From: Sharpea azabuensis DSM 18934
GTDB lineage: Bacteria; Bacillota_I; Bacilli_A; Erysipelotrichales; Coprobacillaceae
Length of the DNA: 45,213 nucleotides
Assembly (NCBI RefSeq): GCF_000702165.1
Contig: NZ_JNKU01000021.1
Location: 1 to 45,213 of the forward strand
Direction: 5' to 3'
The translations under genes were made by a program, and so were the position numbers. The notes under the pieces were generated by a model. The model ran no database searches and was not told the DNA's origin. It was given only the letters and a program-made list of their open reading frames with translations. This document shows positions 1 to 45,213 of the stretch, piece by piece (the first letter of the stretch is position 1; the number at the start of each line of letters is the position of its first letter).

Positions 1-306
1 CAGTTTTTTAAAGCGAATTTAAAATTTGTCAGCTAAGACCCCACGATTTCTTAAAGCGAAATTCGTCAAACCCCACGATTATTTAAAGCGCCCAAAAAAA
101 CAGTCTGCCTTGACGAAAATCACTTCAATCAAAACAAACTGTTCTTCATATTTACTCTAATTTTATTTTATGCGAATAACTGATTTCACGAAATTTGCAG
201 GTGAATCTGGAATATAAACAAGAGAAAAAAATAATTTTTAAACTCCATTTGGTCTTTTCGACGCCCCGCAAAGCTTTATTTATGGGCTTTTCCGCGATTT
301 TTCAAT
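1..306. other. Non-coding stretch downstream of guaA, with degenerate direct repeats
   Basis: No convincing gene is seen here. The left end holds repeated words (described separately at 8-102). The middle is very AT-rich. Between 267 and 296 there is a weak imperfect inverted repeat (AAAGC at 270-274 with GCTTT at 286-290, plus outer G/C pairs). It could be part of the 3' end of the guaA transcript, but no T run follows it directly on the minus strand, so I do not call it a terminator. Confidence 0.6.
8..102. repeat. Degenerate ~32-bp direct repeats at the window edge
   Basis: CCCCACGATT occurs at 39-48 and 71-80, exactly 32 bp apart. TTAAAGCG occurs at 8-15, 51-58 and 83-90; the last two are again 32 bp apart and the first pair is 43 bp apart, implying an 11-bp insertion in the first unit. 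The words alternate in the same order, so this is the decaying end of a short tandem repeat that may continue beyond base 1. The copies abut with no unique spacer between them. Confidence 0.55.
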
Positions 307-1854
307 CTACTCGAATTCAATTGTTCCTGGTGGTTTAGAAGTAATGTCATACATGACTCTGTTTACGCCACGTACTTCATTGATTATACGACTCATAACC
401 GTGCTTAAGACTTCAAATGGAATATTGGCTGCTTCAGCAGTCATAAAGTCAATGGTATTGACAGCACGCAAAGCAATCGCATAGTCATATGTTCTTTCAT
501 CACCCATGACACCTACTGAACGCATATTTGTAAGAGCTGCGAAGTACTGACCGATGGAACGATCTAAGCCAGCCTTAGCGATTTCTTCACGATAAATAGC
601 GTCAGCATCCTGGACAATACGTACTTTTTCTGGTGTAACTTCACCAATGATACGAATGCCCAAGCCTGGACCTGGGAATGGCTGTCTGAAGACTAAGTAT
701 TCTGGAATACCAAGTTCTAGACCAACCTTACGTACTTCATCTTTGAATAAGTTGCGTAATGGTTCAACGATTTCTTTAAAGTCTACATAATCTGGTAATC
801 CACCAACATTATGATGAGACTTGATGACAGCTGATTCTCCACCTAATCCTGATTCAACAACATCAGGATAAATTGTTCCCTGAACCAAGAAGTCAACTGT
901 ACCAATTTTCTTGGCTTCTTCTTCAAAGACACGAATAAACTCTTCACCAATAATCTTACGCTTTCTTTCAGGTTCTATAACACCCTTAAGCTTTTCAAAA
1001 TAACGAGAAGCAGCATCTACACGAATAAAGTTCAAGTCATAAGGTCCTTCTGGTCCAAAGACTGCCTCTACTTCATCGCCTTCATTCTTTCTAAGTAGTC
1101 CATGGTCGACAAATACACATGTTAGCTGTTTACCTACTGCCTTAGAAAGAAGAACAGCCGCAACAGAAGAATCTACGCCTCCTGAAAGGGCACATAGAAC
1201 CTTACCATTACCAACCTTTTCTCTAATAGCCTTGATCTGTTCATCAACGAAATCAGCCATGATCCAGTCTTGTGAAAAGTGACATACATTAACGACAAAG
1301 TTTCTGATCATATCAGTACCCTGTTCAGTATGTAGAACTTCTGGATGGAACTGTATGCCATAAAGCTGGCGATCATCTGTTGACTCAAATGCGGCAACAG
1401 GACAGTTTTCAGAATGGGCAATACTCTTGAAGTTTGGACCTAATTGGCTAATATAGTCAAAGTGACTCATCCAAACGACTGAGTTTTCTTTTAAATCTTT
1501 AAATAATGGACTTGTTGTATCAAAATGGACATCTGTCTTGCCATATTCTCTAAAGTCAGCTCTTTCTACCTTGCCTCCAAGCAAGTGCTGCATAAGCTGT
1601 GCTCCATAACATAAGCCAAGAACTGGAATACCTAAATTGAAGAGCTCTTTACTATAAGTTGCAGCACCTTCAACATAGCAGCTATCAGGCCCACCTGTCA
1701 GGATAATTCCCTTAGGATGCATTGCTTTAATCTTTTCAATATCCGTTTTATAGGAATAGATTTCACAATAAACCTGATTCTCACGTACACGTCGTGCAAC
1801 GAGCTGATTATATTGACCACCAAAGTCAATAACAATCATTAATTCGTTCTTCAT
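307..1854 (-). CDS. guaA: GMP synthase (glutamine-hydrolysing)
   Basis: Converts XMP to GMP with ATP and glutamine, the last step of the guanine branch of purine synthesis in the cytosol. The N-terminal class-I glutamine amidotransferase shows the oxyanion region GGPDS, the nucleophile in LGLCYGAQ (Cys about 82) and the His/Glu pair in IQFHPEV. The ATP pyrophosphatase domain has the P-loop SGGVDSS near residue 230, and the dimerisation domain ends KPPGTIEFE. Start chosen at 1854 (MKNELMIV, 515 aa): AAAGGAG lies just upstream, whereas an ATG 15 codons further out has no site. Length matches the family. It follows purA by 65 bp on the same strand, so the two are probably co-transcribed. Confidence 0.97.
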
Positions 1855-1919
1855 GCATTTCTCCTTTTCCTTTATTTTATACCTCATAATATAATACAAA
1901 ATATGACATATAGAAAGAA

Positions 1920-3229
<1,310 letters not shown>

Positions 3230-3243
3230 TTCATGACATATTT

Positions 3244-3272
3244 ATTATAATATGCTTGTTGATATAAGTAAA
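3244..3272 (-). promoter_or_regulatory. Predicted sigma-A promoter of purA-guaA
   Basis: Read on the minus strand: TTTACT (-35, 3267-3272), 17-bp spacer, TATAAT (-10, 3244-3249). Confidence 0.6.
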
Positions 3273-3312
3273 ATTAATAAATATAATACTAGATATTAGG
3301 AGGACTAATATC

Positions 3313-4221
3313 ATGAATACTAAGCTTGAACAATACCGTATCTTTAATGAGGCAGCAACAACCCTCTCTTTTTCTAAAGCAGCCCATCATCTCTACATCT
3401 CCCAATCCGCTGTTTCACAGGCAATCAACAGCCTCGAGAAGGAATTGGATGTTAAGCTATTTATCAGGCTTTCTAAAGGGGTCATTCTGACACCTGAAGG
3501 AGAAATGATGCACAAGAATATCGCTGAAGCATTAACACTGATATCATCAGCGGAAAACAAGCTGACAAGCTTCAAGGAGCTTAAAAGTGGCTCATTGACG
3601 ATTGGTGCAGGTGATGCTTTATGTGAACATTATTTATTAAATTATATTGTGCATTTTCGCAAGCTTTATCCCAATATCAGCCTTAAGGTGGTCAATGGGA
3701 CAAGTCTAGAAACAATCAAGATGGTTAAGAATGGTACAATTGATTTAGCTTTTGTGAATATGCCCTTATTTGATGAGGCTCTAACCATTAAGCCCTGTCT
3801 TGATGTTCATGATATCTTTGTGACCGGTCATCAAGATGATCATATTTATAGCTATGAAGAGATTGCCAGCCAGGAATTAATTATGTTGGAACGATTAAGC
3901 AATTCAAGACATTATATCGATCATATTTTCTCCACCAATGGTGTCCTGTTGAAGCCAGCCATGGAACTAGGTGCCTATGCCCTGCTTGTTCTTTTTGCGA
4001 AATATAATCTTGGTATTTCCTGCATTATTAAAGAATTTTCAGCACAAGAGCTAGAGCGTCATGAAATCTATGAGCTCAAGCTTGCGAGAGAGATTGCCCC
4101 ACGACAGATTGGCTATGCCTACTTAAAGCGTAAAAGCTTAAGTGCAAGTGCGATGGAATTTATCAAGCTGCTTACTCATCCTCAAATGGGAAATGATAAT
4201 CAAGATGATAACGATCTCTGA
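3313..4221 (+). CDS. LysR-family transcriptional regulator
   Basis: A 302-aa regulator. The N-terminal winged HTH is typical (FSKAAHHLYISQSAVSQAINSLEKEL spans residues about 19-44), followed by a substrate-binding domain of the periplasmic-binding-protein fold (SGSLTIGAGDALCEHYLLNYI and onward). AGGAGG precedes the start with good spacing. It converges on the malate/lactate dehydrogenase gene and the two 3' ends overlap by 50 bp. The effector cannot be told from sequence. A role in controlling the neighbouring dehydrogenase or purA is possible but unproven; LysR genes usually control a divergent neighbour, and here that would be purA. Confidence 0.9.
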   Translation: MNTKLEQYRIFNEAATTLSFSKAAHHLYISQSAVSQAINSLEKELDVKLFIRLSKGVILTPEGEMMHKNIAEALTLISSAENKLTSFKELKSGSLTIGAGDALCEHYLLNYIVHFRKLYPNISLKVVNGTSLETIKMVKNGTIDLAFVNMPLFDEALTIKPCLDVHDIFVTGHQDDHIYSYEEIASQELIMLERLSNSRHYIDHIFSTNGVLLKPAMELGAYALLVLFAKYNLGISCIIKEFSAQELERHEIYELKLAREIAPRQIGYAYLKRKSLSASAMEFIKLLTHPQMGNDNQDDNDL

Positions 4222-5284
4222 TATCAAGGAATTCTTTCTGTACACTAATACCTAGTGGCACACCTTTATCCTTGCGTTCCATATAGGCCAGATATTCCTT
4301 TTCACCAGCTGTATAGATGCGTGTTGCACCTGGTGCTTTCTTACTAGCTCTTAGCTGACGACAGATTTCTCCTGTCGTCTTTCTTAATGTTTCTTCACCC
4401 ATGAAGAATTCAGGATTAATGACAATAAAGAAATGTCCTAGTTCGATTGGTTTCTTGTTGCCATGTTCATCTTTACCTGATAAAGCCTTCATGAAGTTAG
4501 CGGCTGAAAGTCCACTTGAAAGCATTTCAACAACTGTGGCATAGCCATATCCCTTATAACCCGCAAGATCCTCGCCAATACCACCTAGTGGAGCAAGCGC
4601 TGCTTCGCCTTTAACGAGATCTTCAAGAATCTCTTTCGCATTTATCTTGCTTTCTCCATTTGCGCCAATGACAACCCCTGCTGGTACATCTTTATCAATT
4701 CTTGCATAGACTTCAATCTTGCCTCTTTGATAGATGGATGTCGCACAATCAAGAATAAAATCAAAATCTTCATCCGTTGGAATAGCAAATGTCAATGGAT
4801 TTGTCCCAAGCATATTTTCTACGCCAAAAGTTGGTGCAATAGAGGGACGTGCATTTGTGCCGCAAATACCAATCATGCCTTTACTACTTGCCATGCTTGC
4901 CCAGTAACCAGCAATACCATAGTGTGTTGAATCACGAATAGCCCCCATCGCCATGCCATAGTTCTTAGCCTTTTCGATAAGTGATGTCATACACTTATAG
5001 CTTGCCACCATTCCCATACCATTATGAGCATCTGCTACAAGTGTTGTTGGTGTATCTTTGACAACTTCATAATTTGTAACAGGATTCTGAATGCCTGCCT
5101 CAATACGATCAAGATAGATTGGCTTGAAGCGATTACAGCCATGGCTTTCAATGCCTCTGCGATCACTTTCCAAAAGTACATCCGTACATATTTTGGCATC
5201 ATCTTCAGGTACACCTGCATGAATAAATGCATCCGTCATAAAATGTTGTAATAAGTCCCAAGGGACATATGTTTTCTTTTCCAT
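4172..5284 (-). CDS. Malate/L-lactate dehydrogenase family protein (type 2, Ldh_2)
   Basis: A 370-aa NAD(P)-dependent 2-hydroxyacid oxidoreductase of the family that includes YlbC/AllD ureidoglycolate dehydrogenase and sulfolactate/L-malate dehydrogenases. It is unrelated to Rossmann-type LDH. Characteristic stretches are SDRRGIESHGCNRF (around residue 40-54, with the catalytic-region His), a SNARPSIAP-like GTNARPSIAPTFG, MLGTNPLTFAIP and DCATSIYQRGKIE. AGGAGG lies 8 nt before the start. In a fermentative cell it would oxidise or reduce malate, lactate or a related 2-oxoacid; the exact substrate is not decidable here. The 3' end overlaps the convergent LysR gene by 50 bp. Confidence 0.9.
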   Translation of the reverse strand: MEKKTYVPWDLLQHFMTDAFIHAGVPEDDAKICTDVLLESDRRGIESHGCNRFKPIYLDRIEAGIQNPVTNYEVVKDTPTTLVADAHNGMGMVASYKCMTSLIEKAKNYGMAMGAIRDSTHYGIAGYWASMASSKGMIGICGTNARPSIAPTFGVENMLGTNPLTFAIPTDEDFDFILDCATSIYQRGKIEVYARIDKDVPAGVVIGANGESKINAKEILEDLVKGEAALAPLGGIGEDLAGYKGYGYATVVEMLSSGLSAANFMKALSGKDEHGNKKPIELGHFFIVINPEFFMGEETLRKTTGEICRQLRASKKAPGATRIYTAGEKEYLAYMERKDKGVPLGISVQKEFLDIRDRYHLDYHFPFEDE

Positions 5285-5375
5285 ATAAAAAACCTCCTAA
5301 TACTATTTTACCCAATCTGTTTCTTCAAAAATAGAAAAACAGGAATTGTTTAAAAAATAGTTAGGAAGTTTCCTC

Positions 5376-5885
5376 TTATTTCATTCCAAGCATCTTTAAG
5401 GCTCCAACAACGGCATAGATATCCGTTCCATCTTCCATCACATAGCGCTTTGATGTTATAGGTAATTCTTGATCTTTTAAGAATGCTAAGTCATCATGTC
5501 TTTTGATATTTTCTTTCTCAAAGATTTTCTTATATTTTTTAACAATCTTAGAACTTGTCACATGCATTTCATTATAGAGATCTTTTGTCAGCACATCACC
5601 ATTGGCAGCCGTAATTGCGAATGTAGACATGCCATCATTAACTAATACATCTTCCATATGTTCAAACATGGCAAGAAGCATCGCTTTATACATACCTGAT
5701 AAATGATAGTGTTCTAAAGAAACATAAAGCGTAAAGTCATAATTTTCCTCACCATTCATTTCTAAGAAATGTTGTATAACCGAAAGCATTTTATTGGCTG
5801 AAACATTGGCTCTAATGCATGTAGGCTCTATTTCATATCCTTCTTTAATAATTGCATCCGTTTCTATTCCTTTAATATATTCCAT
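5376..5885 (-). CDS. Uncharacterised 169-aa protein coupled to the TPR gene
   Basis: I do not recognise this family. The likely start is ATG at 5885 (MEYIKGIETD), inside the 3' end of the upstream TPR gene, giving a 14-nt overlap; GAGG sits 9 nt upstream. An ATG at 5927 has no site. The product is soluble and mixed alpha/beta with no signal peptide, membrane helix or Cys cluster. The segment YDFTLYVSLEHYHLSGMYKA followed by helices suggests a small compact domain. The overlap points to translational coupling, and so to a partner or fixed-ratio product of the TPR protein. Confidence 0.75.
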   Translation of the reverse strand: MEYIKGIETDAIIKEGYEIEPTCIRANVSANKMLSVIQHFLEMNGEENYDFTLYVSLEHYHLSGMYKAMLLAMFEHMEDVLVNDGMSTFAITAANGDVLTKDLYNEMHVTSSKIVKKYKKIFEKENIKRHDDLAFLKDQELPITSKRYVMEDGTDIYAVVGALKMLGMK

Positions 5886-7530
5886 TACATTTTTCCTCAC
5901 AATCCTGCATTTCTTTAATACTTTCAAAATTCAATGTATATTCATGGACATAAGTGATCTTGCCACTTTTCAAATACTCTTCAACTTCCTTAAAGTCCTC
6001 ATAGGCTTCCTGATATTCTTCTAAAACATAAAGAATATGGGCATAATCTTTTAAAGAAACATAATAATAGTATTCTCTTGATTCTTTGTCCTTCTTGCGA
6101 TACTGCTGACTTATCAGCAAGCATTCTTTTAAATAATCACGTGCGCTTTCAAGATGGCCCAATGCTTCTTCCACATAGCCCATATGACGCATAGCCAAAG
6201 AAAGGCTATAGGCTGAAGCAATGGTATGATAGCGATTGTTGATTTGTATGCGTAAGAGAAGATCGTCATAGAAGTACTGGTAGGCAAGATCATAGTTTTC
6301 ATGATTGAAATAATGCCAGCCAATATTCATCAAGGCAATACCTTTTTCTGAATAATCATGATATTCTCCTCTATTCTTTGCCACCTGACTAACTTCTTCT
6401 AAGGCTTCTTGAAAATAGGACATAGCTTTATTTTTGTCATTGAGCTTTTCATAACAACGTCCTAATTTCTTATGAATAATGCTTTTAGAAAAGAGATTAT
6501 CAATACTTTGATCTTTACAATCATCTTCAATAATCATTTCTTCCACCTTACAATAATATTGAATAGCTTGTTGATAGTCTTCTAAAACAAGAGAGGCATC
6601 ACCCTTATATTCAATCGCCACAATAAGATCATCATGAACGAGATGTTCAGGTAGCCCACAAAGATATTGATAACTCTCTTCAAACATATCGAGTGCTTCC
6701 TGTTTATTCATATTTAAATGCATGATTCTTAAAGCAATCTGTCTTAAACCAATAGCCAGGGCATATTGATTATCATCACTCTTTTCTTCAAGCCACAATT
6801 TACGATATACCGCTAACTCTGCTTTATGAAAAAACAAAGAACGACTGTCATCATCAAGACGATGATAAATCAAGGCAATCCGTTCCAAGACATGACCATA
6901 GCGATAATCTTCTTCACATGCGGAGATTTGTGAAAAGAGATCTTGATAAGCTTTGAGCGCTTCTTCATCCTTCTCCTCAATAAACAAGATATCGGCAAGC
7001 TGTTCAAGGGCACTCGTGACATTATGACGATTGATATCATCATCATTCTCTTTGACAACTTCACTAAGAAGATCAGCAGCATTTTGATAACACTCTTCAG
7101 CCTTCTCATAAAGTGCTCTGGCCTTTAAGAACTGTCCATAGTTGGAATAATCGACAGCCAATAAAATCACATCATCTTCATCATAAACATCACGATCTTC
7201 ATCAATCATCTCCTGAAAAAGCTCATCAATCTCACTTAAATGTCCTTCATCCTTTTCTTCAAGAAAATAATCCATCAAACGATCATTATAAAGCAAGTCA
7301 TCAAATGACACATCTTCCCAATAAGAAAGCATCAGATCATAAAGCTCACTCAAACTAAAGTGACTTGAAATAGACACACTTTCAACATGAATATCACTTA
7401 ACCCATTAGGTGATTGATAGCCATATTCAATTGTCAGCTGATGCTTCTCTAAATTGAGCCCAATATAACTCACAACCCGTTTAATTTCATAATCTTGTGA
7501 ATCATATATGTATAATGTGATTTCATCCAT
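5872..7530 (-). CDS. TPR-repeat protein with a unique acidic N-terminal domain
   Basis: A 552-aa cytosolic, strongly acidic protein. About 130 N-terminal residues (starting MDEITLYIYDSQDYEIKR) match nothing I know and are rich in Asp/Glu. From about residue 135 on there are successive helix pairs of the tetratricopeptide type, for example ALYEKAEECYQNAADLL, ALKAYQDLFSQI, KLGRCYEKLNDKNKAMSYF, GWHYFNHENYDLAYQYF and LEEYQEAYEDFKEVEEYL. This is the scaffold of a protein-binding superhelix. Start set at 7530 because GGTAGG precedes it, while the ATG at 7557 overlaps a TATAAT box. No enzyme motif and no HTH are visible. The 169-aa protein follows with overlapping reading frames. Confidence 0.85.
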   Translation of the reverse strand: MDEITLYIYDSQDYEIKRVVSYIGLNLEKHQLTIEYGYQSPNGLSDIHVESVSISSHFSLSELYDLMLSYWEDVSFDDLLYNDRLMDYFLEEKDEGHLSEIDELFQEMIDEDRDVYDEDDVILLAVDYSNYGQFLKARALYEKAEECYQNAADLLSEVVKENDDDINRHNVTSALEQLADILFIEEKDEEALKAYQDLFSQISACEEDYRYGHVLERIALIYHRLDDDSRSLFFHKAELAVYRKLWLEEKSDDNQYALAIGLRQIALRIMHLNMNKQEALDMFEESYQYLCGLPEHLVHDDLIVAIEYKGDASLVLEDYQQAIQYYCKVEEMIIEDDCKDQSIDNLFSKSIIHKKLGRCYEKLNDKNKAMSYFQEALEEVSQVAKNRGEYHDYSEKGIALMNIGWHYFNHENYDLAYQYFYDDLLLRIQINNRYHTIASAYSLSLAMRHMGYVEEALGHLESARDYLKECLLISQQYRKKDKESREYYYYVSLKDYAHILYVLEEYQEAYEDFKEVEEYLKSGKITYVHEYTLNFESIKEMQDCEEKCNGIY

Positions 7531-7600
7531 GTCTCTACCTACCTTAAGCTTTCCCATTATATCAAAAAGGAGTAGAATAAATACAGGAGGATGGAAAAAA

Positions 7601-8008
7601 ATGGATCAAAATTGTATTTTCTGTAAAATTGCGAATAAAGAGATTCCTGGTAAGGTTGTTTATGAGGATGATGTATGCATGGCCTTCTTAGATTTATCAC
7701 AGGTCACTGATGGTCATACACTTGTCATTCCTAAAAAACATTATGCTTCTATTCTAGAAGTGGATGATGATGTATTGATGCATATGAGTGTTGTTGCCAA
7801 GAATCTTGCCAACAAGATTGTGAAAAAAATGGGTGCTAAGGGCTGCAATATTCTCTCTAATGCCAATGAAGTTGCTGGTCAGACAGTACATCATTTCCAC
7901 ATTCATATCATCCCTCGATATGAAGAAAATGAAGGCATTAAGATTCACTTTACTGATCGCTCACAAAATGTTGATCTTGAAGCAATCTACAAGAAAATCA
8001 TGGACTAA
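7601..8008 (+). CDS. HIT-family nucleotide-binding hydrolase
   Basis: A 135-aa histidine-triad protein of the Hint/protein-kinase-C-interacting type. It carries an N-terminal zinc-type CIFCKI motif and the catalytic HxHxH triad in TVHHFHIHIIPRY near residue 100. Members hydrolyse phosphoramidate bonds of AMP-linked substrates or dinucleoside polyphosphates. Start at 7601: AGGAGG at 7585-7590 gives correct spacing, and the first 31 codons of the longer frame antiparallel to the TPR gene are ignored. It is divergent from the TPR gene and stops in a bidirectional terminator shared with dnaI. Confidence 0.93.
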   Translation: MDQNCIFCKIANKEIPGKVVYEDDVCMAFLDLSQVTDGHTLVIPKKHYASILEVDDDVLMHMSVVAKNLANKIVKKMGAKGCNILSNANEVAGQTVHHFHIHIIPRYEENEGIKIHFTDRSQNVDLEAIYKKIMD

Positions 8009-8038
8009 AAAAATCACTACAATGTAGTGATTTTTTTA
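8009..8038. terminator. Bidirectional terminator between HIT gene and dnaI
   Basis: Perfect hairpin AATCACTAC / GTAGTGATT (8012-8020 with 8024-8032), 3-nt loop, A run before and T run after. It ends the HIT transcript on the plus strand and the replication/repair operon on the minus strand, overlapping the dnaI stop codon. Confidence 0.9.
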
Positions 8039-8941
8039 TAGGGCATAAGCATTGACCATGCTGCTAATCTTATCAGCGATACGTTCTCTTCTTAACGCAT
8101 CAGCTTTATCACTTGCCTTCGTGCAGGTATAGGCCTGGGCTAACTGATCAAGTGAGAAGGTTGAAGTGAAGAAGGTTGGCAGTTCATTAATCGCACGATA
8201 ATTAAGAATAGTGCCAAGAATTTCATCCCTGCTCCAGGCTGTTACATTCTCATCTCCAAGTCCATCTATCAACAAGTAAGGTATATTGATGACCTGGTTC
8301 AGATAGCTTTCATCCTGCTCATAATTATTAAAGCTAGCCTTCATTTCATAAAGGAATGTGGACATATTCATAATGCCTACATCCTTTCCTTGACGTGCCA
8401 AGGCATTCATCAAGCTAGCTAACAATACTGTCTTGCCACTTCCGCTTTTACCCGAAAGATAAATGCCTTTAGCACTTGGATGTTTACGGTAATTAACGAT
8501 AGCTTTAATAGCTACTTTCATATTCTCTGATAAATGCGTTGCATCCGTTACAAAGCTTGTTTTATTTAACTGAATAAGAGCCATCTTGTTTGACATATTA
8601 TTGTAGACAAAATGTCTTAAAAGACTATTTTCTTCACGTTTCTCTTCACCAAAGCGACAATAAGAAAGCGTTGTAGAAATTGCATTGCCGTCAAAGACGA
8701 GCGTCTTACATAAGCCCTTGGAGACCTTAGGACAATAAGCTAGACCAGTACAAATAGCACATTCTTTCATATCTTCATCAAAACCAAGCAGTTCTGCCCA
8801 ATAATCAGAAAGATGCTGATAGGTTAAATGATTGTCTTTGACAAACTTGGCAATAGTTGGATTGGTAATAAGTTCCTGTAAGCTTTTCTTCTTGATTTCT
8901 GAAATATCATCAAGCTCTATCTCCTGATCAATCTTTATCAT
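8036..8941 (-). CDS. dnaI: Primosomal helicase loader DnaI
   Basis: A 301-aa AAA+ ATPase that loads the replicative helicase onto DNA in low-GC Gram-positives. The N-terminal helicase-binding domain carries a Cys cluster (CAICTGLAYCPKVSKGLC around residue 62-79), the zinc-ribbon position of Bacillus DnaI. The C-terminal ATPase has Walker A GKSGSGKT and Walker B LLIDGLGDE. The start overlaps the dnaB stop as ATGA (4 nt), so the two are translationally coupled as in Bacillus. Confidence 0.93.
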   Translation of the reverse strand: MIKIDQEIELDDISEIKKKSLQELITNPTIAKFVKDNHLTYQHLSDYWAELLGFDEDMKECAICTGLAYCPKVSKGLCKTLVFDGNAISTTLSYCRFGEEKREENSLLRHFVYNNMSNKMALIQLNKTSFVTDATHLSENMKVAIKAIVNYRKHPSAKGIYLSGKSGSGKTVLLASLMNALARQGKDVGIMNMSTFLYEMKASFNNYEQDESYLNQVINIPYLLIDGLGDENVTAWSRDEILGTILNYRAINELPTFFTSTFSLDQLAQAYTCTKASDKADALRRERIADKISSMVNAYAL

Positions 8942-10182
8942 GATGTCTCACCTTTCAATTCTTCAATAAGTTTCATAAAGTCATCATCATTGACACGCTC
9001 CTGGATATTTTGAGCTGGTGATGACTGTTTTGGCGTTTCACCTTTAACACTGCGTTCATAGCCCATGATCGCCTCATAAGCTTCTTTGGCTGTATGAAGA
9101 TGTTTACGACTCCAGCTTGCGCCAATGGTTTCACAATAGCTACGATTCAATGTATGATCATTGTTGCCAAGCACATATTCCAATAAGACATTGACAACAC
9201 CCGGAGTTAGATCTAGCTGCGTCATCAATGTTTCAGCAATAGCTAAATCATGCATGACAGGTTCCTTACCCCCCTGCTTTTCTTTCAACAATTGATAGGG
9301 AGAAATCGTTTCAAGATAGCTTAAATGCTGGCTGATTGGATCATTGGCAGATTGCTGGCTGCGATAGGCATCTGGCTGGGTATGGTAGACTTCTGAAAGC
9401 TGGCTGGTGCTATTGAGATGATAGAATTCCTGACATTTCTTCTTAAACAGTTCACGGTCAAAGTGATTATTCAGCACACTTTCTCTTGTCAGGGAAGCAA
9501 GCGCAATCGCATCGATATTATAGACGATTGCAAGCTGTACAATATAGTCTTTTTCATTGTCAATGATATAGGCTGGTAACTGATAATCACGTAATGTCTC
9601 ATAAAACAAAGATAAGTCATAATCATAGATGAAATTGGCTTCTTTCTTATGGGCATAGTTGAATTTTGTTTTGAGTGGTGGTTTGTCATTAAGACGGATG
9701 TCAAAGACATCCTGAAAACGCGCTGTTATTTCTTCATAGCCAGACATCTTTTCCCCCGCAATACGGAAATAATCACGTACGCGCATGACATCATCACGAC
9801 CTATGGTATGAATCAATAAGGTTGTAAGAATCTGGTTCGCAAAGAAATGTTTGACTGATAAAGGCATCTGTACACGCAGCAGATATTTTGTCTTGCCATC
9901 CTCACTATTGCGATAAGTTTTCAACAAGCCAATGGCCTCAAGCGTTTCGAGCACTTCTTGTAAGCGTGAGAGGGAAAGCCCAGAGTAGATCAATAGACGA
10001 TCAATAGGACAAAGAACATGGAAACGGTCCATGCGCTTTGCCTCTGTATAAAGCAAGTTATAAAGCGTATAGCCTTCAATACCAATTAAGGGCTGATAGA
10101 GATAAATCAGCTCATCTTCCATCACACTATCAAGTGGATAGGCATATTCAGCTATATACATATCTGTCTTATAAAGTGCCAT
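8938..10182 (-). CDS. dnaB: Replication initiation / membrane attachment protein DnaB (DnaD-like)
   Basis: A 414-aa primosome component that helps DnaA-dependent helicase loading together with DnaD and DnaI. This is the Bacillus-type DnaB, not the hexameric helicase. It has an N-terminal winged-helix-like DDBH1 region (DSVMEDELIYLYQPLIGIEGYTLYNLL at about 19-45) and a C-terminal DDBH2 region with a helix ending in YERSVKGETP. The weakly conserved middle is usual for the family. It sits directly before dnaI and overlaps the coaE 3' end by 14 nt. AGAGG lies 12 nt upstream of the start. Confidence 0.88.
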   Translation of the reverse strand: MALYKTDMYIAEYAYPLDSVMEDELIYLYQPLIGIEGYTLYNLLYTEAKRMDRFHVLCPIDRLLIYSGLSLSRLQEVLETLEAIGLLKTYRNSEDGKTKYLLRVQMPLSVKHFFANQILTTLLIHTIGRDDVMRVRDYFRIAGEKMSGYEEITARFQDVFDIRLNDKPPLKTKFNYAHKKEANFIYDYDLSLFYETLRDYQLPAYIIDNEKDYIVQLAIVYNIDAIALASLTRESVLNNHFDRELFKKKCQEFYHLNSTSQLSEVYHTQPDAYRSQQSANDPISQHLSYLETISPYQLLKEKQGGKEPVMHDLAIAETLMTQLDLTPGVVNVLLEYVLGNNDHTLNRSYCETIGASWSRKHLHTAKEAYEAIMGYERSVKGETPKQSSPAQNIQERVNDDDFMKLIEELKGETS

Positions 10183-10750
10183 CCTTATTCACATCCTCTA
10201 ATATCTTTAAGATCTGTCCTTCTAGATTTTCCAAATAACCACTATTATCAATGGTATACGTTGCCATCGCTTTCTTTTTGGCAAGTGGCATCTGAAGAGC
10301 GATACGATTCTTCGCTTCATCACTTGATAGATGATCTCTTTTCATCAAACGTTCTATCTGCCTATCCTCATCAAGATAAACACATATTGTCTTATCACAA
10401 AGCTTATCAAAATGCGCTTCAAATAGCAAAGGAACATCCAAGAATACGAGTTGATGAGAGCTTTTTGTGATATGGTCTTCCATCACCTGATAAACATAGG
10501 GATGAAGAATGCTTTCAAGAAGCTGACGCTTAGAAGCATCATGAAAGACAATTTGACCAATCTCATGACGGTTCACGCTATGAAAAGCCTCCTGAATAAG
10601 CTTATAACAGCCACTTTCTTTTTCATAGGCATGATGGACAATCTCATCGGCATCAACGACATCATAGCCATGCGTAATGAGATAATTCGTCACTGTTGAC
10701 TTCCCGCTCGCAATACCACCTGTTATCCCAATAACAGTCTTACTTCCCAT
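10169..10750 (-). CDS. coaE: Dephospho-CoA kinase
   Basis: Phosphorylates dephospho-CoA on the ribose 3'-OH to give coenzyme A. It has an N-terminal P-loop GITGGIASGKST, the DADEIVHHAY motif, and VFLDVPLLFEAHFD, all diagnostic for CoaE. Start chosen at 10750 (MGSKTVIG, 193 aa), since GAGG lies 6 nt upstream inside the preceding gene; an ATG at 10762 has nothing comparable. The start overlaps the oxidoreductase stop by 11 nt and the end overlaps dnaB, so it is embedded in the replication/repair operon, the same neighbourhood as in Bacillus. Confidence 0.95.
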   Translation of the reverse strand: MGSKTVIGITGGIASGKSTVTNYLITHGYDVVDADEIVHHAYEKESGCYKLIQEAFHSVNRHEIGQIVFHDASKRQLLESILHPYVYQVMEDHITKSSHQLVFLDVPLLFEAHFDKLCDKTICVYLDEDRQIERLMKRDHLSSDEAKNRIALQMPLAKKKAMATYTIDNSGYLENLEGQILKILEDVNKDGTL

Positions 10751-11702
10751 AAGTAACCTCATGAATGGCTTCTAGAAGACTGACTTCATCAATCGTATCC
10801 TGATGGGACATACGCTTAGCTTCATAGTCAATATAGCTAATACCATGATGTACAGCCGCAATCTCACTATAGAAATCATCACCATCAAGCTCTCTTGTCA
10901 CGCTTTGGCTTTCACCTTCATAATTGACAGTGGCAGATGTTGGACGATAGAAGTAGTCCATTTCAATGCTGCCTTTTGTCCCAATGATTTTTCCTGAACG
11001 CTTGTTTTGAAGATCATCGATGGCACATTCAAAATAAGCCGTTGCCCCGTTCGCAAATGTCAATGTCACTTTGTCATGAATATCAATGCCATTTTTAAAT
11101 GTTGCATCATTTTCAATATGTGTGACATCACTCTTGATGACATCAAGAATGCTTGCGACATTATAGACACCAACATCATAGAGTGCACCACCCATCTTTT
11201 GATCAAAGAGATAACTATCAGGTGAGACTTTATCCATGCTGTTGGAAGTGAAGAAATTCTCCACACGAACAATATCCCCAATTAAGCCTTTTTCAATTTG
11301 TCTATGAAGCACTTCTACAAGAGGGATGAATCTTGTCTTCATCGCTTCCATAAAGAAGAGATGATGCTCTCTCGCATAAGTCGTTGCCGTTATGGCTTCT
11401 TCTCTTGTCAGGAAAGCTGGCTTTTCGACAAGAACACATTTGCCATGTTTCAGTGATTCCATCACCCACTTGAAATGTAGCCCATGGGGCAAGGCAATAT
11501 AGACGACATCGACATCCTCATCTTCCAACATTTCCTCATAATTTTCATAAAGAACGGCTGGATGATATTTTTCTTTGAATTCTTCACGTTTTTGTGCATT
11601 ATGACTCGCACCGGCATAAAAGTCGGCTTCATCGAATTGGGCCAGGCTAGAAACAAAGCGATGTGCAATGTTGCCAAGTCCCATAACACCCCAGTGTAAC
11701 AT
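10740..11702 (-). CDS. Gfo/Idh/MocA-family NAD(P)-dependent oxidoreductase
   Basis: A 320-aa protein with an N-terminal Rossmann fold (GVMGLGNIAHRF at about 5-16) and the family's EKP motif (VLVEKPAFL at about 91-99), followed by the alpha/beta substrate domain. Relatives oxidise or reduce sugars, inositols or trans-dihydrodiols; the substrate is not predictable here. GGAGG is 9 nt before the ATG and only 3 nt separate it from the mutM stop. It lies in the replication/repair operon at the place where Bacillus has ytaF. Confidence 0.9.
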   Translation of the reverse strand: MLHWGVMGLGNIAHRFVSSLAQFDEADFYAGASHNAQKREEFKEKYHPAVLYENYEEMLEDEDVDVVYIALPHGLHFKWVMESLKHGKCVLVEKPAFLTREEAITATTYAREHHLFFMEAMKTRFIPLVEVLHRQIEKGLIGDIVRVENFFTSNSMDKVSPDSYLFDQKMGGALYDVGVYNVASILDVIKSDVTHIENDATFKNGIDIHDKVTLTFANGATAYFECAIDDLQNKRSGKIIGTKGSIEMDYFYRPTSATVNYEGESQSVTRELDGDDFYSEIAAVHHGISYIDYEAKRMSHQDTIDEVSLLEAIHEVTYGK

Positions 11703-11705
11703 AAC

Positions 11706-12518
11706 TTAGTACCTCCGTTTCTGGCAGACAGGACAATAATATGCCCCACGGCCATTCAATGTTATTTTCTTTATATCTGAACCACAGATAGAACATGTCT
11801 TTTGTTCATGAACATCAAGCTCTACCTGGAATAAGCCATGGATGCCATTGGCATCAAAGGAATGAATTGTTGTTCCACCCTGCTTGATGGCTTCATCAAG
11901 CACTTGACGTGAGACATCAATAAGTTCCTGTATGCGTTTCTTGCTTAAACGCTTGCCCCTTGTGCGAGGATCCATCCGCATCCTAAAACAGATTTCATTC
12001 GCATAAATATTACCAATTCCAGTCAAGATGGATTGATCAAGAAGCAATGTCTTGATTGGCAAGGATGATCGATGAATTTTTTCATAAACATCTTCAAACT
12101 TAGCATCTTGAGGCTCTTGACCAAGCTTGCTTAGTGGTGGTAAGTGGCGATAATTATCTTTATCGACAAGCATCATGCGACCAAACTTTCTTGTATCGTT
12201 GTAGCGTAAATCCGTATCATTGCTTAAATGAAAGATGACATGATCATGCTTATTGTATGGTGTACCTGTGGGCTTGATATTATATTTGCCTTCCATTCTT
12301 AAATGACTGATAAAGGCATAATCATCAAGAATAAAGATCAGATATTTCCCATAGCGATCAATATCAACGATATGTTGGTGGGTGAGCGCTTTTTGAAATA
12401 AGTCCACATCCCCCTCAATAATCTTCTGATAGCGTACTTCCACGCTTTTTATTTCCTGATGCAAAATAAAGTTCTTGAGCGTTCTTCTGACAGTCTCAAC
12501 TTCTGGTAATTCTGGCAT
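11706..12518 (-). CDS. mutM: Formamidopyrimidine-DNA glycosylase (Fpg)
   Basis: Excises 8-oxoguanine and formamidopyrimidines and nicks the abasic site. The N-terminus MPELPEVET carries the catalytic Pro2 and Glu3. The beta-hairpin Lys lies in the YGKYLIF segment. The helix-two-turn-helix region has GIGNIYANEICF. A C-terminal zinc finger has two CxxC pairs (CSICG and CPVCQ). At 270 aa it is normal length. It abuts polA with a 1-nt gap, so damage excision and gap filling are expressed together. Confidence 0.97.
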   Translation of the reverse strand: MPELPEVETVRRTLKNFILHQEIKSVEVRYQKIIEGDVDLFQKALTHQHIVDIDRYGKYLIFILDDYAFISHLRMEGKYNIKPTGTPYNKHDHVIFHLSNDTDLRYNDTRKFGRMMLVDKDNYRHLPPLSKLGQEPQDAKFEDVYEKIHRSSLPIKTLLLDQSILTGIGNIYANEICFRMRMDPRTRGKRLSKKRIQELIDVSRQVLDEAIKQGGTTIHSFDANGIHGLFQVELDVHEQKTCSICGSDIKKITLNGRGAYYCPVCQKRRY

Positions 12519-12519
12519 A

Positions 12520-15132
12520 CTATTTTAAATCCGCCCAGTTTCTTGCATAATTGCCTTCCACAAGTAATGGCACATCAAGCTTGAAGCATGATTCCATTGC
12601 TTCCTTAACAACCTGCATAAATGTTTCCACTTCATCTTCATAGACATCAAAGATCAATTCATCATGAATCTGGAGAATGATCTTGCTTTTGAAATGATGT
12701 TCTTTAATGGCCTGATCAACCGCAATCATAGCCAGTTTCATAATATCAGCACCTGATCCCTGAATAGGAGCATTCATTGCAAAACGTTTAGCCTGTTCAC
12801 GAACCATGAAATTCTTATCATGGATGGTTGGAATGTAGCGTTTACGATTGGCAACCGTGCTGACATAGCCTGTTTTTTCACAATCCTTGACAACCTGATC
12901 CATGTAAGTCTTGATTTCAGGATAGGTTTCAAAATATTTCGCAATAAAGAGTCTTGCTTCATCAAGCGTCATGTTATTCTGTCTTGAGAGCCTGAATTCA
13001 CTCATGCCATAGATAATACCAAAGTTAATGGTCTTCGCCTGTCTTCTTTGCAGGCTTGTGACTTCTTCGTCCGGCACACCAAAGACAAGAGCTGCAGTAT
13101 GGGCATGAATATCCTTGCCAGCTTTAAAGGCTTCAATCAGTCTTGTGACATGGGCAAGATGGGCAAGAATACGCAATTCAATTTGTGAATAGTCAAAGGA
13201 AACAAGATAGCCATGCTCACTTACAAAGGCCTTTCTGATTTTCTTGCCTTCTTCGCTTCTTACAGGAATATTCTGTAAGTTTGGGTCAACGGATGAAAGA
13301 CGCCCTGTCTGTGTTAATGTCTGTTTATAGATGGTATGAATCTTGCCATCATCAAAGATCTGTTCCTGCAAGCCTTTGAGATAAGTTGAAGAGAGCTTTG
13401 TCTTCTGACGATATTCTAAGACTAATGGGACAATAGGATGCTGGTCGCTGATTTTTTCTAGGATATCCTGGCTTGTCGAATAACCTGTTTTTGTCTTCTT
13501 GCCACTCTTGAGACCAAGTTTCTCAAAGAGAATATCGCCTAGCTGTTTTGGTGAAGAGATCTTAAACTCTTCACCAGCGAGCTTGTAGATCTCCTGTTCA
13601 AGTTCTTCAATTTCTTGATCAAACTGCTGATCCATGCTGACGAGTACATCACGATCAACCTTCGCTCCCTGATATTCCATGTCGGCAAGAATATAAGTGA
13701 CGGGCATTTCAATCTCTTCATAGAGATGATATTGTTCTTCATCCTTCAGTTTCTTAATTGCCACATCCTTCAGTTCATAAATAGCCTTGGCCTTTTCAAG
13801 TGTATCTCGAGCCACTTCATCAACTTCAGGCACATGTCTTTTAGCTCCCTTGCCATAGACCTCTTCTTCATAGCGCACACCATGATAATCATAATACTCG
13901 CTAACATCCTTCATATTTTCCTTCACACCCGGTGTTAGGACATATGTGGCAAGAGATAAATCAAAATCATAGCCCTTTACTTCTATATCATGCCAGGCAC
14001 AGGCAAGAATCGCACCCTTAATCGCAAAGCCATCTTTTTTCTTCTTCTCATCTTTCATATAGCTTAAAAAGTGCGCATCTTTTAAGGCATCTTCAAAGCT
14101 GATATAATAGCTCGCTTCATCATTATAGATCCCAAAGCCTAAGATATCTGATTTATGATAGTTTTCATCAAAGATATTGACATAGACAGCACTCTCTTTG
14201 TTGATACTAGGAAGGATTTTGACAATCTCATAAGTCAATGGCTTTTCTTCTTTTTGTTCAGTATTGATTTCTAGCCCCTTTAATAAGGAATGCATATCAT
14301 ATTTCTGATAGAAAGCTTTGAGTGTATTGAAATCAAAGCCATCATAATGCGCAATATCCAAAGTGACATCCATTGGAATATCTCTAAGAATTGTGGCAAC
14401 CTTCTTGCTCATAATGGCATTATCAATGCCATCTCTGACCTTTTCGCCAAGTTTTCCCTTAATTTCATCTTTATGTTCATTAATGCCTTCAATACTGCCA
14501 TATTGATGAATAAGCTTTAAGGCTGTCTTTTCGCCAACACCCTTTATGCCAGGAATATTATCAGCGCTATCGCCCATCAGTCCAAGCAAATCTCTGACCT
14601 GATCGGGTTCAATATCCCATTTTTCTTTTAAAGCTGCCTTGTCATAAACATCGATGCCCGTTACACCTTTGACTGTACGATAGACCGTTGTCTGATCGCT
14701 CACAAGCTGGAAGGCATCTTTATCGCCTGTATAAATGGCGACTTGAAGATTATTGGCTTCCCCAAAAGCAGCTAGTGTACCAATAATATCATCACCCTCA
14801 TAGCCTTCTAGTTCATAATAAGGAATATTATGGGCTGTCAGATATTCTCTTGCCATGGCAAACTGAGGAATCAGCTCATCAGGTGTTTTTGTACGTGTTG
14901 CTTTATAGCTATCAAGTAAATCATTTCTAAATGTATGTTTGCCATAATCAAAAGCAACTAAGACATAGTTGGATGGATTATCCGCAAGAATACGATCAAT
15001 CATTCTCGCAAAGCCAAAGATTCCATTGGTTGGAATGCCATCCTTATTGATCATATAGTTACCCATATAACCTGTTGCATAGAATGCTTTAAAAAGTAAT
15101 GAATTACCATCTATTAAAATTAATTGTTCCAT
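12520..15132 (-). CDS. polA: DNA polymerase I
   Basis: An 870-aa repair and Okazaki-fragment polymerase. The N-terminal 5'-3' nuclease domain (MEQLILIDGNSLLF; YEGDDIIGTLA; MGDSADNIPGIKGVG) spans about residues 1-290. The middle domain of the 3'-5' exonuclease fold has lost its acids: where E. coli has the DTE pair, this protein reads AVYVNIFDENYHK, so it is expected to lack proofreading, as in Bacillus. The polymerase domain shows motif A DYSQIELRILAHL, motif B RRQAKTINFGIIYG and motif C QIHDELIFDV. The dnaE stop lies 4 nt upstream. Confidence 0.97.
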   Translation of the reverse strand: MEQLILIDGNSLLFKAFYATGYMGNYMINKDGIPTNGIFGFARMIDRILADNPSNYVLVAFDYGKHTFRNDLLDSYKATRTKTPDELIPQFAMAREYLTAHNIPYYELEGYEGDDIIGTLAAFGEANNLQVAIYTGDKDAFQLVSDQTTVYRTVKGVTGIDVYDKAALKEKWDIEPDQVRDLLGLMGDSADNIPGIKGVGEKTALKLIHQYGSIEGINEHKDEIKGKLGEKVRDGIDNAIMSKKVATILRDIPMDVTLDIAHYDGFDFNTLKAFYQKYDMHSLLKGLEINTEQKEEKPLTYEIVKILPSINKESAVYVNIFDENYHKSDILGFGIYNDEASYYISFEDALKDAHFLSYMKDEKKKKDGFAIKGAILACAWHDIEVKGYDFDLSLATYVLTPGVKENMKDVSEYYDYHGVRYEEEVYGKGAKRHVPEVDEVARDTLEKAKAIYELKDVAIKKLKDEEQYHLYEEIEMPVTYILADMEYQGAKVDRDVLVSMDQQFDQEIEELEQEIYKLAGEEFKISSPKQLGDILFEKLGLKSGKKTKTGYSTSQDILEKISDQHPIVPLVLEYRQKTKLSSTYLKGLQEQIFDDGKIHTIYKQTLTQTGRLSSVDPNLQNIPVRSEEGKKIRKAFVSEHGYLVSFDYSQIELRILAHLAHVTRLIEAFKAGKDIHAHTAALVFGVPDEEVTSLQRRQAKTINFGIIYGMSEFRLSRQNNMTLDEARLFIAKYFETYPEIKTYMDQVVKDCEKTGYVSTVANRKRYIPTIHDKNFMVREQAKRFAMNAPIQGSGADIMKLAMIAVDQAIKEHHFKSKIILQIHDELIFDVYEDEVETFMQVVKEAMESCFKLDVPLLVEGNYARNWADLK

Positions 15133-15136
15133 GTAT

Positions 15137-18100
15137 TTACTTCACTTTCTTGATTTGGTTCATCACAAGAGAAAGAGCATCTTCTCTTTTCTGGACACGT
15201 ACATTCATTAAAACTGTACGGTCTTTTTCAAGAGGATGTGATGGGTCCTCACTATAACGTCGATATTGATTGCTGAAGATAGTTGCTTCTAATTCACCCG
15301 TATCATCATTGCCGCTAATAAAGGCCATCTGATTACCTTTCTTATCAACAATCACCTTAATACGATGAAGCACAACCATGACTAATATTGTCTTATTGAC
15401 CATGCTTTCATCAATATCAGCCACATTGACAATAGGCAGATGCTTCTTACGATAGGCATTCTTCAGTATGGCAAGAGGATGCGTAGAAAGATAGAGCCCT
15501 AAGACATTCTTCTCATTTTCTAAACGATCCCACTTTGATTCCTTAAAATCACGCAGGATTGGTGGATCATCAACCGCAATGGTCGCCTTCAAATGCGCAT
15601 ATTCAACAATGGTCGCAAGATTACCTTTGATATAGGCACGATTGCTTTCAAACTCATCAAAAGCTCCAGCATCAATCAAGCTCTCTAATGCATTGGCAGG
15701 CATTCTGCTTGATTGCATTCGTGCAATATAATCATAGATATCGCTAAAAGGTCCATGTTCCTGTCGTTCTTGATCCAATGCTTTAAAGAGGGCATAGCCA
15801 ATATTCTTGATGGCGGTTAATGAATAGCGAATACCACCATTTTCAACGACAAAACGATGCTTGGAATGATTGATGGATGGTCCAAGAATCTTGACACCAT
15901 ATCGCTTGCATTCTTCAATGACATGAAGCTTAGCTGTCTGGGAACTGCCTTCATTAGAGAGAATGGAGGCAAAGAAATAAAGTGGATAATTGGCTTTTAA
16001 ATAGGCAAGCCAGTAAGCTACAACACCATAAGCAACAGAATGGGATTTATTAAAGCCATAATTCGCAAACTTTTCAATCAGTTCATAAATTTCAATAGCC
16101 TTCTTCTCACTATAGCCATTGGCAATAGCTCCCTGAATAAAACTTTCACGCATATCACTCATTGCCTGGGCATTCTTCTTGCTGACAGCCTTTCGCAAGA
16201 TATCTGCTTTCCCTAAGCTGAAGTTTGCAACCTGGCGGGCAATCTGCATGATCTGTTCCTGGTAAATAATGATGCCATGGGTATCTTTTAAAATGGGAAT
16301 CAGGCTTTCATCAACATATTGCATCCTGCCTTTATGGGCACGGTTTTCTAAATAGAGGGGAATATTTTCCATTGGTCCAGGACGATAAAGTGCGATAGCA
16401 TCAACGATATCCATGAACGTTGTTGGACGCATTCTTTTAAGAAGATTACGCATTCCCTCACTTTCAAGCTGGAAGACACCATAGGTATCACCATTTGAGA
16501 GAAGCTGATAGGTTTTGGCATCATTAAGTGGGATGGTCGATAAATTAACAGTTTCCCCCGTATCTTTCTTGATATCTTCAAGGATATAACTAATCATCGT
16601 TAAGTTCTTTAAGCCCAGAAAGTCCATTTTTAGTACCCCGGCACTTTCAATATAATCCTTGGAGTACTGGGTCATAATCATGGAACTAGGCCCTCTAACT
16701 AATGGAACCATTTCCCGAAGAGGATTCTTAGAAATAACGACACCAGCAGCATGCATGGAAATATTACGTGGCAAATATTCTACTAAGCTCATTGGCTTAA
16801 TTAAGCGCTGCAAGGCTTGTGTACCATCCACCATCTTCTTAAATGAAGAGGACGTCTGATACATTTCCGTGATGGATTTTCGATTCTTCGGTCCCGTTGG
16901 TACCATTTTGGCTAACATCTCTAAACGTGGAAGAGGCAAGCCCACAACCTTGCCAAGATCCTTGATGGCATTTCTTGGTCCATAGGTTGAGAAGGTGACA
17001 ATCTGGGCAACACGTTCCTGACCATACTTGGCAATCACATAGTCAACAACTTCATCACGGCGATCATCTTCAAAGTCAATATCAATATCAGGCATGCTGA
17101 CACGTTCTGGATTTAAGAAACGTTCAAACAGCAAATTGTATTTAAGTGGATCAATATTGGTAATGCCTAGCACATAGGCAACAAGTGAGCCAGCTGCTGA
17201 TCCTCTGCCCGGTCCGACAAGAATACCATGTGTTTTTGCATAATGAACATAATCATAGACAATCAGGAAATAATCATCAAAGCCCATATCATGAATAACT
17301 TTCAGTTCATAAAAAAGTCTTGTCTTATAGCTTTCAGGAATCAACTGACCAAAAAAGCGTTTCTTTAAACCAACAATACATAGGCTTCTCAAATATTCAT
17401 CATGGGGAGCCTGATGAGGTGTTGGATAATAAGGCAGATTCTTCATACCAGTAGGAATGGAAGCTTTGCATGTGTTCAGGACTTCTTCTGTATTCCTGAG
17501 AATCTCATGATCGAAAAGCATAGCTATTTCACTGCTGTTTTTAAGATAGCGTTGATTCGTATCACTTTCAAAATAAGGAGAAAGCGTCCGCGATTCTTTA
17601 GCCGCCTGCAGCAAGTCTACAGTAATGGCCTCCTGTGGTCTTAAATAGCGCACATCATTGCCCCAGACAACCTTCACATTTACAAAATTGGCAATAGCGA
17701 GTAAACGTTTATTATTGACTTCCTGATTGGCCAAGCCATGATTTTGCATCATCACAAGATAATTCTCACCAAAAGCTTCTTTAAAGCGACGCATATAGCG
17801 TTCAGCTTCCTTTTCCATATCCTTCGCAATATAGCGTTCAACAATGCCATCATCACTTGATGAAATGATATACAAGTGATGTTTATAAGTAAGCAATTCT
17901 TTGATATCAATAGCTTCCTCATCTGAAAGATTGATATCACTGACAATTCTAACAAGACTTAAATAGCCATCATCATCTTTTGCAAGAAGAGTGAAAGGAT
18001 AGACTTCCTGATCAATCAAGATGGAAGCCTCAACACCAAAGATGGGCTTGATGTGATATTTCTGACAGGCTTCATAAAATTCAAAAGCACCATACATATT

Positions 18101-18223
18101 GTCCTTGTCACATAGAGCTAGAGCATCCATTTGTTTCTCTTTTGCCATTTTGACAAGCGCGTTAATCAAAATTGTGGATTCTTGAAAGCTATAACAGCTC
18201 TTTATTTGTAAATGTCCAAACAT
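15137..18223 (-). CDS. dnaE: DNA polymerase III alpha subunit, DnaE type
   Basis: A 1028-aa C-family polymerase, in Firmicutes the non-proofreading enzyme that extends RNA primers alongside PolC. The PHP domain begins MFGHLQIKSCYSF; the usual HLHVHS metal motif has become HLQIKS, so PHP metal catalysis is unlikely. Polymerase active-site acids lie in MPDIDIDFEDDRRDEV, and YGFNKSHSVAYG is also typical. A helix-hairpin-helix and a C-terminal OB fold follow. Start fixed at 18223 by GAGGTGG; upstream codons are non-homologous and run into the terminator of the next gene. First gene of the operon down to dnaI. Confidence 0.95.
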   Translation of the reverse strand: MFGHLQIKSCYSFQESTILINALVKMAKEKQMDALALCDKDNMYGAFEFYEACQKYHIKPIFGVEASILIDQEVYPFTLLAKDDDGYLSLVRIVSDINLSDEEAIDIKELLTYKHHLYIISSSDDGIVERYIAKDMEKEAERYMRRFKEAFGENYLVMMQNHGLANQEVNNKRLLAIANFVNVKVVWGNDVRYLRPQEAITVDLLQAAKESRTLSPYFESDTNQRYLKNSSEIAMLFDHEILRNTEEVLNTCKASIPTGMKNLPYYPTPHQAPHDEYLRSLCIVGLKKRFFGQLIPESYKTRLFYELKVIHDMGFDDYFLIVYDYVHYAKTHGILVGPGRGSAAGSLVAYVLGITNIDPLKYNLLFERFLNPERVSMPDIDIDFEDDRRDEVVDYVIAKYGQERVAQIVTFSTYGPRNAIKDLGKVVGLPLPRLEMLAKMVPTGPKNRKSITEMYQTSSSFKKMVDGTQALQRLIKPMSLVEYLPRNISMHAAGVVISKNPLREMVPLVRGPSSMIMTQYSKDYIESAGVLKMDFLGLKNLTMISYILEDIKKDTGETVNLSTIPLNDAKTYQLLSNGDTYGVFQLESEGMRNLLKRMRPTTFMDIVDAIALYRPGPMENIPLYLENRAHKGRMQYVDESLIPILKDTHGIIIYQEQIMQIARQVANFSLGKADILRKAVSKKNAQAMSDMRESFIQGAIANGYSEKKAIEIYELIEKFANYGFNKSHSVAYGVVAYWLAYLKANYPLYFFASILSNEGSSQTAKLHVIEECKRYGVKILGPSINHSKHRFVVENGGIRYSLTAIKNIGYALFKALDQERQEHGPFSDIYDYIARMQSSRMPANALESLIDAGAFDEFESNRAYIKGNLATIVEYAHLKATIAVDDPPILRDFKESKWDRLENEKNVLGLYLSTHPLAILKNAYRKKHLPIVNVADIDESMVNKTILVMVVLHRIKVIVDKKGNQMAFISGNDDTGELEATIFSNQYRRYSEDPSHPLEKDRTVLMNVRVQKREDALSLVMNQIKKVK

Positions 18224-18244
18224 GCTTCCACCTCTTTTCACCCC

Positions 18245-18273
18245 ATTATAACAAACTCTCCCCTTTCCTTCCA
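18245..18273 (-). promoter_or_regulatory. Predicted promoter of the dnaE-dnaI operon
   Basis: On the minus strand TATAAT (-10) lies at 18245-18250 and a weak -35 TGGAAG lies at 18268-18273, 17 bp apart. Confidence 0.45.
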
Positions 18274-18286
18274 CCTGCTTGCCTAC

Positions 18287-18313
18287 AAAAAAAGAGCCTA
18301 GTTGCCTAGACTC
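18287..18313 (-). terminator. Terminator of the flavodiiron gene
   Basis: On the minus strand GAGTCTAG - GCAA - CTAGGCTC (one G-U pair) is followed by a run of seven T, 8 nt past the stop codon. Confidence 0.9.
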
Positions 18314-18320
18314 CTTAAAA

Positions 18321-20111
18321 TTATTCAATTCTTTCAAAATCACTAGCGCCATGCTTACATAATGGACATACAAAGTCTTCAGGTAATTCATCACCTTCAT
18401 AAACATAACCACAAACCTTACATACCCAGCCTTTCTTGCCAGCTGTTTCTGGTTTTGGTTTAACATGATCCTGATAATAAGTATATGTCATTGTTGGCAC
18501 TTTAGAAAGCACACGTGCTTCTTCAACTGTACAGATGTACATATGATGACTGCCAATATCAAGCTTGTTTTCAACCTTTAAGCTGATTACTGCGTTGATA
18601 TACTGTGGGAGGATGGCTAAGCCATTATCAGTACGATGGAACTTCATATTTTCAAACTTGTTGACAGCTCTACCAGACTGGAAGCCATACTGCTTGAAGA
18701 CTTCAAATGGTGCTTCTGTTGAAAGACAGTTGATATTCATGATGCCTGTCTTATCAATGATATGATCTGTGTAGTTCTTCTTGTTGATGCATACAGCAAC
18801 TCTTGTTGGGCTATCAGCTACCTGGCTGACTGTGTTGACAATACAGCCATTGTCCATCTTGCCATCATTTGTCGTCACGACATAAAGACCATAACCTAAT
18901 CTAAAGAGGGCTGTCATATCATTCTTGTTGGCTGTATCACTCGCTCCAACATATTCAGAACATAAATCGGATGCAAGAGCTTCAAGCTGTTTTGAACTTG
19001 TTTCATTAAGGGCTGACATGATATGCACAACATTTTCATTAAGATTGATATTCTTGAGTGTTGATAATTTCTTGATGATGACTTTAGCTGCCTGTGGAGC
19101 CCAAGTTCCATTTTCAATAATACCAATCGTCTTATTCTGATAGTTACGTTCAACTAAATGATCAATGAATTCATTCATGAATGGGAAAATATCAGCATTA
19201 TATGTCGTTGTCGCAAGGACAAGCTTACCATAGGCAAAAGCATCTGCCACAGCTTCACTCATGTCACAGCGTGCTAAGTCATAGACTTTCACATCAGGAC
19301 ATTGATTGGCTTTTAATAAATTGACAAGCTTTTCAACAGCTGCCTTAGTATGGCCATAAACACTTGTATAAGCAATCATGACACCTTCTTTTTCTGTTTC
19401 ATAACCGCTCCACTTCGTATAGAGGTCAAGATAATAGCCAAGCTTTTCCTTTAAGACAGGACCATGCAATGGGGCAATAATCTGAATATCAAGATCAGCT
19501 GCTTTCTTCAAGACATTTGTCACCTGCATACCATATTTACCAACAATGCCAATATAGTATCTTCTGCCTTCACTTTCCCAGTCTTCTTCAACATCCTGTG
19601 CACCAAATTTACCAAAGGCATCAGCCGAGAATAAGACCTTGTCAGTTGCATCATATGTAAACATAACTTCTGGCCAGTGAACCATTGGGGCAAAGACGAA
19701 TGTCAGCTGATGATGACCTAAATCAAGTGTTCCACCATTTTCAACAACTAATCTCTTTGGGGCAATATCATTTCCAAAGAACTGTTCCATCATTTTAAAT
19801 GTCTTGGCATTACCAACAACAGTAGCTTCTGGATAAACTTCCAAGAAGTTCTTAATATTAGCTGAATGGTCTGGTTCCATATGTTGTACAACAAGATAAT
19901 CTGGTTTCTTATCTCCGAGTGTACTCGCAATATTATCGAGCCATTCATGTTTGAAATTCTGGTCTACTGTATCCATGACAAGAACCTTGTCATCGTCAAT
20001 GATATATGAGTTGTAGCACATACCATGAGGGACCTTATACTGACCTTCAAATAGATCTATCTTATGGTCATTCACACCTACATAATAGATACTATCAGTT
20101 ACTTTATACAT
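18321..20111 (-). CDS. Flavodiiron oxygen/NO reductase fused to flavin reductase and rubredoxin
   Basis: A 596-aa four-module protein for reducing O2 to water (or NO to N2O) in anaerobes. Order: metallo-beta-lactamase-like di-iron domain (about 1-245; ligand motif HMEPDHSANI), flavodoxin domain binding FMN (about 250-390; MIAYTSVYGHTKAAVE), a flavin-reductase-like split-barrel domain (about 400-535; NTVSQVADSPTRVAVCINKKNYT), and a C-terminal rubredoxin (CKVCGYVYEGDELPEDFVCPLC, two CxxC). Together the modules make a near self-contained electron chain from NAD(P)H to the di-iron site. AGGAGG precedes the start; a strong terminator follows. Family known; whether O2 or NO is the main substrate is not. 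Confidence 0.93.
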   Translation of the reverse strand: MYKVTDSIYYVGVNDHKIDLFEGQYKVPHGMCYNSYIIDDDKVLVMDTVDQNFKHEWLDNIASTLGDKKPDYLVVQHMEPDHSANIKNFLEVYPEATVVGNAKTFKMMEQFFGNDIAPKRLVVENGGTLDLGHHQLTFVFAPMVHWPEVMFTYDATDKVLFSADAFGKFGAQDVEEDWESEGRRYYIGIVGKYGMQVTNVLKKAADLDIQIIAPLHGPVLKEKLGYYLDLYTKWSGYETEKEGVMIAYTSVYGHTKAAVEKLVNLLKANQCPDVKVYDLARCDMSEAVADAFAYGKLVLATTTYNADIFPFMNEFIDHLVERNYQNKTIGIIENGTWAPQAAKVIIKKLSTLKNINLNENVVHIMSALNETSSKQLEALASDLCSEYVGASDTANKNDMTALFRLGYGLYVVTTNDGKMDNGCIVNTVSQVADSPTRVAVCINKKNYTDHIIDKTGIMNINCLSTEAPFEVFKQYGFQSGRAVNKFENMKFHRTDNGLAILPQYINAVISLKVENKLDIGSHHMYICTVEEARVLSKVPTMTYTYYQDHVKPKPETAGKKGWVCKVCGYVYEGDELPEDFVCPLCKHGASDFERIE

Positions 20112-20195
20112 AGTAAAACTTCCTCCTTTTAATACCTACCCTATATCTTAAAGTAAGCTCTTTCTTTTTACAATCAGTATAACTCATTTTTTCAC

Positions 20196-20233
20196 AAAAA
20201 AGAGATTTCAAAATCAATAGACCTCAAAATCTC
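20196..20233 (-). terminator. Probable terminator of the Cys-rich small gene
   Basis: On the minus strand GAGATTT (20227-20233) pairs with AAATCTC (20202-20208) across an 18-nt loop and is followed by six T. The long loop makes it weaker than its neighbours, so some read-through into the flavodiiron gene is possible. Confidence 0.55.
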
Positions 20234-20240
20234 CTTTTCC

Positions 20241-20465
20241 TTATCTTCCTCTTACAAACATACGACTTACAAAAGCCATGTTGATCTCTTTGATTTCACG
20301 TTTTCCATCAATATAGTCACGATACATATCAAAAGGATCTCCAGCCCCAAACACCCCACATCCTGAGCAGTTTTCACAACCTGCTGAATCATCACAATTC
20401 AATGCTTCCTGAATGATCTTGAGACGTTCTTCTCTTGTCGTATCTTTAATGAGTGTACTTTTCAT
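20241..20465 (-). CDS. Small Cys-rich protein of unknown function
   Basis: A 74-aa soluble protein (MKSTLIKDTTREERLKII onward) that I do not recognise. It contains a tight Cys cluster, NCDDSAGCENCSGCGV, with four Cys (pattern Cx5Cx2Cx2C) near residues 22-32. This is suited to a zinc or iron-sulfur site. A conserved-looking C-terminal half follows (DPFDMYRDYIDGKREIKEINMAF). Start: the longer frame at 20489 begins inside the predicted -10 box, so it is rejected; 20465 (AGGGTG 6 nt upstream) or 20471 remain. It has its own promoter and lies between the SDR and flavodiiron genes, which hints at a redox or metal role. Confidence 0.75.
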   Translation of the reverse strand: MKSTLIKDTTREERLKIIQEALNCDDSAGCENCSGCGVFGAGDPFDMYRDYIDGKREIKEINMAFVSRMFVRGR

Positions 20466-20487
20466 ATCCATCACCCTACCTACCATC

Positions 20488-20516
20488 ATACTAGTTCAGT
20501 AGGTTGTTGATGTCAA
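20488..20516 (-). promoter_or_regulatory. Promoter of the Cys-rich small gene, with overlapping inverted repeat
   Basis: Minus strand: TTGACA (-35, 20511-20516), 17-bp spacer, TAGTAT (-10, 20488-20493). The -10 region is flanked by CCTAC (20477-20481) and GTAGG (20500-20504), a 5-bp-arm inverted repeat that could be an operator. Confidence 0.55.
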
Positions 20517-20543
20517 AGAAAACACTTTATAAGATGAAAAGTT

Positions 20544-21305
20544 CTAAAGCATGCTTGTCATGCCACCATCAACAACAAGCAGCTGTCCTGTTGTATAGGT
20601 GCAGGCGTCACTCGCAAAGTAAATAAGTGCGCCATTCATTTCACCCTCACGGCCAAATCTCTTGAGGGCGACACGGTTCTTAAGGACTAATGAACCAGGT
20701 GCATCCAAAGCGTCATGAGTCATTTCTGTGTCATAGACACCAGGAGCAATCGCATTGACAAGAATATTATATGGTGCTAAATCTCCAGCCATGGCCTTTG
20801 TCAGATTGACAACACCGCCCTTAGCGGCAAAGTAGCTCACTTGTGATGGACCAGCCTGAATACCGCCTACTGAAGCAATATTGATAATACGTCCATATTT
20901 CTGCTTCATCATGACTTTTGAAACTTCACGTCCCATCAAGAACACACCCTTAAGATCCGTATTGAGTACTTTGTCCCATTGAGCTGTTGTATGATCACTT
21001 AAACCACTTGAATATTCCACAACACCAGCATTATTGACAAGAATATCAATATGGCCAAAATAATCTGCCACTTCTTTAACTGCCTGGCAAATACTTTCTT
21101 CATTTGTGACATCACAAGTTACCGCTAGGCAATCATGGCCATTTTTCTTCAATTCTTCAGCAAGCTTTTCAAGACGTTCTTTTCTTCTTGCGAGAATGGC
21201 AACATCACAGCCCTGTTCGCTTAAAGCTGTCGCAAATTGTCTGCCTAAGCCGCTTGATGCGCCTGTTACAATGGCAACTTTGCCTGTTAAATCAAATGTA
21301 ATCAT
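20544..21305 (-). CDS. Short-chain dehydrogenase/reductase
   Basis: A 253-aa classical SDR using NAD(P)H. It has the cofactor motif TGASSGLG (about 15-22), NNAG, the catalytic Ser in NIASVGG, and the YxxxK pair in SYFAAKGG (about 157-164); the PG motif is in IAPGVYDTEMT. Closest in style to gluconate-5-dehydrogenase, 3-oxoacyl-ACP reductase and hydroxysteroid dehydrogenases; the substrate is undecided. GAGGG precedes the start, 9 nt after the stop of the Fe-S flavoenzyme, so the two form one unit under the TetR-controlled promoter. Confidence 0.92.
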   Translation of the reverse strand: MITFDLTGKVAIVTGASSGLGRQFATALSEQGCDVAILARRKERLEKLAEELKKNGHDCLAVTCDVTNEESICQAVKEVADYFGHIDILVNNAGVVEYSSGLSDHTTAQWDKVLNTDLKGVFLMGREVSKVMMKQKYGRIINIASVGGIQAGPSQVSYFAAKGGVVNLTKAMAGDLAPYNILVNAIAPGVYDTEMTHDALDAPGSLVLKNRVALKRFGREGEMNGALIYFASDACTYTTGQLLVVDGGMTSML

Positions 21306-21314
21306 ATTATCCCT

Positions 21315-23231
21315 CTATTCCATAATGCGGATGGCATGATAAGCTTCATGGACCGCTGTTAATATTTTTCTTGGTGCAACTGCATCACCGATAATGGCAA
21401 CATCTTCATATTTTTCTTCAAGAAGATCTTCAAGTTCATTATTTGGTTTAAAGCCAACAGCATTAAGAACAGTATCACATTCTAGTGTGATTTTCTGACC
21501 ATCTCTTTCAAATGTTACACTTGTAGGTGTGATATTTGTGACTTTCGCATTTGTTTCTTTTTTAACACCGCGATCTTTGATCATCTTTCTTAAATGTTGA
21601 TCATTATTAAGGCAATGATTAGCGGTATAAAGAATATCTGGACACATTTCTACCAAAGTCACATCGCCACCCTTACCAGCAATATCACATGCTGCTTCAC
21701 TGCCAGCTAAACCAGCACCAATAACAACAACTTTCTTTCCGACAGTTGCCTGATGTGTCAAATAATCACTAGCTAGAACTGTTGTTTCAATGCCAGGAAC
21801 AGGAGGCTTAGCAGGTGTTGAACCTGTAGCAAGAATGACTTTATCGTATCCTTCAGGAAGATTATCCGCTGATATTGGTGTGGATAGATGCACATTAACA
21901 TCAAGTTTTTGACACTGTGTTTTTAGGTAGTCAATAAGCTTGAGTACATCAGCCTTGAAATCAGGTCCACCAGCAGCCCATAAAGTACCACCTAGTCTAT
22001 CTTCTTTTTCATAAAGATCAACATCAAAGCCACGGCGTCTTGCGGTTATGGCTGCCATCATGCCACCAGGACCACCGCCAATAACAAGTACTTTACGTTT
22101 TAAGCCATTTGGCTTTGGAAGAGCATAGGCTTTTTCGGCATAACATAATGGATTGACAGCACAATAATAATGCTTGCCACTAAAGCCGGATAATAGACAT
22201 TCATTACAGCCCACACATGGTGCAATATCTTCAGGATGTCCAGCTTTTACTTTCTTTGGCCAATAAGGATCAGCAAGCATCTGATGCGCTAGGCCAACAT
22301 AATCCAAGATACCATCTTCAATAGCTTTCTTGGCTACCTCTGGATCTTTTAAATTACCATCACCTAACACTGGAACACTGACGACATCTTTAATGGCCTT
22401 TTGGACATCAAGCTTAAATCCTGGCTTGCTGTAGACTGTAGTAATAGCCTGGAACCATTCTTCATAGCAGCCTGTATCAACATGAAGGGCATCAACACCA
22501 GCCTTTTCAAGAATTTTTGCCATTTCAATGCCTTCATCGATTGTTCTAAAGCCTTCAACTCTCTGATGAGGTGTGAATTTCACAAGCAGTGGCATATTGG
22601 CAGGAATATTCTTTCTAATCGCATCAATACATTCTAATGTGAAACGCATTCTATTTTCCAACGATCCACCATATTCATCCGTTCTATTATTCCATTGAAC
22701 TGAATGGAACTGATCTAATAAATATCCACCATATGCATGTAATTCAACACAATCAGCCCCCGCATTAACAGCTAGCGAGGCACTATAGCCAATCTTTTCA
22801 ACTAAGTAATGAATATCATCTTTAGAGAATGGCTTACAGATTAAATTTGGAAACCAGAAAGCAGGTACACTGCCGGCACTATAAGGTGGTGTAAATGGAT
22901 CAGTAAACTGCTGTCTGCCTAGTCCTGGAGAGAGCTGTACGCATACCTTTGCCCCATAGGCATGACATCTCTCGATAAGCATATTGAGTCGTTCCACATG
23001 ATGGAAATCAGATAGCTCTGTACATGGTCTTGGTTCAAACTTCGTAGAAACAACATTTGCCCCGGTTATAATAAGACCAGCCCCACCTTTTGCACGTTCT
23101 TCAAAATAATCGATACCCTCATTACAATAGGCACCATCAGCCTCTCCTGTCGTTCCCATTGGTGACATGAAGATTCTGTTCTTTAGTTTCATCTTACCAA
23201 TATAGGTTTTGTCAAATAAACTTCTTGCCAT
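21315..23231 (-). CDS. Fe-S flavoenzyme of the 2,4-dienoyl-CoA reductase / BaiCD-BaiH family
   Basis: A 638-aa NAD(P)H:flavin oxidoreductase. Residues about 1-340 form an old-yellow-enzyme TIM barrel binding FMN (SPMGTTGEADG; ELHAYGGYLLDQF; RTDEYGGSLENR). A [4Fe-4S] motif follows (CVGCNECLLSGFSG, then YCAVNP; Cx2Cx2Cx11C). The C-terminal FAD/NAD half has VIGGGPGGMMAA (about 383) and VIGAGLAGSEAA. Relatives reduce C=C bonds conjugated to a carbonyl: dienoyl-CoA, enoates, or 3-oxo-delta4/6 steroid intermediates (BaiCD, BaiH). Length equals BaiCD, but sequence alone does not decide the substrate. GGAGG precedes the start; promoter and operator lie upstream. Confidence 0.93.
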   Translation of the reverse strand: MARSLFDKTYIGKMKLKNRIFMSPMGTTGEADGAYCNEGIDYFEERAKGGAGLIITGANVVSTKFEPRPCTELSDFHHVERLNMLIERCHAYGAKVCVQLSPGLGRQQFTDPFTPPYSAGSVPAFWFPNLICKPFSKDDIHYLVEKIGYSASLAVNAGADCVELHAYGGYLLDQFHSVQWNNRTDEYGGSLENRMRFTLECIDAIRKNIPANMPLLVKFTPHQRVEGFRTIDEGIEMAKILEKAGVDALHVDTGCYEEWFQAITTVYSKPGFKLDVQKAIKDVVSVPVLGDGNLKDPEVAKKAIEDGILDYVGLAHQMLADPYWPKKVKAGHPEDIAPCVGCNECLLSGFSGKHYYCAVNPLCYAEKAYALPKPNGLKRKVLVIGGGPGGMMAAITARRRGFDVDLYEKEDRLGGTLWAAGGPDFKADVLKLIDYLKTQCQKLDVNVHLSTPISADNLPEGYDKVILATGSTPAKPPVPGIETTVLASDYLTHQATVGKKVVVIGAGLAGSEAACDIAGKGGDVTLVEMCPDILYTANHCLNNDQHLRKMIKDRGVKKETNAKVTNITPTSVTFERDGQKITLECDTVLNAVGFKPNNELEDLLEEKYEDVAIIGDAVAPRKILTAVHEAYHAIRIME

Positions 23232-23266
23232 AACGCTTCCTCCTTCATACCTTGGTAATCTTTTTC

Positions 23267-23280
23267 TTTACTCAAGTAAA
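23267..23280. promoter_or_regulatory. Palindromic operator at the reductase promoter (probable TetR site)
   Basis: TTTACT-CA-AGTAAA is a perfect inverted repeat touching the -10 box and covering the expected transcription start of the reductase-SDR unit. A second imperfect inverted repeat, TCACATGAACATGGTGA, lies at 23313-23329 upstream of the -35. The divergent TetR-family gene is the obvious binder. Confidence 0.6.
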
Positions 23281-23307
23281 TTATAGTTCAAAATTCCCTA
23301 TTGTCAA
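23280..23307 (-). promoter_or_regulatory. Consensus promoter of the reductase-SDR unit
   Basis: Minus strand: TTGACA (23302-23307), 16-bp spacer, TATAAT (23280-23285). Both hexamers are perfect consensus, fitting a strong promoter held down by a repressor. Confidence 0.8.
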
Positions 23308-23388
23308 TATATTCACATGAACATGGTGATTTTTTTAACAAATCTTCTTCATTCATTTGTGTTATAGTATGTATAAGGAGTTTAGTCT

Positions 23389-23973
23389 ATGAAAATCACA
23401 GCAGAAGAAATCAAACAAAAAGCAATTACGCTCTTTTTAGATAAAGGCTACAACAATGTGACAATTCAGGATATCTGTGACGAGCTGCATATCACAAAGC
23501 CTACTTTATATAAATGTGTCAGCTCGAAAGAAGACCTGATTTTAGATCTCTATGACCAGACGATTGAACAGCTAGTCAAAGATACTTATAAGCTCGTTGA
23601 TAGCGATAGTCATCTTGAACAACTACTTATCATTTTCTCCACCCTCATCAAGGAAACAAAGAAATATGGTTATGATCTATTTAGCCAAATGTTTATTGCG
23701 AATTTAAAAGAAAATAAAAGAAGCTTTGAAATGCGTGAAAGTCTTACAAAGCTATGCATAATCATCATTAAGAAAGCCCAGGTCAATGGGGAAATCCATA
23801 ATCATTCCTCATGTGAAACCCTCTACAAGGCTTTAGCTTATTGTTTTACAGGTTATGAAGTGATGTGGTGTATCAATAAGCAGTCTGGCTTTGATGAGGC
23901 TTTTTATTTAAGCATGAATGCCCTTCTTGATGTTGATGAACGCTATCAAGAATTATATAAACAGTTTCTTTAA
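23389..23973 (+). CDS. TetR-family transcriptional regulator
   Basis: A 194-aa repressor-type protein. The N-terminal HTH is typical of the family (VTIQDICDELHITKPTLYKC at about 25-44, then SSKEDLILDLYDQ), followed by an all-helical ligand-binding and dimerisation domain. AAGGAG precedes the start. It is divergent from the reductase-SDR unit across a 157-bp region with two inverted repeats, so it most likely represses that unit and itself and responds to the enzymes' substrate. A TATAGT -10 box lies at 23363-23368; no good -35 is visible. The gene ends in a TTCG-loop terminator. Confidence 0.92.
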   Translation: MKITAEEIKQKAITLFLDKGYNNVTIQDICDELHITKPTLYKCVSSKEDLILDLYDQTIEQLVKDTYKLVDSDSHLEQLLIIFSTLIKETKKYGYDLFSQMFIANLKENKRSFEMRESLTKLCIIIIKKAQVNGEIHNHSSCETLYKALAYCFTGYEVMWCINKQSGFDEAFYLSMNALLDVDERYQELYKQFL

Positions 23974-23998
23974 ATCATGGTTCGCCATGATTTTTTTC
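23972..23998 (+). terminator. Terminator of the TetR gene
   Basis: AAATCATGG - TTCG - CCATGATTT, perfect 9-bp stem with a TTCG tetraloop and T run; the stem begins inside the stop codon. Confidence 0.93.
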
Positions 23999-24004
23999 TT
24001 TAGG

Positions 24005-24037
24005 CAAAAAAAGAACGTATTCTCGTGAATACGTTCT
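24005..24037 (-). terminator. Terminator of the PFOR gene
   Basis: Perfect 11-bp stem AGAACGTATTC / GAATACGTTCT (24012-24022 with 24027-24037), 4-nt loop, followed on the minus strand by seven T. Confidence 0.93.
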
Positions 24038-24044
24038 ATGTTTA

Positions 24045-27000
24045 TTACTTAGCTGCTGCTGGATCGAGAGCCATAGCTTCTGCTCTTGCTCTACGACGTT
24101 TAGCATCAAGAAGACATTTTTCCATTAATGCATCAGCATGTTCTGGATTTACCTTATATAACTGAGAGAATCTGTTTTCAGTTAATAAGAAGTCTTTGAA
24201 CTTACTGAAGTCTGGAGCCTTAGAATCAATTTGTAATGGATCCTTGCCTTCTTCAGCAAGTCTTGGGTCATATCTTAATAAGTTAAAGTAACCACATTCA
24301 ACAGCAAGTTTTTCCTGTCTATCACTATTAGCTAAGCCACCCTTAATGTGCTGTTCTGTACATGGAGAGTAAGCGATAATGAGTGAAGGACCATCATAGC
24401 TTTCAGCTTCCTTGAAGGCTTTAATTGCCTGCATTGGATTAGCTGCTAATGAAATCTGAGCTACATAAACATGGCCATATGCCATAGCAATCTGAGCTAA
24501 GTCCTTCTTAGCCACTTTCTTACCTGAAGCTGTGAATTTAGCGATAGATGCAGCCTGTGATGACTTAGAAGACTGTCCACCAGTATTTGAATACATTTCT
24601 GTATCAAGTACTAAGACATTGACATTCTGGTCGTTGGCAAGAACATGGTCTAATCCACCATATCCGATATCATAAGCCCAGCCATCACCACCGATAATCC
24701 ACTGGCTCTTAGTAACTAAGTCAGCTTTCATATCAAGTAATTTCTTCAAGCCTTCAACCTGAGTCTTTTCTAATGCGGCAACAACATCATCATAAAGTTC
24801 AGCTTCTTTTTCACGCTGACCCTTAACAGCTTCATACTTTTCAAGTACTTCCTTGACATCTGCTTCTGCATCATTCTTATTAGCTTCAATCGTTTCAAGA
24901 ATGAATTTAGCTTTATAGTTTTCAGCTAATTTCATACCAAAGCCATATTCAGCATTATCTTCGAATAATGAGTTAGCCCAAGCTGGACCGAAGCCCTTCT
25001 TGTCTGTTGTCATTGGAGTTGATGGACATGAACCACAATAGATTGAAGAACATCCAGTTGCGTTCGCAATTCTCATATCCTGACCGAATAACTGAGAAGC
25101 TAAACGATAGTATGGAGCTTCACCACAGCCGGCACATGCACCACTTGCTTCAAAGTAAGGTTTTCTGAAGCCAACACCCTTAACAGTATTAGCCATAGGA
25201 CCTTTGAATAAGTCACTTCTGTATTCAGCATTTTCATACATCCAGTAAGCTAAATCACCATGTGATAATTCTTCCTTAACAGGAACCATTGTTAAGGCCT
25301 TTTCGCCCTTCTTACCTGGACATACCTGAGCACATAATGTACAGCCTACACAGTTATCAGGAGAAACCTGAATTCTGAATGATAAGCCATCTGCACCCTT
25401 AACACCCATTGGTTTTAAGACATCATTGCTGATATCTTCTGGTGCGTTCTTGATTTCGTCTTCACTTAATAAGAATGCACGGATTGTCGCATGAGGACAT
25501 ACCATGACACACTGAGTACACTGGATACAGTTATCTTTATTCCATTTTGGAACACTTACGGCAATACCACGACGTTCTTTTAAGGCCATGCCATTCTTCA
25601 TTGTACCATCTAACTTATCCAAGAAGGCACTTGTAGGTAAGTCATCACCAGTTAAGCCATCGATTGGTGTTACATAGTTATCGAAGTAGTCATCACCTGT
25701 TGGTGCATGCATTGCATTGACTTCAAGATCAGCCCATGCAGGATCAACTTCAACTTCAACCATCTTATCCTTACCAGCATCAATAGCCTGGTAGTTGCTT
25801 TCAACAATTGCATCACCCTTAGAACCATAAGACTTCTTAGCTGCTTCTTTCATTAAGCGGATTGCTTCATCAAGAGGCAAGATGTTCTGGTTCAAAGCGA
25901 AGAATGCTGACTGAAGAATTGTATTTGTATGTCTGCCCATATGGCATTCTTCAGCTAACTTTGTTGCATCGATAATATAGAGTTTAGCATGCTTTTCTGC
26001 TAATTGTTTCTTTACTCTATTTGGTAAGTAATTTGCAACTTCATCCTTAGAGAATGATGTATTCAACAAGAATGTACCACCATCTTTTAAGTTACGTAAC
26101 ATGTCATATTTAAAGACATAGTTGTCAACCGAACATGAGATAAAGTCAGCACGGTTAATATAATATGTTGAACGAATTGGTGTAGGACCAAATCTTAAGT
26201 TAGAGCGTGTTGCCCCACCTGACTTCTTAGAGTCATAAGCAAAATATGCCTGACAATATAAATTAGTATTATCACCAATAATCTTGATTGATGACTTGTT
26301 GGCAGAAACAGTACCATCACTACCTAAACCATAGAATAAGCACTGTGTAGCGTCAGTCTTAACTTTGAATGAGCTATCGACTGGTAATGATAAATGTGTT
26401 ACATCATCAACAATACCAATTGTAAATGGATGCTGTGGCTTATCCTTAGCTAAGTTATCAAATACAGCCTTACAATCCTTAGCAGTTGTATCCTTAGAAC
26501 CTAAGCCATAACGACCACCAATGATTTCAATATTCTTATCTTTCAATACTTCTACGACATCCAAGTATAATGGTTCACCAGTAGAACCCATTTCCTTAGT
26601 ACGATCTAGTACCGCAATCTTCTTAACTGATGCTGGTAAGACGTCAAGTAAGTATTTAGCAGAGAATGGACGGTATAAGTGAACCTTAATTAAACCAACC
26701 TTTTCTCCCTGTTCATTTAATGTATCAACAACTTCTTCAATTGTCTGAGTGACTGAACCCATGGCAATAATGATTCTGTCAGCTTCTGGATCACCGTAGT
26801 AAACAAATGGAGCATATTGACGACCAGTGATTTCAGAAATCTTCTTCATGTAATCAGCTGTGATATCAGCAATATCTTCATAATGTTTATTCTGTGCTTC
26901 ACGGCTCTGGAAATAAACGTCATCATTTGTAGCTGAACCACGTGTTACAGGATTAAGATGTGGGTTAAGCTGTCTGTTCTTGAATGCCTTTAAAGCATCC

Positions 27001-27590
27001 CAGTCGAGAAGACTACCCAATGTCTCATAATCCATAACTTCGACTTTCTGAATTTCATGTGATGTTCTAAAACCATCAAAGAAGTGCATAACTGGAACTG
27101 AAGCTTTGATAGCTACTAAGTGAGCAATACCACCTAAGTCCATAACTTCCTGAACTGAGTGAGAACATAACATTACGATACCTGTCTGACGACAAGCATA
27201 AACATCCTGATGATCACCAAAGATGTTTAATGATGATGTAGCTAAAGCACGTGCAGCTACATGGAATACACCTGGTAATAATTCACCTTGAATTTTATAT
27301 AGGTTAGGAATCATTAACAGTAAACCCTGAGATGCAGTAAATGTTGTTGCAAGAGCACCACCCTGAAGTGCACCATGAACAGCACCTGCAGCACCAGCTT
27401 CTGACTGCATTTCAATGACATTGACTGATGAGCCAAAGATGTTCTTCTGACCTTTTGAAGCCCATTCTTCAGCATGTTCTGCCATTGGAGAAGATGGTGT
27501 AATTGGATAGATTGCAGCTACTTCACTAAATGCATAAGCAACGTGAGCGGCAGCTGTATTACCATCCATTGATAAATATTTTTTTGCCAT
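24045..27590 (-). CDS. nifJ: Pyruvate:ferredoxin (flavodoxin) oxidoreductase
   Basis: A 1181-aa single-chain PFOR that oxidises pyruvate to acetyl-CoA and CO2 and passes electrons to ferredoxin or flavodoxin, the main pyruvate exit in anaerobes. Domains in order: pyrimidine-binding domain I (DGNTAAAHVAYAFSEVAAIYPITPSSP at the N-terminus), domains II-III, two [4Fe-4S] ferredoxin motifs near residues 685-760 (CIQCTQCVMVCPH and CVGCTLCAQVCPG), a third cluster region with CAGCGE, and the thiamine-PP domain (GGDGWAYDIGYGGLDH, then DTEMYSNTGGQ). AGGAGG lies 9 nt before the start. It has a strong own promoter and terminator, so it is monocistronic. Confidence 0.98.
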   Translation of the reverse strand: MAKKYLSMDGNTAAAHVAYAFSEVAAIYPITPSSPMAEHAEEWASKGQKNIFGSSVNVIEMQSEAGAAGAVHGALQGGALATTFTASQGLLLMIPNLYKIQGELLPGVFHVAARALATSSLNIFGDHQDVYACRQTGIVMLCSHSVQEVMDLGGIAHLVAIKASVPVMHFFDGFRTSHEIQKVEVMDYETLGSLLDWDALKAFKNRQLNPHLNPVTRGSATNDDVYFQSREAQNKHYEDIADITADYMKKISEITGRQYAPFVYYGDPEADRIIIAMGSVTQTIEEVVDTLNEQGEKVGLIKVHLYRPFSAKYLLDVLPASVKKIAVLDRTKEMGSTGEPLYLDVVEVLKDKNIEIIGGRYGLGSKDTTAKDCKAVFDNLAKDKPQHPFTIGIVDDVTHLSLPVDSSFKVKTDATQCLFYGLGSDGTVSANKSSIKIIGDNTNLYCQAYFAYDSKKSGGATRSNLRFGPTPIRSTYYINRADFISCSVDNYVFKYDMLRNLKDGGTFLLNTSFSKDEVANYLPNRVKKQLAEKHAKLYIIDATKLAEECHMGRHTNTILQSAFFALNQNILPLDEAIRLMKEAAKKSYGSKGDAIVESNYQAIDAGKDKMVEVEVDPAWADLEVNAMHAPTGDDYFDNYVTPIDGLTGDDLPTSAFLDKLDGTMKNGMALKERRGIAVSVPKWNKDNCIQCTQCVMVCPHATIRAFLLSEDEIKNAPEDISNDVLKPMGVKGADGLSFRIQVSPDNCVGCTLCAQVCPGKKGEKALTMVPVKEELSHGDLAYWMYENAEYRSDLFKGPMANTVKGVGFRKPYFEASGACAGCGEAPYYRLASQLFGQDMRIANATGCSSIYCGSCPSTPMTTDKKGFGPAWANSLFEDNAEYGFGMKLAENYKAKFILETIEANKNDAEADVKEVLEKYEAVKGQREKEAELYDDVVAALEKTQVEGLKKLLDMKADLVTKSQWIIGGDGWAYDIGYGGLDHVLANDQNVNVLVLDTEMYSNTGGQSSKSSQAASIAKFTASGKKVAKKDLAQIAMAYGHVYVAQISLAANPMQAIKAFKEAESYDGPSLIIAYSPCTEQHIKGGLANSDRQEKLAVECGYFNLLRYDPRLAEEGKDPLQIDSKAPDFSKFKDFLLTENRFSQLYKVNPEHADALMEKCLLDAKRRRARAEAMALDPAAAK

Positions 27591-27612
27591 ATTATATAAC
27601 CTCCTACGAGAT

Positions 27613-27642
27613 ATTATACCTCCAACAAAAGCCCTTTTTCAA
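27613..27642 (-). promoter_or_regulatory. Predicted PFOR promoter
   Basis: Minus strand: TTGAAA (27637-27642), 18-bp spacer, TATAAT (27613-27618). The palindrome TAACCGGTTA lies just upstream of the -35 at 27652-27661 and may be a regulator site. Confidence 0.7.
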
Positions 27643-27769
27643 GCCTTATTCTAACCGGTTACAACCTTGAAATATCAAACTTTACGCAATTTATTTTCCT
27701 AACTTTTTTAAGCCTTTACAATTTTCTCGCTATTCATCCTCTAAAATTCACACACAAACAAAAGTCTTC

Positions 27770-27798
27770 TACACATCCGCAATATTTAATGATATGAT
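27770..27798 (+). promoter_or_regulatory. Predicted promoter of the PPi-PFK gene
   Basis: TACACA (27770-27775), 17-bp spacer, TATGAT (27793-27798), about 35 bp before the start codon. Of the 242-bp divergent gap, only the two promoters and one palindrome could be assigned. Confidence 0.5.
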
Positions 27799-27832
27799 GT
27801 TTTTGCGAAAAATGTCGATAAGGAGTTAAAGA

Positions 27833-29062
27833 ATGAACAAAAGAAATTGTATTATTGGCCAGTCCGGTGGTCCTACTGTTGCCATCAATGCCTCACTTGC
27901 CGGTATCATCCAGCAAGCAAAGAAAGAAGGCTATGAACACATCTATGGAATGATCAATGGCATTAAGGGGTTATTGGAAAATACTTATATGGATTTAGAA
28001 GAAGCCATCAAGAATGATGATGATCTTCATGACTTGAAAACTTCACCTGCCATGTATCTTGGAAGCTGTCGTTATAAATTACCTGATCAAAGTGATGATC
28101 CCGTATTTGAACAGCTTTTCCATAAGTTTGAAGAATTAGAAATCACAGATTTCTTCTATATTGGTGGAAATGATTCAATGGATACCGTGGCTAAGCTTTC
28201 AGAGTATGCCAAGATTATGAATTCAGACATTCACTTTATTGGTATTCCTAAGACGATTGATAACGATCTTATGGGTACTGATCATACACCTGGTTATGGT
28301 TCAGCGGCAAAATATGTTGCAAGCAGTATGCTTGAAATTGCCTATGACAGTTCCATCTATAAATTAAAAAGTATTACCATCGTTGAAATCATGGGACGTA
28401 ATGCCGGCTGGCTGACTGCTGCAAGTGCATTGGCACGTACGGCCTATTCTGATGCCCCTGATTTGATTTACTTGCCTGAAGTCCCATTTGATCAAGAACA
28501 ATTCCTTGATGATATTGCGAAAGTCTTCGAGAAAAAGCGTTCTGTCATTATTGCCGTAAGTGAAGGCATCAGAAACAAAGAAGGCAACTATCTCGATCAA
28601 GATAGCCGCTATGTCAAAAAAGATGCCTTTGGTCATATTCTTCACTCAGGCACAGGTAAAGTTCTTGAAACAATCTGTTTCAAACGCTTTAAATGTAAAG
28701 TACGCTCCATTGAACTCAACGTCTTACAGCGTTGTGCTATGCATATTGCCTCAGAAACAGATATTGAAGAAAGCTTCATGATTGGCAGTAAAGCTGTTGG
28801 CTATGCAAAAGATCATACAGGTGTGATGGTAGTCATCAAGCGCCTATCGAATGACCCATATCAGTCAGAAGCAGCAATTGCCGATGTCAGCAAGATTGCC
28901 AATCTCGAACACAAAATTCCCGTCAACTGGATTAATGATGCCCATAATGATATCACCAAAGAACTCTATGAATATATGTATCCCCTTATTCAGGGGGAAG
29001 TAAATGTCCGTTATCATAATGGCATTCCTTCCTACATCAATATCCGTCACTTGGAGAAATAG
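27833..29062 (+). CDS. 6-phosphofructokinase, pyrophosphate-dependent type
   Basis: A 409-aa phosphofructokinase making (or unmaking) fructose-1,6-bisphosphate. N-terminal IIGQSGGPTVAINASLAG is the nucleotide/PPi loop. The donor-selecting loop reads GGNDSMDT: the position that is Gly in ATP enzymes (GGDGS) is Asp. The catalytic segment is PKTIDND where ATP enzymes have PGTIDND. Both changes mark PPi use in the family, though the first Asp of GGDD being Asn is unusual. IMGRNAGW and EGIRNKEG are also typical. AGGAG precedes the start. It is divergent from the PFOR gene and ends in a bidirectional terminator. Confidence 0.9.
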   Translation: MNKRNCIIGQSGGPTVAINASLAGIIQQAKKEGYEHIYGMINGIKGLLENTYMDLEEAIKNDDDLHDLKTSPAMYLGSCRYKLPDQSDDPVFEQLFHKFEELEITDFFYIGGNDSMDTVAKLSEYAKIMNSDIHFIGIPKTIDNDLMGTDHTPGYGSAAKYVASSMLEIAYDSSIYKLKSITIVEIMGRNAGWLTAASALARTAYSDAPDLIYLPEVPFDQEQFLDDIAKVFEKKRSVIIAVSEGIRNKEGNYLDQDSRYVKKDAFGHILHSGTGKVLETICFKRFKCKVRSIELNVLQRCAMHIASETDIEESFMIGSKAVGYAKDHTGVMVVIKRLSNDPYQSEAAIADVSKIANLEHKIPVNWINDAHNDITKELYEYMYPLIQGEVNVRYHNGIPSYINIRHLEK

Positions 29063-29130
29063 CTAATACCAGTAAAAATGCAGAGTTTGTAATAGAGTTG
29101 TTCTCAAACTGAAAATGATATTTTAAAAGA

Positions 29131-29160
29131 AACGACGTGACTTCCATCACGCCGTTTTTA
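29131..29160. terminator. Bidirectional terminator between PPi-PFK and glycosyltransferase genes
   Basis: AACGACGTGA / TCACGCCGTT stem with 6-nt loop. It has one A-C mismatch as plus-strand RNA but a G-U pair, hence a complete stem, as minus-strand RNA. It is T-rich on both sides. Confidence 0.8.
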
Positions 29161-29207
29161 TTTGCATTAGTTCCTTTCCATAATCCCCACAATGATACTC
29201 GCATGCT

Positions 29208-30317
29208 TTAAATAATGGCATATATTTGTTTGAGCATCTCTTTCACAGAATCTTTGAGTTTTCTATTATTACGGTATTCTTTGGCCTTTTGTATATATTC
29301 TTTGGCATCAGCTTTTCGAAGCAAATTCACTGAATCCCATTTTGCCTGAGGCAATTTCATAAAATATTCCCTGGCCAGTATGAACCTTGGGTATTGCAGA
29401 ACATTATTTATTAGAAGAATGAGCTCTTCCTCATCAAGATAGTCGAGTGCTTGCTGGATATAGTAAAAAAACCATCCTGCAAGTTCAGAAAACAGAATCT
29501 GTTTGATAGGCTGCTTTACGTTTCCCTGATAATGCTTTAAAAATATTAACTGATACTTTTTAATATTGTCGACATCCTCCATTGTGTGCAAAGAAAAACG
29601 ACTTGTATCACCACTCATCTGACGATAGCAATACAGCGCATCAGGTATGAAGCGAAAAGATTCACACTCTGACAAAAGATACAGATTCATAATCTGATCA
29701 TCACCCCAAAATACTTTTTCTACCGTCTTTGAAGAAGGAAGACTTGAAATTAAACTGCAATGATAAACTTTATTAGAAACATTAGTTGTTAGGTGAGCCT
29801 CGTTCCAATTGCTGCATAACAGTTTGGGATATTCGTGAGCATTAAAAGTGTTTCTATCAGTATCCAAGGGTGTCTTGACAAGCGTCACTTTATGGCTTAG
29901 ATGATTATACTTTTTCATAGAGCCAAACTGCATTGCCTGGCAATTTGATTTCATTATTTCTTCATGCAAGCAAGCAAAAACATTTTTATTTGCATAAAAA
30001 TCATCCGCATCACAAAATGTGATATAAGTTCCAGCTGCTTTTTCCACACCATATATTCTTGATTGAAATGCCCCACCATTTTCTTTTCTAAAATATCGAA
30101 AACGCTTGTCATTCAAAGCATATTTTTGGCAAATATCGGATGATCTGTCAGTTGATCCATCATCGATGAGAATGACTTCAAAATCTGTAAACGTTTGTTT
30201 CGCAATGGCATTTAGGCACTTGCTTAAAAACTTCTCACCATTGTATATTGGTACAACAATCGACAACCATGGCTGTGATAAGTCAACATTCACTGTGTTC
30301 TTATTTTTGCAACTCAT
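29208..30317 (-). CDS. Family 2 glycosyltransferase
   Basis: A 369-aa GT-A-fold inverting glycosyltransferase. After about 16 residues it shows WLSIVVPIYNGEKFLSKCL, then the nucleotide-binding VILIDDGSTDRSSD, ENGGAFQSRIYGVEKAAG, and the metal-binding CDADDFY (about 100). The C-terminal half is variable, as expected for acceptor recognition. There is no membrane segment, so it is likely a cytosolic enzyme acting on a membrane-linked or cell-wall glycan. A solitary gene with its own promoter, it looks more AT-rich than its neighbours and is not in a polysaccharide cluster; late acquisition is possible. Confidence 0.9.
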   Translation of the reverse strand: MSCKNKNTVNVDLSQPWLSIVVPIYNGEKFLSKCLNAIAKQTFTDFEVILIDDGSTDRSSDICQKYALNDKRFRYFRKENGGAFQSRIYGVEKAAGTYITFCDADDFYANKNVFACLHEEIMKSNCQAMQFGSMKKYNHLSHKVTLVKTPLDTDRNTFNAHEYPKLLCSNWNEAHLTTNVSNKVYHCSLISSLPSSKTVEKVFWGDDQIMNLYLLSECESFRFIPDALYCYRQMSGDTSRFSLHTMEDVDNIKKYQLIFLKHYQGNVKQPIKQILFSELAGWFFYYIQQALDYLDEEELILLINNVLQYPRFILAREYFMKLPQAKWDSVNLLRKADAKEYIQKAKEYRNNRKLKDSVKEMLKQIYAII

Positions 30318-30370
30318 AATGATTCTCCTAAAAAACTTTTTTAAAAGGATATCCCCTCATATTAATGTAT

Positions 30371-30399
30371 ATTATACAATACTATTTTCTATTTTTCTA
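30371..30399 (-). promoter_or_regulatory. Predicted promoter of the glycosyltransferase gene
   Basis: Minus strand: TAGAAA (30394-30399), 17-bp spacer, TATAAT (30371-30376). The rest of the 280-bp gap holds only the terminator at 30483-30518. Confidence 0.5.
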
Positions 30400-30482
30400 C
30401 TTACGCCATAATCATTTTCAATATCATTCAGAATAATTGAACTCTTCATTTATGAATAAATCCATCATATTGAAGAAAGGCT

Positions 30483-30518
30483 AAAAAAGCGATACCCGGT
30501 CTTAAACCAAATATCGCT
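30483..30518 (-). terminator. Terminator of the YdcF-like gene
   Basis: Minus strand: AGCGATA / TATCGCT outer stem with an inner GGT/ACC stem, followed by six T, about 80 nt past the stop codon. Confidence 0.8.
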
Positions 30519-30597
30519 CAAATATTATTATTGTTTACAAATCCAAATAAATAAGTAATTGCTGACAAATTATAGATACATGCCAATGCTAGTGTTT

Positions 30598-31212
30598 TTA
30601 TACATTGATATCGGTAAAGTGCTGAACAACTTTATAACACTTATAAAGAATATACTCAACTGTTTCATTTCTAAGAAATTCAACACGTTTCTTTGTCGTC
30701 TTAAACATCGAGGTTTTTGTTGGAGAAGAATAGGCATCAATACCTTCATCCTTTGCCATCAACATAGCTCGACGCATGTGTAGGGCATCGGAAACAATTA
30801 ATGCGCTTTTTAAGTTATTCTCATTCATGAGCTTTTTCGCATAAATTAAGTTTTCCAGTGTTGTCTTTGAGCTTTCTTCAATCAGGATATCATTCTTATT
30901 AACGCCTTTACTTATGGCGTAGGATTTTGCGACTTCACTATCGCTATATTCCTGCCCTTCTACTTTACCGCCAGTGAGAATCAGCTTAGAAACATAACCA
31001 TCTTCATAGAGATCAACCGCATGATTAATGCGCTCACGATAAACCGCCGAAACACGGTTATAAGCGACACTAGCTCCTAGCACAACGGCAACATCTGCCT
31101 TACGGGTTTCGTCAATATAACTATATAAGTAGACACTTGCTCCATTACCAACGACATAAATAGCTAGCACAAGTATGATTACAAGCAAAAACTTTACGAA
31201 TTTCTTCAGCAT
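30598..31212 (-). CDS. YdcF/SanA-like membrane-anchored protein (DUF218)
   Basis: A 204-aa protein with one N-terminal membrane helix (LLVIILVLAIYVVGNGAS, about 9-26) preceded by Lys residues, so it is anchored with the catalytic domain outside. The DUF218 fold is shown by ADVAVVLGASV (about 38-48), SKLILTGG, SSKTTLENLIYAK and LIVSDALHMRRAMLMA. Relatives (SanA, YdcF) are tied to envelope integrity and bind nucleotides, but no reaction is established. The site GGGTGA precedes the start. The gene stands alone between tex and the glycosyltransferase. Confidence 0.88.
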   Translation of the reverse strand: MLKKFVKFLLVIILVLAIYVVGNGASVYLYSYIDETRKADVAVVLGASVAYNRVSAVYRERINHAVDLYEDGYVSKLILTGGKVEGQEYSDSEVAKSYAISKGVNKNDILIEESSKTTLENLIYAKKLMNENNLKSALIVSDALHMRRAMLMAKDEGIDAYSSPTKTSMFKTTKKRVEFLRNETVEYILYKCYKVVQHFTDINV

Positions 31213-31268
31213 GTTCTCACCCCCTCAAGTGATATTATCATACACTTTTTTTAAAAAAATGCACGAAC

Positions 31269-33416
31269 TTATGCCGCAATCATTGATAATCCGACACGAT
31301 TACGTTTCTTATCAATGTCAATGACATAGACATCTACAATGTCACCTACATTGACCACTTCAAGAGGATGTTTGATATGACGTTTGCTCATTTTTGAGAT
31401 ATGTACAAGACCATCTTCATGTAAGCCAATATCCACAAAAGCCCCAAAGTCAACGACATTACGAACAGTTCCAGAGAGCTTCATATTAAGTTGCAAATCA
31501 TCAAGCGTTAAGACATCACTGCGTAGTACAGGAGCTTCATATTCATCACGAGGTGAACGAGATGGTGCTTTAAAGGCCTCCATTAAATCTTCAAGGAGAT
31601 ATGTTGAAAAATGTAAGGTTTCTCTTGCCTGATCCTGATTGAGTGTTTTAAGGACGTCTTGCATTTTCTTTGTACCTATGTCACCGATGGAAAGATGCAA
31701 ATAATCTAAGAAACGCATTGCATCGTCATAATTATCAGGATGGATAGCTGTCTCATCAAGAATGTTGTTGCCTTCAGGAATACGCAAGAAGCCGACAGCC
31801 TGTTCATAAGTCTTTGGTCCAAGTTTAGGAACCCCAAGCACTTCCTTACGATCTTTAAACATTCCATTCTCTTCACGATATTTCACAATATTCTTGGCAG
31901 TTGCCCCGCTTAAGCCAGAGACATACTGCAAGAGTGATGGTGAAGCTGTATTGATATTGACACCAACCTGGTTAACAACCTTTTCGACAACAAAATCAAG
32001 CTGTTCACCAAGTGCTTTCTGATTCATGTCATGCTGATACTGACCAACAGAAATGGATTTAGGATCAATCTTGACAAGTTCTGCAAGTGGATCCTGCAGT
32101 CTTCTTGCGATGGACACAGCTGAACGCTCTTCAACCGCAAAATCAGGGAATTCCTCTTTTGCAAGCTTACTTGCCGAATAAACAGAAGCTCCTGCTTCTG
32201 AAACGATGACATATTGGACATCAAGGTGATATTTCTTTATAAAAGCGGCAATCCAGGCTTCGGATTCTCTTGACGCGGTTCCATTGCCCATGGCAATGAC
32301 TTCAATATGATAGTCCTTAATCATTCTTAATAATGTTGCTTCATCCTGCTGATGGTCCTTTTTAGGCAAAGATATATAACATTTGTCAATGCCTAATACT
32401 TTACCTGTTGGATCAACTGCCGCAAGCTTACAGCCCGTTCTAAAACCAGGATCTAAGCCTAGAACATATTTATCTTTTAACGGTGCTTGCATGAGGAGAT
32501 GTTCTAAGTTTGTTGAGAAGAGTGAAAGTGACTTGTCTTCTGCTCTTTGTGTCAATTCATTACGAATTTCACGTTCAATCGATGGTCTGATCAAACGATC
32601 AAAAGCGTCTTTCACACATTCTTTAATAATAGCATTGACAACACTCTTCTTATTGCCAACAATCATGTGATCGATATAGTCATAGAAACGTTCTTTGTCA
32701 ATATCAAAAGAAACACTCAAGATCTTTTCCTTTTCCCCACGATTGATTGCGAGAATACGATGTTCTCGTAAATTCTTGATGCGTTCGCTATAGTCATAAT
32801 ACATGGCATAGATACCCTTTTCATCAACCGCATTCTTTTTAAGCTTCGTTGTAAGTATGCCCGTCTTGTTGATAAGGTTCTTTGTATATTGACGATACTT
32901 AGCTTCATCACTGATTTTTTCCGCAATAATATCCTTTGCCCCATCAATCGCTTCCTGAACACTTGTCACATCATCGCTTAAATACTTGGAAGCTTCTTTT
33001 TCAAGATCACCCTGTGCTGGTAACTGAAGCATCCAATTAGCTAATGGTTCTAAGCCCTTGGCAATAGCGATGGTTGCTCTTGTCTTTTTCTTTTCTTTAT
33101 AAGGACGATAGTAATCTTCTACTTCTGTCAGCTTGCTTGCCTCAAGTATGGCTTTCTTAAGTTCATCATTCATCATGCCTTTTTCTTCAATGAGTCTGAT
33201 GACATCTTCTTTTCTCTCTTTAAGCTTGAGGGCATAATCATATTCTTTGGCAATGGCACGAATCTGATCTTCATTTAATGCCCCTGTGACTTCTTTACGA
33301 TAGCGGGCAATAAATGGTACCGTGGCCCCTTCACTTAATAAATTAAGAACTGCTTTAACTTGATCTTTGTGAATATGTAATGTCTTTGCAGTCAGATTAA
33401 TGATTTCTTCATTCAT
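31269..33416 (-). CDS. tex: Tex-family RNA-binding transcription accessory protein
   Basis: A 715-aa cytosolic nucleic-acid-binding protein. It has an N-terminal helical HTH-rich region with VPFIARYRKEVTGALNEDQI (about 34-53), a YqgF/RNase-H-like domain (VLGLDPGFRTGCKLAAVDPTG starts near 320), helix-hairpin-helix repeats (VGVNINTASPSLLQYVSGL) and a C-terminal S1 domain (LSGTVRNVVDFGAFVDIGLHEDGLVHISKMS). Tex proteins act on RNA and transcription and help toxin gene expression or stress fitness in several pathogens. The start overlaps the NUDIX stop by 8 nt, so the two are coupled. Confidence 0.95.
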   Translation of the reverse strand: MNEEIINLTAKTLHIHKDQVKAVLNLLSEGATVPFIARYRKEVTGALNEDQIRAIAKEYDYALKLKERKEDVIRLIEEKGMMNDELKKAILEASKLTEVEDYYRPYKEKKKTRATIAIAKGLEPLANWMLQLPAQGDLEKEASKYLSDDVTSVQEAIDGAKDIIAEKISDEAKYRQYTKNLINKTGILTTKLKKNAVDEKGIYAMYYDYSERIKNLREHRILAINRGEKEKILSVSFDIDKERFYDYIDHMIVGNKKSVVNAIIKECVKDAFDRLIRPSIEREIRNELTQRAEDKSLSLFSTNLEHLLMQAPLKDKYVLGLDPGFRTGCKLAAVDPTGKVLGIDKCYISLPKKDHQQDEATLLRMIKDYHIEVIAMGNGTASRESEAWIAAFIKKYHLDVQYVIVSEAGASVYSASKLAKEEFPDFAVEERSAVSIARRLQDPLAELVKIDPKSISVGQYQHDMNQKALGEQLDFVVEKVVNQVGVNINTASPSLLQYVSGLSGATAKNIVKYREENGMFKDRKEVLGVPKLGPKTYEQAVGFLRIPEGNNILDETAIHPDNYDDAMRFLDYLHLSIGDIGTKKMQDVLKTLNQDQARETLHFSTYLLEDLMEAFKAPSRSPRDEYEAPVLRSDVLTLDDLQLNMKLSGTVRNVVDFGAFVDIGLHEDGLVHISKMSKRHIKHPLEVVNVGDIVDVYVIDIDKKRNRVGLSMIAA

Positions 33417-33861
33417 GTTCTGATTCCTTAATCTCCTTGTATTCTTTCATCTTATCATATTCAAAGAGGGCTTCTTTAATATCATTAAAGATATGAGGAT
33501 CGAGGGTTGTCTTTAGTTCCTCTTCATTCACCCATTTATAATCCGTATGTTCCTCACTAATATGAACATGGTCATCCTCGGGAATAGCTAAAAAGCCGAT
33601 TCCCACTGTCTGATAGTCTTCGCGAATAGCAGTGAAGGTATAAATAGGCTTAATGATTTTGATCTTTAAACCTGTTTCTTCACGTAATTCTCTTTTTAAT
33701 GCTTCATGGGGTGTTTCTCCATATTCTAATCCACCACCAGGAAGTTCCCAATAGCCTAGTCCATCAGTTGAAGGACGAACTCTTTTCATGATAAGTGTCT
33801 TTCCATTATACACGCAAATTCCTTTAACGGTTATGTGAAATCTTATTTTTTTCTCCGACAT
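33409..33861 (-). CDS. NUDIX hydrolase
   Basis: A 150-aa pyrophosphohydrolase. The NUDIX box GX5EX7REUXEEXGU is complete: it begins at the last Gly of PGGGLEYGE and ends REETGLK near residue 65. Substrates of such enzymes are nucleoside diphosphates linked to another group, such as oxidised dNTPs or NDP-sugars; this one is unassigned. AAAGGAG lies 9 nt upstream. It leads the nudix-tex unit, with a perfect palindrome at 33879-33893 in its leader or promoter. Confidence 0.93.
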   Translation of the reverse strand: MSEKKIRFHITVKGICVYNGKTLIMKRVRPSTDGLGYWELPGGGLEYGETPHEALKRELREETGLKIKIIKPIYTFTAIREDYQTVGIGFLAIPEDDHVHISEEHTDYKWVNEEELKTTLDPHIFNDIKEALFEYDKMKEYKEIKESEHE

Positions 33862-33878
33862 CTTAATTTTCTCCTTTT

Positions 33879-33893
33879 GTGTTATCTTAACAC
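33879..33893. promoter_or_regulatory. Perfect palindrome upstream of nudix-tex
   Basis: GTGTTA-TCT-TAACAC: 6-bp arms around 3 bp, about 18 bp before the NUDIX start and overlapping a possible -10 (TAAGAT on the minus strand). A likely operator; its regulator is not identified. Confidence 0.45.
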
Positions 33894-33940
33894 TCTTTTC
33901 ATTGAAGAAAAATCTTTTTTGACTTTCCCAAGTAATTCTA

Positions 33941-33969
33941 ATGTCAGACTATGAAAAATTCGGTATAAT
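33941..33969 (+). promoter_or_regulatory. Predicted pepV promoter
   Basis: ATGTCA (33941-33946), 17-bp spacer, TATAAT (33964-33969). It lies 19 bp before the chosen start and shows that the upstream in-frame ATG at 33941 is not the real start. Confidence 0.65.
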
Positions 33970-33988
33970 GGTCAACGAGGTGAATAAA

Positions 33989-35356
33989 ATGGATTTTAAA
34001 CAAGAAGCTTTACAATATAAAGATGCATTGTTACAAGACTTAAAGACACTCTGTCAGATTCCTTCGACAATGGATATGTCAACTGCAGACAAAGGACAGC
34101 CATTTGGAGAAATGCCACGTGCTGCCTTAGATCAAATGATTGCGATTGGGAAGCGTGATGGTTTTATTACTGATAATTGTGATGGTTATGCTGGATCTAT
34201 TGATATTGGTGAAGGTGATGAAGTATTTGGTATTCTTGGTCATTTAGATGTTGTTCCTGTCAACAAGACAGGCTGGAGCTATCCTCCATTTGATTGCACA
34301 CTGGATGGTGATATGCTTTATGGCCGTGGTGTTGCGGATGACAAAGGCCCATTGCTTGCCGCCTACTATGCCGCTAAAATCATCAATAAGATGGACTTCG
34401 AAAAGAAAATGAAGATTCGTGTTATCTTTGGGACAAATGAAGAGAATGGTTCAGAATGTGTGGCTTACTACTTCAAGCATCGTCCTTATCCTGCTTTAGG
34501 CTTCACGCCTGATGCTGATTTCCCAGTTGTCTATGGTGAAAAAGGTATCGCAAGAATTAATGTCAAAGGACATTTTGCCCCTAATGGTTTAATGAGCTTT
34601 ATGTCAGGTGAAGTGGTCAATATCGTACCTGGCATTGCTGAAGCTGTTGTTGATAGTCATACAAGCTTAACGGAAAGCTACCAGGCTTATTTAGAAAAGC
34701 ATCATTTAACTGGTAAAATCGAAGATTATCATGGCAAAACAAAGCTCACTTTAAAAGGTGTTTCTGCCCATGGTTCAACACCTGAACTTGGCATAAATGC
34801 TGCTGTTATGCTTGCACATTACTTAGTTGACCATGTGGAAAATGACTTTGTAAGCTTTATTGACAAATATTTCTATGAAGATGTCAATGGCAAGAAGCTT
34901 GGTGTCTTTAAAGAAGGGCATATGGGTTTAGTTACATGTAACTTAGGTATTGTGGCCTACAAAGAAGGCAGAGGCAATATGAGTATTGATTTCCGTCTTC
35001 CTCATGAAATAAGTGAAGAAGAGTTCATCCCAACGCTCGCTTCTACATTTACAATGAATAATTTCACAAGCTTCAATTATAACTGGACAAATGCTCTCTT
35101 TGTCAATCCTGAAAGTGATTTGATCAAGAACTTGCATCAAGCCTATGTTGATGTCACTGGTGATCATGAACATGGTCCACAGTGCATGGGTGGAGGAACT
35201 TACGCTAAGGAAATGCCTAACTGTGTTGCCTTTGGTGCAGAATTCCCTGGTCGCAACAATGGTATGCATCAAAATGATGAACATATTTTTGTTGATGACT
35301 TGATGGATTCAGTTGCCATCTATGCTGCTGCACTTTACAACATCCTTAAGAAATAG
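33989..35356 (+). CDS. pepV: Dipeptidase PepV (M20 family)
   Basis: A 455-aa zinc dipeptidase of the M20A family that splits dipeptides, common in lactic-acid and related bacteria. Metal and catalytic motifs: GHLDVVPVNKTGW (about 83-95), GRGVADDKGPLLAA, and FGTNEENGSECV with the catalytic Glu pair. A lid domain follows, with the zinc-ligand region in GGGTYAKEMPNCVAFG and the His of MHQNDEHI near the C-terminus. Start at 33989: GAGGTG upstream, promoter just before it. The stop lies 3 nt before the -35 box of the tRNA promoter. Confidence 0.94.
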   Translation: MDFKQEALQYKDALLQDLKTLCQIPSTMDMSTADKGQPFGEMPRAALDQMIAIGKRDGFITDNCDGYAGSIDIGEGDEVFGILGHLDVVPVNKTGWSYPPFDCTLDGDMLYGRGVADDKGPLLAAYYAAKIINKMDFEKKMKIRVIFGTNEENGSECVAYYFKHRPYPALGFTPDADFPVVYGEKGIARINVKGHFAPNGLMSFMSGEVVNIVPGIAEAVVDSHTSLTESYQAYLEKHHLTGKIEDYHGKTKLTLKGVSAHGSTPELGINAAVMLAHYLVDHVENDFVSFIDKYFYEDVNGKKLGVFKEGHMGLVTCNLGIVAYKEGRGNMSIDFRLPHEISEEEFIPTLASTFTMNNFTSFNYNWTNALFVNPESDLIKNLHQAYVDVTGDHEHGPQCMGGGTYAKEMPNCVAFGAEFPGRNNGMHQNDEHIFVDDLMDSVAIYAAALYNILKK

Positions 35357-35359
35357 CTC

Positions 35360-35388
35360 TTGCATTTAGTGAAGAGGTTTGTTATAAT
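35360..35388 (+). promoter_or_regulatory. Promoter of tRNA-Leu
   Basis: TTGCAT (35360-35365), 17-bp spacer, TATAAT (35383-35388), 32 bp before the tRNA. Confidence 0.75.
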
Positions 35389-35420
35389 GGGAAAGCACTA
35401 AGAAAAGTGCTTTCCATAAC

Positions 35421-35506
35421 GCGGTCGTGGTGGAATGGTAGACACGCAGCTTTGAGGGGGCTGTGGGAGTACTCCCGTGTGAGTTCAAGTCTCATCGACC
35501 GCACCA
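35421..35506 (+). tRNA. tRNA-Leu, anticodon GAG
   Basis: An 86-nt gene with encoded CCA. The acceptor stem GCGGTCG pairs with CGACCGC. It has a 3-bp D stem (GTG/CAC). The anticodon stem is CAGCT/GGCTG with loop TTGAGGG, so the anticodon GAG lies at 35454-35456 and reads CUC/CUU. The long variable arm GGGAGTACTCCC is typical of a class II tRNA, and the T loop is TTCAAGT. It has its own promoter and terminator. Confidence 0.95.
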
Positions 35507-35516
35507 TCTAAAAAAC

Positions 35517-35539
35517 AAAGAGTCTTCGGACTCTTTTTT
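35517..35539 (+). terminator. Terminator of tRNA-Leu
   Basis: AAAGAGTC - TTCG - GACTCTTT plus T run; perfect 8-bp stem with TTCG loop. Confidence 0.93.
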
Positions 35540-35543
35540 CTTT

Positions 35544-35573
35544 ATAAAAAACTAGCAATTCATTGCTAGTTTT
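35544..35573 (-). terminator. Terminator of the second LysR gene, overlapping its stop codon
   Basis: AAAACTAGCAA / TTGCTAGTTTT stem (35548-35558 with 35563-35573), 4-nt loop. The stop codon at 35566-35568 lies in one arm of the stem. Confidence 0.88.
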
Positions 35574-36468
35574 CTGTATGTGCTTTTAAGCATTCAATAT
35601 ATTCCTTCGCAAGAGGTGATAAGGTTGTCTTATCATGTGTTAAATAGCCAATCAACATATAATCATCCACATCCAAAGGAATTGATACAATATTAGGTCC
35701 ATTCAGTTCTTCAGAAATAACCCCTGTTGAGAATGTATAACCATCCATCCCAATCAGCAAATTAAAAAGCGTTGCGCGATCAGTCACCACAAGGTCTTTC
35801 TTGACATCCCTTGTTGATAGGATTTCTTCTGAGAAATAGAACGAATTACGATCTGTCTGTTCATAGGAAAGTCTTGGATAAGGCGCTAAGTCTTCTAGCG
35901 TAATTTTCTTCTTGTTGGCAAGAGGTGAATGTGAGCCAAGGAAAACATGTGGCGTTGCTTTAAAGAGCGGATGAAAGCTTAAATTGTTTTCTTTGAGTGT
36001 ACGTTGAATGATGGTTTCATTGAATTTGTTGAGATAAAGAATGCCTATCTCTGAACGTAGTTTTGAGACATCCTGAATTAAGGCAAAGGTCTGTGTTTCA
36101 CGCAAATGAAATTCATATTCATCTTCCTTATGATTATTCAATAAGTCCACAAAAGCTTCAACCGCAAATGAATAATGCTGACAGCTTACTGCAAATTCCC
36201 TTTTTCCGGGTTTCTTGTTCATATACTTTTCTTCAATAAGCTCTGTCTGTTCAAGAACCTGGCGGGCATAACCTAAGAATTCTTCTCCTTCTTGTGTCAA
36301 TGTCATGCCTTTGTTGTTGCGTCTAAAGATTGTAATGCCAAGCTCGCCTTCAAGTGAATTGAGTGCTTCAGAGAGTGATGGCTGTGTAATAAATAATGAT
36401 TTTGCAGCTTCTGAAAGAGTTCCTTTGGCTGCAATCATGACTACATATCTTAATTGTTGTAATGTCAT
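35566..36468 (-). CDS. LysR-family transcriptional regulator (CynR/YwbI-like)
   Basis: A 300-aa regulator. The N-terminal winged HTH (MTLQQLRYVVMIAAKGTLSEAAKSLFITQPSLSEAL spans 1-36) is followed by a dimer helix and the two-lobed effector domain. Clear start: GGGGGA 5 nt upstream and TATAAT at 36489-36494. The gene is preceded on its strand by the hairpin-rich region 36511-36739. No divergent partner exists, so its target is not indicated by position. Confidence 0.9.
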   Translation of the reverse strand: MTLQQLRYVVMIAAKGTLSEAAKSLFITQPSLSEALNSLEGELGITIFRRNNKGMTLTQEGEEFLGYARQVLEQTELIEEKYMNKKPGKREFAVSCQHYSFAVEAFVDLLNNHKEDEYEFHLRETQTFALIQDVSKLRSEIGILYLNKFNETIIQRTLKENNLSFHPLFKATPHVFLGSHSPLANKKKITLEDLAPYPRLSYEQTDRNSFYFSEEILSTRDVKKDLVVTDRATLFNLLIGMDGYTFSTGVISEELNGPNIVSIPLDVDDYMLIGYLTHDKTTLSPLAKEYIECLKAHTEN

Positions 36469-36510
36469 AAATGTCCCCCGTTTGTCCCATTATACAACAA
36501 TTCTTCTTAG

Positions 36511-36556
36511 AAAAAAGAAAAAGATGGCCGAATGTGTTTGGGAGCTTTCGGTCATC
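36511..36556 (-). terminator. Terminator-like hairpin at the end of the hairpin-rich region
   Basis: Minus strand: GATGACCGAA / TTCGGCCATC (36547-36556 with 36523-36532), one mismatch, 14-nt loop, followed by TTTTTCTTTTTT. It ends whatever is transcribed from the hydrolase gene or from the 36557-36739 region, and sits just before the LysR promoter. Confidence 0.7.
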
Positions 36557-36739
36557 CGTTCTATAGAATCTATTGGAGTTTAGATTCATCCCCTATAGAA
36601 GAATATTCTAACTGATGGTAAAAAGGGGAATCCATCAGCTTCTCTCTATAGCTATATGTTTGGCTTATAGCTATGGCTGCAGTGTAGCATTATTTTTACA
36701 CTTTGAAAAGAATTTATTGCCTATTCTTAGCTATAGGAA
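36557..36739 (-). ncRNA. Candidate structured RNA or long structured 3' UTR
   Basis: This 183-bp gap contains a chain of perfect or near-perfect inverted repeats: 36559-36572 with 36581-36600 (14 bp interrupted by one 6-nt bulge), 36612-36618 with 36632-36638 (CTGATGG/CCATCAG), 36648-36656 with 36666-36674 (9 bp), 36681-36686 with 36697-36702, and 36720-36724 with 36733-36737. The bulge CATCCC(C) can pair with GGGGA in the loop at 36625-36629, as in a pseudoknot. The region ends in the terminator at 36511-36556 on the minus strand, so I place it on that strand. No promoter of its own was clear, and it encodes no sensible protein. It could also be a decayed mobile element. Confidence 0.35.
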
Positions 36740-37669
36740 TTAACTATTGAGCTTACTTAAGATCCAGTGATAGAGATCTTCCTGGACTGTCTGATAGTCA
36801 AGCTCATTTAAGATTTCATGACGATCTTCAGGATAGAATTTCATCTGGATATCACGAATATGTGCCTTCTTGAAACGTTTATACACTTTGCGTACACCCT
36901 TTTCAAATCCACCAACAGGATCCTTGCTTCCACTTACAAAAAAGACTGATAGATTAGATGGAATCTCTTGTGTATGTTTTAGCTTCTGGACTTTGGAAAT
37001 AAGGGAAAAGAGCGTATAGAAACCATTAAGCGTAAAGATGAAGGTGTTGAGAGGATTAGCACAATATTCATCAACAACCTGATTATCCCTTGTTAGCCAG
37101 TCAAATTTTGTTCTTGCTGGTGTAAAAGGCTTGTTGTTGGATTCTAATGCCATTTTATTGACAAATGGTGAACGATACATCCATCCTTTTCTTTTCGCTA
37201 ACAGCTTACATACCAGCTTACCAAAAGCTAATTTGTAGCCAGCCTGATAGCCTGTTCCCATGATAATTGCCCCTTGAAGATGCAGGCCGTATTGCTGAAT
37301 ATAGAGCGTTGTTAAAAAACTGCCCATGGAATGTCCAAGAATATAATAAGGCTTGTCTGGATATTGCTTTGATATAATATTTCTGAGCTTTTCAACATCC
37401 TTGACAAGATAGACTTCATGTTCTTCAAAGAAATAACCAAGTTCATCCTGATTTCTTACAGACTGCCCATGTCCGAGCATATCATGACCAACAACCATGA
37501 TGCCCTTGTTTGCAAGATATGAGGCAAAACGATCATATCGTCCAATAAAATCATTCATTCCGTGAACAATCTGAACAATGGCCACAATATCACCTTCTGG
37601 CTGCCATGTGACATAGTGAATTTGTGTACGCATATTACTTGAAGTAAAATAATCTTCTTTCTTTATCAT
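36740..37669 (-). CDS. Alpha/beta hydrolase (lysophospholipase / monoacylglycerol lipase type)
   Basis: A 309-aa serine hydrolase of the Hydrolase_4 group. The oxyanion region is IVHGMNDFIGRYDRFASYLA (about 33-52), then GHDMLGHGQS. The nucleophile elbow is GHSMGSF (Ser about 114), the acid lies in FVSGSKDPVGG and the catalytic His in YPEDRHEILNE near residue 284. No signal peptide, so it is intracellular. Likely substrates are lysophospholipids, monoacylglycerols or other short esters. GGGAGG precedes the start; a terminator separates it from the dehydrogenase upstream. Confidence 0.92.
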   Translation of the reverse strand: MIKKEDYFTSSNMRTQIHYVTWQPEGDIVAIVQIVHGMNDFIGRYDRFASYLANKGIMVVGHDMLGHGQSVRNQDELGYFFEEHEVYLVKDVEKLRNIISKQYPDKPYYILGHSMGSFLTTLYIQQYGLHLQGAIIMGTGYQAGYKLAFGKLVCKLLAKRKGWMYRSPFVNKMALESNNKPFTPARTKFDWLTRDNQVVDEYCANPLNTFIFTLNGFYTLFSLISKVQKLKHTQEIPSNLSVFFVSGSKDPVGGFEKGVRKVYKRFKKAHIRDIQMKFYPEDRHEILNELDYQTVQEDLYHWILSKLNS

Positions 37670-37685
37670 TTTATTACCTCCCTAT

Positions 37686-37714
37686 TTTAAAAAGACATCT
37701 CTTAGCGAGATGTC
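37686..37714 (-). terminator. Terminator of the D-2-hydroxyacid dehydrogenase gene, stop codon in its loop
   Basis: Minus strand GACATCTC - GCTAA - GAGATGTC then TTTTT. The TAA stop (37702-37704) forms part of the loop. Confidence 0.9.
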
Positions 37715-38658
37715 CCGTTGACAACATTGATTGGATCACCTGCAAGATAATGATCCACATTACTTTTAATGATTTGATAGAGTCTTTCTCTTGTTTCTTT
37801 GCCCTTCCAGCCCATATGTGGAGTGATAATGACATTGTCCATATCATAAAGAGGGCTATTATCCAGAGGAGGCTCATGTTCTAGCACATCAAGTCCAGCT
37901 CCACCAATTTCCTTCTTTTGTAATGCCGCAATTAAAGCTTGCTCGTCAATTAAGGCACCTCTTGCCGTATTAATAAGGAAGGCGGTTGGCTTCATTAAAG
38001 CAAGCTGACTAGAGGCAATCATATGGAATGTCTGCTCATTAAGTGGGCAATGCAAACTAACAACATCACTCATTTTTAATAATTCATCAAGTGTTGTGAA
38101 ATGAATACCATCATGATCTTGGCGTGGTGTTCTTGAAGCAACAACAATCTTCATGCCCATCGCCATAGCAATCTTAATTGTTTCTTTAGCGATATGTCCA
38201 TAACCAACAACACCAAGCACTTTGTCATTAAGCTCAACATGGCTTACCTGCAAATATTTTGTAAAATTCGAATGGTCCTTGCGTTCTAACATTCTAAGCT
38301 GTACTTGCATACTGCTTGCAAGATTAAGCATCAGCATGATGGCTGTCTGTGCGACACGCTGTGATGAATAAGCTGGAATATTACAGACCATGATGCCCTT
38401 CTTCTGACATGTGGCAAGAGGGATATTGTTGTAGCCTGTTCCTGCCTCAATGATCAGCTTAATAGAATCATCAAAAGCTTCTACCATTTCATTACTTAGA
38501 ACAAGTTCTTTTGTAATGACAATTGTAGCGCCTCTAACACGCTCGAGTATCTCCTCATCACTTGAATATGCATAGACATCAACATCATCACCTAATTGAT
38601 GAAAATCAAGTAAGTGATCATAATTCATTTTTTCTTCATTTAATACAACAATCTTCAT
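37702..38658 (-). CDS. D-2-hydroxyacid dehydrogenase (NAD-dependent)
   Basis: A 318-aa member of the D-isomer-specific 2-hydroxyacid dehydrogenases. NAD-binding loop GVVGYGHIAKE (about 148-158); catalytic Arg in NTARGALID (about 232); Glu in the DVLEHEPP segment; His in TPHMGW (about 284). Relatives reduce 2-oxoacids such as hydroxypyruvate, 2-oxoisocaproate or pyruvate; the substrate is unassigned. AAAGG lies 6 nt upstream inside the lipoprotein gene, which ends 2 nt before it, so both are made from one transcript. Confidence 0.92.
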   Translation of the reverse strand: MKIVVLNEEKMNYDHLLDFHQLGDDVDVYAYSSDEEILERVRGATIVITKELVLSNEMVEAFDDSIKLIIEAGTGYNNIPLATCQKKGIMVCNIPAYSSQRVAQTAIMLMLNLASSMQVQLRMLERKDHSNFTKYLQVSHVELNDKVLGVVGYGHIAKETIKIAMAMGMKIVVASRTPRQDHDGIHFTTLDELLKMSDVVSLHCPLNEQTFHMIASSQLALMKPTAFLINTARGALIDEQALIAALQKKEIGGAGLDVLEHEPPLDNSPLYDMDNVIITPHMGWKGKETRERLYQIIKSNVDHYLAGDPINVVNGTSR

Positions 38659-38660
38659 AT

Positions 38661-39308
38661 CTAACCTTTCGTAATCGCAATTGTTTTAATAGTCCATTTC
38701 TCATGATCATCCTGGACAAATTTCATTGTCCATGTCTGTTTTGTATACTTCATCTTTGATAAATAATCTGTCTTGAGATAATTGATTAAGTCAGCGGCAA
38801 TACCTTCATTAACAGCCTGCTGCATGCCTTGTTCGCCACTTTTCTTATAAATAGCGACAAGATCTTGCTGGTGGGCATTAATAAAGGCTGTTGAAAGCTC
38901 ATTTGCTTTTGTCTTTACCATTTCCTGTGATACGGATGACGTATTAAGATAGGAAAGCTTAGCTGAAATACTATGCTGGCTATTATTATAATCATCATTC
39001 AGCTTAATCTTTTCAAACATTGCTTTTTTTATACTTTGCTTATAATCTTCTAATGCCTGCTTTGTAGCATCGGATGCATTAGTGAGATAGCTTGCATATT
39101 CTTCATCAATCGTCTTGTCGACATTATCAATGGCAATAGCTTCACTTACGCCCTTTGCACAAAGTTTCTCTGCCGCATGAAAGTCTCCTTCATCAACCTT
39201 CGTTAAAAAAGACTGTGCGACTTTTGTAATAGGTTCTTTATAATTGGGTGTGCATGCGGTTAATAAAAGTGCTACCACAACAACCATACCCGTCATGAGC
39301 TTCTTCAT
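38661..39308 (-). CDS. Putative lipoprotein of unknown function
   Basis: A 215-aa protein with a classical lipoprotein signal: Lys residues, a hydrophobic stretch and the lipobox LLTAC (Cys19), so it is anchored on the outside of the membrane. The mature part is helical and charged (TKVAQSFLTKVDEGDFHAAEKLC), in the style of small domains of the DUF4878/DUF5105 kind, but I cannot assign it. AGGAGG lies 8 nt upstream. A TATAAT box at 39329-39334 gives a probable promoter. The hydroxyacid dehydrogenase follows immediately. Confidence 0.85.
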   Translation of the reverse strand: MKKLMTGMVVVVALLLTACTPNYKEPITKVAQSFLTKVDEGDFHAAEKLCAKGVSEAIAIDNVDKTIDEEYASYLTNASDATKQALEDYKQSIKKAMFEKIKLNDDYNNSQHSISAKLSYLNTSSVSQEMVKTKANELSTAFINAHQQDLVAIYKKSGEQGMQQAVNEGIAADLINYLKTDYLSKMKYTKQTWTMKFVQDDHEKWTIKTIAITKG

Positions 39309-39351
39309 TTCTTCATCCTCCTGTTCCTATTATACCACTATTTTCCCTAAG

Positions 39352-39384
39352 CAAAAAAGAAGATTCAAAGTTATAAATCTTCTT
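39352..39384 (-). terminator. Terminator of dgt-metA
   Basis: Minus strand: AAGAAGATT / AATCTTCTT (39376-39384 with 39357-39365), 10-nt loop, T run. Confidence 0.88.
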
Positions 39385-39395
39385 TCCTGTTTTGT

Positions 39396-40334
39396 TTATT
39401 TTGCACGCTTTTGAATTTCTTCAATCTTATAAGGCGTTTCCTGATATACATAATAGTTCAGCCAGTTCGCAAACAGGAGATAGGCATGAGAGCGCCATTT
39501 CACCTGAATATCCTGTGTTGGATCATCATCATGGTAATAATTCTTTGGAATTTCTGCCACAATATGAGGATCAGCTAAATCACGTTTATATTCTTTATCA
39601 AGTGTATCCGTATCATATTCTGAATGTCCTGTGACAAAGAAACGCGAGCCATCTTTTTCTGCTACAAGATAAACCCCTGCCTCGTCACTTTCCGCAAGAA
39701 TATCGAGACTCTTGATACTCGCAATATCTTCTTTAAGGACTGTTGTATAGCGTGAATGAGGGGCATAGAACTCATAATCAAAGCCTCTTAGGATTTTACG
39801 CTTCATCTTGTTGGTATTGATATGATGGCGATAAACACCTGTAAGCTTATGCTTCAATAGATATTTATCTAAGCCATAGTAGTAATGAAGGGCTGCCTGT
39901 GCTCCCCAGCAAATAAAGAAACTGCTGAAAACATGTGTTTTAGCCCATTCCATAATATCACAAAGCTCATTCCAGTAATCAACTTCTTCAAAGGCCATTC
40001 GTTCAACAGGTGCCCCTGTAATAATCATCCCATCATAGTATTTATCCTTTACATCATCAAAGAACTTATAGAATGACTTAAGATGTTCAGGATTCACATG
40101 AACTGGAGTATGTGTTGCTGTACGGATTAAATCCACTTCTACCTGCAATGGTGTATTGGATAGAAGTCTTAGCAACTGTGTTTCTGTTACTTCTTTAGTT
40201 GGCATGAGATTCACGATCATCACATGAAGTGGTCGGATTTGCTGGGTTGTGGCTCTCGTTGTATTCATGACGAAAACATTTTCGTCGCGCAAGATTTTTC
40301 CTGCTGGTAAATCATCTGGTAAATTAATTGGCAT
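39396..40334 (-). CDS. metA: Homoserine O-acyltransferase (MetA), probably acetyl-CoA dependent
   Basis: A 312-aa enzyme activating homoserine for methionine synthesis. The N-terminus MPINLPDDLPAGKILRDENV is family-typical. The catalytic Cys lies in FICWGAQAALHYYYG (about 142) and the His/Glu pair near HSEYD. The acyl-selecting loop reads GAPVERMAFEEV: Glu is found where the succinyl enzyme of E. coli has Gly, and this is the known mark of acetyl-CoA users. It starts 13 nt after the dgt stop, so they share a transcript. There is no room for a SAM riboswitch or T-box before it. Confidence 0.95.
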   Translation of the reverse strand: MPINLPDDLPAGKILRDENVFVMNTTRATTQQIRPLHVMIVNLMPTKEVTETQLLRLLSNTPLQVEVDLIRTATHTPVHVNPEHLKSFYKFFDDVKDKYYDGMIITGAPVERMAFEEVDYWNELCDIMEWAKTHVFSSFFICWGAQAALHYYYGLDKYLLKHKLTGVYRHHINTNKMKRKILRGFDYEFYAPHSRYTTVLKEDIASIKSLDILAESDEAGVYLVAEKDGSRFFVTGHSEYDTDTLDKEYKRDLADPHIVAEIPKNYYHDDDPTQDIQVKWRSHAYLLFANWLNYYVYQETPYKIEEIQKRAK

Positions 40335-40347
40335 ATTTCTACCTCAC

Positions 40348-41565
40348 TTAGAATGATAAGAGTTCGTTAAATGATTTGATGAGGAATGTATCAGTCATTC
40401 CTGCTAAATAATCTAAAATGGATTTTGTGATTGCTTGTGGATCATTTTCAAAATCATAGATGACTTTATTTTCATAAAGAGGATTTCTTGGCTGATCCTT
40501 AAACTTTGCATGTTTCTCTAGATGTGATAAATAATGTGTGATTAATGCATGATATTGATTCTGATCACGTTTAAGATCTTCTAGAAAGCTAGGAGATTGA
40601 TAATAATCATAGAGGAACTCAAAAATGGAATTCATGATTAGCTTAACATAATTGTTATGAATATCAACACGTTTTATTTCATAAATATGCTGATAGTTGA
40701 ATTTCATCATGATACGCATTTTCATAAATGCTTCTTTGCTTAAACCAATACCTAATTCTGATGAATGATGTATTACATCCTGAATAAAGTAATTGACAAT
40801 TGAACCATTGTTTATGGCATTAAACTGATAGCCCCCTAAAGCATTCAGCTCATCTCTTAAGGAGTTTACTTCCTGCTCAGTAATGATATGTAAACGTAAG
40901 GCATCCTCAATATCACGAGCTAGATAAGCAATTTTATCGCTCATCTTTACAACACATCCTTCATAGCTAAATGGTTCATACATCCCTGGTCGAAGAAAAT
41001 CATGTTTTAAGTCAATGACTTCATCACGCGGTCTGATGATTTCTTGCTGCATCTCTCCACAATGCGCAATAATACCATCACGGATAGCATAAGTTAAATC
41101 AAGGTTGTAAAAATGATGGTAGTCATCTTCAAGCACTTCAATATCATCAACAAAATGTAAACTATTGCGTTCATGCCAGAATGGCTCAAGACCATATTTT
41201 TCACTTATCTCCCTTAAAATACGTTCACCACCATGTCCAAATGGAGCATGCCCTATATCATGGCCGGCAGCAATCGCATTTGTCAGTTCGGTATTCAACT
41301 TAAGCTGATGAGCAATTGTATTCGCAATTGAAGCAACGAGATTGACATGTTCAAGACGGGTGCAAACATGATCATCATCAATAGCAAAGAAAACCTGGGT
41401 CTTATTCTTCAAGCGACGATAGCCTTGCGAGAAGAGTAATCTTGTATAATCCCTGCCAAAAGGTGTCCGTATATCATAGGCACGCGTATAAAGCGCCCGT
41501 TCTCTTTTGATTGCTTGCTGATATTTAGGATTGCCCTCAACCATCGCGTATTGGCTTAAATCCAT
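40348..41565 (-). CDS. dgt: dGTPase-like HD-domain triphosphohydrolase
   Basis: A 405-aa HD-domain protein of the deoxyguanosinetriphosphate triphosphohydrolase family, which removes triphosphate from dNTPs to tune the pools. HD motif residues: RLEHVNLVASIANTIA (first His), AAGHDIGHAPFGHGGERIL (HD pair about 105) and the distal Asp in YLARDIEDALR. The substrate-binding N-terminal segment has YDIRTPFGRDYTRLLFSQGYRRL. Start at 41565 (MDLSQYAMV) with AGGTGGGG upstream; the longer frame runs into the divergent fRMsr gene and is rejected. First gene of dgt-metA. Confidence 0.93.
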   Translation of the reverse strand: MDLSQYAMVEGNPKYQQAIKRERALYTRAYDIRTPFGRDYTRLLFSQGYRRLKNKTQVFFAIDDDHVCTRLEHVNLVASIANTIAHQLKLNTELTNAIAAGHDIGHAPFGHGGERILREISEKYGLEPFWHERNSLHFVDDIEVLEDDYHHFYNLDLTYAIRDGIIAHCGEMQQEIIRPRDEVIDLKHDFLRPGMYEPFSYEGCVVKMSDKIAYLARDIEDALRLHIITEQEVNSLRDELNALGGYQFNAINNGSIVNYFIQDVIHHSSELGIGLSKEAFMKMRIMMKFNYQHIYEIKRVDIHNNYVKLIMNSIFEFLYDYYQSPSFLEDLKRDQNQYHALITHYLSHLEKHAKFKDQPRNPLYENKVIYDFENDPQAITKSILDYLAGMTDTFLIKSFNELLSF

Positions 41566-41620
41566 TATATCCCCACCTTTCCTATTAGGTTTATGGTATA
41601 CTAGCAATGGGGGTAAATCA

Positions 41621-42061
41621 ATGGAAAATTTAGAATTAGAACAATTAAGAGCACTTCTTGAAACAGAAAGAAATCCAATCGCAAATCTTGCCAATGCGAG
41701 CAGCTTCTTATACAATACGATGAATCAATTAAATTGGCTTGGTTTTTATCTCATTGATGGTGATGAACTTATTCTTGGGCCATTCCAAGGTAAAGTTGCT
41801 TGTACCCGCATCCGAGTTGGCCAGGGGGTCTGTGGCAATGCTGTCAAATTAGAAAAAACAATGAAAATTGATGATGTCCACCAGTTTGCCGGCCATATTG
41901 CCTGTGATTCTACAAGTAACAGTGAAGTTGTGGTGCCACTTTGGAAAGATAATCATATTGTTGGCGTTCTTGACGTAGATTCGCCCTATCAGGCACGCTT
42001 TAGTAACCAGGATGTACAATTTTTAGAAAAAGCTGCGAAAATTATCCAAGAGGCTATTTAA
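41621..42061 (+). CDS. Free methionine-(R)-sulfoxide reductase (GAF domain)
   Basis: A 146-aa single GAF-domain enzyme reducing free Met-R-sulfoxide with thioredoxin. Three Cys are spaced exactly as in fRMsr (C-x9-C-x23-C): ACTRI, GVCGN and IACDS. The family's WLGFYLIDG and GPFQGKVAC are present. Start at 41621 with GGGGGT 6 nt upstream; the earlier in-frame ATG lies in the divergent dgt gene. It fits the oxygen-defence theme of the flavodiiron protein and mutM. Ends in a bidirectional terminator. Confidence 0.93.
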   Translation: MENLELEQLRALLETERNPIANLANASSFLYNTMNQLNWLGFYLIDGDELILGPFQGKVACTRIRVGQGVCGNAVKLEKTMKIDDVHQFAGHIACDSTSNSEVVVPLWKDNHIVGVLDVDSPYQARFSNQDVQFLEKAAKIIQEAI

Positions 42062-42062
42062 A

Positions 42063-42090
42063 AAAATGTGAGTATTGCTCACATTTTTAT
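42063..42090. terminator. Bidirectional terminator between fRMsr gene and nagB
   Basis: AAAATGTGAG / CTCACATTTT (42063-42072 with 42078-42087), 5-nt loop, A run before and T run after. Confidence 0.9.
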
Positions 42091-42818
42091 TTTGATAGTA
42101 ATGAAGCTGCTGCTTCATCAACAATGATAATGGCATCTTGATGTTTTTGCAGAATGCTAGCTGGTAATTCTTCGGTTACTTCACCTTCAATTAAGCCTTT
42201 GACAGCTTTTGCTTTACGTTCACCACATGCCATTAATAGCACTTTTTTTGCATCCATAATTTCCTGTATTCCCATTGTGATGGCATGAGTTGGAACAGCG
42301 CTAATATCACCATTAAAGAATAGTTTGGCATTATCTTCAATGGTAGACTGCTTTAAGGCAATATAATGTGTTGTTGATTGGAAAGATGTTCCAGGTTCAT
42401 TAAAACCAATGTGGCCATTACTGCCTAAACCGAGTAACTGGATATCTCTAGGATGTTGTTGTAATAGCTCGTTGTAATGCTTTGTAACATCTTCAATATT
42501 GCCTTCACCGCTAGGTACATGAATATTCTTTTTATCAATATCAAGCTTATTAAAGAGATGATGCCACATAAAATAGTAGTAGCTTTGTGGGTTGTCATCG
42601 GACAAGCCATAATATTCATCTAAATTATAGCTTTCAATATTTTTATAAGAAGTATGATTCTTTAAGTGATCTTCTTGCATGAGTTCATATAATCGAATAG
42701 GCGTAGAGCCAGTTGCTAGGCCAAGTACAGCATTTGGTTTGTTTTTAATGATATCAAGCATGATTTCTAATGCTGCTTGACTCACTTGCTCATAATCTTT
42801 TTTTACAATAATCTTCAT
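42087..42818 (-). CDS. nagB: Glucosamine-6-phosphate deaminase
   Basis: A 243-aa enzyme turning glucosamine-6-phosphate into fructose-6-phosphate and ammonia, feeding amino sugars into glycolysis. The motifs are family-typical: LGLATGSTPIRLYE (phosphate loop, about 31-44), the catalytic Asp in YNLDEYYGL, GLGSNGHIGFNEPG with the His/Glu pair, and THAITMGI. Start at 42818 (MKIIVKKD) with GAGGTG 6 nt upstream. It is divergent from ptsI, so amino-sugar use and PTS phosphoryl supply are adjacent. A -10 TATAAT and an 8-bp inverted repeat lie upstream. Confidence 0.96.
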   Translation of the reverse strand: MKIIVKKDYEQVSQAALEIMLDIIKNKPNAVLGLATGSTPIRLYELMQEDHLKNHTSYKNIESYNLDEYYGLSDDNPQSYYYFMWHHLFNKLDIDKKNIHVPSGEGNIEDVTKHYNELLQQHPRDIQLLGLGSNGHIGFNEPGTSFQSTTHYIALKQSTIEDNAKLFFNGDISAVPTHAITMGIQEIMDAKKVLLMACGERKAKAVKGLIEGEVTEELPASILQKHQDAIIIVDEAAASLLSK

Positions 42819-42836
42819 CTTTCTCACCTCACCTAC

Positions 42837-42865
42837 ATTATAGCCATAGGGCACACATAAATAAA
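42837..42865 (-). promoter_or_regulatory. Predicted nagB promoter
   Basis: Minus strand: TTTATT (42860-42865), 17-bp spacer, TATAAT (42837-42842). An inverted repeat AAATTTTC-N7-GAAAATTT lies just upstream at 42869-42891. Confidence 0.5.
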
Positions 42866-42868
42866 GCT

Positions 42869-42891
42869 AAATTTTCATATTTTGAAAATTT
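42869..42891. promoter_or_regulatory. Inverted repeat upstream of nagB
   Basis: AAATTTTC (42869-42876) and GAAAATTT (42884-42891) are perfect 8-bp arms around 7 bp, next to the nagB -35. It is a candidate operator, though an AT-rich repeat like this could be chance. Confidence 0.35.
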
Positions 42892-42905
42892 AAAACCCTT
42901 ACATA

Positions 42906-42998
42906 ATATACTTAATACTTTAAGTATATTTTCTATACTTACATCACGTTTTTACAACAATTATTGTGTATTTCTTAGGAATATATCAATATACTTAG
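42906..42998. promoter_or_regulatory. TATACTTA repeat cluster between nagB and ptsI
   Basis: TATACTTA occurs at 42907-42914, 42934-42941 and 42991-42998, and inverted at 42921-42928. The first and the inverted copy form a perfect 10-bp-arm palindrome, ATATACTTAA-TACT-TTAAGTATAT (42906-42929). This looks like a multi-site operator for one dimeric regulator acting on nagB, ptsI or both. Confidence 0.45.
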
Positions 42999-43039
42999 AA
43001 ATTATACCCTTTTAGAAATTAGAACGTTTTCATTTTCCC

Positions 43040-43068
43040 TTTATTTTAAGACTTTTATCATGTAAAAT
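43040..43068 (+). promoter_or_regulatory. Predicted ptsI promoter
   Basis: TTTATT (43040-43045), 17-bp spacer, TAAAAT (43063-43068), shortly before the GGAGG at 43080-43084. Confidence 0.45.
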
Positions 43069-43094
43069 ACATTTTAGATGGAGGTATGTCAAAA

Positions 43095-44816
43095 ATGACA
43101 AATATAAAAGGTATTGGTGCATCTAGCGGTATTGCAATTGCTAAAGCATACAAACTAGAAATGCCAGATTTAACAGTATCAAGAGATACAGTAGAAGATA
43201 CTACAGCTGAAATCAAAAAGTTATATGATCATAAAGCTGCTGTTGAAGAAGAAATTAAAACAATTAAGGAAGCTGCTTCTAAGAACCTTTCTGCTGAAGA
43301 AGCTGCAGTATTTGATGCTCACTTGATGATGCTTAATGACCCTGAATTTGCAGGTCAGATTGAATCAAAGATTAAAGATGAAAAATTAAATGCTGCTGCA
43401 GCCCTTGAAGATGTTGCAAATATGATGATTGCAATGTTCTCAAGCATGGATGATGCTTATTTTAAAGAAAGAGCTGCGGATGTTAAAGACGTTTCTACAC
43501 GTTGGAAAGCTCATCTTTTAGGTAAGAAATTACCTAACCCAAGTTTAATTAGTGAAGAAGTTGTAATTTGTGCAAATGACTTAACACCTTCTGATACAGC
43601 TACATTAAACAAGAATTTAGTTAAGGGCTTTGTTACAAATATTGGTGGTAGAACTTCACACTCTGCAATTCTTGCAAGATCTATGGAAATTCCTGCTGTT
43701 GTAGCTACTAATACAATCATGGATAATGTCAATGACGGTGACTTGGTTGTTCTTGATGGTACAACTGGTGAAGTCTTCATTAATCCTGATGAAGCAGTTG
43801 TTAAGGAATATACAGAAAAGAAAGAAGCTTTCGAAGCTTATAAAGCTGAATTAAAGACATTAGTTGATGCTGAATCTGTTTCTACTGATGGTCATAAAGC
43901 ATTATTAGTTGCAAACATTGGTTCTCCTGAAGACCTTGAAGCTGTCAAAGCTAATGGTGCTGAAGGTGTTGGTTTATTCAGAACTGAATTCCTATATATG
44001 GAATCAGATACATTACCAACTGAAGATGAACAATTTGAAGTTTATAAGAAGGTTCTTGAAGGCGTTAATGGTCCAGTTGTTGTAAGAACATTGGATATTG
44101 GTGGTGACAAGAAATTAAAGTCATTTGAAACTCCAGATGAAATGAACCCATTCTTAGGTGTGCGTGCCATCCGTCTTTGCTTCCAGCATGAAGATATCTT
44201 TAGAACTCAGTTAAGAGCATTATTAAGAGCATCTGTTTATGGTGATCTTCATATCATGTTCCCTATGATCGCAACTCTAGGTGAATTTAGAAAAGCTAAA
44301 GGCATCTTAATGGAAGAAAAAGCTAAATTAGAAGCTGAAGGTGTAAAAGTTTCTGATAACTTTGAAGTAGGTATCATGATTGAAATCCCTGCTGCAGCTG
44401 TACTTGCTGATCAGTTTGCTAAAGAAGTTGACTTCTTCTCAATTGGTACAAATGACTTAATTCAGTACACATTTGCTGCTGACCGTATGTCATCTACAAT
44501 CAATTACTTATATCAGCCATTCAACCCATCAATTTTAAGACTTGTAAAGAATACTATTGATGCAGCACATGCAAATGGTAAATGGACTGGTATGTGTGGA
44601 GAAATGGCTGGTGAAGCTTTAGCAGCTCCATTATTACTTGGTTTAGGACTTGATGAGTTCTCTATGTCAGCAACTTCTATCTTAGCACAGAGAAAGAGAA
44701 TTAGATCTTTATCGTATGAAGAAAGCAAGAAGCTTGCTGAAGATTGCTTAAATAACGCTATGACAATGGAAGAAGTTGTCGCAAAGGTTACTGAAGAAAC
44801 AGGTATTACAGAATAA
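43095..44816 (+). CDS. ptsI: Phosphoenolpyruvate-protein phosphotransferase (PTS enzyme I)
   Basis: A 573-aa enzyme that takes phosphate from PEP and passes it to HPr, starting sugar uptake by all PTS permeases. The active-site His is in [20 protein letters not shown] (about 190). PEP-binding motifs are [28 protein letters not shown] and, near the C-terminus, [12 protein letters not shown] and GMCGEMAG. Start at 43095: TGGAGG lies 10 nt upstream, while the ATG at 43086 is only 1 nt from it. No ptsH is adjacent. Codon choice leans to A/T-ending, highly expressed style. Ends in a 15-bp terminator. Confidence 0.97.
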
Positions 44817-44821
44817 TTTAT

Positions 44822-44858
44822 AAAGGATATTGGTTCATTGAACCAATATCCTTTTTCA
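44822..44858 (+). terminator. ptsI terminator, first hairpin
   Basis: Perfect 15-bp stem AAAGGATATTGGTTC / GAACCAATATCCTTT, loop ATT, then T run. Confidence 0.95.
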
Positions 44859-44875
44859 CAAAACAGAAAGATTCT

Positions 44876-44899
44876 GGAATAGCGCAAGCTATTCCTTTT
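44876..44899 (+). terminator. Second plus-strand hairpin after ptsI
   Basis: GGAATAGC - GCAA - GCTATTCC followed by TTTTC. Probably a back-up terminator keeping ptsI transcription out of the convergent rRNA operon. Confidence 0.65.
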
Positions 44900-44911
44900 C
44901 ATTATTCCGGG

Positions 44912-44937
44912 CAAAAGAAAAAGGACCTTCCGGTCCT
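44912..44937 (-). terminator. rRNA operon terminator
   Basis: Minus strand AGGACC - GGAA - GGTCCT then TTTTTCTTTT, just after the 5S gene. Confidence 0.9.
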
Positions 44938-44942
44938 CTCGC

Positions 44943-45052
44943 TACCTGGCGGAGCGCTATTGTCGCACTCGCGCACTATCGTCGCCGCTGCGGCGCTTAA
45001 CTTCTGTGTTCGGGATGGGTACAGGTGTGCCCGCCGCGCCATCTCCACCAGA
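44943..45052 (-). rRNA. rrf: 5S ribosomal RNA
   Basis: About 110 nt. The core CCCATCCCGAACACAGAAGT with the following TAAGCGCC is the universal 5S segment. The ends TCTGGTGG and CCGCCAGG pair as helix I. Exact ends are set by that pairing and may be off by 1-3 nt. It is much more G+C-rich than the flanking genes, as is normal for rRNA in an AT-rich genome. Last gene of the operon; no tRNA lies between it and 23S. Confidence 0.93.
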
Positions 45053-45103
45053 TTCCGAGGGTCATCCCTCAAAGCCGGACGCATTACTCTCTCCTCACTC
45101 TTG

Positions 45104-45213
45104 TGGCCAGGTCCTCGGCCTATTAGTGCCGGTCCGCTCAGCATGTCGCCATGCTTGCACTCCCGGTCTATCAACCTCGTAGTCTTCGAGGGGCCTTAGC
45201 CTTGCGGCGGGAG
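45104..45213 (-). rRNA. rrl: 23S ribosomal RNA, 3' end only
   Basis: The minus strand shows the conserved 3' terminal segment of 23S rRNA (GGTTGATAGACCGGGAGTG, then GCGGACCGGCACTAATAGG and CCGAGGACC). The gene runs out of the window on the right; the 3' end near 45104 is approximate. A ~50-bp spacer separates it from 5S. Confidence 0.92.

Follow-up and report, generated by a model that had tools for sequence, protein, structure and literature searches.

The locus analysed here, in Sharpea azabuensis, raises the question of whether a 74 aa, cysteine-rich open reading frame (ORF) beside a flavodiiron gene is a genuine gene, and, if it is, whether its product serves the neighbouring enzyme or belongs to a wider system. 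The ORF lies on the minus strand at 20241-20465, with its ATG start at 20465, in the window, meaning the whole 45,213 nt stretch of DNA that was studied.

The miniprotein gene and its likely expression signals

The ORF had been picked out in a sequence-only reading of this DNA, together with its cluster of four cysteines (C24, C30, C33 and C36; C-x5-C-x2-C-x2-C), and both were borne out by comparisons with relatives. A Sharpea porci protein is 99% identical to the miniprotein, and those of G016, G017 and an Erysipelotrichaceae record (RUG246) are 85-89% identical. The window gene differs from that of S. porci at 11 of 44.5 synonymous sites and 1 of 171.5 nonsynonymous sites, corresponding to a dN/dS of ~0.02, and comparisons with RUG246, G017 and G016 gave dN values of 0.095-0.154 and dS values of 1.27-2.12. 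Hence the near-identical S. porci protein, the further relatives and codons under strong purifying selection establish that this is a real gene, rather than a chance ORF. The same genome also encodes a 64 aa type C relative (C60:8759-8953), and another that forms the C-terminal domain of a 236 aa ORF (on C15).

The sigma-70-like promoter previously claimed for this gene, TTGACA-17-TAGTAT (20488-20516, minus strand; 10 of 12 matches), is present, and conserved in Sharpea. It is among the two best promoter-like sites within 19000-22500, a region in which 15 such sites were seen and 11.1 were expected, a count near that expected by chance. S. porci and G001, whose gene copies are identical to each other and therefore constitute a single observation, have exactly this site, while G017 has a related sequence, TTTACT-17-TACTAT, at the same position (by eye). 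A promoter upstream of the miniprotein gene is therefore likely. The CCTAC..GTAGG inverted repeat around the -10 element (20479-20503, without strand) exists as described, and its pattern is expected just 0.08 times per window, for a repeat picked after the fact. By eye, S. porci retains the repeat, RUG246 has an imperfect copy and G017 has none; given this lack of conservation beyond the Sharpea lineage, there is no support for an operator.

A 20-pair hairpin with a U run, a probable terminator, separates the miniprotein and flavodiiron genes (20196-20239, minus strand). The first 64 nt past the miniprotein's stop codon were predicted to fold at -21.5 kcal/mol (z -6.3), with none of 200 shuffles as good, and the equivalent S. 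porci stretch likewise folds into a hairpin, despite its diverged sequence (-19 kcal/mol, z -4.7). A simple terminator scan of the region detected no terminator, probably because the U run sits within the stem. Hence the idea that a weak terminator permits read-through into the flavodiiron gene is contradicted by the strong predicted hairpin in both species.

The adjoining flavodiiron gene

The flavodiiron protein gene (18321-20111, minus strand), a neighbour outside the system described below, encodes a fusion of four parts: a metallo-beta-lactamase core, a flavodoxin-like part (with a Flavodoxin_5 match just below its cut-off), and C-terminal flavin-reductase-like and rubrerythrin/rubredoxin-like domains. 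It probably belongs to one of the fusion classes of such enzymes that have received less study. One source describes direct electron acceptance as possible for flavodiiron classes C and F, through fused reductase modules, with a flavin-reductase-like module also predicted in classes G and H (PMC6033852). As the window's enzyme has flavin-reductase-like and rubredoxin-like domains of its own, it has no obvious need of an external carrier.

The miniprotein had nevertheless been proposed to act as a dedicated electron carrier, metal sensor or maturation factor of this enzyme, and the two genes are adjacent in both the window and S. porci. However, with the window's flavodiiron protein as the query, such a gene was found within five visible genes of 1 of 104 ORFs of the miniprotein's type (type A, defined below), with all five ORFs on both sides visible for 66 of the 104, and a mean of 8.9 of 10 neighbours visible. 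The exception was S. porci, the one case of adjacency in the sampled loci beyond the window's own lineage; the type A genes of G016 and G017 have other neighbours. Similarly, 241 of 250 genomes have a match to the ODP family (230 over the cut-off), yet five of the nine without one still carry the miniprotein family (p 0.14 for any difference), a comparison that concerns the metallo-beta-lactamase-like core domain rather than the exact enzyme, and in which draft genomes may miss the gene. Rubredoxin-like motifs within four genes of the family amounted to one 116 aa zinc-ribbon-like ORF (L190). The family therefore shows no dependence on flavodiiron genes, and, with a strong hairpin also lying between the two genes, the miniprotein seems not to be linked to the adjoining enzyme; a dedicated role in its function is highly improbable.

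An undescribed family of small helical proteins

The window protein belongs, as type A, to an unnamed and undescribed family of helical proteins, 60-80 residues long, found here and there among anaerobes of the gut and rumen. The same predicted helical scaffold is common to its four types: types A and C have four cysteines, type B has CxxC and type B0 has no CxxC. The spacing in type C is usually C-x3-C-x2-C-x2-C, while that in type A is 3-2-2, 4-2-2 or 5-2-2. There were 226 family ORFs in 152 loci (L030-L121 and L172-L231, leaving out L001-L029 and L122-L171), all 152 of which held a member: 104 of type A, 76 of type C, 29 of type B and 17 of type B0. As the types were assigned by their cysteine motifs, the presence of four cysteines in all 104 type A ORFs would be a circular observation, and two rows assigned to type C (L183 and L188) resemble type A or B outside the loop.

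Relatives were found in 7 of 40 genomes related to that of the window, and in 77 of 250 genomes from the bacterial family, Lachnospiraceae by name, that includes G403, in which the Pseudobutyrivibrio ruminis locus L103 lies, one of the 77 through a 24-residue match only. Two phylum-level draws, with up to 15 candidates scored per genome, contained the family in at least 5 of 392 and at least 6 of 398 genomes. In a species-level collection, at least 553 of 593 pattern stretches were confirmed, from which the best 80 loci were kept; these are the closest matches to the window protein, and hence over-represent types A and C. Some genomes were sampled twice (e.g. L056 and L230, L087 and L215). Record titles among the best 80 include Butyrivibrio, Ruminococcus, Anaerovibrio, Olsenella and one contig titled Prevotella. 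Two Bacteroidales plasmids match the family, one of which was inspected and bears a type C relative.

Three unannotated fecal 'phage' scaffolds also contain relatives. By eye, one has recombinase-like ORFs (L032) and another ABC-permease- and sugar-enzyme-like ORFs (L033), and this gene content provides no evidence for a phage gene. In viral contigs there was one 37-residue match (L264), within a 195 aa ORF that looks unrelated apart from CENCSGC, and none for type C. Elsewhere, proteins of ~236-259 aa (L002:1477-2187, minus strand; L015:901-1677, plus strand) end in a fused family domain with one cysteine, and had no Pfam match at an E-value of 0.01.

This common and strongly conserved family has no significant match, by sequence or fold, in Pfam, NCBIfam or the PDB. 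The best E-values were 0.0033 in Pfam and 0.012 in NCBIfam, from alignment scans in which the cut-offs of individual members were not given, and the window protein's own hits fell below the cut-off. The Pfam family matching most members was CarS-like (21 of 82, best E-value 0.0034), with FeoB_associated weakly matched by 13 of 82. The predicted structure of type A had no PDB fold match; that of type C had two PDB matches at an E-value of 9.3 and six in a viral library at 4.5 or more, none of which was significant; and a VIA-align fold comparison found no match, with 2 and 7 chains aligned. Four peptide strings from the family were absent from the papers in the literature library that was searched.

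A conserved scaffold around a variable loop

The conserved elements of the family are a TTREER helix and a Y-x-DYI-x-G-K-x-E-I-x-EIN helix pair, between which lies a variable loop, containing the four cysteines in types A and C, CxxC in type B, and acidic, cysteine-poor sequence in type B0. No variation is seen at R14, Y51 or G54 in 82 rows covering all types, and hence the scaffold is kept where the cysteines are lost; I6, T10, C30, C33 and I52 reach 90% across the same rows. AlphaFold models of both types showed helices around the loop; that of type A (pLDDT 75.5) was least certain in the cysteine loop, and that of type C was better (pLDDT 87). Types A and C are homologous (hhalign probability 99.1%). 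On a tree of 140 rows inferred without the loop, cysteine state required nine changes, and the four types 12 changes compared with 68.9 in shuffles, with type A needing seven and type C three. Resolution of the tree is poor (5 of 137 inner branches starred), so the cysteine types appear clustered on it, rather than being established as clades.

Within types A and C, the cysteines are conserved. When loci were retrieved with peptide patterns free of cysteine, the best-matching ORF carried the four-cysteine motif in all of the best 80, as ranked by likeness to the window protein. This conservation makes the metal or Fe-S site previously suggested for the cluster plausible. The sequence-only reading had named two observations that would count against its interpretation, namely variable cysteines and homologues lacking a link with redox genes: such a link is indeed missing for the flavodiiron gene, whereas the conservation of the cysteines in types A and C stands.

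Such a compact cluster, with four cysteines spanning 11-13 residues that are invariant in 22 type A and 17 type C aligned rows, could also suit a metallochaperone, or a small store of zinc, iron or copper. However, four cysteines would provide only a low capacity, and the frequent neighbour clusters listed show no metal transporter or cofactor-assembly gene, except for the NifB/NifS-like genes of one group of islands (by eye), making this function unlikely.

Gene pairs and neighbours

Gene calls around the loci came from a greedy longest-ORF script. Type A lies directly upstream of type C on the same strand for 65 of the 104 type A ORFs, with gaps of -13 to 21 nt, and an overlap of 4 nt in 14 of the 65 pairs; the adjacency holds for 50 of 87 distinct type A sequences. 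This tight coupling suggests that A and C work together where both are present. In Erysipelotrichaceae, the two are unlinked: G015, G019 and G022 carry type C alone, while in G016 type A is present and no type C was found.

An HD-domain gene lies immediately upstream of type A for 32 of the 104 ORFs (23 of 87 distinct sequences), matching Pfam HD at E-values of 0.0006-0.0016, below that family's cut-off. This position would fit an antitoxin-like protein or a regulator of an HD enzyme, in which a small helical inhibitor binds its partner enzyme, whether with a VbhA-like shape or with the HD hydrolase as its target, and a VbhA family (PF18495) was weakly matched by 2 of 82 members (best E-value 0.048). 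However, the HD gene is present in 122 of 250 genomes of the P. ruminis genome's family, and shows no significant association with type A (13 of 20 type A genomes, scored as such at 84 bits or more, versus 109 of 230 others; p 0.16), nor was it found in the window genome or 24 of its relatives, G016 and G017 not being among the 24. Similarly, hhalign against four sequences that match VbhA, from the same bacterial family, gave a probability of 6%. Hence the genome-wide data do not support the HD-domain protein as a dedicated partner, nor do the profile comparisons support VbhA antitoxin identity; an inhibitory role of either kind is very unlikely.

A further 39 tightly coupled upstream genes, neither HD nor family members, are diverse. 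As judged by reading their starts, they include flavodoxin-, FMN-reductase-, Rrf2/IscR-, rhodanese- and NUDIX-like genes, and most are not redox enzymes. Some relatives are nevertheless coupled to redox genes. A type B gene overlaps by 4 nt the end of a flavodoxin-Fer4 fusion gene (L117:6096-7039, plus strand), and a type C gene directly follows a [FeFe]-hydrogenase-like gene in G019 (L119:7641-9347, minus strand), both neighbours being supported by Pfam; the gene coupled upstream of type C in G022 differs from that in G019 (L118:7678-8681, minus strand). Among the best 25 Pfam families, 88 neighbours of type B (from 108 ORFs) mainly matched GNAT families, and 89 neighbours of types A and C (from 114 ORFs, leaving out HD genes and S. 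porci neighbours, among others) matched GNAT, nitroreductase, ThiF, FMN reductase, rhodanese and Fer4. None of these A/C-neighbour families was among the best 25 for 81 control genes further away (from 89 drawn ORFs, 8 near locus ends being left out). Neither GNAT (6 of 89 near versus at most 1 of 81 in the control; Fisher p 0.12) nor nitroreductase (4 of 89 versus at most 1 of 81; Fisher p 0.37) was significantly enriched.

A pyruvate:ferredoxin oxidoreductase (PFOR) gene is present in the window (24045-27590, minus strand). A PFOR gene lies within five genes of type A in S. porci, and directly upstream of it in G016, while two PFOR-like ORFs are found 3-4 genes from the type B0 gene of L205. 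Between the PFOR and miniprotein genes of the window (20544-23973) are a TetR regulator, an OYE flavoenzyme resembling BaiCD or bilirubin reductase, with both matches below the NCBIfam cut-offs, and an SDR; as PFOR and type A are directly adjacent in G016, this cluster may have been inserted. A phosphofructokinase gene was also seen by eye close to PFOR, both in the window and in G016.

These neighbours raise the possibility that A and C serve as minimal Fe-S electron carriers, with a ferredoxin-like function for PFOR, hydrogenase, flavodoxin-type and other redox enzymes. Their C-x2-C-x2-C core would suit such a role, as would the weak matches to the N3 [4Fe-4S] region of NuoF that recur in three libraries: Pfam (NADH_4Fe-4S, PF10589; best E-value 0.007 in 3 of 82 members, cut-off 23.5 bits), NCBIfam (best 0.017 in 3 of 78 members) and the PDB (E-value 0.38). 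However, the NuoF match was not significant by hhalign (probabilities of 27% and 14%), and the fourth cysteine of NuoF lies ~40 residues downstream of the motif, rather than 2-5 residues upstream, as in types A and C. Furthermore, the unrelated CarS-like and FeoB_associated families match more members as weakly, the type B and B0 relatives lack the ligands, and most of the coupled genes are not redox enzymes. An electron carrier is therefore possible, if somewhat doubtful.

By eye, the A-C genes of ten loci (L044, L046, L061, L069, L077, L079, L080, L088, L095 and L104) lie in or near NifH/NifDK/NifB-type islands, several of which include sulfonate- or methionine-type ABC transporters, a Cys/Met lyase and LysR regulators. 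These islands are possibly a nitrogenase-like sulfur-scavenging system.

Discussion

Hence the miniprotein is a conserved gene product that belongs to a family extending well beyond its flavodiiron neighbour. The most likely explanation of its function, tentatively held, is that of an accessory factor of anaerobic metabolism, responsive to redox state or metal, which uses its conserved helices for docking, since loss or oxidation of its site would alter docking on partner enzymes. Firstly, the TTREER helix and the second helix pair would form a scaffold for docking or dimerisation. Secondly, the loop between the helices would be the variable element, serving as a sensor or cofactor site. Thirdly, the cysteine loop of types A and C would be a putative binding site for a metal or Fe-S cluster. 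Fourthly, A and C would act jointly where both are present. Counting against an accessory factor of this type, B and B0 exist without the full cluster, meaning that the four-cysteine site is not the family's common function; the neighbours are also diverse, and A and C are unlinked in Erysipelotrichaceae.

More doubtfully, A and C may constitute a two-protein module for sensing redox state or metal, in which a helical dock carries interchangeable loops (four-cysteine, CxxC or acidic), and the partners vary by genome. If so, this would be a hitherto unnamed adaptor-sensor family of gut and rumen anaerobes. Were the A-C pair to bind a redox-active or labile metal, it would represent a new small sensor or carrier in organisms with a central part in rumen and gut fermentation.

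This putative redox- or metal-responsive accessory factor has features in common with several known systems. The N3 region of NuoF shares the C-x2-C-x2-C motif, with a G and a helix-G-helix stretch after it, and the recurrence of this match is suggestive of an Fe-S-like loop, rather than of homology. NuoF, however, is a large enzyme subunit, and membership of PF10589 is not supported, given the lack of a significant match and the wrong position of the fourth cysteine. VbhA-type antitoxins are of similar size, and by eye share a helix followed by a 'YI..G' or 'LIEK..G' helix pattern, but have no cysteine cluster. Whereas VbhA-like ORFs are followed by a Fic-like gene (by eye), none was seen directly beside the miniprotein family; Fic was absent among the best 25 families of the 88 type B and 89 type A/C neighbours, and in L030 a Fic gene is annotated at a distance of 2.3 kb.

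Rubredoxin and the 2[4Fe-4S] ferredoxins are, like the miniprotein, small, cysteine-rich, redox-type proteins of anaerobes, although the spacing of their cysteines differs, and neither rubredoxin nor Fer4 families were among the Pfam matches of the family's members. Within the limits applied, ZAS anti-sigma proteins had no profile match in either Pfam or NCBIfam. Nevertheless, these proteins, such as RsrA, are small and helical, with an H/C-x3-C-x2-C metal loop that acts as a redox switch, and the miniprotein resembles them as a small helical protein with a cysteine loop.

Follow-up and report, generated by a model that had tools for sequence, protein, structure and literature searches.

The genes for an alpha/beta hydrolase (Hydrolase_4; positions 36740..37669) and a LysR-family regulator (35566..36468), both on the minus strand of the gut bacterium Sharpea azabuensis DSM 18934, are separated by a gap that extends over positions 36469-36739 of the window, that is, of the whole 45,213-nucleotide stretch of DNA analysed here. 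The hydrolase gene is the upstream neighbour of the gap and the LysR gene the downstream one, and beyond the latter lies a tRNA-Leu(gag) gene. This gene order is common to S. azabuensis and Sharpea porci, the sole other member of the genus among the genomes compared. Between the two species the hydrolase and LysR genes are 79% and 91% identical, respectively, and the adjacent hydrolase protein is 85% and the LysR protein 99.3% identical; the regulator is under unusually strong constraint. A preliminary description of the 229-nt segment 36511-36739 had read its closely packed inverted repeats as a possible undescribed structured RNA, naming a small RNA (sRNA), a structured 3' UTR of the hydrolase mRNA and a decayed mobile element as the options.

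Conservation and folding of the segment

In ungapped alignment the segment is 93.8% identical between the two species, as against 54.5% (539/989) at the four-fold degenerate sites of eight neighbouring genes, which indicates that it is under selection. The conservation is unevenly distributed: a block running from 36674 on reaches 96.3% ungapped identity, whereas the preceding 65 nt show 87-89% and the LysR leader that follows shows 81%, and all 68 positions of 36511-36578 are identical (68/68). Other long gaps of the window reach 94% identity, but the part of the contig in which they lie is better conserved, and two or more of them contain genes; among the local gaps (30-45 kb) without a tRNA or other gene, the one with the hairpins is the best conserved. 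Since the segment differs between the species by indels of 1, 1 and 2 nt, which shift and break every reading frame, a protein product is excluded. No short open reading frame is kept between the two species on either strand of the segment, in agreement with the earlier remark that no protein frame makes sense here.

Elsewhere in the window, a small conserved open reading frame on the minus strand (20241-20489; 82 amino acids from its first ATG, although probably shorter) carries the cysteine cluster CENCSGC and sits between the genes for a flavodiiron-type protein and a short-chain dehydrogenase, in a gap that is 94% identical to that of S. porci. A glycosyltransferase family 2 gene, together with the gap upstream of it (29208-30597), is missing from the corresponding place in S. 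porci, where the flanking aligned blocks abut; this region would be a lineage-specific insertion or loss.

The folding strength of the segment is high on both strands. On the minus strand the 229 nt fold with -57.3 kcal/mol (z -4.1; 0/200 shuffles as good) and on the plus strand with -65.8 kcal/mol (z -3.3; 1/200 shuffles as good), the S. porci orthologue giving z values of -3.5 and -4.1 for the two strands. After correction for composition, the segment ranks 4th and 7th among 394 windows of the contig, both strands considered, and several of the other top-folding windows contain a terminator, a 5S rRNA gene or a tRNA gene. The good folding of the whole gap on the plus strand was counted against a minus-strand sRNA. 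The strongest fold of the window, at 23974-24044, is an ordinary pair of adjacent terminator-like hairpins between converging genes.

Ends and hairpins of the predicted RNA

Promoters were sought on both strands with an approximate sigma-A matrix, whose weights follow the consensus. With both strands taken together, the top promoter-like site of the region is, in either species, an extended -10 element on the minus strand, TGC-TACACT at 36681..36689 (TGC-TATAGT in S. porci), which ranks within the top 0.05% (S. azabuensis) and 0.015% (S. porci) of window positions. A -35-like TTTTCA, identical in the two species, lies 17 nt before the -10 on the same strand (36704..36709); it is a poor element, a point that counts against the sRNA. 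The transcription start predicted from the consensus falls at 36674, which is at the same time the first base of a 9-bp hairpin and the start of the conserved block. At the other end, an intrinsic terminator on the minus strand (36511..36556), identical in both species, consists of a hairpin at 36523-36556, termed P7 (4+5 bp with one A-C mismatch and GCUCCC in its loop, 36540-36545), followed by UUUUUCUUUUUU, a run of 12 pyrimidines that ends at 36511; the minus-strand T-run TTTTTCTTTTTT, noticed beforehand, lies at 36511-36522. The stem amounts to only -8.7 kcal/mol on the minus strand, as against -15.7 for the plus-strand hairpin, and this too was held against the sRNA. A distance of 42 nt separates the terminator from the start codon of lysR, and downstream of the terminator a TATAAT on the minus strand (36489..36494), kept in S. 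porci and accompanied by a weak -35, probably belongs to the promoter of the LysR gene itself. No second good terminator was found between the hydrolase stop codon and P7, so that read-through transcripts of the hydrolase gene probably end at P7 as well.

Promoter, conserved block and terminator are thus in register, and together they have the layout of a free-standing sRNA gene. Its length would be about 164 nt (36511..36674, minus strand), and its predicted product folds with a z of -3.8 in S. azabuensis and -3.9 in S. porci. From these sequence features we consider it quite probable that an sRNA gene lies on this strand. The idea of an undescribed structured RNA transcribed from the minus strand is therefore well supported by selection, by a promoter-like start, by a terminator and by the absence of an Rfam match, with the qualification that the RNA would occupy about 36511-36674 and not the whole gap, the 5'-most hairpins being promoter DNA.

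Four main hairpins, P2, P3, P6 and P7, are supported as helices, all on the minus strand. P2 (36648..36674) is the perfectly paired 9-bp stem seen beforehand, with GCCAAAC in its loop; 9/9 pairs are kept in S. porci, and taken alone it has a z of -3.9. P3 (36611..36639; 8 bp, loop AUUCCCCUUUUUA, with the C-rich motif at 36625-36630) keeps 7/8 pairs and has a z of -4.6 alone. P6 (36559..36600) is the 14-bp bulged stem that had been described, resolved here into 8+6 bp around a 6-nt bulge; it presents CUCC in its loop (36575-36578) and keeps its pairs bar one beside an indel, with a weak z of -1.1 alone. The pairs lost in S. porci are this one and the terminal G-U of P3, which becomes G-G; all others are kept. 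Not all of the hairpins originally listed stand up in this way: the one at about 36681-36707 (AGTGTA/TACACT) is broken in S. porci and overlaps the apparent -10 element, and a weak one at 36596-36610 competes with the bulged stem.

The proposed complementarity between the loop of the 36611-36639 hairpin, which reads GGGGA on the plus strand, and the bulge of 36559-36600 was also found. In the minus-strand RNA, the P6 bulge GGGAUG (36587..36592; GGGAAG in S. porci) is complementary to the UCCC of the P3 loop, the UCCC and GGGA forming four invariant pairs, with a fifth in S. porci, and a pseudoknot or an internal mask may result. With two orthologues only, and stems that hardly vary, no pair is changed on both sides; covariation therefore neither supports nor contradicts the model. 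Because the two species have different lowest-energy folds around P3/P4, the structure model is provisional.

Distribution and alternative explanations

A DNA search of the S. azabuensis genome and 98 relatives returned only the Sharpea pair and a 26-bp match in one relative (G009), which overlaps the poly-T end. Covariance-model searches, run on two overlapping sets of genomes (315 from the order, 395 from the class), likewise found the RNA only in Sharpea, the remaining matches, with E values of about 0.003 to 0.09 per genome, being at chance level over that many genomes. The loci downstream of hydrolase orthologues in other genera, and those of LysR orthologues in other genera, showed neither synteny nor a match to the model. 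No Rfam family reached its gathering score, the only matches being two eukaryotic RNAs at chance level and far below their cut-offs, and the Rfam models of LhrC, RsaE/RoxS and FsrA were absent among matches up to E 5. In the case of 6S RNA, the region gave no match to the model, and the 6S-like RNA of both Sharpea genomes is located elsewhere: the match at C3:6693-6852 (42.3 bits, E 3e-7), just below the Rfam cut-off of 46.4 and present in both genomes, is probably a divergent 6S RNA.

A decayed mobile or repeat element would have in its favour the recurring palindromic words of the region. The four copies of CTATAG, at 36561, 36593, 36646 and 36731, are indeed there (4/9 of the window copies fall in the hairpin region), and TAGCTATA is commoner than expected in the window (7 vs 1.9), 4/7 of its copies lying inside the hairpin region. 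Nevertheless, the genome holds one full copy, the next best match being 24 nt long with an E of 0.14, and no dispersed copies; the region occupies the same place in S. porci, where it is strongly conserved, and it has no relative in phage and plasmid collections or in a pattern scan of viral contigs. A mobile origin is thus highly improbable. Somewhat less so, but still very unlikely, is an RNA from the plus strand whose GGA loop motifs would titrate an RNA-binding protein such as CsrA or sponge C-rich sRNAs, in the manner of RosA and RsaI. This would make use of the strong plus-strand fold, of the strong hairpin at 36523-36556 and of the three loops that on this strand read GGGGA, GGAG and GGGAG. 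Titration of the CsrB/RsmZ type is however at odds with the absence of CsrA, which was not found in either Sharpea genome (control genomes gave matches), and the plus strand has no suitably placed conserved promoter-like site and no terminator at its other end, the T-run fitting the minus strand only.

Two further explanations also place the RNA on the minus strand. If the region were a structured 3' UTR belonging to the hydrolase mRNA, its hairpins and terminator would end and stabilise that transcript, or an sRNA would be cut from it, with no promoter of its own; in favour of this, the hydrolase gene is the immediate upstream neighbour in the same orientation, and P7 is the first good terminator after its stop codon. 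What makes us regard this explanation as unlikely is the good promoter-like site whose position in both species fits the beginning of the conserved block exactly, together with the fast divergence of the hydrolase gene (79%), which the RNA does not share, and the lack of the RNA at hydrolase orthologues in other genera. An sRNA and a function as 3' UTR may, in addition, coexist. An aptamer-like pseudoknotted lysR leader with a switchable terminator, that is, a riboswitch or attenuator, might be read into the pseudoknot-like fold followed by a terminator shortly before the lysR start codon, into the alternative pairing of the bulged stem and P3 in the two species and into the 99.3% conservation of the LysR protein. 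Such a riboswitch is conceivable, yet less likely given that a conserved TATAAT of lysR itself follows the terminator; moreover, the RNA is missing at LysR orthologues in other genera and no known riboswitch class matches it, and we give this explanation only a slim chance. Overall, a free-standing minus-strand sRNA gene with C-rich loops is the best explanation and, with slightly better than even confidence, the one we adopt. Of the three options raised at the outset the sRNA therefore fits best, probably as a new sRNA gene that is restricted to the genus and functionally of a known kind.

C-rich loops and a possible mode of action

Three of the four main loops of the sRNA carry an invariant C-rich motif: UUCCCC in P3, CUCC in P6 and CUCCC in the terminator. 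These are mostly unpaired in the prediction for S. azabuensis; in that for S. porci most of the P3 motif pairs with an internal GGGGAA, which was weighed against the sRNA. Stretches of 164 nt with at least three such motifs are rare in the window (0.4-1.7%). However, three are also present in 13% of the sequences obtained by dinucleotide shuffling of the RNA, which again tells against the sRNA, so that the motif count alone is modest evidence, to which the placement of the motifs in loops and their invariance add.

In low-GC Firmicutes, C-rich motifs of sRNAs are a documented means of blocking Shine-Dalgarno sequences (PMC4132741; PMC8216469), the staphylococcal RsaE being one such sRNA (PMC8216469), and RsaE, FsrA, RNAIII and SprD carry the same kind of motif as LhrC (PMC4132741; PMC8216469). 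Because sRNAs of these bacteria use such motifs, we propose translational repression in trans by pairing of the loops with Shine-Dalgarno sequences. The extended -10 promoter would direct transcription from near 36674, and the U-tailed hairpin would terminate it at 36511; the resulting transcript of about 164 nt would contain the four main hairpins. The loops of P3, P6 and the terminator would expose UUCCCC, CUCC and CUCCC, and these would most likely pair with the G-rich Shine-Dalgarno sequences of mRNAs encoded elsewhere, thereby blocking translation. The GGGA bulge of P6, by pairing with the P3 loop, could mask the P3 site until a target displaces it. For this mechanism, with its action in trans and its loops as pairing sites, we judge the chances to be about even. 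A more specific version, in which a genus-specific sRNA masks itself, having three redundant anti-Shine-Dalgarno loops, one of them shut by the internal loop-bulge pseudoknot and opening on a target or other signal, and works with no detectable Hfq or CsrA, is speculative and, in our estimate, improbable. In this regard, Hfq was not detected in the S. azabuensis genome, whereas control genomes gave matches. A target search with the complements of two loops gave candidates, among them sites that in both Sharpea species precede the start codons of the genes for a sorbose-type PTS IIC, a PTS EIIA_2, a response regulator and a ParA/CpsD-like ATPase; since any G-rich Shine-Dalgarno sequence would match, these candidates are leads only.

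The closest likeness among known systems is to LhrC of Listeria monocytogenes, likewise a free-standing sRNA from a low-GC Firmicute; it has C-rich motifs in three redundant copies, and its terminator loop contains one of these (PMC4132741). The Sharpea RNA differs from LhrC in being present in a single copy instead of five, in its greater length (about 164 nt), in having no similarity at the Rfam level and in the internal GGGA segment that can pair with its own C-rich loop. RsaE/RoxS and FsrA share the single-stranded C-rich motifs complementary to Shine-Dalgarno sequences (PMC8216469; PMC4132741), but the Sharpea RNA has no sequence or Rfam match to them and its hairpins follow another order. 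The sponge RNAs RosA and RsaI also contain a G-rich segment complementary to the C-rich loops of sRNAs (PMC8216469), whereas in Sharpea this segment and the loop belong to one molecule, and the RNA would mask itself, not another sRNA.

A keyword search of the literature, which was not exhaustive, found no report on regulatory sRNAs of Erysipelotrichia. Sharpea is described in one source as enriched in the rumen of sheep with low methane yield (PMC5069950). If our reading of this locus is true, the strategy of C-rich loops would extend to the class Erysipelotrichia, outside the classical Bacilli models, and the Sharpea RNA would be a compact system in which to study the action of such sRNAs without detectable Hfq.
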